A DNA stretch of 64,000 nt, taken from assembly GCF_004358095.2 (NCBI RefSeq), contig NZ_SMZJ02000007.1:1-64000 (forward strand), in the 5' to 3' direction. Origin of the DNA: Seonamhaeicola sediminis (GTDB lineage: Bacteria; Bacteroidota; Bacteroidia; Flavobacteriales; Flavobacteriaceae). The number at the start of each line of letters is the position of its first letter. Within the stretch, counting starts at the first letter, position 1. Positions 1 to 64,000 of the stretch are shown here, piece by piece. A program made the translations under genes and the position numbers. The notes below the pieces were generated by a model. It worked only from the letters and a program-made list of their open reading frames with translations. It was not told where the DNA came from and ran no database searches.

Positions 1-49
1 TCCTAGTCAAGCACATAAACAGCAGAACATAAAACTTAAAAAATGGACA

Positions 50-83
50 AAGAAAAACCATCAAAAGCTAGCTTTTGATGGTT
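50..83 (-). terminator. Rho-independent terminator
   Basis: A perfect 14-bp-arm palindrome, AACCATCAAAAGCT with its reverse complement, occupies 56-83. Read on the minus strand it runs into a T-rich tract, so it fits as the terminator of the acyl-CoA dehydrogenase gene that ends at 205. The rest of 1-204 holds no gene that I can see. Confidence 0.7.
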
Positions 84-204
84 CAAATATTAATACTAAT
101 TTTATTCAATAATCGGTCAACCTATTTTAGGACGACTCATTTATTTGATTACTACTCTATAAAAAGAGTTCTATATGATCATGCATTACTCAGAATAAAA
201 CGAG

Positions 205-1347
205 CTAATCTCTCAAAATACTTCTAGAGATTACAATCTTTTGAATTTCACTAGTGCCTTCATAAATCTGTGTAATTTTGGCATCTCTCATAAGGCGTTC
301 TACATGGTATTCTTTAACAAAACCATTGCCCCCATGAATTTGAACTGCTTCAACGGTATGTTTCATGGCTACTTCAGAAGCATAGAGCTTAGCCATAGCA
401 CTAGAACGGTCGTAATTATTTCCAATATCTTTATCATTAGCGGCTTTCATAACCAATAATCTGGCTGCTTCAATTTCAGTATACATGTCTGCTAGTTTAA
501 AGGCAATAGCCTGATGATTGGCTATTTCAGTACCAAAAGCTTTTCGTTCCTTGCTGTATTTTAACGCCAATTCATAAGCGCCTTGAGCAATGCCCAAAGC
601 TTGCGCCGCAATACCAATGCGTCCGCCAGATAAGGTTTTCATCGCAAATCTAAATCCAGACCCATTGGCACCAATTCTGTTTTCTTTTGGGACTTTAACG
701 TCATTAAACTGCAGTGTATGGGTGTCACTACCTCTAATGCCTAGCTTATCTTCTTTAGGCCCAATATCAAATCCTTTCATACCTTTTTCAATAATAAAAG
801 CATTGATACCGTGAGAACCTTTGTCTCTGTCGGTTTGTGCTATCACCAGATAAATTTCAGCACGCCCACCGTTGGTAATCCAATTTTTAGTACCATTTAA
901 AAGGTAATAGTCCCCTTTATCAATGGCTGTGGTTTTTTGTGATGTAGCATCACTTCCTGCTTCGGGTTCACTTAAACAAAACGCTCCAATGCATTCTCCT
1001 TTGGCAAGTCGTGTTAAATATTTCTCTTTTTGAGCTTCAGTTCCGTAAGCTTCCAAGCCATAACAAACTAATGAGTTATTTACAGAGACTATGACTGAAG
1101 CCGAGGCATCAATTTTAGAAAGCTCTTCCATAATTAGAACATAAGATATAGTGTCCATGCCACTTCCGCCATACTTCGGATCTACCATTACCCCCATGAA
1201 ACCTAATGCCCCCATTTTTTTTACTAGCTCATCTGGGAATACTTGATTATTATCGCGTTCAATAACACCTGGTAATAATTCGGTTTGCGCAAACTCTCGA
1301 GCTGCATTTTTAATCATGATATGTTCTTCAGAAAGCTTAAAATCCAT
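205..1347 (-). CDS. Acyl-CoA dehydrogenase
   Basis: FAD-dependent acyl-CoA dehydrogenase of the short/medium-chain (butyryl-CoA) type, which makes the trans-2,3 double bond of an acyl-CoA and passes electrons to ETF. The 380-aa length is normal for the family. The first family signature is visible as LSEPEAGSDA near residue 128, and the C-terminal signature as HGGNGFVKEYHVERLMRDAK followed by YEGTSEIQ, whose Glu near residue 363 is the usual catalytic base. The gene stands alone, divergent from anmK, with a terminator hairpin 120 bp downstream. Substrate chain length (butyryl, glutaryl or branched) cannot be told from the sequence. Confidence 0.93.
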   Translation of the reverse strand: MDFKLSEEHIMIKNAAREFAQTELLPGVIERDNNQVFPDELVKKMGALGFMGVMVDPKYGGSGMDTISYVLIMEELSKIDASASVIVSVNNSLVCYGLEAYGTEAQKEKYLTRLAKGECIGAFCLSEPEAGSDATSQKTTAIDKGDYYLLNGTKNWITNGGRAEIYLVIAQTDRDKGSHGINAFIIEKGMKGFDIGPKEDKLGIRGSDTHTLQFNDVKVPKENRIGANGSGFRFAMKTLSGGRIGIAAQALGIAQGAYELALKYSKERKAFGTEIANHQAIAFKLADMYTEIEAARLLVMKAANDKDIGNNYDRSSAMAKLYASEVAMKHTVEAVQIHGGNGFVKEYHVERLMRDAKITQIYEGTSEIQKIVISRSILRD

Positions 1348-1424
1348 AACTTCAATAAATTACTGATTTAATAAAATTAATAACAAATATAAATATTTGG
1401 TACAATATTTTTAACAAATATCTT

Positions 1425-1432
1425 TATTTTTG
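1425..1432 (+). promoter_or_regulatory. Putative -7 box for anmK
   Basis: TATTTTTG matches the Bacteroidetes -7 consensus TAnnTTTG. A TTTG at 1396-1399 is the nearest -33 candidate, but the 25-nt spacer is longer than the usual 17-23. The box lies only 5 nt before the ATG at 1438, so a transcript from it would be nearly leaderless. Confidence 0.4.
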
Positions 1433-1437
1433 TGAAT

Positions 1438-2502
1438 ATGATAAAATACAACTATAAAATCATAGGGGTCATGTCGGGAACCTCATTGGATGGTATCGAT
1501 TTGGTTTATGTTTCTTTTGAATGTAACAACATTTGGGAATTTCAAATTCATCTTGCAGAAACAATTCCGTATAGCAGTCATTGGAAAATGGTTTTGGCAG
1601 ATTTAACGTTAAGATCCTCAGAGGATTTATATCAAATAGATCGAGATTATACGGACTATTTAGCTTCAGTTATTTGTGATTTTATAAACAGGCATGATAT
1701 TATTGATATTGATGCTATTTGTTCACATGGGCATACTGCTTTACATCAGCCAGAAAAAAAACTAACCTATCAAATTGGGAATTTACCTCTTTTAGCCACT
1801 TTAGTAAACAAAAGAGTGGTATGTGACTTTAGAATTCAAGATGTTATACTAGGTGGACAAGGAGCTCCTTTGGTGCCTATTGGAGATAAGTTCCTTTTTT
1901 CTGAATATGATTATTGTATCAATCTTGGTGGGTTTGCTAATATCTCCTCTGAAGTCAATAACAAGCGTATTGCTTATGATATCTGTCCGGTTAATATTGT
2001 TCTAAATCATTATGTGAAAAAATTAGGTTTAAATTATGATGATAAAGGACAATTAGCTTCCAAGGGAAACCTTAATTTTGATTTGATAGAAGCGCTAAAT
2101 ACACTAAGTTTTTATGAAAAGTTGCCACCTAAATCCTTAGGATTAGAATGGGTAAAACGCTATGTGATACCCTTGGTTGATTCCTTTAATTTAGAAATAA
2201 AAGATGTATTACGCACTTTTGTAGAGCATATAGCTATTCAAATTTCAAAAAGTATTTCAGAAATTCCTAATGGTTCTGTTTTGGTAACTGGTGGAGGGGC
2301 CTACAATACTTTTTTAATAGAAAGGGTAAAAGAACTTTCAGGGAATAAAATTATTATTCCTTCAAAAGAGATTATAGAGTTTAAAGAAGCATTAATTTTT
2401 GGTTTTTTAGGTGTTTTAAAACTAAGAAACGAAATAAATTGTTTAAAAAGTGTCACTGGAGCATCAAAAAACCATAGTTCTGGAAAAGTTTTTATTCCTT
2501 AA
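1438..2502 (+). CDS. anmK: Anhydro-N-acetylmuramic acid kinase
   Basis: Cytoplasmic kinase that cleaves and phosphorylates 1,6-anhydro-MurNAc during cell-wall recycling, giving MurNAc-6-phosphate. The N-terminal family signature GVMSGTSLDGID is clear, as is the C-terminal phosphate-binding segment VLVTGGGAYN near residue 285. Length (354 aa) is slightly below that of the E. coli enzyme (369). I start at ATG 1438 rather than the in-frame GTG at 1432, because the GTG falls inside a -7-like promoter box. It is divergent from the acyl-CoA dehydrogenase gene. Confidence 0.93.
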   Translation: MIKYNYKIIGVMSGTSLDGIDLVYVSFECNNIWEFQIHLAETIPYSSHWKMVLADLTLRSSEDLYQIDRDYTDYLASVICDFINRHDIIDIDAICSHGHTALHQPEKKLTYQIGNLPLLATLVNKRVVCDFRIQDVILGGQGAPLVPIGDKFLFSEYDYCINLGGFANISSEVNNKRIAYDICPVNIVLNHYVKKLGLNYDDKGQLASKGNLNFDLIEALNTLSFYEKLPPKSLGLEWVKRYVIPLVDSFNLEIKDVLRTFVEHIAIQISKSISEIPNGSVLVTGGGAYNTFLIERVKELSGNKIIIPSKEIIEFKEALIFGFLGVLKLRNEINCLKSVTGASKNHSSGKVFIP

Positions 2503-2663
2503 AAATAACAGCAAATTAATATTAAAGCTGCCAAGTTTTTTATATTTGTTACTTAATGAAATCAAAAAATGCTTATACAAAATGACTCAACTTTAGTTAC
2601 AACAAATTCATGATTCTAGTCTCAAATAAGTTGACTTTATGTTGAATTAATGCTGTATAACAA

Positions 2664-3890
2664 ATGAAAGATTTATTAAAACGTTACGAAAACAAAGAAC
2701 CAGAAATAGTTTTTAATTGGAAAGACTCCAAAACAGATGCAGAGGGATGGGTAGTGATAAACTCTTTACGGGGAGGAGCAGCTGGTGGTGGAACACGCAT
2801 GAGAAAGGGGTTGGATATGAATGAAGTGTTATCGCTAGCAAAAACTATGGAAATTAAGTTTACAGTTTCAGGACCCGCTATTGGAGGTGCTAAATCAGGT
2901 ATTAATTTTGATCCCAAAGACCCAAGAAAAGAACAGGTTTTAGAACGTTGGTACTCTGTGGTTTCACCATTACTAAAAAGCTATTATGGTACTGGAGGCG
3001 ATATGAACGTAGATGAAACTCATGAAGTTATTCCAATTACAGAGCAAAGTGGGGTTTGGCACCCACAGGAAGGCGTTTTTAATGGACACTTCAAACCTAC
3101 CGAAGCTGATAAAATAAATAGGATTGGTCAGTTACGGCAAGGTGTAATAAAGGTTATTGAAAACCCTATTTACTCACCAGATGTTTCCAGAAAATATACT
3201 GTTGCAGATATGATAACCGGTTTTGGTGTTGCTGAAGCCGTAAAGCATTATTACAATATTTATGGCGGTGACATTAAGGGAAAACGAGCTGTAGTTCAGG
3301 GGTTTGGAAATGTTGGGGCTGCCGCCGCGTTTTATCTGTCTCAAATGGGAGCTAAAATTGTTGGTATTATTGATATTGCTGGCGCCCTGATAAATGATGA
3401 AGGTTTTTCATTTAATGATATAAGTCATTTTTTTCTAAACAAAAAGGGTAATACTTTAGCTGGTGAAAATTTAGTTTCTTTTGAGGAGGCCAATGAAAAA
3501 ATTTGGGGCTTAAACACAGAAATTTTTGCTCCTTGTGCTGCATCACGTTTAATTACTATTCATCAAATTGATGAAATGATAGATAGCGGATTGGAAGTAG
3601 TGTCTTGTGGAGCCAATGTGCCTTTTGCTGATAAAGAGATTTTCTTTGGACCCATTATGGAGCATACAGATTACCGTGTGAGTTTAATTCCAGACTTTAT
3701 TTCAAACTGTGGAATGGCAAGAGTTTTTGCCTATTTTATGGAACGTAGAGTACAAATGACAGACGAAGCAATTTTTAACGATACATCAAATACAATAAAA
3801 AAAGCCATGGAGAAAGTATATAGCAAAAATCCTGCTAAAACAGGATTGAGTGCTACCGCTTTTGAGATAGCGCTTAACCAACTTATTTAA
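2664..3890 (+). CDS. Glu/Leu/Phe/Val dehydrogenase
   Basis: NAD(P)-dependent amino-acid dehydrogenase of the Glu/Leu/Phe/Val family (408 aa). The N-terminal catalytic domain shows the substrate-binding segment GPAIGGAKSGI with the catalytic Lys; the C-terminal Rossmann domain shows VQGFGNVGAAAAF near residue 214. Whether it acts on glutamate or a branched/aromatic amino acid cannot be decided from these motifs. The nhaD gene begins 8 nt after its stop, so the two are likely co-transcribed. The 160-bp upstream region has a TATATTTG box at 2541-2548 without a convincing -33 partner. Confidence 0.9.
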   Translation: MKDLLKRYENKEPEIVFNWKDSKTDAEGWVVINSLRGGAAGGGTRMRKGLDMNEVLSLAKTMEIKFTVSGPAIGGAKSGINFDPKDPRKEQVLERWYSVVSPLLKSYYGTGGDMNVDETHEVIPITEQSGVWHPQEGVFNGHFKPTEADKINRIGQLRQGVIKVIENPIYSPDVSRKYTVADMITGFGVAEAVKHYYNIYGGDIKGKRAVVQGFGNVGAAAAFYLSQMGAKIVGIIDIAGALINDEGFSFNDISHFFLNKKGNTLAGENLVSFEEANEKIWGLNTEIFAPCAASRLITIHQIDEMIDSGLEVVSCGANVPFADKEIFFGPIMEHTDYRVSLIPDFISNCGMARVFAYFMERRVQMTDEAIFNDTSNTIKKAMEKVYSKNPAKTGLSATAFEIALNQLI

Positions 3891-3898
3891 ATAAATTT

Positions 3899-5290
3899 AT
3901 GGAAGCAGCAATTATTTTAGTTTTTGTAATGGGTTATTTAGCCATTACCCTTGAGCACAGTATAAAAATAGATAAATTAATTCCTGCTCTGGTGATGATG
4001 GCCATTTGTTGGGCCTTAATAGCTTTAGGATTAGAGCATTTTTCACAGTGGTTTGATTCTGGAAAGCATGCCCTTTTAGAGAATTTTGGCTTATTGGAGC
4101 ACGAAGAAAAGGTGCATTTAATGGAGGAAACCCTGTTGCATCATTTAGGGAAGACTTCCGAAATTCTGGTATTCCTTTTAGGCGCTATGACCATTGTTGA
4201 AATTATTGACTATTTTGATGGGTTTGCAACCATCAAAGGATTTATTAAAACTAAAAAGAAAACCAAGATTTTATGGATTTTTTCAATCTTAGCATTCATT
4301 CTTTCAGCTATTATTGATAATCTTACGGCAACCATCGTACTTATTTCAATCCTTCAAAAAATTGTAAAAGATAGAAATACAAGAATATGGTATGCTGGTT
4401 TAATTATCATTGCTGCCAATGCAGGTGGTGCTTGGTCTCCAATTGGCGATGTAACCACTACTATGCTTTGGATAGGTAATAAAGTATCTACTGGAAATTT
4501 AATAGCTTATTTATTAATACCGTCGTTCTTCTGTATGGCGGTTCCATCTTTAATAGCTTCCTTTTTGCCAGCTTTTAAAGGTGAATTAGATATTGAAGAG
4601 GTAGATGATAAGCCAAAGTCTAGGTTTAGTTCCACCATGCTATATTTAGGATTGGGAGCTATTGTATTTGTGCCAATTTTTAAAATGGTAACACATTTAC
4701 CTCCTTACGTTGGAATGATGCTTTCTTTAGGTGTAGTAGCAACATTTGCCGAAATTTACAGTAGTTCTAGGTTTACTATGACTATAGTTGATTCACATGA
4801 AAGCGATGCGCATGCACATCATAGTCCAGTGCATTATTCATTGTCAAAAATTGAATTACCAAGTATACTATTCTTCTTAGGAATTTTGATGGCTGTAGCC
4901 GCTTTGGAATCTTTAGGAATTTTATTTGGGGCAGCTGATTGGTTACGAGAGAGTACTCCGCAATTAGGAACTGAAATTGAGTCAAGAGGTGTGTCAGATT
5001 TGGTAGTTATGTTTTTAGGAGTTGGGTCTGCGGTAATAGATAACGTGCCTTTGGTGGCAGCTAGCTTAGGTATGTTTTCAGAACCATTAGACAATCAACT
5101 TTGGCACTTCATTGCATTTTCTGCTGGAACGGGCGGAAGTATGTTAATTATTGGGTCTGCTGCAGGAGTAGTTGCTATGGGAATGGAAAAAATAGACTTC
5201 TTCTGGTACTTACGCAAAATATCTTGGTTAGCATTCATTGGTTTTGTTATAGGTTCTGCTGCATTTATGGTGATGAGAGCCATTCTTTAG
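3899..5290 (+). CDS. nhaD: Sodium:proton antiporter NhaD
   Basis: Polytopic inner-membrane Na+/H+ antiporter of the NhaD/ArsB (ion transporter) superfamily, about 11-12 hydrophobic segments over 463 aa. Family-type intramembrane motifs are visible: IDNLTATIVLISIL in the first half, then NAGGAWSPIGDVTTTM, and a second inverted-repeat half with VIDNVPLVAAS. A His/Asp-rich loop (HESDAHAHHSPVH) lies between halves and faces solvent. It follows the amino-acid dehydrogenase by 8 nt. NhaD fits a salt-exposed marine lifestyle. Confidence 0.92.
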   Translation: MEAAIILVFVMGYLAITLEHSIKIDKLIPALVMMAICWALIALGLEHFSQWFDSGKHALLENFGLLEHEEKVHLMEETLLHHLGKTSEILVFLLGAMTIVEIIDYFDGFATIKGFIKTKKKTKILWIFSILAFILSAIIDNLTATIVLISILQKIVKDRNTRIWYAGLIIIAANAGGAWSPIGDVTTTMLWIGNKVSTGNLIAYLLIPSFFCMAVPSLIASFLPAFKGELDIEEVDDKPKSRFSSTMLYLGLGAIVFVPIFKMVTHLPPYVGMMLSLGVVATFAEIYSSSRFTMTIVDSHESDAHAHHSPVHYSLSKIELPSILFFLGILMAVAALESLGILFGAADWLRESTPQLGTEIESRGVSDLVVMFLGVGSAVIDNVPLVAASLGMFSEPLDNQLWHFIAFSAGTGGSMLIIGSAAGVVAMGMEKIDFFWYLRKISWLAFIGFVIGSAAFMVMRAIL

Positions 5291-5329
5291 ATAAATTTTT
5301 GTAATATTTAGCATTTGGTCTAATAATTG

Positions 5330-5360
5330 TTTGTCTGGTTTTAATCAAAAGCTATTTTTG
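5330..5360 (+). promoter_or_regulatory. Promoter of exbB-exbD-tonB-folC
   Basis: TTTG at 5330-5333, a 19-nt spacer, and TATTTTTG at 5353-5360 match the Bacteroidetes housekeeping promoter (TTTG-N17-23-TAnnTTTG). The expected start site lies about 45 nt before the exbB ATG at 5414. Confidence 0.7.
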
Positions 5361-5413
5361 TTATACTTTAACAAAAAAAGTGACGTTATACAGTTGCAAT
5401 AAATTGATATTAT

Positions 5414-6121
5414 ATGCTAAACCTATTTTTAACCTTACCAAATGCTCAAGAAGGAGCAGAAGCAATAGCTGAAGGAGAATCAGTAGAAAAAACCTTATCT
5501 ATAATTGAACTAATAACCAGCGGTGGTGCAGCAGGACAAGTTATTATTGCTATCCTGTTCTTGTTATTAATATTTGCTGTTTATATTTATTTTGAAAGGT
5601 TATTTGCTATTAAAGCAGCATCAAAGGTTGATTCAAATTTCATGAATCAAATAAAAGACCATGTTAGTAATGGCAAAATAGATTCAGCACAGGTACTATG
5701 TGCTCAGGTAAATACACCAGTTTCAAGATTAATAGGAAAAGGTATTACCAGAATTGGTAAACCTCTTGCAGATATTAATACAACCATAGAAAATGCTGGT
5801 CGTTTAGAAATTTACGGATTGGAAAAGAACGTTAGTATTCTGGCTACTATTTCGGGTGCAGCTCCCATGATTGGGTTCCTTGGTACGGTTGTTGGAATGA
5901 TATTGGCAATATTTGAACTGGCCAATGCTGGAGGGTCTATTCAAATGGATGTCTTAGCTGGCGGATTGTATACAGCAATGACCACTACCGTTGGTGGTTT
6001 AATTGTGGGTATTGTTGCTTACATTGCTTACAACCATTTAGTGGTTAGAACCGATAAAGTGGTGTATCAAATGGAAGCTAACTCTTTAGAGTTTTTGGAT
6101 CATTTAAACGAACCTACGTAG
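5414..6121 (+). CDS. exbB: ExbB/TolQ/MotA-family proton channel
   Basis: Inner-membrane proton-channel subunit that with ExbD energises TonB-dependent transport. Three membrane segments are evident: near residues 40-60 (IIAILFLLLIFAVYIYF), about 145-170 (ISGAAPMIGFLGTVVGMI), and about 185-210 (MTTTVGGLIVGIVAYIAY). The APMIGFLGTVVGM stretch is the family hallmark. 235 aa is normal. First gene of a four-gene run; exbD starts 1 nt after its stop. The partner order (exbD, then a TonB-like protein) favours ExbB over TolQ. Confidence 0.92.
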   Translation: MLNLFLTLPNAQEGAEAIAEGESVEKTLSIIELITSGGAAGQVIIAILFLLLIFAVYIYFERLFAIKAASKVDSNFMNQIKDHVSNGKIDSAQVLCAQVNTPVSRLIGKGITRIGKPLADINTTIENAGRLEIYGLEKNVSILATISGAAPMIGFLGTVVGMILAIFELANAGGSIQMDVLAGGLYTAMTTTVGGLIVGIVAYIAYNHLVVRTDKVVYQMEANSLEFLDHLNEPT

Positions 6122-6122
6122 T

Positions 6123-6518
6123 ATGAATTTTAGAGGAAGAAATAAAGTTACACCAGAATTCAATATGTCGTCAATGACAGATATTGTATTTCTGTTATTA
6201 ATTTTTTTCATGATTGCTTCTACTTTGGTGTCTGCAGAGGCTATAGATTTATTGTTGCCTAAGTCGTCTAGTAAAACTACTCAGGTAAAAAACATATCAG
6301 TAAGTGTCAACCAAAAGCATCAATATTTTGTAGATATGAAAATGGTACCCAAGAGTCAGCTAGAAGAGACTATTCTCAAGGCTATACAAGGTAGTAGTAC
6401 ATCGTCAATTACGATTAGATCGGATCAAGACGTTGAAATGAAACATGTGGTTTATATCATGGATATTGCTAATAGAAATAGGATTAAATCTACCTTGGCG
6501 GTAAAGTCTGCTAATTAA
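6123..6518 (+). CDS. exbD: ExbD/TolR-family biopolymer transporter
   Basis: 131-aa partner of the ExbB channel: short cytoplasmic N-terminus, one membrane helix with the essential Asp (MSSMTDIVFLLLIFFMIAST, residues about 17-36), and a periplasmic domain ending in IRSDQDVEMKHVVYIMDIANR, typical of ExbD. The gene is packed between exbB (1-nt gap) and the TonB-like gene (26-nt gap), so the three form one energising unit. Confidence 0.92.
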   Translation: MNFRGRNKVTPEFNMSSMTDIVFLLLIFFMIASTLVSAEAIDLLLPKSSSKTTQVKNISVSVNQKHQYFVDMKMVPKSQLEETILKAIQGSSTSSITIRSDQDVEMKHVVYIMDIANRNRIKSTLAVKSAN

Positions 6519-6544
6519 ATTCTAGGATTAGAAAATCATTAATA

Positions 6545-7393
6545 ATGAAGTATTTTGAAACAAAACATGAAAAGGATTCGGCAAAAATAACGTTGCTGAT
6601 TACCTTGATTTTGTTACTAATGATTTTTGTCATGGGACCACAATACATGGATCCGCCAGAAGAATATGGGGTAGCCGTTAACTTCGGGAATTCAAGTGTA
6701 GGGCAAGGAAGAATACAGCCAAAAAAGCCAGTTAAGTCTGAACCTAAACAAATAGAGCAACCCCCGCAACCTGAGGCTTCAAAATCAGAACCAACAAAAT
6801 CTTCCGAAGTAAAAGAAGATATTTTAACCCAAGAGGATGAAGAAGCCATCACTATTCAAAAACAAAAGGAAGCCGAGGCTAAGGCAAAAGCCATTGCAGA
6901 AGCTAAGGCAAAGGCAGAAGCTGAACGTATTGCTAAAGAAAAGCGTGAGCAAGAAGAAAAGAAGAAAAAGTTAGACGCCTTGATTGGAGGCGTTAGTAAC
7001 TCTGAAGGTTCAGAAACAGGAAGTGAAGGTAATGACAATACCCCAGGTGATAAAGGCCAGCTAGATGGGAATCCTTATGCATCAAGTTATTTTGGTGACC
7101 CCGGAACTGGTAGTGGTGGTGTTGGTTACGGGCTTAATGGACGTGGAGTGCCTACTCGTGAAATATTTAAACAAGATTGTAACGAATCTGGATTGGTGGT
7201 GGTGCAAATAGAAGTTGATAGAAACGGGCGAGTTACAAAGGCTATTCCTGGAGTAAAAGGCACAACCAACAATGCGTCATGTTTACTAGAACCTGCAAAA
7301 AAAATAGCACTTTCTCACAAGTGGCGCCCAGATTCTAAAGCGCCTTCAAGACAAATAGGTTTTGTTAGTGTTAACTTTAACTTGGGGCAATAA
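6545..7393 (+). CDS. TonB-like energy transducer
   Basis: 282-aa protein with TonB architecture. A single N-terminal membrane helix (residues about 16-36) is followed by a Pro/Lys/Glu-rich spacer and a long Ala/Lys/Glu coiled-coil (residues about 95-140). A Gly/Ser-rich linker leads to a C-terminal domain (ESGLVVVQIEVDRNGRVTKA...) like TonB C-terminal domains. It would span the periplasm and drive outer-membrane receptors using ExbB/ExbD. The coiled-coil also resembles TolA-type spacers, but no TolB or Pal gene is nearby. folC starts 3 nt after its stop. Confidence 0.85.
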   Translation: MKYFETKHEKDSAKITLLITLILLLMIFVMGPQYMDPPEEYGVAVNFGNSSVGQGRIQPKKPVKSEPKQIEQPPQPEASKSEPTKSSEVKEDILTQEDEEAITIQKQKEAEAKAKAIAEAKAKAEAERIAKEKREQEEKKKKLDALIGGVSNSEGSETGSEGNDNTPGDKGQLDGNPYASSYFGDPGTGSGGVGYGLNGRGVPTREIFKQDCNESGLVVVQIEVDRNGRVTKAIPGVKGTTNNASCLLEPAKKIALSHKWRPDSKAPSRQIGFVSVNFNLGQ

Positions 7394-7396
7394 TTC

Positions 7397-8614
7397 ATGA
7401 ATTATAAAGATACTCTCAATTGGATGTTTTCGCAACTTCCCATGTATCAGCGTCAGGGTAAATCAGCTTACAAAGCAGATTTAAGCAATACGCATTTATT
7501 AGTAAACCATTTAAAAAATCCGCATAAAAAGTTTAGGTCTGTTCATGTGGCAGGAACTAATGGAAAAGGTTCTACCAGTCATATGTTAGCCTCCATCTTA
7601 CAAGAGGCAGGATATAAAGTGGGACTATATACGTCACCTCACTTAAAAGATTTTAGAGAACGTATTAAAATTAATGGGCAAGTAGTTAGTAAACAATTTG
7701 TAATTGGTTTTATAAAGCGTAATAAACCTTTTTTTGAAGCACATCAGTTGTCTTTTTTTGAAATGACCGTTGGAATGGCTTTTGATTATTTCGATAAACA
7801 AAAAGTTGATATGGCAGTTATTGAAGTTGGTATGGGAGGACGTTTAGATTCTACCAACGTTATTATGCCTGAAGTTTCCGTAATTACCAATATAGGTTTA
7901 GATCACACCCAATTTTTAGGAGAGACACTAGAAAAGATTGCGACCGAAAAAGGCGGTATTATTAAACCTAACATACCTGTTGTTATTGGTGAGACCCAAA
8001 GTGAAACGAAAGAAGTCTTTAAAGAACTAGCTCAACTAAATAACTCCAAAATTGTATTTGCCGATAAAGAAATTGATGTGGTTTTAGAAAGTGATTTAAA
8101 AGGAACTTATCAACCTAAAAATATTAAAACAGCAGTTCAAACTATTCAAGAATTGAGGTTAAAAGGATATCATATTTCCGAAGCACATTTAAAAAAAGGA
8201 CTATTAAATGTAGTTAAAAACACCAATTTACAAGGACGTTGGCAAGTTTTAGGGTCTCAACCCAAAGTGGTTTGTGATACGGGGCACAATAAAGAGGGAC
8301 TTAGTTATGTAATGTCTCAAATTTCAAAAGAAACCTTTCAGAAATTACATATTGTTTTTGGTGTGGTAAACGATAAGGATGTCAATTCTATTATTGATTT
8401 ATTACCAAAAGAAGCCACCTACTATTTATGTAAACCAGAAATTTCTAGAGGGCTACCAGCTAAAGACCTAAAACAGTTTTTTAATGACTATGGATTAAAA
8501 GGGGAAGCTTATAACTCTGTAAATAAGGCGTATAAAAAAGCCTTAAAGAACGCTTCATCTGAGGATTTTATTTTTGTAGGAGGGAGTACTTTTGTGGTGG
8601 CTGAAATAATTTAA
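7397..8614 (+). CDS. folC: Folylpolyglutamate synthase / dihydrofolate synthase
   Basis: Mur-ligase-family enzyme that adds glutamate to folates, and probably also to dihydropteroate as in most bacteria. The ATP-binding loop VAGTNGKGSTSHMLASIL lies near residue 52; the segment EVGMGGRLDSTNVI and the C-terminal-domain start VCDTGHNKEGL are family landmarks. Length 405 aa is normal. It starts 3 nt after the TonB-like gene and is the last gene of the exbB operon; the tRNA-Val promoter begins 18 bp after its stop. Confidence 0.92.
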   Translation: MNYKDTLNWMFSQLPMYQRQGKSAYKADLSNTHLLVNHLKNPHKKFRSVHVAGTNGKGSTSHMLASILQEAGYKVGLYTSPHLKDFRERIKINGQVVSKQFVIGFIKRNKPFFEAHQLSFFEMTVGMAFDYFDKQKVDMAVIEVGMGGRLDSTNVIMPEVSVITNIGLDHTQFLGETLEKIATEKGGIIKPNIPVVIGETQSETKEVFKELAQLNNSKIVFADKEIDVVLESDLKGTYQPKNIKTAVQTIQELRLKGYHISEAHLKKGLLNVVKNTNLQGRWQVLGSQPKVVCDTGHNKEGLSYVMSQISKETFQKLHIVFGVVNDKDVNSIIDLLPKEATYYLCKPEISRGLPAKDLKQFFNDYGLKGEAYNSVNKAYKKALKNASSEDFIFVGGSTFVVAEII

Positions 8615-8632
8615 ATTTTCTTTAAAAAAGTT

Positions 8633-8662
8633 TTTGGAATATTAAAAACTAGGTTATATTTG
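8633..8662 (+). promoter_or_regulatory. Promoter of tRNA-Val
   Basis: TTTG at 8633-8636, an 18-nt spacer and TATATTTG at 8655-8662 match the Bacteroidetes promoter consensus. The predicted transcript start (about 8669) is about 8 nt before the mature tRNA 5' end. Confidence 0.75.
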
Positions 8663-8676
8663 CACACCTATTTATA

Positions 8677-8751
8677 GGGCGCGTAGCTCAGTTGGTTCAG
8701 AGCACTTGGTTTACACCCAAGGGGTCAGGGGTTCGAATCCCTTCGCGCCCA
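8677..8751 (+). tRNA. tRNA-Val (anticodon UAC)
   Basis: A full cloverleaf of 75 nt including the discriminator A. The acceptor GGGCGCG pairs with CGCGCCC; the D arm is GCTC/GAGC; the anticodon arm is CTTGG-TTTACAC-CCAAG with anticodon TAC (Val); the T arm is AGGGG-TTCGAAT-CCCTT. CCA is not encoded. It has its own promoter and a terminator starting 4 nt downstream. Its 3' part recurs twice downstream in broken form (9038-9130 and 9415-9504), between the GIY-YIG genes. Confidence 0.95.
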
Positions 8752-8754
8752 CAG

Positions 8755-8784
8755 AAGCTTCCAGAAATGGGGGCTTTTTTTTTT
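8755..8784 (+). terminator. tRNA-Val terminator (unit 1)
   Basis: Stem AAGCTTCC / GGGGGCTT (8 bp with two G-T pairs), a 6-nt loop, then ten T. It ends the tRNA transcript and directly abuts the start of the first GIY-YIG gene. Confidence 0.75.
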
Positions 8785-8788
8785 GAAT

Positions 8789-9037
8789 ATGAAATACTTC
8801 CTATATATCCTTTATTCTCAAAGTTTAGACAAATATTATGTAGGTTCAACTTCAAGCGTTGTTGATAGGCTATCAAAACATTTATCCAATCATAAAGGGT
8901 TTACTTCCAAAGCTAGAGATTGGATAATTAAATATTCAGAAGGTTATACAACTAAGGAGGATGCTTTAAAAAGAGAATTACAAATAAAAAAATGGAAGAG
9001 TAGGAAAATGATAGAAAAGTTAATTAATGGAAAGTAA
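8789..9037 (+). CDS. Small GIY-YIG nuclease-domain protein, copy 1
   Basis: 82-aa single-domain protein of the GIY-YIG (UvrC/URI-type) nuclease superfamily. The motif residues are present: FLYILYS (GIY-equivalent), YYVGST (YIG-equivalent), the catalytic-type Arg in DRLSKH and the Glu in ALKRELQIKKW, so it looks catalytically intact. I use ATG 8789; a TTG at 8783 overlaps the T-tract of the tRNA terminator. No ribosome-binding site or separate promoter is visible, so expression would need read-through of that terminator. Copy 2 differs at 3 residues (R/K, S/T, S/I). Function is not established; the position at a tRNA end suggests a mobile or homing role. Confidence 0.85.
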   Translation: MKYFLYILYSQSLDKYYVGSTSSVVDRLSKHLSNHKGFTSKARDWIIKYSEGYTTKEDALKRELQIKKWKSRKMIEKLINGK

Positions 9038-9130
9038 TTAGCTCTGATTCAGAGCATCCCGATTTTACATCGGGAGGGTCAGGGGTTTCCCGAAGCTAGT
9101 TCGGGACAAGCTGAATCCCTTCGCGCCCAC
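9038..9130 (+). pseudogene. tRNA-Val remnant 1, with palindromic insert
   Basis: Begins directly after the stop codon of GIY-YIG copy 1 with a D-arm-like TTAGCTC...TTCAGAGC and ends in AATCCCTTCGCGCCCAC, identical to the 3' end of the intact tRNA. The 5' acceptor strand is missing and the D loop is shortened. The anticodon arm is replaced by TCCCGA-TTTTACA-TCGGGA. The C of the T loop is replaced by 25 nt. It cannot fold as a working tRNA. Confidence 0.75.
9088..9106. repeat. Palindromic insert in tRNA remnant
   Basis: TCCCGAA-GCTAG-TTCGGGA, a perfect 7-bp inverted repeat placed within the former T loop. It is repeated with one mismatch in the second remnant (about 9462-9484). Short palindromes of this kind are dispersed in Bacteroidetes genomes as I recall, which I could not check here. 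Confidence 0.7.
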
Positions 9131-9132
9131 AG

Positions 9133-9161
9133 AAGCTTCCAGAAATGGGGGCTTTTTTTTT
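9133..9161 (+). terminator. Terminator copy, unit 2
   Basis: The same stem-loop as at 8755-8784, followed by nine T instead of ten. The one-base difference puts the ATG at 9145, inside the hairpin, in frame with GIY-YIG copy 2; in unit 1 the matching ATG is out of frame. Confidence 0.7.
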
Positions 9162-9165
9162 GAAT

Positions 9166-9414
9166 ATGAAATACTTCCTATATATCCTTTATTCTCAAAG
9201 TTTAGACAAATATTATGTAGGTTCAACTTCAAGCGTTGTTGACAGGCTATCAAAACATTTATCCAATCATAAAGGGTTTACTTCTAAAGCTAAAGATTGG
9301 ATAATTAAATATACAGAAGGTTATACAACTAAGGAGGATGCTTTAAAAAGAGAATTACAAATAAAAAAATGGAAGATTAGGAAAATGATAGAAAAGTTAA
9401 TTAATGGAAAGTAA
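9166..9414 (+). CDS. Small GIY-YIG nuclease-domain protein, copy 2
   Basis: 82-aa duplicate of the GIY-YIG protein at 8789-9037, with all motif residues kept. It differs by R-to-K, S-to-T and S-to-I plus two silent changes, so it is recent and not visibly decayed. An in-frame ATG at 9145 would add 7 residues (MGAFFLN) by translating through the terminator hairpin; I prefer ATG 9166, equivalent to copy 1. It is preceded by tRNA remnant 1, which lacks a promoter of its own, so it may be silent or depend on read-through from the tRNA-Val promoter. Confidence 0.82.
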   Translation: MKYFLYILYSQSLDKYYVGSTSSVVDRLSKHLSNHKGFTSKAKDWIIKYTEGYTTKEDALKRELQIKKWKIRKMIEKLINGK

Positions 9415-9504
9415 TTAGCTCTGATTCAGAGCATCCCAATTTTATATCGAGAGGTCAGGGGTTTCTCGAAGCTAGTTCGGGACAAGCTTAATCCTTTCGC
9501 CCAC
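9415..9504 (+). pseudogene. tRNA-Val remnant 2
   Basis: Second broken tRNA 3' part, beginning directly after the stop of GIY-YIG copy 2. It is alignable along its length to the remnant at 9038-9130, including the palindromic insert, but with several substitutions and three lost bases (ending CTTTCGCCCAC). The greater decay suggests this is the older tail of the array. Confidence 0.7.
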
Positions 9505-9516
9505 AACAAGTAAATG

Positions 9517-9548
9517 TCCGATTTGAAAACCCAAGTCGGATTTTTTTT
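9517..9548 (+). terminator. Terminator after tRNA/GIY-YIG array
   Basis: TCCGATTTG / CAAGTCGGA forms a 9-bp stem with one G-T pair and a 6-nt loop, followed by eight T. It differs from the two unit terminators and could be the original tRNA terminator that was pushed downstream by the insertions. Confidence 0.75.
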
Positions 9549-9883
9549 AGATAGTACAATATTCAAGCAAATTGTTTTTCTAAAAACAAAAACTTAAAAT
9601 GAACCATTGATGGCGTATTGCAATTATACTTGTGGGGTTGGTTTTACTTCAGGATATTCCACTTCACTTATTAAAAAGTTTCTAGAGCTATAATAATTTC
9701 TTTTATTCATAATTTTCAGACAATATACATAAGGTAAATCTACTGCTATAAATTTTATTTGTATATTTAATTATCCTCCCAATGTTTACCTGAAGAAAAT
9801 CCCTAGTTATGGGGATAGTATTAGACTAAAATTTGAACTACATTTAAAAATATTTTCGATAATTATTAATATTAATTACTAAA
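9549..9883. other. Non-coding 335-bp stretch
   Basis: AT-rich, without a plausible gene on either strand. The only structure I see is a short inverted repeat, ATCCC-N8-GGGAT, at 9799-9816, about 70 bp before the next gene, which could be an operator. Confidence 0.4.
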
Positions 9884-9886
9884 GTG

Positions 9887-10300
9887 ATGAGCAAAACAAT
9901 TTATAGAGCTTTCGGTATTAGATACAAACAAAATTATGCAAAGACAAAAGAAGTTGAACTTCCTGGAGGAGGTTCAAATATTTATTTAGAAGAATTAAGT
10001 TTTAAATTTTACCATCCAGAGGATCTAAAATTTAAAGGAGTTATAGGAAAGTTAGAGGTGAAAAATGATATGATTATTTTAAGACTTGGATTTCAAGGAG
10101 GAGAGTCTGATAAGAGAGAGAAAGCCTTAAAATCTAAGAGGTCTTGGAATCAACTAAACTTAAAGAATGTTTTGAATGAAAAAATAGTTTTAGATAAAAA
10201 TATTGAAATACAGTTTATTTGGCAAGGATACAACAATAAGGATGAAGTTACGGGTTATATGCCGGAGACAACAGGTAAAAGTATTCTGATTTCTCCATAA
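9887..10300 (+). CDS. Hypothetical protein (orphan)
   Basis: 137-aa protein that I do not recognise. It has no signal peptide or membrane helix, is rich in charged residues, and alternates Lys/Glu-rich strands with a Gly-rich segment (GFQGGESDKREKAL) near residue 65; this suggests a small soluble beta-rich fold. I use ATG 9887; a GTG at 9884 is the alternative. It ends 4 nt before the sensor kinase gene, so it may be co-transcribed with the two-component pair. The inverted repeat at 9799-9816 lies upstream. Confidence 0.6.
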   Translation: MSKTIYRAFGIRYKQNYAKTKEVELPGGGSNIYLEELSFKFYHPEDLKFKGVIGKLEVKNDMIILRLGFQGGESDKREKALKSKRSWNQLNLKNVLNEKIVLDKNIEIQFIWQGYNNKDEVTGYMPETTGKSILISP

Positions 10301-10304
10301 AACC

Positions 10305-12074
10305 TTGAAAAATATTAAAATAAATACTATGTTATTTACAGCAAGCCTCTGTCTTGCTGTTTCCTCTTTTGCCCAGAATAAAGCGTTAAAAGTAGTTGAT
10401 AGCCTAGTTGAGAATAAACAGATTAAAGAGGCTTATCTATGGTTAGAAAAAGTAGATACCACCAAGTTATCAACTCCAAATAAAGCCAATTATTATTACT
10501 TGTTAGCTCAAAATTCACTTCTAGATAATCAAGCCAACAAAGCTTATTTAAACTATTTGAGGTCAAAGAAGTTATACCTTCAAATGGAAGATAATGAAAA
10601 GGTAGCAGATATAAATTTAGATCTTGTGGTCTTATTAAACGCAACAGACTTTGAGAACTTAAATTATCAACCTTTTTTAAATGAGTATTTAGACTATGCC
10701 AAAAGTAAAGAGGATCCTTTATTATTGGCCAAAGCTAATATGCAGGTAGGTAAGTGTTTTATTAACTCACAACCAGAAAAGACTATTTATTATTTTAAGG
10801 AAGCACTTAGGTTTGGCAAACAAACTAAAGACACTTTGCTAAATGCCAAAATTAATCATAATGTAGGGGTGTTATATGCAGAACATACATCGCATTTAGA
10901 TTCGGCTTTATATCATTATGACATTGCATTTAAAGAGTATAAAAAGCATGATTTAATTGATTATATGTCTTATATCTATAATAATAGGGCTACGGTTTAT
11001 GAAAAGCAGAAAAAATTTGATTTAGCTATTCAAAATTATCTAAAAGCAGATTCACTTCCTATAAAAGAATTTAGAAAAAAGAACAAACAGCTGTTATATG
11101 GTTTTGTGGCAGATGCTTACGAAAAGAATGCTCAGTATGATAAGGCCTTGGAATATTTAAAACTTCATTTAGTCTATAAAGATAGTGTTGGAGAAGATGT
11201 GCAAAACACTCAAATATTTGATATACAAACTAAATATGAAACAGAGAAAAAGGAAAAGGAAAATCTAAAACTCAAACAAAATAAATTATGGCTTTTAATA
11301 GCTTTAGCCATTGCGTTATTACTACTAACAACAAGCTATTTTGTACTTCGTCATCAAAAGAATAAAAAGAAAATTACTCTTAAAGAAAAAGAAGTGCAAC
11401 AGGAAAAATTAGAAAAACTTCTTAAAAGTCAGGAGTTACTGAGTATTGACGCTATGATTGAGGGGCAGGAAAAAGAACGCCAACGTATCGCAGACGATTT
11501 ACACGATAATTTAGGTAGCCTATTAGCCACTTTAAAGCTTCATTTTCATAATTTAAAAGTAAAGCGAGATAGATTAAAAGATGAAGAAGATATGTTATTC
11601 AAAAAAACAGATGATCTAATAGAAGAAACCTATCAAAAAGTAAGAGGGATGGCACATGCAAAAAATGCGGGTATTGATGTGAATGAAAGCTTATTACCCG
11701 CCGTTAAGAATTTTGCCTCTAAAGTTTCTATAATTAATAAGTTGGTTATAGATGTTATAGATGATGGTATGGATGTAAGGTTAGATAGTGCTTTAGAAAT
11801 GACATTGTTTAGAATTATACAAGAGTTAATAACAAATATAATTAAGCATGCCAATGCTTCAGAAGCTCAAATACATTTAACACATTATGGTAATGCTTTA
11901 AATATTTTAGTAGAAGATGATGGCGTAGGTTTTGATGTTTCTAAAATTGAAAATAAAGAGGGCATGGGCTTGTATTCCATTCAAAAAAGAATAGAACATG
12001 TAGATGGAACCGTTACCATAGAATCTATCAAGGAAAAAGGAACCAGTGTCATTATAGATATACCAATAACATGA
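10305..12074 (+). CDS. TPR sensor histidine kinase (NarX/LuxR type)
   Basis: 589-aa membrane sensor kinase. It has an N-terminal signal peptide (MLFTASLCLAVSSFAQ), a periplasmic array of TPR-like helical repeats (residues about 25-310) and one membrane helix near residues 327-347 (LWLLIALAIALLLL). A short coiled-coil leads to a HisKA_3 dimerisation domain with the phospho-acceptor His in RQRIADDLHDNLGSLLATLK, then a HATPase domain with an N box (ELITNIIKHANAS) and G boxes (DDGVGFD, GMGLYSIQKR). The start is TTG 10305 if the Lys-rich n-region belongs to the signal; ATG 10329 is the alternative. It overlaps the response regulator gene by 4 nt. Confidence 0.88.
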   Translation: MKNIKINTMLFTASLCLAVSSFAQNKALKVVDSLVENKQIKEAYLWLEKVDTTKLSTPNKANYYYLLAQNSLLDNQANKAYLNYLRSKKLYLQMEDNEKVADINLDLVVLLNATDFENLNYQPFLNEYLDYAKSKEDPLLLAKANMQVGKCFINSQPEKTIYYFKEALRFGKQTKDTLLNAKINHNVGVLYAEHTSHLDSALYHYDIAFKEYKKHDLIDYMSYIYNNRATVYEKQKKFDLAIQNYLKADSLPIKEFRKKNKQLLYGFVADAYEKNAQYDKALEYLKLHLVYKDSVGEDVQNTQIFDIQTKYETEKKEKENLKLKQNKLWLLIALAIALLLLTTSYFVLRHQKNKKKITLKEKEVQQEKLEKLLKSQELLSIDAMIEGQEKERQRIADDLHDNLGSLLATLKLHFHNLKVKRDRLKDEEDMLFKKTDDLIEETYQKVRGMAHAKNAGIDVNESLLPAVKNFASKVSIINKLVIDVIDDGMDVRLDSALEMTLFRIIQELITNIIKHANASEAQIHLTHYGNALNILVEDDGVGFDVSKIENKEGMGLYSIQKRIEHVDGTVTIESIKEKGTSVIIDIPIT

Positions 12075-12688
12075 TAAAATTAGCCATTGCCGAAGATCAT
12101 AACGCCTTAATTGATGGTGTAAAACTTTTTCTTGAATATGAAGATGATATTCAGTTTGTAGGGTTTGCAAACAACGGCAAAGCCCTGTGTGAACTTGTAG
12201 ATAAAAAGCAACCTAATGTAGTTGTAACCGATATTAGAATGCCTGTTATGAACGGTATTGAGGCTACCAAAAAAATTTTAAAAAAAAATCCAAATATTAA
12301 AATTATAGCTTTTACTATGTTTGATCAGGATAAAGCGGTTAATCAAATGATAGAGGCCGGTGCTAAAGGATATATTCTAAAAAATTCAAATCTAAAAGAA
12401 TTATTATATGCCATAAGGCAGGTTTATAACGGACATATTTATTATGATTCTAATATAAATACCGAGAAAGCATCTATAAAGACTAAAACTAAAGGCATTT
12501 TAACTAAACGACAAATAGAGATATTAAAACTTATTGCAGAGGGTAAAACCAATCAAGAAATAGCAGATACCTTATTTATTGGTAAAAGTACCGTAGAGAC
12601 ACATAGAAAAAATATGGTACAAAAATTAAAGCTTAAAGGTACAGGAGGTCTATTACGTTATGCCATGGAAAGTAAATATAAGTTTTAA
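12071..12688 (+). CDS. LuxR/NarL-family response regulator
   Basis: 205-aa response regulator. The receiver domain carries acidic EDH near the N-terminus, the phospho-acceptor Asp in VVTDIRMPVMNG (near residue 55) and Lys in KGYILKNS. The C-terminal GerE/LuxR helix-turn-helix reads LTKRQIEILKLIAEGKTNQEIADTLFIG...VETHRKNMVQKL. The gene overlaps the TPR kinase stop (ATGA arrangement), so the two are translationally coupled partners. Target genes are not evident, though the downstream hairpin-rich intergenic region may be part of the regulon. Confidence 0.92.
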   Translation: MIKLAIAEDHNALIDGVKLFLEYEDDIQFVGFANNGKALCELVDKKQPNVVVTDIRMPVMNGIEATKKILKKNPNIKIIAFTMFDQDKAVNQMIEAGAKGYILKNSNLKELLYAIRQVYNGHIYYDSNINTEKASIKTKTKGILTKRQIEILKLIAEGKTNQEIADTLFIGKSTVETHRKNMVQKLKLKGTGGLLRYAMESKYKF

Positions 12689-12776
12689 GAATTTTTTAGT
12701 ACATCTTAGCAGCACTAACAAAAACAAGGAGTATTTTATTGTTTTAGTTTACAACAACATTCTAGACTTTTTAAAG

Positions 12777-12911
12777 CTAACAAAATAAATACCCAGAAAT
12801 GGGTATTGTTTGCTTTCATGTTCAACCTTAAATTTGAAATGCTATTAATTAATTCTTTGGGAGAATTTATGAGTGCCTGTTAGAAAAGACATTTTTAGCA
12901 GGCATTCTTTT
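12777..12911 (+). ncRNA. Candidate structured RNA, copy 1
   Basis: First hairpin AATACCCA-GAAA-TGGGTATT (12788-12807), a 21-nt linker, AAATTT, a conserved block TGCTATTAATTAATTCTT-T-GGGAGAATT (12840-12867) that can fold by AATTCT/AGAATT, then a 16-bp terminator hairpin (12871-12907) with a U-rich end. The sequence at 14052-14177 aligns to it without gaps from the end of hairpin 1 through the conserved block. A weak promoter-like TTG-N21-TAGACTTT lies at 12739-12770. Start and function are inferred; it could belong to a known flavobacterial RNA motif (for example Flavo-1), which I could not test. Confidence 0.55.
12871..12911 (+). terminator. Terminator hairpin of candidate RNA 1
   Basis: GAGTGCCTGTTAGAAA pairs with TTTTTAGCAGGCATTC (16 bp including G-T pairs) around a 5-nt loop, followed by TTTTA. 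Either it ends the candidate RNA or it is a distal terminator for the response regulator transcript. Confidence 0.65.
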
Positions 12912-13006
12912 ATTGAAAAACTTTATATAAGTAGTTTCTATAATACTCATTTAAGTATTCCTACAAAATAATTATTTTTTTGTAGATTTAGGCAATTGCT
13001 ATTAAC

Positions 13007-13777
13007 ATGATAATAAAGGATATAAAACTTGCTTACCAAGACATTTTTAAGTCTTATGATAACCCAGCGTTAGAAAAACACATCCATAAAATTATAGAAA
13101 TGGATGCTTACTGGCCTTACAGCTCTACCTTTTTTTGCATAACTAATACCCAAGATCTAACTTTTGAGTATATAAGTAAAAGCATGACTTCTTGTTTAGG
13201 TATTGATGCTAAGAAATTACTAGAAGGAGGCATGAAATATTTTTGGAGCCGAATACACCCAGACGATATTGAACCATGGCTCAAAGCTCTCAACGATCTA
13301 ATGAATTTTACTCTAGATGCCATATCTGAAGAAGATAGAAAACGTATGAACTACACCTGGAATTACAGATTCAAAAATGCTAAAGAAGAGTATGTTAACG
13401 TTATTCAAAACACAACACCTTTAGAGCTAGACAGTAAATTAAAACCAGTTATAGGGCTGGCACATTATACTGTTTTAAATGCTGGTATGAAGCTAGATAT
13501 TACAGCTACAGCTAAGTTATTAAATGCTAAAAACGAATATGAAACCAAGTATTACAATAACTTCTCGCAAAAATTACTAATAGATGGCTTAAGTAATAGA
13601 GAGCGCGATGTTATTAGGTTATTGGTACTTGATTATTCAAGTAAGCAGATTGCTGAAAAGTTTGATATATCGTCTAATACCGTAGATACACACCGACGCA
13701 ACATTTTAAAAAAGCTTAACATATCTTCTACTGGTGAGCTTGTTGGTATGCTTAAAATGAACAAAAACATCATGTAG
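13007..13777 (+). CDS. PAS-like / LuxR-type transcriptional regulator
   Basis: 256-aa cytoplasmic regulator. The N-terminal two thirds resemble a PAS sensor domain (TNTQDLTFEYISKSMTSCLG near residue 46, then WSRIHPDDIEPW, a PAS_3-style segment). The C-terminus is a LuxR/GerE helix-turn-helix (LSNRERDVIRLLVLDYSSKQIAEKFDIS...VDTHRRNILKKLNIS). No receiver domain, so it is not a classical response regulator. It stands alone on the plus strand between two homologous RNA-like elements. A decayed palindromic repeat begins at its stop codon. Ligand and targets are unknown. Confidence 0.85.
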   Translation: MIIKDIKLAYQDIFKSYDNPALEKHIHKIIEMDAYWPYSSTFFCITNTQDLTFEYISKSMTSCLGIDAKKLLEGGMKYFWSRIHPDDIEPWLKALNDLMNFTLDAISEEDRKRMNYTWNYRFKNAKEEYVNVIQNTTPLELDSKLKPVIGLAHYTVLNAGMKLDITATAKLLNAKNEYETKYYNNFSQKLLIDGLSNRERDVIRLLVLDYSSKQIAEKFDISSNTVDTHRRNILKKLNISSTGELVGMLKMNKNIM

Positions 13778-13974
13778 CAGGTTTACATTTTGTTGAAATC
13801 TTGTTCAGAAAGTTGGTTTGAGTGATTTTTTCTCATCTCGAGCACCGTAGAGAGGAAACAATCGGATTGAGAACTATTAAAAGAGTAAAATTTGTATTCT
13901 CGATAGAAATTTCAAAATTCTTCAACCGTAAAATTCACCTGAATTGACAAAATTTTATCAAAATCCAGAACAGT
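13777..13974. repeat. Decayed palindromic (MITE-like) repeat, copy A
   Basis: About 198 bp related to the better-kept element at 48259-48438. Shared segments include GAGTGATTTT, TTGAGAACT, ATTCTCGATA, CCGTAAAATT and GAATTGACA, in the same order. Its ends (CATTTTG at left, CAAAAT at right) are decayed versions of the inverted termini of copy B. The left end touches the stop codon of the PAS/LuxR gene. Confidence 0.65.
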
Positions 13975-14033
13975 TATACTTTAATAATTGTTTTGGATTG
14001 CCAAAAAGTGTGTTTTACCTAATTTACGACTCG

Positions 14034-14180
14034 TTTCATCGAAAAAAAGGGTGCAATACTCAAATTGAGTATTGCAGCACTAAACAATTAGTACGAAATT
14101 TACATTGCTATTAATTAGTTCTTAGGGAGAATTAAAAAAAGAGTTGCGGATTTTTTAGAAATGAAGCAGCTCTTTTTGTT
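14034..14180 (+). ncRNA. Candidate structured RNA, copy 2
   Basis: Hairpin TGCAATACTC-AAATT-GAGTATTGCA (14052-14076), then 21 nt, AAATTT, four nt, and the block TGCTATTAATTAGTTCTTAG followed by GGAGAATT, and a terminator hairpin (14136-14177). Spacing from GTATTG through the block is identical to copy 1, with 26 of 28 block positions matching, while the linker is unrelated. A possible promoter is TTG (13998-14000), 19 nt, TAATTTAC (14020-14027). Conserved box plus variable linker and stem is the pattern of a structured RNA rather than chance. Confidence 0.55.
14136..14177. terminator. Bidirectional terminator, candidate RNA 2 / murF
   Basis: AAAAAGAGTTGC pairs with GCAGCTCTTTTT (one G-T pair). 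It has T-rich flanks on both strands, so it can end the candidate RNA on plus and murF on minus (stop at 14181). Confidence 0.7.
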
Positions 14181-15455
14181 TTATAATGCATGCACCACTC
14201 TCTCTAAAGCCATGCCTCTAGAACCTTTTATTAGAAGGGTTGAATTTTTAATTTGAGACATATCAAAATTGGTTTTAAAAGTATCAAACGACTTGAACTT
14301 TGAAGCTTTAGTGGTATTTACGCTAGTCTTGAAAAAGTTTTCTCCAATAAAAATAATTTGGTTAATATTTAAATAAGAGGCTAAATTGACTATGTTTTGG
14401 TGTTCGGTTTCAGCTTCACCTCCTAATTCAAACATATCACCTAGAATAGCAATTTTAGTTCCTGCTTGTTTTTCAAAGTTGAGCAACGCAGCTTTCATGC
14501 TAGTAGGATTGGCATTATAGGCGTCTAAAATAATTTTAATGCTTTCTTTTTTAATAATTTGAGAACGGTTGTTACTTGCAATGTAATTTTCTATAGCGGT
14601 TTTAATGTTGGTGTCATCAACTTTAAAATAATTACCAATAGCTATTGCAGCTGCAATATTGCTAAAATTATAAGCGCCAATTAATTGACTTTCAATAACT
14701 AAATTGTTGTATTTAGATTTAACATAAGGCTGGGCATCAATTAAAGAAATAGTCACATCAGAATTAGTATTGCCAAAACTATAAGTTTGAGCATGTTTAG
14801 TTTTTTCAACCTGAATAGAATCATTAGCATTTACAAAAATGGTTTTCCCTCTAGGGATTAAATGATTATACATTTCGCTTTTACCTTTTATAACACCTTC
14901 AATGCCTCCAAAACCCTCTAGATGCGCTTTACCAAAATTAGTAATATATCCATAATCGGGTTTTGCGATATTACATAAGAATTCAATTTCCTTTTGATGG
15001 TTGGCTCCCATTTCTATAATACCTATTTCGGTATCTTGATTCATTGAAAGTAAGGTTAAAGGCACGCCAATATGATTGTTTAAATTGCCAGCAGTAGCTG
15101 TAGTTTTAAATTTTTTTGATAATACAGCATTTATGAGTTCTTTAGTGGTGGTTTTACCATTACTTCCCGTTAGCGCAATAATTGGAATGTTTAAATAGTC
15201 TCTATGAAATGTTGCTAGTTTTTGAAGACTTTCAAGCACATTATCTACTAAAATAATATTAGTACTATTTGCAAAATCCGCTTCATCAACCACAGCGTAT
15301 TTAGCGCCCTTTTCTATGGCTTGTTCTGCGTATTGATTGCCATTAAAGTTTTCGCCTTTTAAGGCAAAGAACATATCACCAGCGTTAATTTTTCTGGTAT
15401 CTGTATTTACAGAATTACAGCTTAAATATAGTTTATGTAATTGTTCTATTTTCAT
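14181..15455 (-). CDS. murF: UDP-MurNAc-tripeptide--D-Ala-D-Ala ligase
   Basis: Mur ligase that adds D-Ala-D-Ala to UDP-MurNAc-tripeptide in the last cytoplasmic step of peptidoglycan precursor synthesis. The N-terminal MurF/MurE-like domain (SCNSVNTDTRKINAGDMFFALKGENF) is followed by the ATP loop ALTGSNGKTTTKELI near residue 104 and the C-terminal ligase domain (LDAYNANPTSMKAAL). 424 aa is typical. It lies 70 bp downstream of gldJ on the same strand; a terminator separates them, so it probably has its own promoter in that gap. Confidence 0.93.
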   Translation of the reverse strand: MKIEQLHKLYLSCNSVNTDTRKINAGDMFFALKGENFNGNQYAEQAIEKGAKYAVVDEADFANSTNIILVDNVLESLQKLATFHRDYLNIPIIALTGSNGKTTTKELINAVLSKKFKTTATAGNLNNHIGVPLTLLSMNQDTEIGIIEMGANHQKEIEFLCNIAKPDYGYITNFGKAHLEGFGGIEGVIKGKSEMYNHLIPRGKTIFVNANDSIQVEKTKHAQTYSFGNTNSDVTISLIDAQPYVKSKYNNLVIESQLIGAYNFSNIAAAIAIGNYFKVDDTNIKTAIENYIASNNRSQIIKKESIKIILDAYNANPTSMKAALLNFEKQAGTKIAILGDMFELGGEAETEHQNIVNLASYLNINQIIFIGENFFKTSVNTTKASKFKSFDTFKTNFDMSQIKNSTLLIKGSRGMALERVVHAL

Positions 15456-15470
15456 GAAATAAATGTATTA

Positions 15471-15503
15471 AAAAAGTCCTAACAATCTAGTCAGGACTTT
15501 TTT
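15471..15503 (-). terminator. gldJ terminator
   Basis: AAAAAGTCCT / AGGACTTTTT, 10 bp with a 12-nt loop, lies directly after the gldJ stop and before murF, with T-runs on both strands. Confidence 0.75.
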
Positions 15504-15525
15504 AATTTATTATCAAACGGAAGTT

Positions 15526-17214
15526 TTAATTCTTAGTCTTGTGTTTTCTTTTGGTTTTAGAACCTACGCGAGACATAGCACATCTAAACCCAATATAATC
15601 AGTAGCCATATCTTCAGGATAATAGCGTCTTTGTGCTGGGTCTAACCAATATTCTCTGTCTTTCCATGAGCCTCCTTTATAAACTCTTACTTTATCATTG
15701 ATTAAAGAAGTTCTATTGCTGCTTTTGTCGTATTCTCTGATTAGATTGCCTAAGGAGTCTCTTTCAACGGTGTGTCGAGGTGAGTTATACATTTTTCTAG
15801 TATGCGTACCTTGAGCTTCTTCTTCATCATCTCCAAAATTTTCATAATATCTTGATGAACGTCTATCACCATCTCTAAAATTTATATTGTTACTTCTGTC
15901 AAAGTTAGTACGTAAATATGTTTCATCTTCATCAACCTTTACTTGTAATATTTCTCCAGGTAAATTTCTGGCAATCAATTTACCAGTTGATAAAGTATCA
16001 TAAACAATATCTTCAGTAGTTACAATTTTAACAGAACCATCTTCATCAATAGCATTTTTGGTATAAACATTACCTCTATAATAGTTGAAATCGTTAAACT
16101 CATCATCTACTATTGGGCGGTAAACATCAGCAACCCATTCTGCCACATTGCCTGCCATATCATATAAACCATAGTCATTTGGGTCATAAGATTTAACAGC
16201 GTTAGTAATATCAGCGCCATCATCAGACCAACCGGCAATACCTCCATAGTCACCTTTACCTTGTTTAAAGTTAGCTAATTGATCACCACGTATTCTGCGT
16301 TTACCAGCACGGGTATATTGTCCATCCCAAGGATATTTTTTTCTTCCTCTATAAATATTATAGCTTCTTACTTCGCTTAATCCTAAAGCAGCATATTCCC
16401 ACTCTGCTTCAGTAGGTAGTCTGTATTTTAAAGGTAATATTCCAGATTCTCTTTTGGCATAAATGTTAACAGGGTTACCATCAGCATCTAATTGTGCATT
16501 TCTGGTGTTTCTTCCTCCGTCAGGATTGATAACTTCTTCATTGCCACCGTAGGTTAAAGTAGGAGCATTAATATAGGTGTCTATGTCGAATGTAGCATCT
16601 GCAGATACATCTGTTAAATGCGCTCCTCTTTTAGCATACCCCTCTTTTTGTAGAGCCATTTCACCAACACGGTTAGATCTCCAATTAGCAAACTCAACAG
16701 CTTGAATCCAGCTTACACCAACTACAGGATATTCAGCATAACCTGGATGACGTAAATAGTTTTCGGTCATAATTTCATTAAAACCTAAACGATTTCTCCA
16801 AACAAGAGTATCAGGTAAAGCACCATGATAAATAGCTCTGAAGTTTTCATCAGTAGGTGGATACACTCTTTTAATCCAATCTAAGTACTCTAAGTACATA
16901 ACATTGGTTACCTCGGTTTCATCCATGTAAAAAGATTGTACATGCTGTTGATTTGGAGTGTTGTTCCAATCATGCATCACATCATCCTGAACTTTACCCA
17001 TGGTAAAGGTGCCACCTTCAATAAATACTAATCCAGGAGAAGTTTCTTGTTCTTCAAATCTAGTATTGTATTGAAAACCACCCTCTCTATCGTTTATTTG
17101 CCATCCAGTAGCCCTAGATGTATTTTTAGAACTAGAGGACTTTTTACTACAACTTAATGCGGCCAAAGACAAGGCTAAAATAAACAGTGTCTTTAAAGTT
17201 GTTACTTTTCTCAT
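15526..17214 (-). CDS. gldJ: Gliding motility lipoprotein GldJ
   Basis: Outer-membrane lipoprotein needed for gliding and for stability of the type IX secretion apparatus in flavobacteria. From ATG 17214 the protein is 562 aa. It has a lipoprotein signal peptide with lipobox LAALSC at about residue 22, then a formylglycine-generating-enzyme/SUMF1-like fold (FIEGGTFTMG, YMDETEVTNVMYLEYLDW, RLPTEAEWEYAA, VYKGGSWKDREYW, GFRC). An upstream in-frame ATG at 17274 would bury the signal peptide, so I reject it. Divergent neighbours porU and porV belong to the same secretion system. Confidence 0.93.
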   Translation of the reverse strand: MRKVTTLKTLFILALSLAALSCSKKSSSSKNTSRATGWQINDREGGFQYNTRFEEQETSPGLVFIEGGTFTMGKVQDDVMHDWNNTPNQQHVQSFYMDETEVTNVMYLEYLDWIKRVYPPTDENFRAIYHGALPDTLVWRNRLGFNEIMTENYLRHPGYAEYPVVGVSWIQAVEFANWRSNRVGEMALQKEGYAKRGAHLTDVSADATFDIDTYINAPTLTYGGNEEVINPDGGRNTRNAQLDADGNPVNIYAKRESGILPLKYRLPTEAEWEYAALGLSEVRSYNIYRGRKKYPWDGQYTRAGKRRIRGDQLANFKQGKGDYGGIAGWSDDGADITNAVKSYDPNDYGLYDMAGNVAEWVADVYRPIVDDEFNDFNYYRGNVYTKNAIDEDGSVKIVTTEDIVYDTLSTGKLIARNLPGEILQVKVDEDETYLRTNFDRSNNINFRDGDRRSSRYYENFGDDEEEAQGTHTRKMYNSPRHTVERDSLGNLIREYDKSSNRTSLINDKVRVYKGGSWKDREYWLDPAQRRYYPEDMATDYIGFRCAMSRVGSKTKRKHKTKN

Positions 17215-17483
17215 ATCCATATCTTTAAGTAAGCTAATATTATTTTGGTGCTGCAATATAAGAATTAAACCCAATAACGCAAGCTAAATTTTACATTTTA
17301 ACCAAAAAAAAGTGTATTTCATCTTATTTTTAATGTATTTCATCGATGATTTTATTGTTTTTTGGTGCTCCATTGTGATGTATAAACGTACATTTTACTA
17401 AATTATTATTGTATTTTTACTGCGACTTTTAAAATTATTATTTTTTTTAATAATAAGATATTCATAAGGGCGTTATTTTAGCA

Positions 17484-20400
17484 ATGAAAAAGAAATACTT
17501 ATTAGTTTTTTTAATTACTTCAATGTTTGGCTTTTCCCAACAAAAGCAATACAATTTAGATTGGGATGGTGTAAAAACCATTTCAGGAAGCAACTTTAAA
17601 CTTGAAATCCCATCATTTAATACCCATCATTTTAGTTATAGTTTTGATGAAGGTTTACTGTTTACAGATCAATGGGAAGCAAATGGAATGATTAATGAAA
17701 CTTCTGCTTCTGTTAGCAATGTATCCTATGAAACAATTTCAAAGAATGAATTGAAAGATATAGATTTAACTACAATTCCAAATAATCTTGAATATGATTT
17801 AAAAAATTCAATAGGAAGAAATAAGACGTTTGCTTTTTTTCAACTTTCCCCTATAATTAAGGATGCTAGTGGAAATTATAAAAAAGTCACCTCGTTTCAA
17901 TTAAATTATAGCTCTGGTTTTGGTTCAAAAGTTAGGTTAAATAGAAAAGGATTTAATGCTTCAAAAGTTATTACTAACTCGGTTTTGAATTCTGGTGAGT
18001 GGTACCGGTTTTATGTTGATACAACTGGAGTTTTTAAATTGTCAAAGGCTTTTTTACAGCGTTTAGGAGTAAATGTTAATAGCGTAGATCCTAGAAATAT
18101 TAAGGTATATGGTAATGGCGGACGAATGATTCCTTATGCTAATTCAGAGCCCTATCCATTTGACATCATGGAGAATGCCATCAAGTTTGTTGGTGAAGCT
18201 GATGGGGTTTTTGATAACGATGATTATATTTTATTCTATGCTCAAGGGCCAAAGGAGTATAATCAGGAGAGTAATACCCATATTAATTGTTATACCGATA
18301 AAACCTATTATTTTATTAATATAGGCCCTGGACAAGGGAAAAGAATCCAGCCTTTTAGTCAACCTAATGGAGCTATTGATATGCAAATCAATAATTATGA
18401 TGATTATCAATTTTATGAAGTTGACCAGCATAACATTGCTTTTTTAGGCAGACGATGGTTTGGAGACAGGTTTGATATTGATACTCAAAAAACATTTGAA
18501 TTTCAAATGCCAGATTTAGTGACTTCACAACCTATTAGCTTGAGAGTATATGTAGCAGCGGTTTCGTCAACTGCTTCTTCTATGGGAGTTTCTGTGAATG
18601 GAAATAATGTAGCACTACTAAATATGTTTGGAGCTTCAGGTTCAATTTTGGGTAGTGGTAATTCTTACAATGGTGCTGTAAATGTTAGTGCTCCAACTAT
18701 TACTGTTAGTTTGGATTATAACAACCAAGGAAACCCTAGTGCCTTGGCATATTTAGATTATATCTCTGTTGAAGGAAAAAGAGCGTTGAGGTTTGATGGT
18801 AACCAATTTCAATTTAAAAATAATGATGTTCTTACTGCTTCAGGTATTGGGCAATACAATATTACAAATGCTTCAGGAATTTCTGAAATATGGGATGTTA
18901 CAGATATTTATAATGTAACTAATTATTTAAATCAAGATTCAGTTAATAATCTTAGTTTTACTTCTTTATTAGGAAGCTTAAAAAAGTATGTGGTTGTAAC
19001 TCCTCAAGACTACTTTGAGCCTAAATTTGATGCCAAAACTACCATCTCTAATCAAAATATAAAGGGAACTATTTTTCAAGATAGTCAAGGAAATTTTAAA
19101 GACGTTGATTATATCATTGTATCTCCCAATAATATGCTTAGTCAAGCTGAAAGGTTGGCAGAAATAAACAGAGAGCAGTACAATTTGAATGTAAAGGTTT
19201 TAGGGTTAGATGAAATCTATAACGAATTTAGTACAGGTAATCAAGATGTAGGAGCTATTAGAAATATGGTTAAGTATGTGTATGACAATGCCAGTAGTAC
19301 CGAAAATAGGATTAAGTACTTGTGTTTGTTTGGTGATGGTTCTTTTGATTATAAAGATAGAATACAAAATAACACTAATATAGTCCCATCCTGGTACTCT
19401 TACAACAGTTTTAATCTAACAAGTTCGTTTGTTTCAGATGACTTTTATGGTATGATGGATGATAATGAAGGTACTATGTCTACAAACAATAGGTTAGACA
19501 TTGCAGTTGGTAGAATTTTAGCCGATACCCCTCAGCGAGCTAAAGAGATGGTAGATAAAATAGAGTCTTATTATACGAAAGAATCTTTAGGTGGCTGGCG
19601 CAATAATTTTGTTGTGGTGTCAGATGACGTTGATCAAGATTGGGAGGGACTCCTGCAAGAAACCACCGATAATGTAGGCAATTTGGTAACACAAGAGAAG
19701 CCCTTCATTAATGTTGTGAAAATACATAGCGACGCTTTTCAGCAAGAAACTTCGGCTGGAGGTGATAGGTATCCACAGGTTAATAATGAATTTGTAAATG
19801 CAGTTGATAATGGAGCCTTGGTTGTAAATTACTTTGGGCATGGAGGTGAAGATGGACTTGCTCAAGAGCGTATTTTGTCAAAAACTGATGTAAATGGACT
19901 TCGTAATTTCTGTAAGCTTAACTGTTTTGTTACAGTAACCTGTGAATTTACAAAGTTTGATAATCCCTTCAGGGAAACAGCAGGTGAGTTTACTTATTGG
20001 AATAAACAAGCAGGGGCCATTGGACTTATTACAACCACGAGACAAATTTTTGTGAATTTTGCTATTACGTTCAATAATATTCTTGGACAATATCTGTTTT
20101 CATATAGTGATAATGACACCTATAGTGATTACGAATACCCAACCATGGCAGAAGCGTTAAGACTAGTAAAAAATGACCCGTCTATTTCAAATAATAGTCA
20201 AAGACGATTGATTTTCTATATTGGGGATCCGGCCATGAAATTGGCTTTTCCAAAACCCAATATTCGCTTAACAAGAATTAATGATGTTCCTGTTACTCAA
20301 GCAACAGATACTTTAAAGGCGTTAAGTAAAGTTAAACTAGCTGGAGAAGTTCTAGATGCTTCAGGTAATTTATTATCTAATTACAACGGAACGGTTTTAA

Positions 20401-21368
20401 CCACTATTTATGATAAACCCATAAATAGGGAGACTTTAGCCAATGATGGTACTCGTTTAAATGGAGAGCTAGTAAAACTTAATTTTACAACTCTAGGTGA
20501 AATTATTTTTAGAGGACAAGCATCTGTTACAAACGGTAATTTTGAATTTGACTTTGTAGTACCAAAAGATATTGGCATTCCAGTTGATTATGGTAGAGTG
20601 AGTTTTTATTCAAAAAATGAAGCGCTCACCGAAGATCAAGCTGGAGCAACTAATAATACTATAAGAATAGGTGGTGTTAATGAAAACGCAGAGGAGGATA
20701 ATATTGGTCCTGTCATTACTTTATACATGAACGATGAAAATTTTGTGTCTGGAGGAATTACTAATGAATCCCCTACGTTATTAGCTAAATTAGAAGATTC
20801 TAATGGCATAAATACAGCTAGTGGTATTGGGCATGATATTGTAGCTATTATTGACGGCGATGAAACCAATCCAATCATCCTTAATGATTACTATCAAACA
20901 GAAATTGATAATTATCAGAAAGGGGTAGTGAGTTTCCCTTTTAGAGATTTGAAACCAGGACTGCACACCTTAACTTTAAAAGCTTGGGATGTTTATAATA
21001 ATTCGTCTATTGCAGAAATTCAATTCATTGTTCATGATCAAGACCAAGAGTTAGTCATTAATAATGTGCTTAACTACCCAAATCCGTTCGTAAATTATAC
21101 AGAATTTTGGTTTAATCACAATAGTTCGGAGGCTTTGGACGTTTCTATACAGATATTCACCGTATCAGGTAAACTGGTAAGAACCATAAATGGACAAACA
21201 TCCGGAGGTTTTAAATCTACCAGTTCTTTATCTAGAGATTTGGTGTGGGATGGAAGAGATGATTTTGGCGACAAAATAGGAAAAGGTGTTTATATTTATA
21301 AACTCACCGTACGTTCGCCTATGTTAAATAAGAAAGTAGAGAAGATAGAAAAACTTGTAATTCTATAG
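17484..21368 (+). CDS. porU: Type IX secretion sortase PorU
   Basis: 1294-aa gingipain-like (C25) peptidase that removes the C-terminal sorting domain of type IX cargo and links cargo to the surface. The signal peptide is MKKKYLLVFLITSMFGFSQQ. The peptidase core shows the catalytic His in NYFGHGGEDG and Cys in TVTCEFTKFDNP (residues about 780-830). Ig-like strands follow, and the C-terminus (LNYPNPF..., DGRDDFGDKIGKGVYIYKL) is itself a type IX sorting-like domain. It is divergent from gldJ and 103 bp upstream of porV, its known partner. The TATTTTAG at 17474-17481 just before the ATG may be a -7 box. Confidence 0.94.
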   Translation: MKKKYLLVFLITSMFGFSQQKQYNLDWDGVKTISGSNFKLEIPSFNTHHFSYSFDEGLLFTDQWEANGMINETSASVSNVSYETISKNELKDIDLTTIPNNLEYDLKNSIGRNKTFAFFQLSPIIKDASGNYKKVTSFQLNYSSGFGSKVRLNRKGFNASKVITNSVLNSGEWYRFYVDTTGVFKLSKAFLQRLGVNVNSVDPRNIKVYGNGGRMIPYANSEPYPFDIMENAIKFVGEADGVFDNDDYILFYAQGPKEYNQESNTHINCYTDKTYYFINIGPGQGKRIQPFSQPNGAIDMQINNYDDYQFYEVDQHNIAFLGRRWFGDRFDIDTQKTFEFQMPDLVTSQPISLRVYVAAVSSTASSMGVSVNGNNVALLNMFGASGSILGSGNSYNGAVNVSAPTITVSLDYNNQGNPSALAYLDYISVEGKRALRFDGNQFQFKNNDVLTASGIGQYNITNASGISEIWDVTDIYNVTNYLNQDSVNNLSFTSLLGSLKKYVVVTPQDYFEPKFDAKTTISNQNIKGTIFQDSQGNFKDVDYIIVSPNNMLSQAERLAEINREQYNLNVKVLGLDEIYNEFSTGNQDVGAIRNMVKYVYDNASSTENRIKYLCLFGDGSFDYKDRIQNNTNIVPSWYSYNSFNLTSSFVSDDFYGMMDDNEGTMSTNNRLDIAVGRILADTPQRAKEMVDKIESYYTKESLGGWRNNFVVVSDDVDQDWEGLLQETTDNVGNLVTQEKPFINVVKIHSDAFQQETSAGGDRYPQVNNEFVNAVDNGALVVNYFGHGGEDGLAQERILSKTDVNGLRNFCKLNCFVTVTCEFTKFDNPFRETAGEFTYWNKQAGAIGLITTTRQIFVNFAITFNNILGQYLFSYSDNDTYSDYEYPTMAEALRLVKNDPSISNNSQRRLIFYIGDPAMKLAFPKPNIRLTRINDVPVTQATDTLKALSKVKLAGEVLDASGNLLSNYNGTVLTTIYDKPINRETLANDGTRLNGELVKLNFTTLGEIIFRGQASVTNGNFEFDFVVPKDIGIPVDYGRVSFYSKNEALTEDQAGATNNTIRIGGVNENAEEDNIGPVITLYMNDENFVSGGITNESPTLLAKLEDSNGINTASGIGHDIVAIIDGDETNPIILNDYYQTEIDNYQKGVVSFPFRDLKPGLHTLTLKAWDVYNNSSIAEIQFIVHDQDQELVINNVLNYPNPFVNYTEFWFNHNSSEALDVSIQIFTVSGKLVRTINGQTSGGFKSTSSLSRDLVWDGRDDFGDKIGKGVYIYKLTVRSPMLNKKVEKIEKLVIL

Positions 21369-21471
21369 TTTTTTATGTGATTCATGTGTGTAATCGATAA
21401 ATTTGGTAGCTTAAAGAAATAAGCATTTAGTTCTAAAATAAAAATTATATTTGTTAAGATAAATTTGATAT

Positions 21472-22695
21472 ATGAAGAATAAAGTATTGTTATTGTTGAC
21501 TTTTGCGTTTGTGTTAAACATGAGCGCTCAAACAATTATAGAACCTAATTCAAATGACTCTAGAGTTATAACAACGGGAATTCCATTTGTTTTAATTGCT
21601 CCCGATGCCAGAGCGGCTGCCATGGGAGATATGGGCGTGGCGACGTCAGTAGATGCATTTTCACAACAATGGAACTCCTCAAAATATGTGTTTTCTGAGA
21701 CAAAATCTGGAATAGGGGTTAGTTATACACCTTATCTAAGTAAATTAGTTAACGATATATTTCTGGGAAACATTACTTATTTTAACCGTATAGACGAACG
21801 TAGTGCTTTTGCAGCCAGTTTAAAATATTTTTCTTTAGGAGATATTGAGTTTGTACCAGACGAATTTGCGACACCTTTAATTCAAAGACCCAATGAGCTT
21901 ACTATTGATGCATCTTATGCTTTAAGATTGTCAGATCAGTATGCTATGTCTGTAGCTATGCGCTACTTAAGATCTGATTTAAGATTGGATGGTGTAGACG
22001 GCGATGCCACTCCTGCCAGTACTTTTGGAGTAGATATTTCAGGATACTATCAAAGTGAAGAAGAAGCTTATGCTGATTTTAATGGACGTTGGAGAGCAGG
22101 TTTTGCCATACAAAATATTGGTCCAAAATTTAAGTATGATGAAGGTGGGCAAGAAAATTTCCAACCAACCAATTTAAGGTTGGGAGCTGGGTTTGATTTT
22201 ATTTTTGATGATTATAATAAAATAGCGGTAACATTGGAAGTAGCTAAATTGTTAGTGCCAACGCCACCCATATTAGGAACAGAGTTTGAAGATGTAAATG
22301 GAAATGGAACTTATGAGCCTGGAGAAGATAATTTGGTTGCAGAGAATGTTATTTATAAAGGGCAATCCCAAGACGTAAGTTTTTTATCAGGTATTTTCCA
22401 GTCATTCGGTGATGCTCCAGGAGGGTTTAGTGAGGAGTTAAAAGAGTTTACTTGGGCCTTAGGAGCAGAATACTTATATGAAGATTCATTTGCTTTTAGA
22501 GCGGGTTATTTTAATGAAGCAGAAGAAAAAGGCGCTAGAAAGTTCTTAGCCTTAGGAGCTGGTTTTAAAGCTAATGTAGTTAATATAGATTTATCTTATT
22601 TGTTCTCGGCTTCAAAAGTACAAAGTCCTTTAGAAAATACACTGAGATTCTCTTTAACGTTTAACATTGGAGAAGGGGAATATCAGGAATATTAA
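21472..22695 (+). CDS. porV: Type IX secretion outer-membrane protein PorV
   Basis: 407-aa outer-membrane beta-barrel of the PorV/LptO (FadL-like) family, which shuttles cargo from the translocon to PorU. The signal peptide is MKNKVLLLLTFAFVLNMSAQ; the barrel starts with the typical APDARAAAMGDMGVATSVDAFSQQWN segment and ends with amphipathic strands and a terminal aromatic-rich strand. TATATTTG at 21446-21453 is a possible -7 box. A strong terminator follows 27 bp after the stop. Confidence 0.93.
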   Translation: MKNKVLLLLTFAFVLNMSAQTIIEPNSNDSRVITTGIPFVLIAPDARAAAMGDMGVATSVDAFSQQWNSSKYVFSETKSGIGVSYTPYLSKLVNDIFLGNITYFNRIDERSAFAASLKYFSLGDIEFVPDEFATPLIQRPNELTIDASYALRLSDQYAMSVAMRYLRSDLRLDGVDGDATPASTFGVDISGYYQSEEEAYADFNGRWRAGFAIQNIGPKFKYDEGGQENFQPTNLRLGAGFDFIFDDYNKIAVTLEVAKLLVPTPPILGTEFEDVNGNGTYEPGEDNLVAENVIYKGQSQDVSFLSGIFQSFGDAPGGFSEELKEFTWALGAEYLYEDSFAFRAGYFNEAEEKGARKFLALGAGFKANVVNIDLSYLFSASKVQSPLENTLRFSLTFNIGEGEYQEY

Positions 22696-22721
22696 TAATG
22701 TTTTAAAAAACACTGATTTTC

Positions 22722-22752
22722 AAAAAACTATTGCCAAAAGCAATAGTTTTTT
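22722..22752 (+). terminator. porV terminator
   Basis: AAAAAACTATTGC-CAAAA-GCAATAGTTTTTT, a perfect 13-bp stem ending in a T run. Confidence 0.85.
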
Positions 22753-22835
22753 ATTTCAAGATATTTTTGTCTCTTCTGTTAAGGTAGTTTTGTAAATTTA
22801 TAATTGCATTGGCTTATTGTTTAAATTTACATCTA

Positions 22836-23318
22836 ATGAAAAAAGTAATCATAGAATCTACCATATTTGTCTATAAAAATAAGGAGGCACTACCAGAAGA
22901 TGTGTCTTCATTAATGCAAAAGGCCATTGAAGCTCGTACTAAAGCCTATGCGCCTTATTCAAACTTTCAGGTTGGGGCAGCACTTCTTTTGGATAGTGGA
23001 GAAATAATCACAGGAAATAACCAAGAAAATGCTTCTTACCCATCGGGTTTATGTGCAGAAAGAACGGCTATTTATTATGCTGGGTCTCAATTTCCGAAAG
23101 CAAAAATTATGAAAATGGCACTTACAGCAGGTTCTGAAAAAAAGGAATCTAATGAGCCTGTGCCTCCTTGTGGAGCATGCAGACAGGCTATAGCCGAATA
23201 TGAGATAAAACAAAAATCTCCTATTGAAATTTACTTCATGGGAAAAACTGGGAAAGTCGTAAAATCTAATTCATTAGCAAATTTACTTCCGTTAGTTTTT
23301 GAGAAATCCATGCTATAA
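22836..23318 (+). CDS. cdd: Cytidine deaminase
   Basis: 160-aa zinc-dependent deaminase converting (deoxy)cytidine to (deoxy)uridine in pyrimidine salvage. The zinc site is visible as CAERTAIYYA (Cys and catalytic Glu, near residue 73) and PPCGACRQAIAEY (two Cys, near residue 108), the homotetrameric Cdd pattern. I start at ATG 22836; an in-frame TTG at 22809 would add an unlikely nine-residue extension. TAGTTTTG at 22785-22792 could be its -7 box. It is the usual neighbour of porV in this family. Confidence 0.93.
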   Translation: MKKVIIESTIFVYKNKEALPEDVSSLMQKAIEARTKAYAPYSNFQVGAALLLDSGEIITGNNQENASYPSGLCAERTAIYYAGSQFPKAKIMKMALTAGSEKKESNEPVPPCGACRQAIAEYEIKQKSPIEIYFMGKTGKVVKSNSLANLLPLVFEKSML

Positions 23319-23443
23319 CCAACTTAAAATTAAGTTGAATTTTTAATATTATACAATTACATAAAAAAAATTAATAAATCAATAACATTCATGGTTGGCC
23401 GCCTTTTATTTGACATTTTTTGATACTTTAATTAAATTAGGTT

Positions 23444-23473
23444 TTTGCAATAAAACTCAATGTATTACTTTTG
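23444..23473 (+). promoter_or_regulatory. Promoter of pdhA
   Basis: TTTG at 23444-23447, an 18-nt spacer and TACTTTTG at 23466-23473, an exact match to the Bacteroidetes consensus. It lies 33 bp before the pdhA ATG. Confidence 0.75.
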
Positions 23474-23505
23474 TACTCCGCATAATTAAAACCTATTATT
23501 AGTAG

Positions 23506-24504
23506 ATGCAAAAGATCACTAAAGAAACATACCTAAAATGGTATGAGGATATGCTGTTTTGGAGAAAGTTTGAGGACAAACTTGCAGCAGTATACATACA
23601 ACAAAAAGTTAGAGGATTCCTTCATTTATATAATGGTCAAGAAGCTGTATTAGCAGGTGCTTTACACGCTATGGATTTGACCAAAGATAAAATGATAACA
23701 GCCTACCGTAACCACGTACAACCCATTGGTATGGGTGAAGACCCAAGACGCGTTATGGCAGAATTGTACGGAAAAGCTACAGGAACATCGCAAGGGTTAG
23801 GTGGTTCTATGCACATATTTTCTAAAGAACACCGTTTTTATGGTGGTCATGGTATTGTGGGGGGGCAAATTCCTTTAGGTGCTGGTATTGCTTTTGGTGA
23901 TAAATATCATGAAAGGGATGCTGTAACACTGTGTTGTTTTGGTGATGGAGCAGCAAGACAAGGCTCATTACACGAAACGTTTAACCTAGCTATGCTATGG
24001 CAATTACCAGTTGTTTTTGTTTGTGAAAATAACGGTTATGCCATGGGAACCTCCGTAGAACGTACTGCTAATCATGATGAAATTTGGAAATTAGGTTTAG
24101 GTTATGAAATGCCTTCTGCACCAGTAGATGGTATGAATCCTGTAAAAGTAGCAGAAGCTTTTGATGAAGCTATACAACGTGCTAGAAAAGGTGGCGGACC
24201 TTCATTTTTAGAATTAAAAACCTATCGTTATAGAGGGCACTCTATGAGTGATGCGCAGCATTACAGAACAAAGGATGAGGTTGAGGAATACAAGAAAATT
24301 GATCCTATTACTCAGGTAAAAGACGTAATTCTGGATAAGAAATATGCTACTGAGGATCAAATCAAAGAAATAGATAAGAACGTTAAAGCTAGAGTGGCAG
24401 AATGTGAGAAATTTGCAGAAGAATCTCCATTCCCAGAGAAAAATGTTATGTATGACGTTGTTTATGAGCAAGAAGATTATCCATTTATACAACACAAATT
24501 ATAA
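23506..24504 (+). CDS. pdhA: Pyruvate dehydrogenase E1 component, alpha subunit
   Basis: 332-aa thiamine-diphosphate-binding alpha chain of the E1 heterotetramer that decarboxylates pyruvate. The TPP/Mg motif is GDGAARQGSLHETFNLA...CENNGYAMGTS (residues about 146-185), and the phosphorylation-loop region YRYRGHSMSDAQHYR is present. The E2 gene begins 3 nt later; the beta subunit gene is not in this window, an arrangement I recall as common in flavobacteria. Confidence 0.94.
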   Translation: MQKITKETYLKWYEDMLFWRKFEDKLAAVYIQQKVRGFLHLYNGQEAVLAGALHAMDLTKDKMITAYRNHVQPIGMGEDPRRVMAELYGKATGTSQGLGGSMHIFSKEHRFYGGHGIVGGQIPLGAGIAFGDKYHERDAVTLCCFGDGAARQGSLHETFNLAMLWQLPVVFVCENNGYAMGTSVERTANHDEIWKLGLGYEMPSAPVDGMNPVKVAEAFDEAIQRARKGGGPSFLELKTYRYRGHSMSDAQHYRTKDEVEEYKKIDPITQVKDVILDKKYATEDQIKEIDKNVKARVAECEKFAEESPFPEKNVMYDVVYEQEDYPFIQHKL

Positions 24505-24507
24505 ACT

Positions 24508-26130
24508 ATGGCAATAGTAGTAAATATGCCGCGTTTGAGCGATACCATGGAAGAAGGTACCGTTGCAAGCTGGTTAAAGAAAGTTGGAGATAAAGTAGAA
24601 GAAGGTGATATTTTAGCTGAAATTGAAACTGATAAGGCTACCATGGAGTTTGAATCTTTTAACGAAGGGACTTTGCTTCATATTGGAGTTCAAGAAGGTG
24701 AAACTACCAAAGTAGATGAGCTTTTGGCCATTATTGGAGAAGAAGGTGAAGATATATCAGCGCTTTTAAATGGAGGTGCTGCCGAAGCTAAAGAAGAAGT
24801 TGCAGAAACTCCTGTTGCTGAACCGGCTCCGACTGTTGAGGAAAAACAGGATGAAGCTCCTGCACAAGAACTTCCTGAAGGTGTTGTAGTGGTTACTATG
24901 CCACGTTTAAGTGATACCATGGAAGAAGGAACGGTAGCTCTTTGGATTAAGAAAGAGGGAGATACCGTTGAAGAGGGTGATATTTTGGCAGAAATAGAAA
25001 CAGATAAAGCTACTATGGAGTTTGAATCGTTTCAATCAGGAACTTTACTTCATATAGGTTTAGGAGAAGGAGAATCTGCTAAAGTAGATGAACTTTTGGC
25101 TATTATTGGTCCCGCAGGAACTGATGTGTCTGAAGTTGCAAAGAACTTTAAAGTAGTAGCATCAAATGAAGCGCCAAAGACAGAAGCTCCAAAGGTAGAG
25201 ACTCCAAAGACTCAAGCAGAACCAGAACCTAAAGTTGAATCTAAAAAGGAGGCTAAACCCAAGAAACCAGTTAAGGGAGAACGTATTTTTGTATCGCCAT
25301 TAGCTAAAAAAATGGCCGAAGAAAGAGGTATTAATTTATCTCATATTACAGGAACTGGTGAGAACGGACGCATTGTGAAATTTGATATAGAGAATTTTGT
25401 TCCAGGCTCAGGTGCGGGTACTGTTGGTAAGTTTGTACCAGCTGGTCAGGAAGATTATGAAGATGTTCCTAACTCACAAATGCGTAAGGCAATTGCTAAG
25501 TCACTAACAAAATCTAAGTTTTCTGCACCTCACTATTATTTGGCAGTAGAGTTTGATATGGATAATGCCATTACATTTCGCAAACAATTCAATTCTATAC
25601 CAGATACTAAAATTTCGTTCAACGATATCGTAGTTAAGGCTTGTGCATTAGCATTAAAGCAACATCCGCAGGTGAACTCACAGTGGTTTGATGATAAAAT
25701 GCGTTTAAACAATCATGTGCATATTGGTGTAGCCGTTGCTGTACCAGATGGGTTGGTTGTTCCTGTTGTACGCTTTGCTAATGAGCAATCATTACCACAA
25801 ATTGGGGCTGAGGTTAAGGAATTGGCGGGAAAAGCTAGAAATAAAAAATTAACTCCAGATGAAATGTCTGGTAGTACGTTTACAGTTTCTAACTTGGGTA
25901 TGTTTGGTATAGATTACTTCACATCTATCATTAATCAGCCCAATTCTGCAATTTTATCGGTAGGTTCCATTGTTCAAAAACCAGTGGTTAAAGAAGGTCA
26001 GGTTGTAGTTGGAAATACAATGAAGTTAACCTTGGCTTGTGACCACAGAACTGTTGATGGTGCTACTGGAGCTGAGTTTTTGCAAACATTAAGAGGATAT
26101 ATTGAAAATCCTGTTACTATGTTGGTTTAA
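24508..26130 (+). CDS. pdhC: Pyruvate dehydrogenase E2, dihydrolipoamide acetyltransferase
   Basis: 540-aa E2 core that moves acetyl groups to CoA. There are two lipoyl domains, each with the lipoylated Lys in EIETDKATMEFESF (near residues 42 and 171), separated by Ala/Pro/Glu-rich linkers. A peripheral-subunit-binding domain follows (FVSPLAKKMAEERGINLSHI, about residue 263), and the catalytic acyltransferase domain ends in CDHRTVDGATGAEFL (His and Asp of HxxxDG). It follows pdhA by 3 nt and ends at a strong terminator. Confidence 0.94.
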   Translation: MAIVVNMPRLSDTMEEGTVASWLKKVGDKVEEGDILAEIETDKATMEFESFNEGTLLHIGVQEGETTKVDELLAIIGEEGEDISALLNGGAAEAKEEVAETPVAEPAPTVEEKQDEAPAQELPEGVVVVTMPRLSDTMEEGTVALWIKKEGDTVEEGDILAEIETDKATMEFESFQSGTLLHIGLGEGESAKVDELLAIIGPAGTDVSEVAKNFKVVASNEAPKTEAPKVETPKTQAEPEPKVESKKEAKPKKPVKGERIFVSPLAKKMAEERGINLSHITGTGENGRIVKFDIENFVPGSGAGTVGKFVPAGQEDYEDVPNSQMRKAIAKSLTKSKFSAPHYYLAVEFDMDNAITFRKQFNSIPDTKISFNDIVVKACALALKQHPQVNSQWFDDKMRLNNHVHIGVAVAVPDGLVVPVVRFANEQSLPQIGAEVKELAGKARNKKLTPDEMSGSTFTVSNLGMFGIDYFTSIINQPNSAILSVGSIVQKPVVKEGQVVVGNTMKLTLACDHRTVDGATGAEFLQTLRGYIENPVTMLV

Positions 26131-26160
26131 ACAATAAATACAAGGTATTATTATATAAAC

Positions 26161-26199
26161 AGGCCTGATTGATTATGTTAATCAGGCCTCTCTTTTTTT
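26161..26199 (+). terminator. pdhA-pdhC operon terminator
   Basis: AGGCCTGATT / AATCAGGCCT, a 10-bp stem with a 9-nt loop and a run of T. It overlaps the last base pairs of the convergent DUF4242 gene. Confidence 0.85.
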
Positions 26200-26470
26200 A
26201 TTCAGATGTAACAGGATCTATAATGGTCATAACTTCTTTTATAGAATTTGCTGGAAACCCACCTTGGCTAGCATGTTCTAGGACCATTTCTTTGTTAGGA
26301 GCAATATAAACACAGTAAATTTTGTCTCCAGTTACATAGCTATGTATCCAATTAATTTTAGGTCCTAAATTTTCTAAAACACCACATGAAGTTTTTGAAA
26401 TTTGTTTTAATTGCTCTTGAGTTAATTTTCCAGCTCCCGGAATTTCTCTCTCAATAATGTACTTTGGCAT
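26198..26470 (-). CDS. DUF4242 domain protein
   Basis: 90-aa single-domain protein of the DUF4242 family: MPKYIIEREIPGAGKLTQEQL at the start, then W-I-H-S-Y and CVYIAPNKEMVLEHA, in a ferredoxin-like fold. An actinobacterial relative has been described as nickel-binding, so a metal-related role is possible but not shown here. It lies 141 bp downstream of an AraC-type regulator on the same strand; the pair may be functionally linked. Confidence 0.8.
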   Translation of the reverse strand: MPKYIIEREIPGAGKLTQEQLKQISKTSCGVLENLGPKINWIHSYVTGDKIYCVYIAPNKEMVLEHASQGGFPANSIKEVMTIIDPVTSE

Positions 26471-26611
26471 AGTAAAGTTTGTTTAAATTAGTTATAATAA
26501 TATTTTATCTTGAACCATAAGATATCAAAACCGTTTTTTCTTTATTCTTTTCCAGAATAAACTGTATACAATAAATAGATAGTAGTTTATAGATAGTGTT
26601 AGGGCAAGAAA

Positions 26612-27382
26612 TTATAGAGAATGTTGTTGAAGGTATCTTGAAGGTAATATTTCAAACCTATCTTTAAAACATTTGCTAAAATAACTAGGGTTAATAAAAC
26701 CGCTATGCTTGGCCACTTCTGATATTTTATTCTTTCTAAAGTACATCAAATGCATTGCTTTATTTAAGCGGTAATTCTTAATAAAAGTACTTAAAGGAAC
26801 TCCTGTTAAAGAAACCATCTTCCTATAAATTTGTGATTTTGAATAGCCAAGTGGTTCATGAAAGTCATCAATACTGAAGGTTGGATTGTTCCAAACAGTT
26901 TCAATGTAATCCATTAATTTAGTTAAGAAAGTAGTTTCCGAAACTTTTAAAGTTCTAAAATGATCCTTATTTATGAAAGCGTTTTTGTTCTCTTTCTGAT
27001 AAGCATTTTTTACCCTTGCTTCAATAACAACTTGATCTTTTATGGTTTCACACATTCTAGTTGCTAAAGTGCTACCTTTTCCATTGCCTTCCTCATAGGC
27101 AATGCCAATTTTTAGACGTCTTATTGAGTTGTCAAACTTAGGTGTTATATACTTAAAATTATATTGCAGTTTTATGGCGCATAGAATGGTGTCTGTAACT
27201 TGATTAAAAGATGTTTTATAAGTATTATCACTCTGGCTAATAATACGGCCTTTAAATTTATTTAATACTTTGGAAATTCCATTATGGAGTTTTTGGGTAA
27301 ATAAATTGAACTGATTTGCCTCTAGCCTGTGCAAGTAATCACTGGTTTCTATTACCATTATATAGGTATCTTGTAATTTCAT
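26612..27382 (-). CDS. AraC-family regulator with cyclase-like N-terminal domain
   Basis: About 256 aa. The C-terminal 95 residues are a clear AraC helix-turn-helix pair (FHEPLGYSKSQIYRKMVSLTG, LNKAMHLMYFRKNKISEVAKHSGFINPSYFSKCFKDRF). The N-terminal half has the layout of a class III nucleotidyl cyclase domain: LNKFKGRIISQSDNTYKTSFNQVTDTILCAIKLQ then LKIGIAYEEG. The metal-binding Asp positions appear lost (VIETSDYLHRLE where FTDI..ST is expected), so it is probably a non-catalytic sensor. The start is ATG 27382 or 27397. It neighbours the DUF4242 gene. Confidence 0.75.
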   Translation of the reverse strand: MKLQDTYIMVIETSDYLHRLEANQFNLFTQKLHNGISKVLNKFKGRIISQSDNTYKTSFNQVTDTILCAIKLQYNFKYITPKFDNSIRRLKIGIAYEEGNGKGSTLATRMCETIKDQVVIEARVKNAYQKENKNAFINKDHFRTLKVSETTFLTKLMDYIETVWNNPTFSIDDFHEPLGYSKSQIYRKMVSLTGVPLSTFIKNYRLNKAMHLMYFRKNKISEVAKHSGFINPSYFSKCFKDRFEILPSRYLQQHSL

Positions 27383-27538
27383 AGAGATTGTTCTCACGTC
27401 ACCTCTACAAGTTAGTGATTTTTAAGGAATTAATAAAACGCTTAAATAACTAAATAAAAGAAACTAAAAAAATAATTATAGGTTAAAACGGTTTTAAATG
27501 CTTAAGGATTTTTATATTTAGTTTTTTAAGTTATAGCT

Positions 27539-28549
27539 ATGTATAAAGTATTAATTGCGGGAGTTATTGTTTTGTTTACTAATTGCAAAACATCAAACTC
27601 TGGTTATTCAAGCGTTAGTGATTATGGTGCTACAGAAAATACAAACTTATCTCAAGATATAAGTCCACAAGACAATACAACTACCCTAGAAGCTAGTATA
27701 AAAGCCAATATGGAATATTTGTCTTCGGATGAATTGGAAGGTAGAAGTACGGGATCTAAGGGAATTGAAAAGGCAGCTGTTTTTATTGAGAGATTTTTTA
27801 AAGAGAATCATATCAAGCCATATTTCAAAACTTATAGAGATAGTTTTAATATTAAAAAGATTGTTGGATATAATATAGTTGGCCTTATAGAAGGCAATGA
27901 TCCAAAACTTAAAAATGAATTTATTATTCTAGGTGCCCATTATGATCATATTGGAACCACTGAAGTGGTTGATGGAGATACTATAGCAAACGGAGCTAAT
28001 GATGATGCTTCCGGAACGGTAGTTGTTATGGAGTGGGCAAAATATTTTGCTAAAAATAAAAGTAATAAACGCAGTATGCTTTTTACGTTATATGATGCAG
28101 AAGAAATGGGGCTTAAAGGCTCTAATCATCTAGCAAAAAGATTGCAAAGGGAAGGTTTGAATCTTTACACGATGATCAATTTTGAAATGATAGGTGTACC
28201 TAGGGGTAAAGAAGAAATCATGGCTTACGTAACAGGATACAATAAATCTAATATTTCATCCAAGTTAAATGAGTATGCTGGTTCAGAAATTATTGGATTT
28301 TTTCCGAAAGCTCATGAATATAAATTATTCATGAGATCAGACAACTATCCCTTTTACAAGCAATTTGAAATTCCAGCACACGCTATTTCAACTTTTGATT
28401 TCACAAATTTTGACTATTACCATCATGTGGATGATGAAGCCGATAAAATGGATTATACACATATGACTAATTTTGTAAAAAGTATGATTCCCGCTATAGA
28501 GGGAATGACTAATAGTATGTCTAAAGAAATTAAATTGAACAATGAGTAA
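27539..28549 (+). CDS. M28-family zinc peptidase, lipoprotein
   Basis: 336-aa aminopeptidase-like protein with a lipoprotein-type signal (IVLFTNC, Cys at about residue 17), so it is exported and membrane-attached. The M28 zinc/catalytic residues are visible: GAHYDHIG, NGANDDASGTVVVME, YDAEEMGLKGS, NFEMIG and a late YHHVDDEADKMDY. It overlaps the next gene (SDR) by 8 nt. The exact substrate is not predictable. Confidence 0.88.
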   Translation: MYKVLIAGVIVLFTNCKTSNSGYSSVSDYGATENTNLSQDISPQDNTTTLEASIKANMEYLSSDELEGRSTGSKGIEKAAVFIERFFKENHIKPYFKTYRDSFNIKKIVGYNIVGLIEGNDPKLKNEFIILGAHYDHIGTTEVVDGDTIANGANDDASGTVVVMEWAKYFAKNKSNKRSMLFTLYDAEEMGLKGSNHLAKRLQREGLNLYTMINFEMIGVPRGKEEIMAYVTGYNKSNISSKLNEYAGSEIIGFFPKAHEYKLFMRSDNYPFYKQFEIPAHAISTFDFTNFDYYHHVDDEADKMDYTHMTNFVKSMIPAIEGMTNSMSKEIKLNNE

Positions 28550-29231
28550 CATCAAGAACGTCATTATTACAGGAACTAGTAGAGGGATTGGTTTTGAATT
28601 AGTGAAACTATTTGCAGCGGCTGGTCATAAAGTATTGGCATTATCGAGAAATGAAAAACCAATTTCAGATTTAGGCTTAAATAATGTGACTGCGTTTTCA
28701 TTCGATTTAAGTAATCCTTTAGATTATAAGCGTGTTGAGACATTTATAGAACTGAAATTCAAAAAGGTTGACATACTTATTAACAACGCCGGAGCATTAC
28801 TTAACAAACCGTTTTCAGAAACAACCATTACAGATTTTGAGCAAGTTTATAAGACTAATGTTTATGGTGTTTCAGAAATGATTAGAACCTGTTTACCTTT
28901 TATGAAAAATGAAAGTCATGTGGTTACTATAAGCTCTATAGGAGGTGTTCAAGGAAGTCTAAAATTTCCAGGTTTAGCGGCTTATAGTTCTAGTAAAGGA
29001 GCTGTCATTACGTTAACAGAATTGTTAGCAGAAGAATATAAGGCATCTGGAATTTCATTTAATGTACTGGCTTTAGGGGCTGTTCAAACCGAAATGTTAG
29101 AAGAAGCTTTTCCTGGTTACCAAGCACCCATAACTGCATTTGAAATGGCTGCTTATATTTTTGATTTTTCACTTACTGGAAATAAATACTATAACGGAAA
29201 ACTATTGCAAGTGGCAAACTCTACGCCTTAA
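28542..29231 (+). CDS. Short-chain dehydrogenase/reductase
   Basis: 229-aa classical SDR oxidoreductase. The nucleotide-binding motif is GTSRGIGFELV near the N-terminus, the NAG motif is LINNAGALLN, and the catalytic residues are Ser in ISSIGG and YSSSK. It overlaps the peptidase gene by 8 nt and is followed after 3 nt by a HAD gene, so the three form an operon. The substrate is unknown. Confidence 0.9.
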   Translation: MSNIKNVIITGTSRGIGFELVKLFAAAGHKVLALSRNEKPISDLGLNNVTAFSFDLSNPLDYKRVETFIELKFKKVDILINNAGALLNKPFSETTITDFEQVYKTNVYGVSEMIRTCLPFMKNESHVVTISSIGGVQGSLKFPGLAAYSSSKGAVITLTELLAEEYKASGISFNVLALGAVQTEMLEEAFPGYQAPITAFEMAAYIFDFSLTGNKYYNGKLLQVANSTP

Positions 29232-29234
29232 TTT

Positions 29235-29870
29235 ATGAGCAAGTACAAATGTATTATTTTCGATTGTGATGGTGTTTTAATTGATAGTGAATCTATAGCT
29301 ATTGGTATTATGGTAGATATGGCTAATGAATTGGGGGCTAATATGAACTTTAGAGAATCATTAATCAATTTAAAAGGAAAGTCGTTTAACTCATGTATGG
29401 CGTTTATTTCAGACTTAATAGGTAAACCTCTGGATAAAGATTTCGAAAAGGAGTATCGAGTCAATACTTTTGAAACTTTTAAAAAGGAAGTTAAACCTAT
29501 TAAAGGAATCAAAGAAGTCCTTGATAGTTTGACAACGCCGTTTTGCGTGGCATCTAGTGGGCCAGAAAATAAGATTAGATTAAACCTAGAAGTCACCGGT
29601 TTATTGCCTTATTTTGGCGACAATATTTTTAGTTGTTACACCATTCAAAAGTGGAAGCCAGAACCCGATGTGTTTCTTTGGGCTGCTAAAACCATGGGGT
29701 TCAGTCTAAAAGACTGTCTTGTGGTAGAAGACAGTTTTTCGGGTGTAAAAGCTGCTATAGCTGGTGGTTTTGACGTGTTTGGATATACAGAACACGATTA
29801 CAAAAACGAATTAGAAACTTTGGCTACACAAACTTTTGATAGTATGGATGAGTTTTTAAGAATGATTTAA
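29235..29870 (+). CDS. HAD-family hydrolase, phosphoglucomutase-like
   Basis: 211-aa HAD hydrolase: nucleophile motif IFDCDGVLIDSE, Thr/Ser motif VASSGPENK, Lys in KWKPEPDVFLWAAK and the acidic motif VVEDSFSGVKAA. The helical cap after the first motif resembles beta-phosphoglucomutase and sugar-phosphate phosphatases. It is the last gene of the M28-SDR-HAD operon and ends at a palindromic terminator. Confidence 0.9.
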   Translation: MSKYKCIIFDCDGVLIDSESIAIGIMVDMANELGANMNFRESLINLKGKSFNSCMAFISDLIGKPLDKDFEKEYRVNTFETFKKEVKPIKGIKEVLDSLTTPFCVASSGPENKIRLNLEVTGLLPYFGDNIFSCYTIQKWKPEPDVFLWAAKTMGFSLKDCLVVEDSFSGVKAAIAGGFDVFGYTEHDYKNELETLATQTFDSMDEFLRMI

Positions 29871-29886
29871 TACTCATTATATAAAC

Positions 29887-29915
29887 AAAAAGCTTCCTAA
29901 TTAGGAAGCTTTTTT
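29887..29915. terminator. Bidirectional terminator
   Basis: AAAAAGCTTCCTAA followed directly by its reverse complement; T runs on both strands. It serves the convergent HAD and desaturase genes. Confidence 0.85.
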
Positions 29916-29937
29916 CAAATCTTTTAGTGGTTCAAAA

Positions 29938-30813
29938 TTACTTTTGTCCTTTTTTAAATCCATAGATATTTTGTCCTATAAAATCTTTAGGAAATTTATC
30001 ATCACCTTTAAATCCAATTTCTATAGTACCACTATCCTCAGGAATGTAGTTTGTTTTAAATATGTAATCCCAAAGGCTCAAGCTAATGCCATAATTAACG
30101 CCATACTTTCCTTTTGGTAATGTGTAGGCATGATGATATAAATGCATGACAGGGTTATTGAATATGTATTTAAGAGGACCCCAAGTAATTTTAATATTAG
30201 AGTGGTTAAAATGCCCAATGGCAATGGTTATGAAGTGAATAATAAATGCTTGTTCTGGTTCAAAGCCACCAATAAGCATAACTCCAAATGTTTTAAGTGG
30301 TTTATATAATACATTTTCCATCCAGTGGTATCTTAAATGTGCTGCAAACCCCATTTCCTTTACACTATGATGCACTTTATGAAACTTCCAAAGGAAAGCA
30401 TATTTGTGAAGTAAAACATGAGTAAACCATTGAACAAAATCAAGAATAATGAAGAATATTAAAAGTTGTCCCCACATGGGCCATTCCGAAATATCAAACA
30501 GAGCAAATGTTTTTGCTGTAATATTTATTTCGGCAAATAGGAGCCCTAAAACTTTATAAAATCCACTGATAACAATGGAAAAGATGAAGAAATTAAAAAA
30601 CATATAGAAACCATCTAACCAAAAATCTTTCCTAAAGATAGATTGATTTTTTCTCCAAGGAAATGCTATTTCTAATAACCAAACGGCAAGAGAAATAACT
30701 ACAAGACCCCAAAAGTAATTTGTATACCATGGTACTTCAAAAATTATGGATTTCCATGTCCATTCAACTGTGCCCGTAAATGCATCAATAAATGCGTCTA
30801 AATATTTATTCAT
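29938..30813 (-). CDS. Sterol desaturase / fatty acid hydroxylase family protein
   Basis: 291-aa integral membrane di-iron oxygenase. About four membrane segments and the His clusters of the family are visible: QWFTHVLLHK, FHKVHHSV, RYHWMEN, NHSN and LYHHAY. Such enzymes hydroxylate or desaturate lipids or carotenoids; the substrate is not predictable. It lies 28 bp downstream of the cytochrome c gene on the same strand and may share its transcript. Confidence 0.85.
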   Translation of the reverse strand: MNKYLDAFIDAFTGTVEWTWKSIIFEVPWYTNYFWGLVVISLAVWLLEIAFPWRKNQSIFRKDFWLDGFYMFFNFFIFSIVISGFYKVLGLLFAEINITAKTFALFDISEWPMWGQLLIFFIILDFVQWFTHVLLHKYAFLWKFHKVHHSVKEMGFAAHLRYHWMENVLYKPLKTFGVMLIGGFEPEQAFIIHFITIAIGHFNHSNIKITWGPLKYIFNNPVMHLYHHAYTLPKGKYGVNYGISLSLWDYIFKTNYIPEDSGTIEIGFKGDDKFPKDFIGQNIYGFKKGQK

Positions 30814-30841
30814 AACTAATTTATATTAATGGTTTTTACAT

Positions 30842-31315
30842 TTAATCTTTTAATTCATACCAATCTATATCTGATAAATTGGCACGTCTTCCTAATTCTG
30901 GTGGTGGGTAATTGGTTACCAGATAGTTTACAATGATGCTTTGGTTATTGCCTAAATCCCAAAGGTTTTGTGTTTCTTGCATCCATTTTATGGTGGCATT
31001 CCACCGTTCTTCATTCATTCTATTTTGAATTACCAGTTTCGCTGAGTGACAATTGGTACAATTATTAACAACGGTCATTAACCCTTCAGCATCAACTAAT
31101 CCCGTTCTCACGTGAATTCCGTTTTCAATTGTATCCTCGTCTTCTTCAATGGCAACATAGACTGGTGTTGTAGATTCTTTTCTAAAATTGAAGAAATCTG
31201 GATTTACTGAATATATAACAAGAATGCCACCAGCAATTATAAATAGACCAGAAAATAATGCTGTAAGCCTATAAACCTTCTTTATATATTTTCTAAAATC
31301 TTCTTCTTTAGACAT
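30842..31315 (-). CDS. Mono-haem cytochrome c-like protein (SorB-like)
   Basis: 157-aa protein with one N-terminal membrane anchor (residues about 16-36) and a single haem c motif CTNCH near residue 87. A helical region follows with ERWNATIKWMQETQNLW and a possible axial Met. The gene starts directly after the stop of the sulfite-oxidase-like gene, the arrangement of SorA-SorB pairs, so it probably takes electrons from that molybdoenzyme. Annotation as SorB is inferred from context. Confidence 0.75.
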   Translation of the reverse strand: MSKEEDFRKYIKKVYRLTALFSGLFIIAGGILVIYSVNPDFFNFRKESTTPVYVAIEEDEDTIENGIHVRTGLVDAEGLMTVVNNCTNCHSAKLVIQNRMNEERWNATIKWMQETQNLWDLGNNQSIIVNYLVTNYPPPELGRRANLSDIDWYELKD

Positions 31316-32536
31316 TTATTTTACTTTAACAGCTATTCTATGACAGGCATTATTTAAATAGCCTTTAGGGTTCCACCCAGGTAATAACATAGGTTGAGAT
31401 ACACCATTGGAGTCTGTAGCTTTAGCCCAAACTTCGTAATAGCCTTTTTTGGGAAATTTAACTTCTGCTTTAAAATGTTGCCATGCCAATCTGTTTACAG
31501 GTTTTTCAATTCTGCATACTTGCCAAGTAGCTCCAAAATCAATAGAGTATTCCGTTTTTCTAACTTCCAATTCTCCTGCCCAGGCATGTCCTCTTATGTT
31601 TAATGTATTTCCTTCATTAATAATAGCTCCAGTTTTTGGGTAAGTAATTAAAGATTTTACGGGCATTGATTCTATAATGCACATATCTTCATCTTTTACT
31701 TTTTCACCAGGAGCAACGGGCTCACAAGGCACTCTGTAAGCAGTTCCAGTCATTTTGGTGCCATCATGAACTTTGTTTCTAATACTAATTCTATTTATCC
31801 ATTTTCCTGAAACGGAAGCAGGCCATCCTCCAGCAACTAATCGTAAAGGATAACCGTGAGCTATTGGAATATCTTCACCATTCATTTTAAATGCTAAGAG
31901 TGTTTCGTCTTGAAGCGCTTTAGATATAGGACAACCCCTTGAAATAGGTTCTTTTGTGGGATCCATACTTAAATGAACATCTGTGGCGTGGTATCCTATG
32001 TAGACAGCGTTACTTTTTATACCTGCATCCTCTAATACATCTTTTAAGCGAACACCCGTCCAATTGGCAGAGTGTACCGCACCAACACTCCATTGATTTC
32101 CTTTAGCAGGTGGGTTAAACTCATTTCTGCCATTTCCACCACATTCTAATGTTAACTGGTAGGTATACTGCTTGAATTTAGTTTTTAAATCTGCTAAAGC
32201 ATAGGTTTTTTTATTGGTCACAGATTCTCCATCAATGGTCAATGTCCAAGCTTTAGCATCAATATCTTTGGGTATCAGCCCATTATTTCTAATAAACATA
32301 CAAGAGTTTGGCGTAACAGCATCATCAAGAAGATGAGCTTGTGCTTCAATATTCCAAGGTTTATCATTTAAAACCACCATTTCTTTATGTTTATTGAACA
32401 TTTTAAATGGGTCTGGGTCTTGTAATGCCAAAGGGCTATAGTCTTTAGGCAGATTGATACCATAGACAATTTCTGCTCCAATTATTGTTGAAAGTGTAGT
32501 TAACCCTGCTTTATTTATGAATTCTCTTCTCTTCAA
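31316..32536 (-). CDS. Sulfite oxidase-like molybdopterin dehydrogenase
   Basis: 406-aa periplasmic molybdenum enzyme of the sulfite oxidase family. The N-terminus MKRREFINKAG is a twin-arginine signal. The Moco domain has the Cys ligand in LTLECGGNGRNEF and later GYPLRLVAGGWPASVSGKWI; the C-terminal Mo-co dimerisation domain ends in GWNPKGYLNNACHRIAVKV. Length and domain order match SorA/YedY-like proteins; the C-terminal dimerisation domain favours SorA. It is coupled to the cytochrome c gene downstream. Confidence 0.88.
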   Translation of the reverse strand: MKRREFINKAGLTTLSTIIGAEIVYGINLPKDYSPLALQDPDPFKMFNKHKEMVVLNDKPWNIEAQAHLLDDAVTPNSCMFIRNNGLIPKDIDAKAWTLTIDGESVTNKKTYALADLKTKFKQYTYQLTLECGGNGRNEFNPPAKGNQWSVGAVHSANWTGVRLKDVLEDAGIKSNAVYIGYHATDVHLSMDPTKEPISRGCPISKALQDETLLAFKMNGEDIPIAHGYPLRLVAGGWPASVSGKWINRISIRNKVHDGTKMTGTAYRVPCEPVAPGEKVKDEDMCIIESMPVKSLITYPKTGAIINEGNTLNIRGHAWAGELEVRKTEYSIDFGATWQVCRIEKPVNRLAWQHFKAEVKFPKKGYYEVWAKATDSNGVSQPMLLPGWNPKGYLNNACHRIAVKVK

Positions 32537-32682
32537 AATTATTTATCTAAAATGTAATTAATGTTCTAAACATGCACCGAATTTGATGTAAGTTAATTAA
32601 AAAAATAAACCCTTATGAAACAAAAGTTACATTACAAGTCATTGTTGTGTAGTAATTTACAAAAGATTAAAATGTGTTTATT

Positions 32683-33354
32683 ATGAAAAAAAATTTTGAA
32701 ACTAAGTTTACAGGATGGTCATTCATTGCTGCAGCTCTTATGTTATGGGGTGGTTGGGCATTATCCTCACACCATGTTGGTGAATATTTTGTAGCTGAAG
32801 ATTTTACAGCCATTGGTGAAAATGTTTGGTATTGGATTTGGATGTACCGCATACATATTTTTGGTTGGGTTACAATGGCCATAGCTATGTTTGCATTAGT
32901 TGCGGTTATTAGTAAGAGACCATTTAGGGTGCTCATATTGCCAGGAGCAGGTATGGTGGTTGTAGGTACTTTTACTTTGGCAATTGCAAATGCCTATTAT
33001 TACAATTATGGTGCTTGGGGTGTTGGTCAAACTGCTGGTAAAACGGTTGCTGAAATACAAGAATTTATAAATAGTATTTTGTACACAAATCAATACGTTA
33101 CATGTTTTATACGCTTTGGGCGAATCTTCTCTGGTGTAGGTTTAGTATTGCTAGGTGCTGGTTTAGTAAAATGGAAAATTGTTAGCATATGGTTGGGTTG
33201 GTTTACAATTTTATTTGGTTTGGCAGCTATGGGGATTATTTTATTGATTGCCGATAATTTTGAGATATACAAACCAATGTTTCATGTAAAAGTAATCTGG
33301 TTAGCAGTTATGGGTGTTTTCTTGTTAAGAAAAGGTGTTAACCTTTCTGAATAA
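32683..33354 (+). CDS. Hypothetical six-helix membrane protein
   Basis: 223-aa integral membrane protein with about six hydrophobic segments (for example FIAAALMLWGGWALS, IHIFGWVTMAIAMFALVAVI, IVSIWLGWFTILFGLAAMGI). His residues at SSHHVGEYF and RIHIFGW could bind haem or metal, but I recognise no family. It is divergent from the sulfite-dehydrogenase-like operon, 146 bp away, so a link with that electron chain is possible. The start is ATG 32683 rather than GTG 32674. Confidence 0.7.
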   Translation: MKKNFETKFTGWSFIAAALMLWGGWALSSHHVGEYFVAEDFTAIGENVWYWIWMYRIHIFGWVTMAIAMFALVAVISKRPFRVLILPGAGMVVVGTFTLAIANAYYYNYGAWGVGQTAGKTVAEIQEFINSILYTNQYVTCFIRFGRIFSGVGLVLLGAGLVKWKIVSIWLGWFTILFGLAAMGIILLIADNFEIYKPMFHVKVIWLAVMGVFLLRKGVNLSE

Positions 33355-33382
33355 TAGCTTTAATTTTAATGTGACTAACTCT

Positions 33383-33416
33383 AAAAGGCTTCCTTGTATT
33401 TTGAGGAGTCCTTTTT
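33383..33416 (+). terminator. Terminator
   Basis: AAAAGG..TCCT / AGGA..CCTTTT with a two-base internal mismatch, followed by T5, 28 bp after the membrane protein gene. Confidence 0.55.
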
Positions 33417-33483
33417 ATTGTTCAAAAGGATATATTTTAAAATTATATTATATTCTTCAGTGAATTCTTGTAATTTTACCTTA

Positions 33484-34086
33484 ATGCAAACCCAAATTCA
33501 AGAATACATTCCGAAATCAGCCATATCTCAGGTTTTAAAGTTGTTAGAGCATGACAATTTGGTAATTAAAATTAAAAGAGAACGTAAAACCCGTCATGGT
33601 GATTATAGACCTTTACCAAATGGTAAGCATCAAATAACGGTAAATTCTAACCTAAACAAGTATAGGTTTTTAATAACTCTCATACATGAAATAGCCCATT
33701 TTGAGGCTTATAAAACTTACGGAAGGTTAATTAAACCGCATGGTATGGAGTGGAAACGTACCTTTCAGCATTTAATGTTGCAATTTATAAATCCTGAGGT
33801 TTTTCCAAATAAATTATTGCCTTTATTGGCTCATCATTTTAAAAACCCCAAAGCCAGTAGTGATACCGATGTTAATTTAGCATTAGCATTAAAACAATTT
33901 GATAAACCCAATAATAAAACCTATATTTTCGAGGTGCCGTTTGGTAGTTTATTTAAACTCTACAACGGAAAGATATTTAAACAAGGTAAAAAGCGGGTAA
34001 AAAGATTTGAATGCTTAGAAATTAAAACAGGCAAGTTATATCTTTTTAACCCCAATGTAGAAGTAGAAATATTAAAAGATGAATAA
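33484..34086 (+). CDS. SprT-like zinc-metalloprotease domain protein
   Basis: 200 aa from ATG 33484. The SprT-type HExxH site is LIHEIAHFEAY near residue 64, with a third ligand likely in HGMEWKRTFQ. No C-terminal zinc-ribbon Cys pairs are visible, unlike SprT proper. An upstream in-frame extension to 33394 runs through the terminator and is unlikely. It overlaps manC by 8 nt. The physiological role is unclear. Confidence 0.85.
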   Translation: MQTQIQEYIPKSAISQVLKLLEHDNLVIKIKRERKTRHGDYRPLPNGKHQITVNSNLNKYRFLITLIHEIAHFEAYKTYGRLIKPHGMEWKRTFQHLMLQFINPEVFPNKLLPLLAHHFKNPKASSDTDVNLALALKQFDKPNNKTYIFEVPFGSLFKLYNGKIFKQGKKRVKRFECLEIKTGKLYLFNPNVEVEILKDE

Positions 34087-35152
34087 AAATTATTACGCCA
34101 TTTTAATGGCAGGAGGTGTAGGCTCAAGATTTTGGCCAGTAAGCACCCAAGATTTTCCAAAGCAGTTTCATGATATGTTAGGTACGGGAAATACCTTAAT
34201 TCAAAAAACATTTCAGAGGTTATCACATGTAATCCCAAAAGAGAATATTTTCATTTTAACCAATGAGCGTTATAATGATTTGGTGTTAGAGCAGTTGCCA
34301 GAAGTGGCACAACGCCAAGTAGTTTTAGAACCGGCCATGAGGAATACAGCACCTTGTATTTTATATGCTGCATTAAAAATTCAGAAGGAAAATCCCAATG
34401 CAGTAATGATAGTAGCCCCAAGTGATCATTGGATTGAAGACGAAACTACTTTTGCTAAAAACGTACAAACAGCATTTGATTTCTGTGAAGAAAATGATGT
34501 ATTAATGACACTTGGAATTAAACCAACCTTCCCCAATACTGGCTATGGCTATATTGAGTATGATAAAACCACTTCTGATGAAATTAAGTCTGTAAGCCAG
34601 TTTAGAGAAAAACCAGATTACGAAACCGCAAAACAATTTTTAGCTCAAGGAAATTTTTTATGGAATGCCGGTATTTTTATGTGGAGTGCCACAACAGTAA
34701 TTAAGGCTTTTCAAAATAATCAACCTGAGTTATATGAACTATTTGAGTCTGGAATTGAAGCTTATAATACAGATAATGAAAATAACTTCATAAAAGAAAA
34801 TTATCCAAAGGCAGAAAATATTTCGGTAGATTATGCTATCATGGAAAAATCTAATAATGTATTTGTTATTGGTGCTGAGTTTGATTGGAATGACCTTGGT
34901 ACTTGGGGAAGTTTATACGATAAGCTTTCTAGTGAAAGTCACAAGAATGTTATATTGAATGCTAAGTGTTTAGCTGAAAATTCAGAAGGCAATATTATTA
35001 GAACACCAAAAGATAAAGTAGTGGTTGTTGACGGTTTGCATGATTATATTATTGTTGACCACGATAATACTCTACTTATTTATCCAAAGAGTAAAGAACA
35101 GGGTATAAAGCAAGTACAACAGCAAGTAAAAAATAAGTTCGGATTAAATTAA
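34079..35152 (+). CDS. manC: Mannose-1-phosphate guanylyltransferase
   Basis: 357-aa nucleotidyltransferase that makes GDP-mannose for polysaccharide synthesis. The pyrophosphorylase signature is MAGGVGSRFWPVSTQDFPKQ at residues about 10-29; the sugar-binding segment FREKPDYETA lies near residue 181; WNAGIFMW and NDLGTWGSLYDKL are family landmarks. It lacks the C-terminal isomerase domain of bifunctional enzymes. It overlaps the SprT-like gene by 8 nt. Confidence 0.92.
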   Translation: MNKNYYAILMAGGVGSRFWPVSTQDFPKQFHDMLGTGNTLIQKTFQRLSHVIPKENIFILTNERYNDLVLEQLPEVAQRQVVLEPAMRNTAPCILYAALKIQKENPNAVMIVAPSDHWIEDETTFAKNVQTAFDFCEENDVLMTLGIKPTFPNTGYGYIEYDKTTSDEIKSVSQFREKPDYETAKQFLAQGNFLWNAGIFMWSATTVIKAFQNNQPELYELFESGIEAYNTDNENNFIKENYPKAENISVDYAIMEKSNNVFVIGAEFDWNDLGTWGSLYDKLSSESHKNVILNAKCLAENSEGNIIRTPKDKVVVVDGLHDYIIVDHDNTLLIYPKSKEQGIKQVQQQVKNKFGLN

Positions 35153-35213
35153 ATGTAACTTATTCCAAAAAATAATGTCTATATTGGTGTGTATAAGTTA
35201 ATCCAGTATCTCT

Positions 35214-36665
35214 ATGGAAGAAAGTAAATTTAACTTCAGTGATGAAGAGACTTTGGGAAAAGATCAAGTGTCTCAAAGCAAAGAGGCTGTAAAGAAAGAC
35301 GCCCAAGGACTTTTTCAGAGTATTAGAAAGTTTTTAAATGAGTTATTAGCATTTAGAGAAGATACAGATAGAGATGCCACCATTAATGCCATAAAAGGCG
35401 ATATTCCTTTTAAAGGAGCTACAGCTTGGATTTTAATCTGTTCCATTTTTGTGGCCTCGGTTGGATTAAATGCAAATTCTACAGCAGTGGTGATTGGAGC
35501 CATGCTTATATCGCCATTAATGGGCCCCATTTTGGGGGTTGGTATGTCTATTGCTATTAATGATATTGATTCACTTCGAAAATCATTAATCAATTTGGCG
35601 GTGATGATTGTGTTAAGTTTAATCACCGCTTATTTATTCTTTAGATTTTTTCCTTTAGGAAGTCAAGAAACTTCAGAACTTTTAGGTAGAACCAAACCTG
35701 ATTTAAGGGATGTGTTTATTGCATTTTTTGGTGGTTTGGCTCTTATAATTGCACGCACTAAAAAGGGTACAATAGCTTCGGTTATTTTTGGGGTAGCCAT
35801 TGCTACAGCTTTAATGCCACCTCTTTGTACAGCAGGTTATGGTTTGGCCAAAGGGAATTTTGACTACTTTGGTGGTGCTATGTATTTATTTGGTATTAAT
35901 ACCATTTTTATTGCATTGGCAACATTTCTGGTTTTAAAGGTGCTTCGGTTTCCAATGCTACGGTATGCTAACTCTAAAAAGCGTCGTAATATCTCCAGAT
36001 TGGCACTGTTAATTGCTGTGGTAGTTATGATTTGGCCTTTATATACATTTATCAAAGTGTTTAAGGAAAGCCAAATGGAAAATGAATACGAGTTATTCTT
36101 AACCCAAGAGGTTGAATCAAATGATTCGTTATGGCTTCAAAGACAAAAATTTGATGCCGAGAATGAAAAGATTACGCTTTATTTTAATGGTGATATTAAC
36201 GAAGCTGTTGAAACGGATTTAAGAAATGAGCTCAATAGATTTGAACACCTTAAAGATTTTAATTTGGTTATTAACGGTAACAAAAATGTAAGTGCAGAAC
36301 GATTAATGGATTTATATGATAGGGCTCTAGGAGGTATTGAGGAAAAAGATAGTATTATTAATTACCTCAATTTAACAATTGAAACGCTTAATTCTGAACT
36401 AGGCTCTAATAGAGGAATGCTTAGTATTGAAGATTTTACAGATTTAGCTAAGGATGCCAAGATTAAGTTTACAGATTTACAATATTTTGGTTTTGCTAAA
36501 ATGCTTAGATCTAGTGATTTTAAAAAGGCCGATACTGTTGCACTTGCCAATATTAAATGGAAGTCATCTTTAACAGATAGTGTAATGTCTTCTAAAGAAA
36601 AAGAGTTGTCTTTATGGATTAAGGAAGAGTTAAAACTTAAAGACGTTGAGATTAAACGAGATTAA
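35214..36665 (+). CDS. DUF389 domain membrane protein
   Basis: 483-aa protein with an N-terminal cytoplasmic stretch, then about six membrane helices with the conserved hydrophobic DUF389 block (GATAWILICSIFVASVGLNANSTAVVIGAMLISPLMGPILG). The C-terminal soluble tail (residues 290-483) has a coiled-coil. Function of the family is not established. It stands 60 bp after manC. Confidence 0.85.
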   Translation: MEESKFNFSDEETLGKDQVSQSKEAVKKDAQGLFQSIRKFLNELLAFREDTDRDATINAIKGDIPFKGATAWILICSIFVASVGLNANSTAVVIGAMLISPLMGPILGVGMSIAINDIDSLRKSLINLAVMIVLSLITAYLFFRFFPLGSQETSELLGRTKPDLRDVFIAFFGGLALIIARTKKGTIASVIFGVAIATALMPPLCTAGYGLAKGNFDYFGGAMYLFGINTIFIALATFLVLKVLRFPMLRYANSKKRRNISRLALLIAVVVMIWPLYTFIKVFKESQMENEYELFLTQEVESNDSLWLQRQKFDAENEKITLYFNGDINEAVETDLRNELNRFEHLKDFNLVINGNKNVSAERLMDLYDRALGGIEEKDSIINYLNLTIETLNSELGSNRGMLSIEDFTDLAKDAKIKFTDLQYFGFAKMLRSSDFKKADTVALANIKWKSSLTDSVMSSKEKELSLWIKEELKLKDVEIKRD

Positions 36666-36693
36666 TCTACATGTTTAACCTAGTAATAGAATA

Positions 36694-37461
36694 TTACTCG
36701 TTTTCTTCTAAGTACATTTGCCGTACTTTTTTAAACAGATTAGATGAGTAAACAAAATCTGTAACAGCTTGATTATCGGTTTTGAATATGGTTTTATTAG
36801 AGCCTTCCCATTCTTTTATGCCATATCTTAGAAAAACAATTTTTTCTCCAATTTCCATAACAGAGTTCATATCATGTGAGTTAATAACTGTTACAATTTG
36901 ATATTCATCAGTTATTTCCTGAATTAAGTTATCTATAACAATAGCTGTTTTAGGGTCTAAGCCAGAGTTTGGTTCGTCACAAAATAAATATTTAGGGTTA
37001 TTCACTATAGCACGTGCAATGGCAACACGTTTCTGCATACCTCCCGATGCCTCACTTGGCATTTTGTGATGTGCATTAGGCAGGTTTACCCGTTTCAAAA
37101 CAAAATCGGCTCTGTCTTCCATTTCGCTTTTGCTCATTTTGGTAAACATTCTTAAAGGAAACATTACATTTTCAGCAATGGTCATAGAATCAAATAAAGC
37201 ACTGCCTTGAAATACCATGCCAATTTCGGCACGTAAATCTCTTTTTTGACCTTCAGAAAGGTTAGAAAATATTTTTCCATCATAAGAAATAGTACCTTCC
37301 TCATAAGGGAAAAGACCAAGTAAGCACTTTAAAAAAACAGTTTTTCCAGAGCCACTTTGTCCTATGATTAGGTTAGTTTTTCCTTTTTCAAAAGACGTAC
37401 TGATACCTTTTAAAATTTCTGCATCGCCAAAAGATTTATGTAAATTTTCTACTAGTATCAT
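36694..37461 (-). CDS. ABC transporter ATP-binding protein (MlaF-type)
   Basis: 255-aa ATPase. Walker A is GQSGSGKTVFLK, Q-loop VFQGSALFDSMTIAENV, signature EASGGMQKRVAIARAI, Walker B YLFCDEPNSGLDP, H-loop VINSHD. The long insert and GLDP sequence are typical of Mla/Ttg2-type lipid transport ATPases. I start at ATG 37461, which overlaps the permease stop by 1 nt; an in-frame upstream ATG at 37521 lies inside the permease gene. With MlaE it would move phospholipid between membranes. Confidence 0.92.
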   Translation of the reverse strand: MILVENLHKSFGDAEILKGISTSFEKGKTNLIIGQSGSGKTVFLKCLLGLFPYEEGTISYDGKIFSNLSEGQKRDLRAEIGMVFQGSALFDSMTIAENVMFPLRMFTKMSKSEMEDRADFVLKRVNLPNAHHKMPSEASGGMQKRVAIARAIVNNPKYLFCDEPNSGLDPKTAIVIDNLIQEITDEYQIVTVINSHDMNSVMEIGEKIVFLRYGIKEWEGSNKTIFKTDNQAVTDFVYSSNLFKKVRQMYLEENE

Positions 37462-38198
37462 TAGCCTAACATCATTCCGGTTAAAATATAATTTAATAGA
37501 ATTATAACCACCGATGTCCAAACAAAAGCAGTGGTACTTGCTTTACCTACTTCTAAAGCGCCTCCTTTCATATAGAATCCGTAAAACGAAGGAATGGTAG
37601 CTAAAACAAAAGCAAAAACATAAGTTTTAATAAAAGAATAGGTAACGTGGAAACCATCAAAATCTGTTTGCAAACCTAAAATATAATCTTCTAAACTGGT
37701 ATAACCACCAAAAACACAAGCGGCCATACCACCTAAGATGCCTAAAAACATACCAATAGCAATGGCAAAAGGGTATAGCATTAATGCTATGGTTTTAGGA
37801 AATACCAAATAATTTAAAGAATTAATACCCATGACTTCCAACGCGTCAATTTGTTCGGTTACTCGCATGGTTCCAATACTAGATGTGATGAACGAACCCA
37901 CTTTACCTGCCATAATAATGGAGGTAAAGGTTGGTGCAAACTCTAATATAACAGACTGCCTAGTGGCAAAACCAACTAAGTATCTTGGAATAAGTGGGTT
38001 TTCAATATTTAAAGCCGTTTGAATGGTTACAACACCACCCACAAAAAATGATATGAAAGCAATAATGCCCAAAGAGCCAATTATTAAATCATCAATATCT
38101 TTTAAAATTAAAGTTCTCATAACCGACCATTTAGTTGGTTTACGGAACATTTCGGCAATCATTAAAAAATACCGACCAATATTATGAAGATATCGCAT
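37461..38198 (-). CDS. MlaE-type ABC transporter permease
   Basis: 245-aa lipid-asymmetry permease. The MlaE family core is present: FFVGGVVTIQTALNI, LEFAPTFTSIIMAGKVGSFITSSIGTMRVTEQIDALEVMGINSLNYLVFPK, with about five membrane helices. It is coupled to the ATPase gene by a 1-nt overlap. No MlaD or MlaC gene is visible here, so the MCE-domain partner must be elsewhere. Confidence 0.92.
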   Translation of the reverse strand: MRYLHNIGRYFLMIAEMFRKPTKWSVMRTLILKDIDDLIIGSLGIIAFISFFVGGVVTIQTALNIENPLIPRYLVGFATRQSVILEFAPTFTSIIMAGKVGSFITSSIGTMRVTEQIDALEVMGINSLNYLVFPKTIALMLYPFAIAIGMFLGILGGMAACVFGGYTSLEDYILGLQTDFDGFHVTYSFIKTYVFAFVLATIPSFYGFYMKGGALEVGKASTTAFVWTSVVIILLNYILTGMMLG

Positions 38199-38306
38199 AT
38201 AAAAATTTCTTGTTGCTAAAGTAAAAAAAGTTAATGGTATTTAACCTTAATTTTAAATTATGATGTCTTAAAAACAGTATTTTTGAAGTAATAAATAGTA
38301 ACTAAA

Positions 38307-39971
38307 ATGAAGCAAATAGCAGTATTGTTTTTGGTTTTAACCATAAGTTTTTATTGTAAAGCACAGAAAAGTATTCATAAATCTGAAACAGAAATGATTA
38401 AGGTTTCTAATGATAAACCAAAATTAGTAGTTGGCATAGTTGTAGACCAAATGCGGTATGATTATTTAACACGTTTTAAAAACAAATATGGGGAAGGTGG
38501 TTTTATGAGAATGATTAATAATGGCTTTAATTGCAAAAACAATCATTTTAATTATATACCCACTAAAACAGGTCCGGGACATGCTTCTGTGTTTACTGGA
38601 ACAACACCAAAAATACATGGTATTATAGCCAATGATTGGTACGATAAGCAAACTAAAAAAATGGTATACTGTGCTGGAGATACTACTGTATTGGCTGTTG
38701 GTAGTAGTTCTGAATCTGAGCGCATGTCTCCACACCTTATGAAGACAACCACTTTTGCAGATGAAAACCGCTTGTTTACTCAAATGAGGGGGAAGAGCAT
38801 TGGTATATCAATAAAAGACAGAGGTGCTGTGTTGCCTGCAGGCCATTCGGCAAATGCAGCTTATTGGTTTCGGGGAAAAAAAGAAGGTAATTTTATAACC
38901 AGTACATATTACATGAACGAATTGCCAAAATGGGTGCAGGATTTTAATGAATCTAAAACGGCTGAATCATATTTGAAAGTATGGAATACATTATACGATA
39001 TCACAACCTATAATGAGAGTGGTGCTGATTTAAATGATTTTGAGCGTGGGTTTAAAGGAAAGGAAACAGCAACGTTTCCTTATGATTTAAAAAAACTGAG
39101 CACTCAAAATGCTGGTTTTGATATTATTAAAAGCACACCTTATGGTAATAGTATTGTAGCAGATTTTGCAATTGCAGCTTTAAAAGGAGAAGATTTGGGA
39201 AAAGATGATGATACCGATGTTTTAACGGTAAGTTTTTCAAGTACAGATTATGTAGGTCATAATTTTGGGGTAAACTCCAAAGAAATACAAGATACTTATC
39301 TGCGCTTAGATAAAGATTTAGAACGTTTTTTTAATGAACTTGATGCAGAAGTTGGAAACGGGAACTACACCGTATTTCTAACAGCTGATCATGGTGCTAT
39401 AGATGTTCCATTGTACTTAAAATCTGTAAAAATACCTGCTGGATATTTAGAGTTTGATGAGACCAGAAAAAAACTAAGAACTTTTATGTTGAATAGATTT
39501 AAGTCTAACGATTTAATTGAAAACATAAGCAATAACCAAATATTTTTAAACAGAGTTAAATTAAAAAGTTTAGGTTTAGATTTAACTGAAGTTCAACAAG
39601 CTATTGTAAATGAAATTATTAATTATGAGCATGTCTACAAAGCATATTCTGCAACTACTTTAAGTACTGCTTTTTTCACTGAAGGAATAGAAACCTTATT
39701 ACAAAATGGTTATAATCAAAAAAGATCGGGTGATATTTTGGTTATTGAAGACCCCGCATTTATATCCTATCCAAAGACAGGATCAACACATGGAAGTGGT
39801 TTAAATTATGATACCCATGTACCTTTATTGTTCTTTGGTAATGGTATTCAAAAGGGAGAAACACTACAGAAAACAGTAATCCCAGATATTGCTCCAACCA
39901 TGTCTGCCCTTTTGGGTATTAGTTTCCCAAATGGAGCAACAGGTACACCTTTAGAAATTGTTTTAAAATAA
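38307..39971 (+). CDS. PafA-type alkaline phosphatase
   Basis: 554-aa exported phosphatase of the alkaline phosphatase/NPP superfamily. A signal peptide (MKQIAVLFLVLTISFYCKAQ) precedes the metal-binding Asp in VGIVVDQMRYDYL. The Thr nucleophile lies in IPTKTGPGHASVFTGTTP, and later metal ligands in SSTDYVGHNFG, TADHGAID and THGSGLNYDTHVPLLFFG. These match the Ca-dependent or Zn PafA phosphomonoesterases of flavobacteria. TATTTTTG at 38278-38285 is a possible -7 box. The NUC1 nuclease gene follows after 1 nt. Confidence 0.88.
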   Translation: MKQIAVLFLVLTISFYCKAQKSIHKSETEMIKVSNDKPKLVVGIVVDQMRYDYLTRFKNKYGEGGFMRMINNGFNCKNNHFNYIPTKTGPGHASVFTGTTPKIHGIIANDWYDKQTKKMVYCAGDTTVLAVGSSSESERMSPHLMKTTTFADENRLFTQMRGKSIGISIKDRGAVLPAGHSANAAYWFRGKKEGNFITSTYYMNELPKWVQDFNESKTAESYLKVWNTLYDITTYNESGADLNDFERGFKGKETATFPYDLKKLSTQNAGFDIIKSTPYGNSIVADFAIAALKGEDLGKDDDTDVLTVSFSSTDYVGHNFGVNSKEIQDTYLRLDKDLERFFNELDAEVGNGNYTVFLTADHGAIDVPLYLKSVKIPAGYLEFDETRKKLRTFMLNRFKSNDLIENISNNQIFLNRVKLKSLGLDLTEVQQAIVNEIINYEHVYKAYSATTLSTAFFTEGIETLLQNGYNQKRSGDILVIEDPAFISYPKTGSTHGSGLNYDTHVPLLFFGNGIQKGETLQKTVIPDIAPTMSALLGISFPNGATGTPLEIVLK

Positions 39972-39972
39972 A

Positions 39973-40782
39973 ATGCGCAGAAAATCAGGTTTTACTTTGC
40001 TTGCTGTTCTTATCTTGTTAGGTGTTTTTGCTTATGAGTATGTCTTGGAAGAAAAGGAACAGACCCATATTATTGTTGAAGGTGAAAAGGTAAAGAGAAA
40101 TACCAACGCATATTTTTTACCAACCAGTACAACAGGTCAAATTATTCATCATAACAGCTATTCTTTATCCTATCACGAAGACCACGAACAAGCAGAGTGG
40201 GTTGCTTATGAGTTAAAAAAGTCCCATTTATCTAGCACGAATTTCAAGAGGCCTTATTTTGAAGTTGATAAAACGGTGAAAACGGGTGCAGCTCATTGGC
40301 GCAGTTATAAAAATTCAGGTTATGACCGCGGACACTTATGTCCAGCTGCAGATCGTAGCTATAGTAAGGAAGCACATGATGAAACGTTTTTAACCAGTAA
40401 TATTAGTCCGCAAGACCATGACTTTAATTCTGGTATCTGGAATAAATTAGAGCAAAAAGTACGGTATTGGGCTCATAAGTATGACGGGGTTTTTGTAGTA
40501 ACAGGTGGGGTTTTAAAAGAAAAAATGGAGACCATTGGAGAAGATGCTGTATCGGTTCCAAATCAGTTTTATAAAGTACTTATTGATAACAATAACGGAC
40601 CAATAAAAATGATTGCTTTTTTAATACCTCATAACGATTCAGATAAACCTTTACATGAATTTGTAGTGCCTGTTGATGAAGTCGAAAAATTAACAGGAAT
40701 AGATTTTTTTCCAGAATTGGAAGATGAATTGGAAAATAAACTGGAAGCTTCAAGTAATTATAAAGATTGGAGTTTTAATTGA
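39973..40782 (+). CDS. DNA/RNA non-specific endonuclease (NUC1 family)
   Basis: 269-aa secreted or membrane-anchored nuclease: an N-terminal hydrophobic helix (residues 5-25) then a His-Me finger domain with the DRGH motif in SGYDRGHLCPAADRSY and the metal-binding Asn in SPQDHDFNSGIWNKLE. It is one nucleotide after the PafA-like phosphatase gene; together they could release and dephosphorylate extracellular nucleic acids to obtain phosphate. That joint role is inference. Confidence 0.92.
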   Translation: MRRKSGFTLLAVLILLGVFAYEYVLEEKEQTHIIVEGEKVKRNTNAYFLPTSTTGQIIHHNSYSLSYHEDHEQAEWVAYELKKSHLSSTNFKRPYFEVDKTVKTGAAHWRSYKNSGYDRGHLCPAADRSYSKEAHDETFLTSNISPQDHDFNSGIWNKLEQKVRYWAHKYDGVFVVTGGVLKEKMETIGEDAVSVPNQFYKVLIDNNNGPIKMIAFLIPHNDSDKPLHEFVVPVDEVEKLTGIDFFPELEDELENKLEASSNYKDWSFN

Positions 40783-40794
40783 CACTTTACCGTC

Positions 40795-40815
40795 ATCCTG
40801 AACTTGTTTCAGGAT
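40795..40815. repeat. Palindromic dispersed-type repeat
   Basis: ATCCTGAA-CTTGT-TTCAGGAT, perfect 8-bp arms, embedded in GTCATCC...GGATCTCATCC. This hairpin type recurs in many Bacteroidetes genomes as I remember it. It lies between convergent genes and supplies the stop codon of the glycosyltransferase at 40809. Confidence 0.75.
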
Positions 40816-41669
40816 CTCATCCTTTTTAGTTTGCCTATTATTCCTTTCCAACGAACATCTCTAATAAATTTACCTTCTTCATCTGAAACCAAAAAGTTCA
40901 CCTTTTCTTTTTTTGCTTTAAAATAGCCACCCATATAGTCATTAAATAATCTTAGGCTTCCCTTTTTAAAGGCCAATTTTACTGCTGATATGAATGTGAT
41001 AACTAACCCGTAACGCATTTTGTACATGGCTTCGCCTTGTAAATATTTAGAGGCTTTATTGTAGCTTATACCGGTTGGTTTTAGGTGTTTTACGTGTAGA
41101 CTTTCATCGGTTATTATTTTCCAATTATAGTATTTAGCCAATAGTTCGTCAACTGTGTCCCAACCCATAGATCGTTTAAGTTTACCTATGTCTAAAAAAC
41201 ATTCTTTTCTATAAGCCTTTAGAGCGCCTCGAATATGATCTTTTCTGGTGAGGCTTTCTAAAACCCAACGACCATTTTTTTCAACATAGCAAAACCCAGA
41301 AGCCATACCTAGGTGTTTGTTTTTTTTAAAATGATACGCTAACTCTTCAAGGTAGTTGTCTGGAAAAACCAAGTCGGCATCAAACTTACAGATAACATCA
41401 TAATGGTCATCTAAAATGGCGTAGCCTTTATAAAATGCATTAATGATTTTAGCTCCTGGTAAATGTTCATTTGATGATTTTGAATTAATAAGTTTAATAA
41501 AATCATATTTAAATGAAAAGCCTTCAACTATATCTTGAGTATTATCGGTTGAATTATCATTAACCACAACTACTTGCTTTGGTTTTAAAGTTTGATTGAC
41601 CAAAGAATCTAAAGTTAGCCCGATGGAGCTTTCTTCGTTATGAGCGGGTATGATAATGTAGAATTTCAA
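40809..41669 (-). CDS. Family 2 glycosyltransferase
   Basis: 286-aa GT-A glycosyltransferase: MKFYIIIPAHNEESSIG, NDNSTDNTQDIVE, CKFDADLVFPDNYLEEL (DxD metal site near residue 97), a second acidic site WDTVDELLAKYYNW. No membrane helix of note. Its last residues and stop codon (M-R-S-stop) are encoded by the palindromic repeat at 40795-40815, so the C-terminus may have been altered by the repeat. It is the last gene of a minus-strand run with a methyltransferase and a KAS III-like gene. Confidence 0.88.
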   Translation of the reverse strand: MKFYIIIPAHNEESSIGLTLDSLVNQTLKPKQVVVVNDNSTDNTQDIVEGFSFKYDFIKLINSKSSNEHLPGAKIINAFYKGYAILDDHYDVICKFDADLVFPDNYLEELAYHFKKNKHLGMASGFCYVEKNGRWVLESLTRKDHIRGALKAYRKECFLDIGKLKRSMGWDTVDELLAKYYNWKIITDESLHVKHLKPTGISYNKASKYLQGEAMYKMRYGLVITFISAVKLAFKKGSLRLFNDYMGGYFKAKKEKVNFLVSDEEGKFIRDVRWKGIIGKLKRMRS

Positions 41670-41694
41670 AAAGTGAATCTCAAGATAAAAAGAA

Positions 41695-42222
41695 TTATTT
41701 TAAAACTCTTTCAGCATAAACAATATAGTATCTTGGAGTAAACCATCTTAAAATTGGCCTAATACCAATTTTCTTAGTTGGGTTGGTCCATTTTTTAGCA
41801 TCTATAATCTTCCACCCGGTTTTTTCTAATAACCAATCAAATTGCCAATCTTCAAATTCATGATAATGTCTATCCCATGTATCGGTTTTACTTCTATAGG
41901 CTGAAGAAAACCATAATTTAAGAGGAACACTGGCAACCATTTTGTTAGCCTTTATTTCTTTTAGAACAGTATATGGACTTAATAGATGTTCAAAAATTTC
42001 AAAGGCGGTTACAACATCAGCTTTTGAGTTTTTAATATTAGATTGATTTTCATCTAAATCTTCACCTTTAGTATTTTCAACAGTGTATCCATGTTCTATC
42101 ATGATTTTAGAAAATGGATTCTCTACACCTAAATCTAAAATGCTTTCAGATTTTGAAATATGTTTTTTTAAAAATGAAAAGGTATGCTTAAAGCGCTTGT
42201 TAGGATATGATTGCTCGTACAT
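41695..42222 (-). CDS. Class I SAM-dependent methyltransferase
   Basis: 175-aa methyltransferase-fold protein. The SAM-binding motif is weak but present (SILDLGVENPFSKIM near residue 24), followed by ADVVTAFEIFEHLLSPYTVLKEI in the position of motifs II-III. It sits between the KAS III-like gene (3-nt gap) and the glycosyltransferase (25-nt gap), so it probably works in the same pathway. The substrate is unknown. Confidence 0.78.
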   Translation of the reverse strand: MYEQSYPNKRFKHTFSFLKKHISKSESILDLGVENPFSKIMIEHGYTVENTKGEDLDENQSNIKNSKADVVTAFEIFEHLLSPYTVLKEIKANKMVASVPLKLWFSSAYRSKTDTWDRHYHEFEDWQFDWLLEKTGWKIIDAKKWTNPTKKIGIRPILRWFTPRYYIVYAERVLK

Positions 42223-42225
42223 TAA

Positions 42226-43284
42226 TTAATATTTGTAAACAATAGCGTTGATGTGCATGCCAGCACCTACACTTGCAAATATAACAACATCACCTTTGTT
42301 TAAGCTGTGGTTTTTCATTTTGTTATTTTTAACCAAATCGAAAAGAGTAGGAACCGTTGCAACAGAACTATTTCCTAAAGTTTGAATACTCATAGGCATA
42401 ATATGCTCAGGAATATTGGTTCTGTATAGTCGGTAAAAACGTTTTAAAATGGCTTCGTCCATTTTTTCATTGGCCTGATGGATAAAAATCTTTTTTACAT
42501 CTTTAATGCCATAACCACTATTATCTAAACACGTTTTCATTGCTTTTGGAACGTTTACCAAGGCAAATTCATAAATTTTTCTGCCATCCATTTTAATGTA
42601 TCGGGTATCTCTACAAAGGTCTTGATTATTGGAATTTCCAAAGTAGAGATAATAGGCTTCGTCATAGGTAAAACTTGCAGTTTCATGAGCTAATATACCA
42701 CCGTCTTCGTCAGTTGCTTCCAAAATAGTGGCACCAGCACCATCAGAAAAAATCATAGAATCCCTGTCATGTTTATCTACAACTCTAGATAAGGTTTCTG
42801 TGCCTATAACCAAACAACGTTTAGCCATACCAGATTTGATATAGGCTTTAGCTTGAATAACACCTTCTATCCAGCCAGGGCATCCAAACAGTATATCATA
42901 AGCTATGCATTTGGGATTCTTAATTCGAAGGCTATGTTTAATACGAGATGCCAAAGATGGCAACATATCACTTTGAATAGTGTTGTTTTTTACATCTCCA
43001 AAATTGTGCGCAACTATAATGTAATCAATAGTTTCAGGGTCTATGTTGGCATCTTCAATAGCTTTTTCGGCTGCAAAAAATCCAAGGTCAGACGAATTGT
43101 GATGAGGCTTTGCATAACGACGTTCAGCAATGCCTGTAATGGCTTCAAACTTTTCTACTATAATTTCGTTGGGAGCATTTATGTTAGAACCATCAGAATT
43201 TAAAAACTCATGATTATGAAAACTTTCATTTGTCTCAATGGTATCTGGGATATAACTTCCAGAACCTGTAATCTTGATATTCAT
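42226..43284 (-). CDS. 3-oxoacyl-ACP synthase III-family protein
   Basis: 352-aa thiolase-fold condensing enzyme of the FabH type. The catalytic Cys is in IAYDILFGCPGWIEG (near residue 130), His in FIHQANEKMDEAI and Asn in LGNSSVATVPTLFDL. It is somewhat longer than FabH (about 320) and is followed by methyltransferase and glycosyltransferase genes, so a secondary lipid pathway is as likely as housekeeping fatty-acid initiation. Confidence 0.88.
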   Translation of the reverse strand: MNIKITGSGSYIPDTIETNESFHNHEFLNSDGSNINAPNEIIVEKFEAITGIAERRYAKPHHNSSDLGFFAAEKAIEDANIDPETIDYIIVAHNFGDVKNNTIQSDMLPSLASRIKHSLRIKNPKCIAYDILFGCPGWIEGVIQAKAYIKSGMAKRCLVIGTETLSRVVDKHDRDSMIFSDGAGATILEATDEDGGILAHETASFTYDEAYYLYFGNSNNQDLCRDTRYIKMDGRKIYEFALVNVPKAMKTCLDNSGYGIKDVKKIFIHQANEKMDEAILKRFYRLYRTNIPEHIMPMSIQTLGNSSVATVPTLFDLVKNNKMKNHSLNKGDVVIFASVGAGMHINAIVYKY

Positions 43285-43389
43285 AGAACGTGTTTTGCTA
43301 TTAATTTTAAACTTTAAAAGCTAATATACTGGCATTAAACAAAAAATATGTTTTAAAGTATTATTCATTACGATGTTCAACAACCTAAA

Positions 43390-46239
43390 TTAAGCCTCTG
43401 CATATTCTTCAATTGGAGCACAGGAGCATATTAAGTTTCTATCTCCATAGGCATCATCAACACGTCTTACACTTGGCCAAAATTTATTGCTTTTGAGATA
43501 TTCTAAAGGAAATGCTGCAGCATTTCTTGAATACGGGTAGTACCATTCGTCTGCAGTAATCATTTCTAAGGTATGGGGTGCATTTTTTAAAACATTATTA
43601 GTATTCTCTTTTGAAACACCTTCTATTTCATTTTTTATAGAAATCATAGCATCACAAAAGCGATCAATTTCTTCTTTACTTTCACTTTCGGTTGGTTCAA
43701 TCATTAAAGTGCCAGCTACTGGGAATGACACCGTTGGTGCATGAAAACCATAATCCATTAAACGCTTTGCAATATCAGTCACTTCAATACCATTAGCCTT
43801 AAAAGGGCGGCAGTCTACAATCAATTCGTGGGCAGCTCTACCTCGTTCTCCAGAATACAATGTATTATAATATCCGTCAAGCCTGTGCTTTATATAATTG
43901 GCATTTAGGATGGCTACTTTGGTAGATTCTGTTAGTCCCTCAGCACCTAACATTTTTATATATCCGTATGAAATTAAGCATGCCAAAGCAGAACCAAATG
44001 GTGCAGCAGAAATTGCAGTTATTGCTTTATTACCTCCAGTTTTAAATAGTGGGCTCCCTGGAAGGAAAGGCGCTAGTTGTTTAGCAACACAAATAGGGCC
44101 AACACCAGGGCCACCGCCACCATGAGGGATAGCAAAGGTTTTATGAAGGTTCAAATGGCACACATCAGCACCAATATTTCCTGGGTTGGTGAGGCCAACC
44201 TGCGCATTCATATTGGCTCCATCCATATAAACTTGCCCGCCATTATCGTGAATTATTTTTGTAATTTCTTTTATATTCGATTCAAAAACCCCGTGAGTTG
44301 ATGGGTAGGTTACCATTAAGGCTGCTAAGTTATCCTTATGCTGAATGGCTTTTTCAAGCAAATCATTCACATCAATATTGCCCTCATCAGTTGATTTGGT
44401 TACCACTACTTTCATGCCTGCCATAACCGCACTAGCTGGATTAGTGCCGTGAGCAGATGAAGGGATCAGGCAAATATTTCGATGAGCTTCATTACGAGAC
44501 TCATGATATGCTCTTATTACCATTAAGCCAGCAAACTCACCTTGAGCACCTGAGTTTGGTTGTAGCGATGTAGCTGCAAAACCGGTGATTTCAGTTAATT
44601 GATTTTCTAAAGTTTTTAGAACTTTTCTATAACCTCTAGCCTGTTTTTTAGGCGCGAACGGATGGATGTTTCCCCATTTAAACCAACTTAGAGGAAGCAT
44701 TTCAGAGGCCGCATTTAACTTCATGGTGCAAGAGCCCAAAGAAATCATAGAGTGGTTTAACGATAAATCTTTACGTTCTAAAGATTTAATATAACGCATC
44801 AATTGTGTTTCTGAATGATGCTGATTGAACACATCAAGTTCCAAAAATGAAGAAGTCCTTTTAACAGATGTATCAATATTATCTGCTGGAGATACTTCAG
44901 ATATAACAACCGTTTCTTTATTAGCAGCTTCAGCAAAAACCGAAATTAAATAATTAAGATCTCTGATAGAGGTGGTTTCATTAATAGAAACGGTAACTGT
45001 GTCTTTATCTGGGTAGCAAAGATTAACTTTTTTTCTGGTTGCTACTTTCTTAATTTTTCTGGCTTTAGTTTTTATTTGAAGTGTATCAAAAAATGAGGTA
45101 TTTACTTGTTTATATCCAAAACTTTCTAAAACGTTGGCTAATTTTGAAGTCTTATTATGAACTTTGTTAGCTATGAATTTTAATCCTTTTGGGCCATGAT
45201 AAACGGCATACATACCCGCCATAACTGCCAGTAAAACTTGAGCAGTACAGATGTTGGAGGTTGCTCGGTCTCTTTTGATATGTTGCTCTCTGGTTTGTAA
45301 AGCCATTCTAAGTGCCCTATTACCATTAGTATCTTTTGTAACTCCAATAATACGTCCTGGAATATCTCTTTTGTAAGCTTCCTTTGTAGCGAAATAAGCC
45401 GCATGCGGACCTCCGTACCCCATAGGAATTCCAAAACGTTGCGTAGTACCAACAACAACATCAGCACCAAAATTACCAGGAGCTTCCAGTTTTACTAAAC
45501 TCAAAATATCAGCGGCTACGGCTACTTTTATCTGAGCTTCTTTAGCATTTTTAATAAAAGATTTGATATTAGTTATTTGACCATCTCTTCCGGGGTATTG
45601 TAAAATAGCCCCAAAGAATTCTGAAGAGAAATCGAAACGCTTTTCATTACCAACAACCAATTCAATACCTATTGGGTTTGCTCTAGTTTTTAGAAGCGAT
45701 AATGTTTGTGGTAAAATATTATCCGAAACAAAAAACTTGTTGATACCTGCTTTCTTTTGATCACGTTCACGAACAGCAAATAGTAAACTCATAGCCTCAG
45801 CGGCAGCTGTACTTTCATCAAGAAGTGAAGCATTGGCAATTTCCATTCCAGTTAACTCAGAAATCATGGTTTGAAAATTCAAAAGAGCTTCTAAGCGTCC
45901 TTGGGCAATTTCCGCTTGATATGGTGTATAGGCTGTGTACCAACCTGGATTTTCTAAAATATTTCGCTGAATAACTGCAGGCATAACAGTTGGATGATAT
46001 CCCAATCCAATGTATGTCTTATAGGCTTTATTTCTTTTAGATAAATCATGAATATGAAGCAAATATTCATGTTCTGTCATTGGCTCTTCTAAATTCAATC
46101 CGTTTTTTAAACGGATATCATCTGGAATGGTTTCATTTATTAATTGATCTAATGATTCAAGACCCAAAGTCTCTAACATTTGTTTTTGATCATTTTCATT
46201 AGGGCCAATATGACGTAGAGCAAAAGCGTTTGTGTTCAT
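43390..46239 (-). CDS. gcvP: Glycine dehydrogenase (decarboxylating), P-protein
   Basis: 949-aa single-chain P-protein of the glycine cleavage system (PLP-dependent decarboxylation of glycine onto lipoyl-H protein). Domain order is normal: N-half with AIIS-like IGLGYHPTVMPAVIQRNILENPGWYTAYTPYQAEIAQGR and C-half with the PLP Lys in HLNLHKTFAIPHGGGGPGVG near residue 704. A -7-like TATTTTTG precedes the start on the minus strand. No glycine riboswitch-like structure is seen upstream, and the other gcv genes are not in this window. Confidence 0.95.
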   Translation of the reverse strand: MNTNAFALRHIGPNENDQKQMLETLGLESLDQLINETIPDDIRLKNGLNLEEPMTEHEYLLHIHDLSKRNKAYKTYIGLGYHPTVMPAVIQRNILENPGWYTAYTPYQAEIAQGRLEALLNFQTMISELTGMEIANASLLDESTAAAEAMSLLFAVRERDQKKAGINKFFVSDNILPQTLSLLKTRANPIGIELVVGNEKRFDFSSEFFGAILQYPGRDGQITNIKSFIKNAKEAQIKVAVAADILSLVKLEAPGNFGADVVVGTTQRFGIPMGYGGPHAAYFATKEAYKRDIPGRIIGVTKDTNGNRALRMALQTREQHIKRDRATSNICTAQVLLAVMAGMYAVYHGPKGLKFIANKVHNKTSKLANVLESFGYKQVNTSFFDTLQIKTKARKIKKVATRKKVNLCYPDKDTVTVSINETTSIRDLNYLISVFAEAANKETVVISEVSPADNIDTSVKRTSSFLELDVFNQHHSETQLMRYIKSLERKDLSLNHSMISLGSCTMKLNAASEMLPLSWFKWGNIHPFAPKKQARGYRKVLKTLENQLTEITGFAATSLQPNSGAQGEFAGLMVIRAYHESRNEAHRNICLIPSSAHGTNPASAVMAGMKVVVTKSTDEGNIDVNDLLEKAIQHKDNLAALMVTYPSTHGVFESNIKEITKIIHDNGGQVYMDGANMNAQVGLTNPGNIGADVCHLNLHKTFAIPHGGGGPGVGPICVAKQLAPFLPGSPLFKTGGNKAITAISAAPFGSALACLISYGYIKMLGAEGLTESTKVAILNANYIKHRLDGYYNTLYSGERGRAAHELIVDCRPFKANGIEVTDIAKRLMDYGFHAPTVSFPVAGTLMIEPTESESKEEIDRFCDAMISIKNEIEGVSKENTNNVLKNAPHTLEMITADEWYYPYSRNAAAFPLEYLKSNKFWPSVRRVDDAYGDRNLICSCAPIEEYAEA

Positions 46240-46321
46240 TTAGTTGCAATTTGATATACAATTTGCAAAAATACGCATTATTTAATGCTGCTTATTTCTA
46301 TAAAAGGAAAGTTTTTAACCA

Positions 46322-46355
46322 TTTGATAACGTTATTAACAGTTTATTTATTTTTG
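46322..46355 (+). promoter_or_regulatory. Promoter of UbiA-like gene
   Basis: TTTG at 46322-46325, a 22-nt spacer and TATTTTTG at 46348-46355 match the Bacteroidetes consensus. The expected transcript start falls at about the ATG at 46360, so the message may be leaderless. Confidence 0.6.
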
Positions 46356-46359
46356 TTTG

Positions 46360-47193
46360 ATGAAGGTGATTAAACAACTGCTTAATTTTTATATTAATAG
46401 TAGCATTCATGTGGCTTTGGCGGTTTGTGCATTAACTTGGATTACGTTTATTGAATTTCACCTCCCCACAGATAAAACACTTGTGTTTTTTATATTTTTT
46501 TCTTCTGTTACAGGATACAACTTTGTAAAGTACTTTGGAATAGCAAAATTTCATCACAGACGTTTAGCAAATTGGTTAAAAGCTATCCAGGTTTTCTCTT
46601 TTTTTTGCTTTTTCCTAATGATTTACTTTGCTGTTAAATTACCCGTCAAAACTTTGCTATATACTCTTGGACTTGGGGCAGTAACTTTTTTTTATGCCAT
46701 TCCGTTTTTACCAAAACGTTTTTTTGTTGATAAGCAACAGAATTTACGAAGTATAGGTGGACTTAAAATTTACTTAATCGCTTTTGTTTGGAGTGGGGTT
46801 ACAGTTTTTATTCCTTTAATTAATGGCAATTTTCCGTTATCTGTGGATGTTTTTATAACTGGTTTTCAACGTTACATGTATGTAATTGTTTTAATGCTAC
46901 CTTTTGAAATTAGGGATTTAAGGTTTGATAACTTGAAACTATCAACTATTCCACAGAAAATAGGAGTGAGACGTACCAAGGTTATTGGAACCCTATTGTT
47001 ATTGCTGTTAATTGCTTTAGAGTTTTTTAAAGCCGAATTTAAGCTAACTCAACTATTCATTATTACAGTGATGGCGTTTTTTACTTGGGTTACAGTTAGG
47101 TATGCTGAAACAGATCAGGGAAAATATTACAGTTCTTTATGGGTAGAAGGATTACCTCTTTTTTGGCTTCTATTATTATTGTTGTTTTATTAG
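46360..47193 (+). CDS. UbiA-like membrane protein
   Basis: 277-aa polytopic membrane protein with seven to nine hydrophobic helices. The second UbiA-type acidic region is recognisable (PFEIRDLRFDNLKLSTIPQKIGVRRTKVIG, about residues 185-215), as in prenyltransferases. The first Asp-rich motif (NDxxD) is not: the matching place reads TGYNFVKYFG. It may be a divergent prenyltransferase or have lost catalysis. I start at ATG 46360; the TTG at 46357 is the alternative. It overlaps the convergent 87-aa gene by 4 nt. Confidence 0.7.
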   Translation: MKVIKQLLNFYINSSIHVALAVCALTWITFIEFHLPTDKTLVFFIFFSSVTGYNFVKYFGIAKFHHRRLANWLKAIQVFSFFCFFLMIYFAVKLPVKTLLYTLGLGAVTFFYAIPFLPKRFFVDKQQNLRSIGGLKIYLIAFVWSGVTVFIPLINGNFPLSVDVFITGFQRYMYVIVLMLPFEIRDLRFDNLKLSTIPQKIGVRRTKVIGTLLLLLLIALEFFKAEFKLTQLFIITVMAFFTWVTVRYAETDQGKYYSSLWVEGLPLFWLLLLLLFY

Positions 47194-47453
47194 TTTACTT
47201 GCTTTTTTATAGCTTTATCAAGCTCTTTTTTCATATTCTTTTTGCTAGCTCTATCTAAACATTCTACTTTAGATTCTTTTATCCTTTTTGTTAGCATAGT
47301 ATTACTTTTGTAGTAGGCTCTAGTAATCTTACAATAGGATAGTCTTATTTTTAGTTTGAACTTTTCCCAAGGGCTAGCTTCATCATATTGTGCTTTATCA
47401 CAAATATGTTGAGCTTCATCACAGCTTACAAATAAAAAACTTTGCTTCTTCAT
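47190..47453 (-). CDS. Small anti-sigma-like protein, degenerate zinc finger
   Basis: 87 aa from ATG 47453, 2 nt after the sigma factor stop. The sequence FVSCDEAQHICDKAQYDEASPWEKFKLKIRLSYCKITRAY follows the layout of short zinc-binding anti-sigma proteins (C-E-A ... S ... E-R/K ... L-x-H-L-x-x-C-x-x-C). The His and last Cys are replaced (R and T), so the zinc site looks incomplete. No membrane helix. Its role as regulator of the adjacent sigma factor is inferred from position and layout. Confidence 0.65.
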   Translation of the reverse strand: MKKQSFLFVSCDEAQHICDKAQYDEASPWEKFKLKIRLSYCKITRAYYKSNTMLTKRIKESKVECLDRASKKNMKKELDKAIKKQVN

Positions 47454-47455
47454 TA

Positions 47456-48007
47456 TTAAAACCAATTTTCTTTTAGGCAATCTGCCATAGCGGTTCTTGC
47501 TCTATGGATAATTACCCAAAGGTTAGACGCTGTAATATTTAGTTCATTACAAATAACTTCGGTTTCAATACCTTGAATTGTTTTCATTTTAAAAACGTCT
47601 GCTTGTTTTTCAGGAAGTTTACTTAAACAATTGTATATAGCGTCTCCCAATTCACTGTTTTGCATGGTGTCTTCAGCAGTTTTATCAAAGGGGTCTGCAA
47701 CCCGTTCTTCTAGCCAATCGCCTTCAGTTTCTTCATCCCTGTAATTAATTCTTACTTCGGCCTTACCTTTGTTAGAATTAATTTTACGATAATGGTCAAT
47801 AATTTTTCTTTTTAAAATAGATATAAGCCAAGTGCGTTCACTAGCTTCACCTTTAAAATTTTTCATTGACTTTAAGCCCGCCAAAAAAGTATCTTGAACT
47901 AAATCCTGAGCAACTTCTCTATCACTAATACGTGCAATAGTATAGTTGTAGAGATAATCAGAATATAAATCGATCCATTTATTCGGGTTAATTTCGTGTT
48001 TGGGCAT
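47456..48007 (-). CDS. ECF-family RNA polymerase sigma factor
   Basis: 183-aa sigma-70 factor of the extracytoplasmic-function type. Region 2 is YSDYLYNYTIARISDREVAQDLVQDTFLAGLKSMKNF...RTWLISILKRKIIDHYRK; region 4 is LPEKQADVFKMKTIQGIETEVICNELNITASNLWVIIHRARTAM. The ending NLWVIIHRARTAMADCLKENWF is like sigma factors that are paired with small zinc-binding anti-sigma proteins. The 87-aa gene that follows is therefore its probable partner. Confidence 0.9.
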   Translation of the reverse strand: MPKHEINPNKWIDLYSDYLYNYTIARISDREVAQDLVQDTFLAGLKSMKNFKGEASERTWLISILKRKIIDHYRKINSNKGKAEVRINYRDEETEGDWLEERVADPFDKTAEDTMQNSELGDAIYNCLSKLPEKQADVFKMKTIQGIETEVICNELNITASNLWVIIHRARTAMADCLKENWF

Positions 48008-48457
48008 TTTCTAGCAAATCTTTTTAACGTAACCAAAAATAAGATAAAAAAATGAATATTTTACACTGTTTATGATATACTAACATTTATTGAAGAATTC
48101 CTTTTTGAACTTTTACTTTTGATCCATTTACTAGGTATGTTGATACATGTTTAAGATGTTTAAAGTGGGGTGGTAACAGATCGAGCAGTTTCGAGTTGTA
48201 GTTTGATGTTAACCTAGTATACGTTTTCCATGGTTTGTGGTAAATATTCTATTTAATACCCGTTGTGCATTTTGGACAAAAATTGGATTTCAATGTCAGT
48301 TCGAGTGATTTTGAGGCACGAAAAATCGTATCGAGAACTTCTTAAGAGGCTAAAATTCTTATTCTCGATACAAATTTCACTCATTTCAATCGTAAAATTT
48401 ACTCGAATTGACAGAATTTCATCAAAATGCACAACGGGTTATTTAATGATTATCTTT
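48008..48457. other. 450-bp intergenic region with repeat
   Basis: No gene with support. The left half (48008-48258) is AT-rich without visible structure; the right half is the inverted-terminal repeat element at 48259-48438. Confidence 0.5.
48259..48438. mobile_element. MITE-like palindromic element, copy B
   Basis: 180 bp bounded by perfect 16-bp inverted repeats CCCGTTGTGCATTTTG and CAAAATGCACAACGGG, with inner matching arms TGTCAGTTCGAGTGA / ACTCGAATTGACA and GTATCGAGAA / TTCTCGATAC. TATTTAAT occurs on both sides (left 48250-48257, right 48440-48447), a possible 8-bp target duplication. It carries no gene. A decayed relative lies at 13777-13974. Confidence 0.7.
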
Positions 48458-48697
48458 TTATCCCAGCATCAAAAAAGAAGGCAAAGGTTCTCTTCCAAGA
48501 GTTTTGGCAAGTGGTGGAACAATTACAATGCAGAAAGTTAAATAAAGAATAGGAAATATATAACGTTTTTTCTTTTTTATTTTTCTTGAAATTAACAGAG
48601 ATAGCAACCATACTAAACCACCAACTTGGGTTAATAGGGTCAAAAAAGTAGTGATAAATAAATGTCTAATAATTCTATAAAATGTCATTAACACCAA
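48458..48697 (-). pseudogene. Truncated membrane protein gene
   Basis: 79 codons encoding two hydrophobic helices (FITTFLTLLTQVGGLVWLLSLLI, YIFPILYLTFCIVIVPPLA) and then GREPLPSF before a premature stop. I recall flavobacterial proteins with this N-terminus continuing into a larger soluble domain, so this looks like the 5' remnant of a gene whose 3' part is lost. The break is 19 bp from the MITE-like element. Confidence 0.5.
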
Positions 48698-48716
48698 AAC
48701 GCAATTAAGTATTGAA

Positions 48717-50756
48717 TTATTTCAACAACCCTGCACGTTTTAATAAAGCTTCTGGTTTTGGTTCTTGCCCTCTAAAACGCTTGTATAAGGTCATAGGGTT
48801 TTCGGTACCTCCTTGACTTAATACATGGTCTTTAAATTTATTAGCAACCTGTTTATTAAAAATACCTTGCTCTTTAAAATATTCAAAAGCATCAGCATCT
48901 AAAACTTCGGCCCACTTATAGCTGTAGTAACCAGAAGAATAACCTCCTTGAAAGATATGAGCAAAAGCTGTACTCATACAGTTTTCTTGAACATCAGGAT
49001 AAAGATTTGTGTTTTTAAATGCGTTTAATTCATGGGCTTTTACATTCTTGATTGATTCTGGTGAATCACAAGCATGCCAACTCATGTCTAATAAACCAAA
49101 ACTTAACTGGCGTAGTGTTTGCATCCCTTCATGAAATGTAGCAGATTCTTTTATTTTTTCAACCAAATCCATAGGGATAAGGGTATCTGTTTCATAATGT
49201 CTTGCAAAAAACTCTAAAGCATCTTTTTCATAACACCAGTTTTCCATTATTTGGCTAGGTAACTCCACAAAGTCCCAATAAACACTAGTGCCAGATAAAC
49301 TTGGGTAAGTTGTGTTGGCTAACATGCCGTGCAGAGCATGCCCGAACTCATGAAATAACGTAGTAACCTCATTAAAAGTTAATAAGGAAGGTTTAGTTTT
49401 AGTGGGTTTTGTAAAGTTACAGACTATAGAAATATGAGGTCTTGAGTTTTCCCCATTTTTGATATATTGAGGTTTAAATGAGGTCATCCACGCACCGTTT
49501 CGTTTTCCAGGTCTTGGAAAGAAGTCAGCATAAAAAACGGCTATAAAATCTCCATTAGTGTTGGTAACTTTATAAGTTAAAATATCCTTATGGTATTTAT
49601 CAATATCATTAATTTCTTCGAATTTTAAATCGAAAAGTTTATTAGCAATTGTAAAAGCCCCATTAATTACATTTTCAAGTTTGAAATAAGGTTTAAGTTT
49701 TTCGTCATCTAAACTAAATAACTCTTGTTTTAGTTTTTCAGAATAATATGCGCCATCCCATTTTTCAAGTTTTTCAATACCGTCAAGTTCTTTAGCAAAG
49801 TTACCTAAATTTTTAAACTCTCTTTCGGCAGCTGGTTTTGCTTTTTCTAATAATTCATTTAAAAAATTTTGAACTTTTTCGGGGGTTTCTGCCATACGTT
49901 CTTCTAGAACGAAGTGTGCATGTGTTTGGTAGCCTAAAAGTTTAGCACGTTTATGACGTAGTTTTACAATGTCTAAAACTATTTGTTGATTGTCTAAATC
50001 ATCACTTTTAAAGCCTTTACTTCCAAAGGCCAGAGACATTTTTTTTCTTAACTCTCTATTGTTAGCATAAGTTACAAATGGAATATAGCTTGGGTAATCT
50101 AAGGTGAAAAGCCAGCCTTCTTTCTCTTTTGATTCAGCTAGTTGTTTAGCTGCTTCTATGGTGCCTTCTGGTAACCCAGATAAATCTTCTATATCTGTAA
50201 TAATCATTTCAAACTTATTAGTTTCGGCTAAAACATTTTCACCGAATTTAAGTTTTAATTGACTTAACTTTTTATCAATTTCTCTGAGTTGTACTTTTTT
50301 ATCTTCAGAAAGATTTGCACCATTTCTTGAAAAACTTTTGTATTTTTTGTCGAGTAAGGTTTGCTGTTCAACAGTTAATTTTAAAGTTTCTTTTTGGTTG
50401 TATACCGCTTTAATGCGCTTGAATAAATCTTCGTTTAGCGTTATATCGTTGCTAAACTCTGAAAGAAGTGGCGATATTTCTTGTGCTAATTTTTGGATAG
50501 TATCGTTGGTTTCGGCAGAATTTAAGTTGAAAAAAATACTGGAAATTCTATCCAATTGTTCCCCAGAAAAATCTAGTGCTTCTATGGTATTCTTAAATGA
50601 TGGTTTATCAGTATTACTCACGATTGCGTTAATTTCGCCTTTAGCATTATTGATAGCTTCCTTAAATGCGGTTAAAAAATAATCTTCTTTAATTTTCGAA
50701 AAAGGTGCCGTATTATAAGATGTTTGGAACGGTTTGAGTAATACTTTATAAGACAT
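48717..50756 (-). CDS. M3-family metallopeptidase (oligopeptidase A / Dcp type)
   Basis: 679-aa zinc peptidase of the M3 (thimet oligopeptidase) family, acting on short peptides in the cytoplasm; no signal peptide is visible. The zinc site is LFHEFGHALHGML near residue 468, with the downstream Glu in LPSQIMENW. ISIVCNFTKP and YSYKWAEVLDADAFEYF are family landmarks. The gene stands alone; its upstream side holds the terminator of purE-purK at 50882. Confidence 0.93.
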   Translation of the reverse strand: MSYKVLLKPFQTSYNTAPFSKIKEDYFLTAFKEAINNAKGEINAIVSNTDKPSFKNTIEALDFSGEQLDRISSIFFNLNSAETNDTIQKLAQEISPLLSEFSNDITLNEDLFKRIKAVYNQKETLKLTVEQQTLLDKKYKSFSRNGANLSEDKKVQLREIDKKLSQLKLKFGENVLAETNKFEMIITDIEDLSGLPEGTIEAAKQLAESKEKEGWLFTLDYPSYIPFVTYANNRELRKKMSLAFGSKGFKSDDLDNQQIVLDIVKLRHKRAKLLGYQTHAHFVLEERMAETPEKVQNFLNELLEKAKPAAEREFKNLGNFAKELDGIEKLEKWDGAYYSEKLKQELFSLDDEKLKPYFKLENVINGAFTIANKLFDLKFEEINDIDKYHKDILTYKVTNTNGDFIAVFYADFFPRPGKRNGAWMTSFKPQYIKNGENSRPHISIVCNFTKPTKTKPSLLTFNEVTTLFHEFGHALHGMLANTTYPSLSGTSVYWDFVELPSQIMENWCYEKDALEFFARHYETDTLIPMDLVEKIKESATFHEGMQTLRQLSFGLLDMSWHACDSPESIKNVKAHELNAFKNTNLYPDVQENCMSTAFAHIFQGGYSSGYYSYKWAEVLDADAFEYFKEQGIFNKQVANKFKDHVLSQGGTENPMTLYKRFRGQEPKPEALLKRAGLLK

Positions 50757-50881
50757 TCTTATGAGGATATTATAAATATTTATAATTTACTATGCGTACA
50801 TAATAAATTTTTTATATTTTTGTTTGTGAAAATTTTAAAGAGTGACTAACTCAAATAAAATTATATATTAATATAGCTAGT

Positions 50882-50912
50882 AAAATCCCGAATGTTTCAT
50901 TCGGGATTTTTT
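50882..50912. terminator. purK-purE terminator
   Basis: AAAATCCCGAATG-TTT-CATTCGGGATTTT, a perfect 13-bp stem with T runs on both sides, at the end of purE. Confidence 0.85.
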
Positions 50913-51390
50913 ATTGTAAATCTTTTGTAGATTCGTTTACTTTAATTTTTAAGCCTTCTTTATAAGCAGCTATTTTGTCTAAAACACATTTATCTGAAGA
51001 ACCAATAATTTGAGCCGCTAAAATGCCTGCATTTTTTGCGCCATTTAATGCAACGGTTGCCACTGGAACACCACCTGGCATTTGTAAAATAGACAATATA
51101 GAGTCCCAACCATCAATAGAGTTACTGCTTTTTACAGGAACCCCAATAACAGGAAGTGGAGATAATGAAGCAATCATCCCGGGTAGATGAGCAGCTCCAC
51201 CAGCCCCTGCAATAATTACAGAAAATCCACGTATGTGTGCGTTTTTTCCATAGTCGAATAGTTTTTCTGGTGTACGGTGTGCAGACACTATATCTACTTC
51301 AACTTCTATGTCAAATCCTTTTAAGATGTCTATGGCATCTTGCATAACAGGAAGGTCACTTTTACTTCCCATAATTACGCCTACTTTCAT
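50911..51390 (-). CDS. purE: N5-carboxyaminoimidazole ribonucleotide mutase
   Basis: 159-aa class I PurE of purine synthesis, converting N5-CAIR to CAIR. Motifs: [35 protein letters not shown] and PVIGVPV, all in normal order. It is downstream of purK, the enzyme that makes its substrate. Confidence 0.95.
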
Positions 51391-51468
51391 AATGGTTTAT
51401 TTATTGAGTTGTTTATTTGATGAGTTGTATTTAGCAACTCAACAAATCCACTATTAAACGATTATATT

Positions 51469-52623
51469 TTACTTACTTATAACTTTTATACTTTTCTTTA
51501 CCTCTTCTGCTATACGTCTGGCTTGGTTTAAGTCTTCATTTACAATGGTAACGTGCCCCATTTTTCTAAATGGTCTGGTTTGCTTTTTTCCATAAATATG
51601 TGGGGTCACACCATCCATTTTCATAATAGTTTCAATATTTTTATAAACAACATTTCCTGTATAACTTTCGTCACCAACCAAATTCACCATAACGCCACCT
51701 ACTTTACTGTCTGTTCTTCCTAGCGGCAAATTTAAAATGGCTCTTAAGTGTTGTTCAAACTGAGAGGTATAACTAGCTTCTATTGTTTGGTGGCCAGAAT
51801 TATGTGGCCTTGGTGCAACTTCGTTAACTAAAATTTGATCATCTTTAGTTTGAAACATTTCAACAGCTAGTAATCCCACATGATTAAAAGCTTCAGAAAC
51901 TTTTAAAGCCACTGCTTTTGCTTTTTTGGCTACATCGTTATCAATTCTTGCAGGACAGATAACATATTCAACTTGATTAGCTTCTGGGTGAAACTCCATT
52001 TCAACAACCGGATAGCTTTTAATATCACCAGAAATATTTCGGGCAACAATTACCGCCAATTCATTTTTAAAAGACACCAAGCTTTCGGCTATACATTCTA
52101 CGTTTGGTAATCCATCTAAATCAGCAATCGTTCTAACAATTTTAACACCTTGTCCATCATATCCAAATTGGGCACTTTTCCAAACGAACGGTAGTGATAA
52201 ACCACCATGATTTACAGCTTCCTTTATTTCAGAAGTGTAAGCAAACCTTGAGAAGGATGCTGTTGGTATATCATTATCAACATAAAATAGTTTTTGTTTC
52301 GCCTTATTTTGAATAATTTTTAAAGTTTTAGAGGCGGGATATACTTTAATACCTTCTTTCTCTAATGCTTCTAAAGCATCAACATTTACATTTTCAATTT
52401 CAATGGTAAGTAAATCTACTCTTTTACCAAAGTTGTATACCGCATCGTAATCCATTAAATCACCAAGTGTAAACTCATTACAGGCAATTTTACAAGGTGC
52501 CTCGTTACTTGCATCCATTACAGAGGTGTTAATATCAAACTTTCTAGTATTGTAAAGTAGCATTTTACCTAATTGTCCACCACCTAGGATTCCGAGTTTA
52601 AATTCAGAGGAAAAGTAATTCAT
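51469..52623 (-). CDS. purK: N5-carboxyaminoimidazole ribonucleotide synthase
   Basis: 384-aa ATP-grasp enzyme of purine synthesis that carboxylates AIR. The N-terminal LGILGGGQLGKML, ATP-grasp segments FVWKSAQFGYDGQGVKI and VNEVAPRPHNSGHQTIEA are typical. I start at ATG 52623 (MNYFSSEF...), because the in-frame ATG at 52659 adds an atypical 12 residues. purE follows 78 bp downstream. Confidence 0.94.
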   Translation of the reverse strand: MNYFSSEFKLGILGGGQLGKMLLYNTRKFDINTSVMDASNEAPCKIACNEFTLGDLMDYDAVYNFGKRVDLLTIEIENVNVDALEALEKEGIKVYPASKTLKIIQNKAKQKLFYVDNDIPTASFSRFAYTSEIKEAVNHGGLSLPFVWKSAQFGYDGQGVKIVRTIADLDGLPNVECIAESLVSFKNELAVIVARNISGDIKSYPVVEMEFHPEANQVEYVICPARIDNDVAKKAKAVALKVSEAFNHVGLLAVEMFQTKDDQILVNEVAPRPHNSGHQTIEASYTSQFEQHLRAILNLPLGRTDSKVGGVMVNLVGDESYTGNVVYKNIETIMKMDGVTPHIYGKKQTRPFRKMGHVTIVNEDLNQARRIAEEVKKSIKVISK

Positions 52624-52805
52624 TTGTTTTTTTTCAGAAACTATTTTAAGGTTATGCAAAAGTACATGAATTTTTTCATTTGAATATTTGATTAATCAAA
52701 TGAAAAAAATACATTTAAATATAAAATTAGGTTCTAAATCCTAACTCAAAAAATCGGTATTACTTAATCTATATGATTATCTTTGCTGCTCAAAACAAGT
52801 TTAGG

Positions 52806-53915
52806 GTGATAAAATTACACGACAAATATTTTAAACCTTTTATTTCTGCAGTACAAATTGAAAAGGCTATCGATAGGTTGGTTGAAGAAATTTCTACTGA
52901 TTTAGGTGATGAAATTCCAGTATTTGTGGGTATTTTAAATGGGTCTTTTATGCTAACAAGCGATTTTGTGAAGAAGTACCCAAAACCGTGTGAAGTTACT
53001 TTTATTAAACTAGCCTCATACGAAGGCTTGAAATCCTCTGAAGATATTCAGCGTTTGATAGGACTTACACAAGATCTTACAGAAAGAACGGTTATTATTC
53101 TTGAAGATATTATAGATACAGGAAAAACGTTGGCAGAAGTGCATAGGATTTTTAAGAATGAAAAAGTAAAAACTCTTAAAATAGCAACACTTTTTTACAA
53201 ACCCGAAGCTTATAAAAAAGACTTTAAATTACATTATGTAGGTATTGAAATTCCTGATAAATTCATAGTTGGATACGGATTAGATTACAATAATTTAGGA
53301 AGGGATTTACCAGAAGTATATCAAATAAAAGAAACGCAACACATGACAAACTTAGTGCTATTTGGCCCTCCAGGAGCTGGAAAAGGAACGCAAGCAGAAT
53401 TTTTAAAAGGAAAGTATAATCTGGTACACATCTCTACTGGTGATGTTTTTAGGTATAATATTAAAAATGAAACCGCTCTAGGGATGTTAGCAAAATCTTA
53501 TATTGATAAAGGTGAACTAGTTCCTGATCAAGTAACTATTGATATGTTAAACGCTGAAGTTGAAAAGAATACCGATGCCAACGGGTTTATTTTTGACGGA
53601 TTTCCACGTACCAATGCCCAAGCAAAAGCATTAGATGAATTAATGGATAGTAAAGACTCAGCTATCAATGCTATGATTGCTCTGGAGGTTGATGATGAAG
53701 TATTGGTTAAACGTTTGCTGGAAAGAGGTAAAACTAGTGGGAGAGCTGATGATGCCAATGAGTCAATTATTAGAAACAGAATTAAAGAATACTATAATAA
53801 AACAGCTATCTTAAAAGATTACTATTCTGCCCAAAGTAAATATTACGGTGTTGATGGTGTAGGGAGCATTGAAGACATTACAGTGCGTTTAAGTAAGGTA
53901 ATTGATTCATTATAG
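52806..53915 (+). CDS. Hypoxanthine phosphoribosyltransferase-adenylate kinase fusion
   Basis: About 369 aa in one frame. The N-terminal phosphoribosyltransferase domain (residues 1-170) has VFVGILNGSFMLTSDF and the PRPP loop VIILEDIIDTGKTLAEV. The C-terminal adenylate kinase domain (from about residue 180) has LVLFGPPGAGKGTQ, DGFPRTNAQA and a short lid (RGKTSGRADDANESIIRNR) without zinc Cys. I start at GTG 52806, because the ATG at 52773 lies beside a TATCTTTG promoter box (52778-52785). An internal ATG at 53343 could also start a separate kinase. The fusion joins purine salvage to nucleotide phosphorylation. Confidence 0.9.
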   Translation: MIKLHDKYFKPFISAVQIEKAIDRLVEEISTDLGDEIPVFVGILNGSFMLTSDFVKKYPKPCEVTFIKLASYEGLKSSEDIQRLIGLTQDLTERTVIILEDIIDTGKTLAEVHRIFKNEKVKTLKIATLFYKPEAYKKDFKLHYVGIEIPDKFIVGYGLDYNNLGRDLPEVYQIKETQHMTNLVLFGPPGAGKGTQAEFLKGKYNLVHISTGDVFRYNIKNETALGMLAKSYIDKGELVPDQVTIDMLNAEVEKNTDANGFIFDGFPRTNAQAKALDELMDSKDSAINAMIALEVDDEVLVKRLLERGKTSGRADDANESIIRNRIKEYYNKTAILKDYYSAQSKYYGVDGVGSIEDITVRLSKVIDSL

Positions 53916-53985
53916 TTGAGACGTTTATTTGTTTAGCTGTTAAGTTGCAACTAAACGGCTTAACGAATAACAAATAAACATAAAA

Positions 53986-54984
53986 ATGACTGAAGGGAAT
54001 TTTGTTGATTATGTAAAAGTCTATGTGTCATCTGGTAACGGAGGTAAAGGGTCTGCGCACTTACATAGAGAAAAGTATATTGCCAAGGGTGGACCTGATG
54101 GGGGTGATGGTGGCCGCGGCGGTCATGTGATAATTCGGGGTAACACCAACATGTGGACCTTATATCATTTAAAATTTAAAAAACATTTTAGAGCAGGTCA
54201 TGGTGGTCATGGTGGCAGTAGTAGAAGTACTGGTGCCGATGGAGAAGATATCTACATTGATGTGCCTTTGGGAACGGTTGTTCGAGATACCGAAAGCAAC
54301 CATATTCTGTTTGAAATTACTGAAGACCAAGAAGAAAAAATTATAGCTGAAGGAGGAAAAGGTGGCTTGGGAAACTGGAATTTTAAGACAGCAACAAACC
54401 AAACACCGCGTTATGCACAACCTGGTTTACCACTTGAAGAAAAGCATATTACTTTAGAGTTGAAAGTATTAGCCGATGTTGGTTTGGTTGGTTTTCCAAA
54501 TGCTGGTAAATCTACTTTGCTTTCAGTGATAACATCTGCTAAACCCAAAATTGCCGATTACGAATTCACCACTTTAAAACCCAATTTAGGAATTGTTGAA
54601 TATCGTGATTTTCAAACTTTTGTAATGGCTGATATTCCTGGTATTATTGAAGGTGCTTCTGAAGGAAAGGGTTTAGGGCATTATTTTTTACGTCATATTG
54701 AACGTAACTCGGTACTTTTATTTTTAATTCCTGCCGATGCTGATAATATTAAAAAGCAGTATGATATTCTTCTAGATGAACTAAGACGTTACAATCCAGA
54801 AATGCTCGATAAAGAACGACTCATAGCCATATCTAAAAGTGACATGCTAGATGATGAGTTAAAAGCAGAACTTAAAAAAGAACTTGACAAAGAACTACCC
54901 ATAAAATACCTTTTTATTTCCTCAGTAGCACAGCAAGGTATGATACCACTTAAAGATGCTTTGTGGAACATGTTGAATGCCTAG
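53986..54984 (+). CDS. obgE: Obg-family GTPase ObgE/CgtA
   Basis: 332-aa ribosome-assembly GTPase. The glycine-rich Obg fold spans residues 1-155 ([30 protein letters not shown]) and the G domain shows G1 [13 protein letters not shown]3 [12 protein letters not shown] and G4 SKSD. No C-terminal OCT extension is visible. It lies 70 bp after the fusion gene, as adk-obg pairs often do. Confidence 0.95.
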
Positions 54985-55046
54985 TATTTTAAGCTTTTCT
55001 ATTTGGCAGTATTTTTTGAGTACCTTTAATGAAAAATTTGCTTCAA

Positions 55047-55571
55047 ATGAAATCATTAAAACTCATATTATTTGCTTTACTCCTAGTTGGTTGTGCTCCC
55101 ATTCGTGTAAATTACGATTTTGATAGAACTACCAATTTTTCCAAGTACAAAACCTATCAGTATTACGGTGATATGAAAACGGGTTTAAGTGAATTGGACA
55201 CTAAGCGCTTGTTGGATGCTATAGATTCAAAAATGAACACTTTGGGATTTGAAATTTCTGAAACGCCAGATTTTTTAATAGACATTAGAAGTACGGAGTT
55301 TCAAGGAGCACCAAGGAACACTGTTGGTGTTGGTTTAGGAGGTGGCGGGCGTAATGTTGGTGGAGGGATTTCAGTTGGTATACCTGTTGGACAGTCTAAT
55401 GTAAATAGGCAAATTACTATTGACTTTGTTGATGAAAAGGGTAAAGGTTTGTTTTGGCAAGCGGTTAGTGAATCTAGTTTTAATCCTAATGCTTCTCCTG
55501 AGAATAGGGAGGCTCGTTTAAAAGCTGTCGTTGAGAAAGTGTTGGCTAAATTTCCTCCCAAGAAAAGTTAA
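55047..55571 (+). CDS. DUF4136 lipoprotein
   Basis: 174 aa from ATG 55047. A lipoprotein signal with lipobox LLVGC (Cys near residue 15) leads to a DUF4136 domain (YDFDRTTNFSKYKTYQYYG...) with a Gly-rich central loop (GVGLGGGGRNVGGGISVGIPVG). The ATG at 55029 would add six residues. Its function is not known; the protein is probably on the outer or inner membrane surface. Confidence 0.85.
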   Translation: MKSLKLILFALLLVGCAPIRVNYDFDRTTNFSKYKTYQYYGDMKTGLSELDTKRLLDAIDSKMNTLGFEISETPDFLIDIRSTEFQGAPRNTVGVGLGGGGRNVGGGISVGIPVGQSNVNRQITIDFVDEKGKGLFWQAVSESSFNPNASPENREARLKAVVEKVLAKFPPKKS

Positions 55572-55646
55572 CTTGATTATATCCTAAGTATTTATATTTT
55601 TATGGATTAAATGAATTAGTATCTATGATTGGTTCAAATTATTTTT

Positions 55647-56627
55647 ATGCAAGACTTTAAAATTATCAGGTATTCTAAAGAGTATTCTAGTATTTGGAAT
55701 GATTTTGTTTCAAAATCTAAGAACGCAACATTCTTGTTTTATAGAGATTTTATGGAATACCACAATGATAGATTCGAAGATTATTCATTATTGGTTTTTA
55801 AGAAAGACAAATTAATAGCTGTTTTACCTGCCAATATTTCAGAAGATAAAGTATTGTATTCTCATCAGGGTTTGAGTTATGGAGGGTTTATCTTGCCAGA
55901 AGATATAAAGTTTGAAATTGTATTATTTGCCTTTGCAGAAATTTTAAAACACTTACACCGTAAGGGTATCGATGTTATAGAATTAAAAATAACACCTTCA
56001 ATTTATACAACACTACCTTGTGATGAAATAAAGTATTTGATGTTTATACTAAATGCTAGATTGATTAGGCGAGATATATTGTCTGTCATAAATTTAAAAG
56101 AAAAGTTTAAAATTTCTAGAAACAGGGAAGAAGGTATTAATAGAGGAAAAAAGCATAATTTAATTATTAAAGAAGAAAATACTTTTAACTTGTTTTGGAA
56201 TTATATTTTAATTAAGAACTTAAAGGAAAAACATGGTACTTCACCAGTACATAGCTTAAATGAAATAACTTTATTAAAAAAGCGTTTTCCAAATAATATA
56301 AGGCAGTTTAATGTATATCACAATGATGAGATTGTTGCTGGAACAACAATTTTTGAATCGAAATACGTAGCACATTCTCAATATATTTCAGGGAACCATC
56401 ATAAAAATGTTTTGGGGAGTTTAGATTTTTTACACCATCACTTAATTAGTGAGGTGTTTAATAATAAGGTGTATTTTGATTTTGGGACATCTAATGAAAA
56501 TAATGGTTTACATATTAATAAAGGTTTGCAGTTTTGGAAAGAAGGTTTTGGGGCAAGATCACTGACTCAAGATTTTTATGAAGTTGAAACTAAAAATTAC
56601 AAGTTATTAGAGAATATCATGATATGA
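55647..56627 (+). CDS. GNAT/FemAB-like acyltransferase
   Basis: 326-aa protein of the acetyltransferase superfamily (FemAB/BioF2-like, two GNAT folds). It begins with [39 protein letters not shown] and has the second-domain strand [13 protein letters not shown]. It overlaps the aminotransferase gene by 4 nt and opens the polysaccharide cluster. It may N-acylate the amino sugar made by the next gene; that is inference. I start at ATG 55647. Confidence 0.75.
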
Positions 56628-57727
56628 TAAAGTTTTTAGATTTAAAGAAAATTAATAAAAGATATGAAGACGAATTTAAAGATGCTTTTAGTAATTTTTT
56701 AGATAGTGGTCAATACATACTAGGTAACCAAGTTTTGAAATTTGAAGAAGCTTTTGCTTCCTTTTGTGGTACAAGATATTGTGTTGGAGTTAGTAATGGA
56801 TTAGATGCTTTAACATTAATTTTTAAGTCTTACATAGAACTTGGAAGGCTGAAGCATGGTGATAGAGTATTTGTGCCAGCAAATACCTACATAGCATCAA
56901 TTTTGGCCATAATAGACGCAGGTCTTGAACCTGTTTTGGTCGAACCTCGCTTAGATTCGTTTAATGTTAACCCTCTTGAATTAGAGAAACATATGGCGGA
57001 TAATGTGAAAGCCATTTTGGTAGTACATTTATATGGGCAATTATGCGAAATGAATGCTTTACAAAATATTGCAAAAGCAAAAGACTTAATTATTATTGAG
57101 GACGCTGCACAAGCTCACGGAGCAAAAGATTTAGAACTAAATAAAAAGGCTGGTAATTTAGGAGATGCTGCGGCATTTAGTTTTTATCCAACTAAAAACT
57201 TAGGTGCATTAGGAGATGCTGGAGCTGTAACTACTAATGATTATAAATTGGCAAAAACTATTAGAAAGCTTCGAAATTATGGAAGAGAAGGAAGGAATAC
57301 AAATGATATGCTTGGTAGGAATAACAGGCTAGATGAAATTCAAGCTACATTTTTATATATTAAATTGCAGTACCTAGAAGTCGAAAATAATAGAAGACGT
57401 GAGATTGCAGTTCGCTATCTAAATGAAATAAAAAACGAAAAAATCACATTGCCTTATTGGAATGGTAGTGAAAACCATGTGTTTTATGTTTTTTCTATTA
57501 AAACTGAAAAAAGGAAGATGTTACAAGACTACCTAAGGAAAAATGGTATAGAGACACTCATTTTTTATCCAATTGCACCTCACAAACAAGATGTTTTTAA
57601 GGAATGGAATAACTTGTCTTTTCCTGTTACTGAACAAATACATAACGAGGTTATTAGTATACCCTTAAATGCTTATCTTATTGAAGATGATGTCACTAAA
57701 ATTATTGAAAAGCTTAACAAATATTAG
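56624..57727 (+). CDS. DegT/DnrJ-family sugar aminotransferase (FdtB-like)
   Basis: 367-aa PLP-dependent aminotransferase that converts a keto-sugar nucleotide to an amino sugar. The PLP Lys is in [18 protein letters not shown] near residue 188; the N-terminal [12 protein letters not shown] and [11 protein letters not shown] are family landmarks. With the FdtA-like ketoisomerase at 62231 it would fit dTDP-3-amino-3,6-dideoxy-hexose (Fuc3N or Qui3N) synthesis. The upstream overlap with the acyltransferase gene supports co-translation. Confidence 0.9.
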
Positions 57728-57764
57728 GATATTGGTTAATAGGTCTAAATTAGAAACTTTATAA

Positions 57765-58763
57765 ATGGATATTATAATAAAATCTTTTAATAGGGTTTAT
57801 TATTTAGATAGGTGTCTTCATAGTATATTTCTTTATTTACAAAATTTTAAAGGTGAAATTTATATTTTAGATGATGGTTCACCACAAATATATTTAGATA
57901 AAATACAATTAAAATTCCCTGGCATAGTAATTTTAAAGTCTCCAAACTATGAAGAGAAGTCAAAAGCAATTTTAGATAAAACCTTTAATTTTCCTAGTAC
58001 TATTCCTTCTAAATTTTGGTATGAAAGTGTATTAGATCTTTCGGATTATTTTATGGTCTTAGAAGATGATATGTGGTTTACTGAAAATTGTGATGTGTCC
58101 GAATTAAATGATATTTGTAAAAATGAAAATTTAGCACTTCTTAAGTTATTTTGGGTGTCAAACCCTAAAACTGTTGGCAGTAATATTGTTAAAAGAAATA
58201 GAGGTATTGAAGTTTATAATCCTGATTTGAAATCTAGAAGCCCAAAATTTTTCAAATACATTTATATGAAATACAATCCGATTTGGAGAGGCATTTTGAG
58301 TTTGTTTAGATTATATACAAAAGAAAGTGAATTACAGTATTACACTATCTATTCTGTGGCAGGAGCTGTTTTTAAAAAAGATTATTATCTGAGTATTTGG
58401 GATGATGCCTATGCTATTGTAGACGAAAAACAACAATTGCTCAATGCTGTTCAATATTATAATAAGTTTAATGTAGCTTTTGCAAAAGTTAATAAAGAAG
58501 TTTTAAAAACTGGGTTTATGTCTTCTGCTACTTTAAAATATCACTATCCCGACTTTTCAATACTTGATTTTAATTGTATGCTAAACGAGTATTGGCTTAG
58601 AAATGATAATGCATTTAACAACAATCTTAGTTTAGACTTAGATACAAATGAAATAATAAACATTTTACATTCGTATGATAAACCAGAAGCTTATATTTTA
58701 CAATGGCTAGATTGGGTGAATAGTTTTAAAGCACAATTTAGAAAAATTGGGTGTAATATATAA
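57765..58763 (+). CDS. GT-A-like glycosyltransferase, hypothetical
   Basis: 332-aa protein with glycosyltransferase-A features: MDIIIKSFNRVYYLDRCLHSI, IYILDDGSP and a metal-site-like LEDDMWF. It matches the GT2-like fold weakly and the acceptor is unknown. The flippase gene follows directly (TAA then ATG). Confidence 0.7.
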   Translation: MDIIIKSFNRVYYLDRCLHSIFLYLQNFKGEIYILDDGSPQIYLDKIQLKFPGIVILKSPNYEEKSKAILDKTFNFPSTIPSKFWYESVLDLSDYFMVLEDDMWFTENCDVSELNDICKNENLALLKLFWVSNPKTVGSNIVKRNRGIEVYNPDLKSRSPKFFKYIYMKYNPIWRGILSLFRLYTKESELQYYTIYSVAGAVFKKDYYLSIWDDAYAIVDEKQQLLNAVQYYNKFNVAFAKVNKEVLKTGFMSSATLKYHYPDFSILDFNCMLNEYWLRNDNAFNNNLSLDLDTNEIINILHSYDKPEAYILQWLDWVNSFKAQFRKIGCNI

Positions 58764-60209
58764 ATGAAAGAAAAGAGTTTTCATAAAACAATTGCTAAAA
58801 ATACAGGGCTATTTGGTATTTCACATATTACTAGGGCAATAGTGCGTATAATATCCAATAAGGTAGCTGCAATTTTTCTGGGGCCAATTGGTATTGGAAT
58901 TATAGGCTTGTTGGAAAATGTGCTATCCTTAATATATAGCATAACAAATTTTGGGATCGCAGAAAGTAGTGTAAGAGAAATTGCTATAGCTGATCAGGAT
59001 AGAAGTGAGAAAAAATCTAGACAACTAATTACAATAGTTTATAAATGGGCTTTTGCAACAGGGTTATTGGGTTTAACAGTTTTCTTAATCTTTTCTAAGC
59101 AGATTAGTGACGTTGTTTTTGAAAGTCAATCGGAACTTTTATGGTTTATTTGCTTGGGATCTTATTTCTTATTTACCTCTATTGCAAATGTTAGAATAGC
59201 CGTATTAAAAGCTAAGAAGAAAGTGGGCTTAATGGTGAAGTATAATATTTTTACAGCAATTTTATCTTCAATTATATCTGTAGCTGGGTATTATTTTTTT
59301 GGTATAAGAGGTATTTTACCTGTTGTTATAGCGACCTCTTTGATAAACCTTTTATTAAGCCTCTATTTTACAAAAAGTATTCAAGTTTCAAGTTCAGCTA
59401 TTGGCATCAAGCAAACTTTTAAAGATGGAATACCAATGGCTAAATTAGGGCTTCTATTATCAGTAGGTGTAATTTTTGGTCAAATATGCTTTTATGTGAT
59501 TAGATGGTTTTTAAAAACCTATTATTCTTTTGAAACACTTGGTGTTTATCAAGTTAGTAATACAGTTTTAGTAGGTTACTTAGGGATGGTTTTTGCAGCA
59601 ATGTCTAACGATTTTTACCCTAGGCTTTGTAATTATGAAAACAATAAAACGTACTTTGATGATTTAATAAATGACCAAACCGAATTTGCTTTGTTAATTG
59701 TTGTGCCTGCCGTATTGGTGTTATATTTAATAGCACCTTTTTTAATTGGTTTATTATACTCTTCAGAATTTTTGAATGTTTTAGATATTTTAAAAGTAGG
59801 GTTACTAGGTATAACTTTAAGGGCAATAGTATGGCCTATTGGCTATATCCCCTTAATAAAAGGAAATAAGCCCCTTTTTTTAAAACAAAATTTACTAGGT
59901 GATATTGTAAATGTGGTAGCTTCTGTAGTTTTGTTTTATTATTTAGGGTTGGTAGGTTTGGGAATAGCCATGGTTACTATGTTTTTTGTTTCGGGTGTTT
60001 ATAATTATTACGTAGCCAGGGTATACTATGATTTCAAATTTAGACCCAAGACTTTAAAGATAATTTTAGTTTCTTTATTGCTTTCTATTACAGCTATGGT
60101 AGTAGTACTATTTTCAGAATTTAAAAACTTTAATTATTTGATAATTATACTTTTTATAATTTCAGCCTTTTATTCTTTGGCTTATTTAAAGAAATCGCTT
60201 TTTTACTAA
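58764..60209 (+). CDS. Wzx-type polysaccharide flippase
   Basis: 481-aa membrane protein of the MATE/oligosaccharide exporter family, with about 12-14 hydrophobic helices (GPIGIGIIGLLENVLSLIYS, YIFLKSIQVSSS-like loops, LLIVVPAVLVLYLIAPFLIGLLY). It would move undecaprenyl-linked repeat units across the inner membrane. It begins directly after the preceding stop. No polymerase (Wzy) was seen in this window. Confidence 0.87.
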   Translation: MKEKSFHKTIAKNTGLFGISHITRAIVRIISNKVAAIFLGPIGIGIIGLLENVLSLIYSITNFGIAESSVREIAIADQDRSEKKSRQLITIVYKWAFATGLLGLTVFLIFSKQISDVVFESQSELLWFICLGSYFLFTSIANVRIAVLKAKKKVGLMVKYNIFTAILSSIISVAGYYFFGIRGILPVVIATSLINLLLSLYFTKSIQVSSSAIGIKQTFKDGIPMAKLGLLLSVGVIFGQICFYVIRWFLKTYYSFETLGVYQVSNTVLVGYLGMVFAAMSNDFYPRLCNYENNKTYFDDLINDQTEFALLIVVPAVLVLYLIAPFLIGLLYSSEFLNVLDILKVGLLGITLRAIVWPIGYIPLIKGNKPLFLKQNLLGDIVNVVASVVLFYYLGLVGLGIAMVTMFFVSGVYNYYVARVYYDFKFRPKTLKIILVSLLLSITAMVVVLFSEFKNFNYLIIILFIISAFYSLAYLKKSLFY

Positions 60210-60212
60210 AAT

Positions 60213-61088
60213 TTAGATACTTTTCATTATAGCTTTCAATCCTATAAATAATAATTTGAAAAATAGAATAAACTCTCTAGCTCTTAACAAAACAAACATT
60301 TCTGAATAAACTCTATTTAACATAATTCTGTATTCATCTTTTGATGTGTTTAGATTAAGCATTTTTTCATAAATTTTGAGAGTAGAACAATGAAGTTTAT
60401 GTGTTAGTTTATTTTTCTTATAGAAATAGTTTGCTGTCAAAGAATTTGGTAATTCTCTTTTTTTAGCTAATACTAATGGAATATATTGAAAGCTATAATT
60501 TCTAGAAACCCTTGTCCAAAAATCTAAATCTTCATAAACTAGGTTCTCATCATATTGTCCTACAGATTCAAAAATATTTTTTTTAATCATAGCGGCTACA
60601 GAACATATTTTTGTAGTTCTGCCAATTATCATTTTATAAATATCTCCACTTTCAGGAAATTCGTCGGTTTGATAGTAAGTGGAAATAAAGTTTTTGTTTT
60701 CATCTATTAAATCTATATTAGCATATACTATTGCTAAATTTTCATACTTAGAAGATTCGAAAGCTTTTATTTGTTCTTCAATACAATTTTCTAACAAAAT
60801 ATCATCTGCAGCTAAATCAATGATATATTCTCCAGTCACATACTCAAAAGCTTTATTAAATGTCTTTGTGCTTCCTTTATTTTTAGAGTTCTTAATAAAG
60901 ATAATGTTTTGGTTTGCCTCTAACCATTCATTTATAACGCTTACTGAATTGTCTGTACTAAAGTCATCATTAATTATTAGTTGAATATTAGGATAAGATT
61001 GATTAATTATAGAGTTTAATGCATCAAGAACATAATTTTCATGATTATAGCATGTACAAATTACAGATACTTGAGGAGTGTCTAACAT
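60213..61088 (-). CDS. Family 2 glycosyltransferase
   Basis: 291-aa GT2: VSVICTCYNHENYVLDALNSI, NDDFSTDNSVSVI, and DLAADDILLENC with the metal site at about residue 95, and a second acidic motif VYEDLDFWTRV. It is transcribed opposite to the flippase and to the next glycosyltransferase gene, so it is probably expressed from a promoter in the 61089-61139 gap. Confidence 0.88.
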   Translation of the reverse strand: MLDTPQVSVICTCYNHENYVLDALNSIINQSYPNIQLIINDDFSTDNSVSVINEWLEANQNIIFIKNSKNKGSTKTFNKAFEYVTGEYIIDLAADDILLENCIEEQIKAFESSKYENLAIVYANIDLIDENKNFISTYYQTDEFPESGDIYKMIIGRTTKICSVAAMIKKNIFESVGQYDENLVYEDLDFWTRVSRNYSFQYIPLVLAKKRELPNSLTANYFYKKNKLTHKLHCSTLKIYEKMLNLNTSKDEYRIMLNRVYSEMFVLLRAREFILFFKLLFIGLKAIMKSI

Positions 61089-61139
61089 CAGTAAGAACTA
61101 TGTTTTATATTTGTCACTAAAATAAACAAACAGTAAAGA

Positions 61140-62234
61140 TTGCAAAAGAAAAAGATAAAAATAGCAATTGTAGCTTATAATTTAGAAGTTGGAGGCTTGA
61201 CTCAGACAACAATTACTTTGTTTAATTTGCTAAGTGAAAGAGAAGAGTTTAAGGTAGAATTATTGCTTTTAGATTATTCAGAAGACACTAATTCAAATAA
61301 GTGGTATAGAAGTTTTAATGACAAATCCAATAAAGGTTATTTTTTTCGGAAAATTTCCAAGTACATTCGTTTTAAAAAGTATTTAAAAACAACAAGATTT
61401 GATTTTATAATAGATCAGCGCTATAGGTTAAATGCGGTTTCTGAAATATTTTTTTCAAAGTATTTATACACTAAAGAAAAAATTATTTACAATGTTCATA
61501 GTTCAAAATTGAGTACATATTTACCCAAATCAACATTGTTGTCAAATTTCCTATATAAAGATGCTTATAAAGTGGTTTGTTGTTCTCAGGGAATTAAGGC
61601 TTTAGTAGAAAAAAAATATGGACTGTCCAATGTAATATGTGTTTATAACTCTGTGGAATTAAATCACTCCAAAGAAGAAGAAAGTATTACATTGGATTAT
61701 AATTATATAGTTGCAGTAGGACGTGTAGAACCATTAAAGCAGTATGATAAATTAATAAGGGCTTATGCAAATTCAAAATTACCTGAGAATGATATTAAAC
61801 TAGTTTTAGTAGGTGACGGTTCGCAATTGAATGTTTGTAAAAGTATTTCTGAAAAATTAAATCTATCCGAATATGTTATTTTTATAGGTTTTGTTTCAAA
61901 CCCTAATTTTTATATGACCAATGCGAAATTCTTAGTTTTATGTAGTAAATATGAAGGGTTTCCAATGGTTCTTTTAGAGTCTCTAGCTTGTTCAACGCCA
62001 GTGGTTAGTTTCGATTTAATAGCTGGCCCTAACGAAGTTATTGAGCAAAATATAAATGGGATATTGGTTGAAAATCAGAATTTTGAAGGTTTAACAAAAG
62101 CTATGAACAAAATGATTGAAAATGCTGAATTAATAGATAAATGTAAAAAACAAGCTAGGAATAGCATTGAAAGGTTTTCAAATAATAAAATTCAAAAAGC
62201 TTGGTTTAAAATATTAAAAATTGATGAGCAATGA
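61140..62234 (+). CDS. Family 4 glycosyltransferase
   Basis: 364-aa GT-B retaining glycosyltransferase. The N-terminal motif is KIAIVAYNLEVGGLTQTTI; the C-terminal nucleotide-sugar site is VGRVEPLKQYDKLIRA, VLVGDGSQLN and EGFPMVLLESLACSTPVVSF. No ATG is close to the start; the only reasonable start is TTG 61140 (MQKKKIKIAIV), with TATATTTG at 61106-61113 as a possible -7 box. The cupin gene overlaps it by 4 nt. Confidence 0.88.
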   Translation: MQKKKIKIAIVAYNLEVGGLTQTTITLFNLLSEREEFKVELLLLDYSEDTNSNKWYRSFNDKSNKGYFFRKISKYIRFKKYLKTTRFDFIIDQRYRLNAVSEIFFSKYLYTKEKIIYNVHSSKLSTYLPKSTLLSNFLYKDAYKVVCCSQGIKALVEKKYGLSNVICVYNSVELNHSKEEESITLDYNYIVAVGRVEPLKQYDKLIRAYANSKLPENDIKLVLVGDGSQLNVCKSISEKLNLSEYVIFIGFVSNPNFYMTNAKFLVLCSKYEGFPMVLLESLACSTPVVSFDLIAGPNEVIEQNINGILVENQNFEGLTKAMNKMIENAELIDKCKKQARNSIERFSNNKIQKAWFKILKIDEQ

Positions 62235-62638
62235 CTATAGGAGAAAAAATTAAGATACCAAAGATTGAAGATTATAGAGGCAACCTCTCTGTCATAGAAA
62301 AGGATATTTTACCGTTTTCATTTAAACGTGTTTACTATTTATATGATGTTCCTGCAGGATCTGAACGAGGAGGGCATGCTCATATTGAACAGAAAGCTTT
62401 TTTAATAGCTTTATCTGGGAGTTTTGAAGTTGTGCTGAATAATGCTAGAGAGCAAGAAATTATTACGTTAAATAGACCATATGAAGGATTGCTAATTGAT
62501 AATGGTATATGGCGAGAGTTAAAAAATTTTTCTTCAGGAGCAGTTTGTCTCGTAGTAGCCTCTGACGTATTTAGTGAAGAGGACTATATAAGAGACTTCG
62601 ATACATTTAAAAACTATGATTTTAGTGGTAAACGGTAA
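62231..62638 (+). CDS. fdtA: Sugar 3,4-ketoisomerase, cupin (FdtA/QdtA family)
   Basis: 135-aa WxcM-like cupin that moves the keto group of dTDP-4-keto-6-deoxyglucose from C4 to C3. Features: DYRGNLSVIEKDILPFSFKRVYYLYDVPAGSERGGHAHIEQKAFLIALSGSFEVVL with conserved RGGHAH. It overlaps the upstream glycosyltransferase gene by 4 nt and the convergent glycosyltransferase gene by 17 nt. Which isomer it makes (Fdt or Qdt) cannot be told. Confidence 0.87.
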   Translation: MTIGEKIKIPKIEDYRGNLSVIEKDILPFSFKRVYYLYDVPAGSERGGHAHIEQKAFLIALSGSFEVVLNNAREQEIITLNRPYEGLLIDNGIWRELKNFSSGAVCLVVASDVFSEEDYIRDFDTFKNYDFSGKR

Positions 62639-63569
62639 AATCAATTCCTTTGCTTTTTAATAAGTGTTTCGTGCCAAGAAGCATTTTCAAAAGAAAAGGT
62701 GGTAATTTAAGGAGTACTTTAGTAGTAAATGGAATTTTTGTGTTTATTTGGTTTAACAATTTTTTAGATTGTTGCACGGCACCATAAATTCTATAATGTA
62801 AAGCATATTCCAAACGATAAAGATCTAAAAAATGTTTAAGACTTTTGTTATTTTCTTCTAAACTCTCAAATTTCTTAAAATCTATTAATTTTTTTGATAA
62901 AAAAGGGGTTTTTGATAATGAGTTTGGAATTTCAAATCTATAAATAGATGTTTTTTTGTTTGTTATTGCAACATTATAATGAGCCGCTACTCTAATCCAT
63001 AAATCTAAATCTTGACCACTAGAAATATTTAAATCAAACATACCATCGTTTTCCAATATTCTTTTTGGAATTACAACAGCAGATGTATGAGCAACTCTGT
63101 TGATTAAGCTTGCTTGAAAAAAGTCAGGTATTACTCCTCTATAGTCTTCTTTAATATGCTTAGATAAGTCATTATTAATAATTTTTTTTGGGGAAATTCT
63201 TGTTTTGTATCTGCTACAATACATACCACACTCAGGAAAATCTTCAATTAGAGTTTTAAGAGTGCTTAAATGATTTGGTAGCCATATATCATCAGCATCA
63301 AGAAATGCTATAAACTTTGCTTTAGATAATTCAATGCCTTTATTTCTAGCAGCAGATACACCTTTGTTTTTTTGATTTGAAATTATTATTCTTTTATTGT
63401 TATAGGTTTTAACAATATCTAAACTACTATCAGTACAGCCGTCGTTTACAATAATTACCTCAAACTCTTTGAATGTTTGATTTAATACACTTTTAAGAGT
63501 ATCTTGTATATATTTTTCTTTATTGTAAAGAGGAATTACTATTGAAAAGAAAGGCTGCATCGAGTACAA
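62622..63569 (-). CDS. Family 2 glycosyltransferase
   Basis: 315-aa GT2: FFSIVIPLYNKEKYIQDTL, VNDGCTDSSLDIV, and the DxD site in FIAFLDADDIWLPNHL near residue 92, then SGQDLDLWIRVAAHY. Longer C-terminal tail with no membrane helix. It overlaps the end of the fdtA-like gene by 17 nt on the opposite strand, a compact convergent junction. Confidence 0.9.
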   Translation of the reverse strand: MYSMQPFFSIVIPLYNKEKYIQDTLKSVLNQTFKEFEVIIVNDGCTDSSLDIVKTYNNKRIIISNQKNKGVSAARNKGIELSKAKFIAFLDADDIWLPNHLSTLKTLIEDFPECGMYCSRYKTRISPKKIINNDLSKHIKEDYRGVIPDFFQASLINRVAHTSAVVIPKRILENDGMFDLNISSGQDLDLWIRVAAHYNVAITNKKTSIYRFEIPNSLSKTPFLSKKLIDFKKFESLEENNKSLKHFLDLYRLEYALHYRIYGAVQQSKKLLNQINTKIPFTTKVLLKLPPFLLKMLLGTKHLLKSKGIDFTVYH

Positions 63570-63821
63570 TTTTTAAGCAAAAATACTATTTTTTTATAGT
63601 CATTTTTTATACCTATTAGATTATAAATTCAGTATTTATGCTGATGATACATGATAAACGAATACCATTGTTACTTTTTGTTCTTTTTAATAATAAGATA
63701 GATTACCAGAATTCAGTTAAAAATTATTTAATAAAGAATTTTTTATTACAAAGAATCGGTTTAACGCATTGAAAAAATACAATACAGAAATTAATGCAAA
63801 AAAGATAATAGATAAGATGTG

Positions 63822-64000
63822 TTAACCTTTTCGCTGCACCACCTCATAAACTTGATTCTCATCACATTTCAAAGTCTTACTTGGGTATTTTAAAAGCAAA
63901 GCATAATCATGGGTAGCCATTAAAATGGTGTTGCCATTTTTATTAATGTCTTGCAGAACTTCCATGACTTCAACACTGGTTTGTGGGTCTAAATTTCCAG
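63822..64000 (-). CDS. ftsE: FtsE, cell-division ABC ATPase (3' part only)
   Basis: Partial gene running off the right edge. The last 59 residues read GNLDPQTSVEVMEVLQDIN..., then NGNTILMATHDYALLLKYPSKT and an ending CDENQVYEVVQRKG. The GNLDP of the D-loop and ATHDYALL of the H-loop are the FtsE-type ABC pattern. The 252 bp to its left (63570-63821) hold no gene that I can see. Confidence 0.8.
   Translation of the reverse strand, partial: GNLDPQTSVEVMEVLQDINKNGNTILMATHDYALLLKYPSKTLKCDENQVYEVVQRKG

Follow-up and report, generated by a model that had tools for sequence, protein, structure and literature searches.

Tandem units of a small GIY-YIG nuclease gene and a partial tRNA copy at tRNA genes of Bacteroidota

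In Seonamhaeicola sediminis, an intact tRNA-Val gene is followed by two direct repeats, each carrying a very small GIY-YIG nuclease gene and an end that resembles a tRNA. The locus lies in a stretch of 64,000 nt (contig NZ_SMZJ02000007.1, positions 1 to 64,000 of the forward strand), here called the window and analysed as a whole. The question it raises is how a nuclease gene can occupy a tRNA gene, and occupy it twice in tandem, with the tRNA left complete. The answer favoured here, at a probability of roughly 0.6, is that the units are integrase-free, self-restoring selfish elements of the homing type, in which a minimal GIY-YIG nuclease is combined with part of the invaded gene in copy, with cleavage and movement presumed.

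The tRNA-Val locus and its nuclease

The tRNA-Val(TAC) gene was the sole tRNA detected by ARAGORN in the window and one of 36 tRNA matches in the 3.54-Mb genome; it was preceded by an ORF of 405 aa (nt 7397-8614), which we take to be folC. Behind it stood two units at a spacing of 377 bp (Table 1), each opening with a terminator directly after the tRNA or a tail. An earlier note, made from the sequence alone, had described an intact tRNA-Val and two 377-bp units in which a terminator leads to an 82-aa GIY-YIG gene and then to a tail, and ARAGORN, the Pfam family PF01541 and the repeats agreed with this composition. Alignment likewise confirmed that the nuclease gene copies differ at 5 of 249 positions with the tails more divergent, and that the tails lack the 5' acceptor strand of tRNA-Val. 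The unit was also said to have no integrase, and indeed no recombinase gene was found in the window unit, in which the nuclease was the only forward ORF. An Rfam search of the window locus at gathering scores returned the tRNA alone and no group I intron RNA, and a group I intron was rejected on this ground. The terminator was set aside as a sign of foreign origin: the flanks of the congeners are not alike, and an empty site (G001) has a similar one.

Table 1. Features of the tRNA-Val locus in the window
Feature	Position (nt)	Strand	Evidence
tRNA-Val(TAC), intact, target gene	8677-8752	+	ARAGORN; Rfam RF00005, 72.9 bits
Terminator 3' of tRNA-Val	8753-8785	+	Fold -13 kcal/mol, z -3.2; direct repeat after tail 1
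Unit 1 (terminator, nuclease gene, tail)	8753-9130	+	Direct repeats
GIY-YIG nuclease 1, 82 aa	8789-9037	+	PF01541, E 1.7e-16; alignment; dN/dS of relatives
Tail 1, copy of tRNA-Val without the 5' acceptor strand	9038-9130	+	Alignment with tRNA-Val
Palindrome replacing the anticodon arm of tail 1	9057-9075	.	Pattern search
Second palindrome of tail 1, in the T loop	9088-9106	.	Pattern search
Unit 2 (terminator, nuclease gene, tail)	9131-9504	+	Direct repeats
GIY-YIG nuclease 2, 96% identical to nuclease 1	9166-9414	+	PF01541, E 1.1e-15
Tail 2, decayed version of tail 1, both palindromes damaged	9415-9504	+	Alignment
Possible original tRNA-Val flank and terminator, now beyond tail 2	9505-9550	+	By-eye likeness to the empty-site flank of G004; fold z -4.2

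GIY-YIG (PF01541) was the only Pfam family in the window nuclease, and no Y1 (HUH) transposase was found in the unit. Among 28 aligned nuclease sequences, Y17, R27 and H31 were invariant and G19, E51, R62 and E63 were kept in at least 90%; these are presumably the residues with a catalytic role in the GIY-YIG active site. Pfam, the alignment and a structure model of the 82-aa protein (pLDDT 93.8) thus agreed on a GIY-YIG fold with conserved active-site residues. The nearest solved structures, by sequence and by fold, were UPF0213 proteins and SLX1, with 1zg2 alone below E 0.001 in the fold search and SLX1 appearing from E 0.015. SLX1 is an enzyme that cuts branched DNA. Since the protein is a single domain of 82 residues nearest to UPF0213 and SLX1, with no separate domain for binding and reading DNA, sequence-specific homing is not an obvious property of it. 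The nuclease is conserved as a protein and under purifying selection: the median dN/dS was 0.14, and all 102 pairs with dS between 0.1 and 1.5, which are not independent of one another, had values below 0.5.

Relatives, targets and tails

At E 1e-20, the nuclease was found in 28 of 397 family genomes (S. sediminis included), representing 26 of 237 genera. The units form tandem arrays, with tandem copies in eight of the 28 genomes and up to five copies at a spacing of 355 bp. A tRNA lay within 1.5 kb in 24 of the 27 best loci outside the genome under study, and two of the other three loci began less than 200 bp from a contig end. In a scan of named Bacteroidota genomes that gave 241 relatives, the best 80 loci were analysed. 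As the earlier note had proposed to check, small GIY-YIG genes were indeed close to tRNA 3' ends: 49 of the 80 had the 3' end of a tRNA on the same strand no more than 130 bp upstream, against a chance expectation of 0.00066 (about 0.07%) calculated from 36 tRNAs in 3.54 Mb. The same kind of unit adjoined different tRNAs, namely Val(TAC) in 34 loci, Arg(TCT) in 11, Pro(TGG) in two, and Arg(ACG) and Met(CAT) in one each. The other 31 loci, sorted by eye, comprised 17 that followed the tail of another unit, four at a contig start, five that followed a partial tRNA 3' part, and five fitting no class, with a tRNA-Arg 190-570 bp upstream in four of the latter and a tRNA-Val 1.2 kb upstream in one. 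A partial tRNA 3' part preceded the unit in L144, L145, L167 and L188. On the nuclease tree, the kind of target was clustered yet switching (Val, 13 changes versus 26.8 shuffled; Arg(TCT), six versus 19.3). The tree was set aside as proof of transfer, 44 of its 76 inner branches being open; the units often cluster by genus, and much of the inheritance may be vertical. Searches with tblastn of phage and plasmid collections gave no relatives of the window subfamily. The arrangement is real and widespread in Bacteroidota.

Of 149 family genomes searched for a second nuclease subfamily, 54 were positive at E 1e-9, and 30 of its loci were read. By eye, 17 of the 30 had a mirror-image layout, in which a damaged 5' copy or remnant precedes the gene and the intact tRNA follows it; the targets were mostly Arg(TCG), together with Met, Ala, Arg(ACG), Pro, Leu and Ser. 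Five loci had a 3' tail (by eye), and three lay 134-160 bp after a tRNA-Asn with no copy seen. Four (L208, L210, L214 and L218) followed the truncated start of an epimerase-like gene (VTGGAGF; ending in GGAGFNP), and the start of a second epimerase-like copy was seen downstream in three of these. A partial copy of the invaded gene stands on the far side of the nuclease, as judged by eye for the mirror-image and protein-gene cases. At one further locus, L205, another gene is interrupted by a GIY-YIG gene that carries 12-bp inverted repeats (ACCTGTGAAATA). The target copies at these loci often contained the palindrome CCTGCC..GGCAGG; in-frame stops were present in five of the 30 loci, and in L189, L190, L191, L203 and L209 the nuclease stop codon was the TAG at tRNA positions 8-10.

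The tails were more than shortened tRNAs. In tail 1 the anticodon arm was TCCCGATTTTACATCGGGA, a perfect palindrome of the form TCCCGA..TCGGGA, and the T loop was interrupted by TCCCGAAGCTAGTTCGGGA. The pattern TCCCGAN{2,9}TCGGGA occurred three times in the window against 0.01 expected, two of the occurrences being in tail 1; the third was at nt 50886-50906, distant from the units. The whole genome contained 14 palindromes of the TCCCGA type versus one for the reversed pattern. By a strict rule that skips plain cases (L131, L176 and L112), so that the counts are lower bounds, an anticodon-arm palindrome was present in 60 of 82 tails (from the 80 loci plus the two in the window), and 19 of these 60 had a second palindrome in the T arm, at varying positions and with the tag on either side.

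The tail copy tracks the local tRNA. T arms were readable in 39 of the 63 loci with a labelled tRNA (in L173 the label tRNA-Phe is probably a misread tail), five of them with a palindrome straight after the loop; the local T stem was matched in 31 of the 39, and the acceptor as well in 29. Tails matching their own T stem numbered 13 of 19 for Val and 17 of 18 for Arg(TCT), versus 4.4 and 9.8, respectively, after shuffling, and none of 10,000 shuffles within Val or within Arg(TCT) reached the observed count. A cruder comparison of 30 tail bases with the adjoining tRNA, which scored interrupted tails as failures, gave 16 perfect matches among 49 loci; 25 beat every other locus of the same kind, and 14 were surpassed by at least one other locus. 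The T stem varies between species among the Chryseobacterium relatives and the tails vary along with it, which means either recombination between tRNA and tail or re-insertion. The earlier note had taken the tail for a copy of the 3' part of the tRNA: its derivation from the local tRNA held, and the palindrome in place of the anticodon arm had been missed. Relatives at unrelated sites without a tRNA tail would have spoken against the note; the tails found were instead made from the local tRNA. That the tail is a degenerate leftover was ruled out, as it tracks the local tRNA and, in L124, the only congener compared, was more conserved than the nuclease; that the window tails are working suppressor tRNAs was ruled out by the absent 5' acceptor strand.

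Comparison of congeners revealed a target site that is occupied in one genome and empty in another. Two or three units were present at the same tRNA-Val in G002 (the array being partly N) and none in G004. Both flanks are homologous between the two genomes: the left one aligned as far as the end of the tRNA (871 bp, 78.5%), the right one from a point 81 bp past it in G004 (701 bp, 71.8%), and the array and some unaligned intergenic DNA lay in between. This comparison of flanks had been suggested beforehand, and together with the relatives at tRNA 3' ends it favours the proposed insertion at a tRNA 3' end, which turned out to be only one of at least three layouts. No nuclease was found after tRNA-Val within the stretch read in G001 and G003, or within the ~190 bp up to the contig end in G006. 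About 45 bp past the last tail of the window resemble the G004 flank by eye, a match that BLAST did not report.

Between these ends the gene itself appears exchangeable. In congener L124 the tRNA was identical to that of the window (76/76) and the tail nearly so (83/84 from nt 9047 on, palindromes included), whereas the gene matched at only 152 of 246 positions. In G002 (L103), a nuclease of another GIY-YIG subfamily lay between tRNA-Val and the tail, followed by what by eye is a fossil C-terminus of the first subfamily, and the last tail was 95% identical to that of the window over 85 bp. Near-constant tRNA and tail around a diverged or swapped gene mean that one nuclease is succeeded by another while the ends stay in place.

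A homing-type route and its alternatives

What is observed is an intact tRNA on one side of the unit and, on the other, a partial copy of the same gene. By the homing-type reading, the nuclease would cut the target tRNA gene on an unoccupied chromosome. The left broken end would then pair with the intact tRNA of the donor, and the right one with the acceptor and T arm of the donor tail, regardless of the sequence beyond; in repair, the unit would be copied in and a single whole tRNA would remain. The units could be multiplied in tandem by cutting or by recombination of the repeated tRNA ends, and arrays would grow and shrink. The palindrome would keep the tail copy from functioning as a tRNA, and it may also abolish a site of cutting or serve as a binding site for the nuclease. 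A point against homing is that the intact tRNA stays next to the nuclease. As at least 34 of the 63 labelled tails have an uninterrupted T arm (the 39 readable minus five), palindromes in the T arm cannot be a general protection.

An element directed by structure is the first alternative, and an unlikely one. Here the nuclease would recognise hairpins or cruciforms, whether palindromes or folded tRNA genes, and palindrome and gene would move together as in REP/RAYT systems, a behaviour suited to a protein whose nearest solved structures are UPF0213 and SLX1. It draws further on other GIY-YIG genes of the genus. The S. sediminis genome and six congeners gave 34 GIY-YIG matches, of which 30 were fetched: three close kin, four adjoining tRNAs, and 23 others. 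Copies of a short repeat flanked 20 of these 23 in inverted orientation and 22 in inverted or direct orientation. Distant flanks of the same loci gave 1/23 (inverted copies only), but flanks cross-paired between loci also scored, in 121 of 506 pairs, because such repeats resemble each other. The repeat-flanked loci were L003-L007, from S. sediminis itself, and L012-L031; in L003, L016 and L023 the stop codon lay inside a palindrome. A protein of this kind had matches on 32 records of a plasmid collection. Of the 14 that were read (L219-L232), ten had inverted repeats on both sides, two of these (both Sphingobium) being one locus, against 35 of 182 cross pairs; one had palindromes in the same orientation and three had none. 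These repeats were mostly CGTC- or GTCAT-tagged, and the hosts were cyanobacteria, proteobacteria and Spirosoma. Genomes with the unit also contained more TCCCGA palindromes (median 15.5 versus 2 without; p 1.8e-4), a count from 18 versus 18 hand-picked genomes, with G002 entered as occupied, that weakens to p 0.009 when five per occupied genome are subtracted. Against direction by structure, no matching palindrome was found upstream of the window nuclease gene, and the tails follow the sequence of the local tRNA, a match that structure alone would not require.

A link between the tRNA units and REP palindromes is plausible. REPs of the CGTC class were reported without a dedicated transposase, and their mobility was left open in 2013, according to the part of that work available (PMC3733652). 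It is put forward tentatively that UPF0213/SLX1-like GIY-YIG nucleases drive a large, undescribed class of mini-elements made of a nuclease gene and palindromes, some lying between REPs as the missing enzyme of CGTC REPs, others in tRNA genes and a few protein genes, where a palindrome-marked copy would keep the target working; the window unit would be one branch of this class.

An immobile local duplication appears improbable; by this reading, a single arrival of a GIY-YIG gene in a tRNA cluster was followed by ordinary tandem duplication, and descent has kept the array. The units of Chryseobacterium, Salegentibacter, Gillisia and Aequorivita do group by genus, mostly at weak forks, and the empty congener sites could be losses. 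However, the same nuclease family with the anticodon-arm palindrome occurs at Val, Arg, Pro and Met tRNAs, with the local tRNA copied at each target, and the L124 unit, nearly identical in tail and far diverged in gene, and the exchanged subfamily in G002 also speak against it. The note had itself named a local duplication without mobile relatives as the outcome that would count against it; several tRNA kinds and the occupied and empty pair point the other way.

Genomic islands that integrate at tRNA genes insert at the tRNA end, and the repeated tRNA end restores the gene; the unit described here differs in having no integrase and in the palindrome that replaces the anticodon arm of the repeat. 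That the tail is such an attachment-site repeat and the unit a passenger moved by an integrase in trans is very improbable: tRNA 3' repeats do flank the unit like att sites, and an integrase-like gene (by eye) lies beyond the tRNA 3' half in L144 and L167, but the window unit has no recombinase, in most arrays the units lie too close together to accommodate one, and the mirror-image 5' copies and the protein-gene target misfit integration at tRNA 3' ends.

Relation to known systems

The homing-type reading has its closest parallel in SegB of phages T4 and T6, a free-standing GIY-YIG homing endonuclease in a tRNA cluster that cuts inside tRNA genes and drives tandem amplification by recombination, with the reported motif RAWTSGAAC (PMC13096335, available in part). 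On the other strand we read this motif as GTTCSAWTY, which the tRNA T loop GTTCGAATC fits, and both systems join a GIY-YIG enzyme adjoining tRNA genes to tandem amplification. SegB is phage-borne whereas the units are chromosomal, the accessible description of SegB mentions neither a target-copy tail nor a palindrome, and the nuclease here, unlike SegB, is one domain of 82 aa. A partial copy of the target also accompanies the nuclease gene in the mORFs of fungal mitochondria, known from Allomyces atp6 and from Glomus atp6, atp9, cox2 and nad3, in which an endonuclease gene, of the GIY-YIG type in atp9, comes with a duplicated host-gene end that replaces the displaced one; these differ in lying in mitochondrial protein genes, and the part of the paper available mentions neither tandem arrays nor a palindrome within the copy (PMC3630166). 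The likeness to REP/RAYT systems is that GIY-YIG genes related to the one in the window, not that gene itself, lie between dispersed short palindromes; RAYTs, as far as the accessible text goes, are tyrosine transposases, in contrast to the GIY-YIG enzyme here (PMC3733652).

No prior account of these tRNA units was found in the open-licence PMC literature (preprints lying outside its scope) among the matches listed, and the arrangement would be new among homing-type elements. If correct, the homing-type reading adds an integrase-free route into tRNA genes that does not break them and that is widespread in a bacterial phylum, and the units are a naturally occurring case in which to test how a host is spared by a homing element. 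The related genes between palindromes point to a candidate enzyme for the CGTC REPs, going by the available part of the 2013 account of their mobility (PMC3733652).

Such units are easily overlooked because the genes are tiny and some tails read as tRNAs. ARAGORN called tails tRNA-Stop or tRNA-SeC in L034, L038, L041, L119, L130, L149 and L154, which is an annotation trap, and anticodons TTA or TCA were read in some tails; a nearly complete tail such as that of L041 could conceivably work as a suppressor tRNA. A record titled Actinomyces viscosus MAG (L138) contained a Bacteroidota-like tRNA-Val followed by a GIY-YIG gene and is perhaps a misbinned contig.
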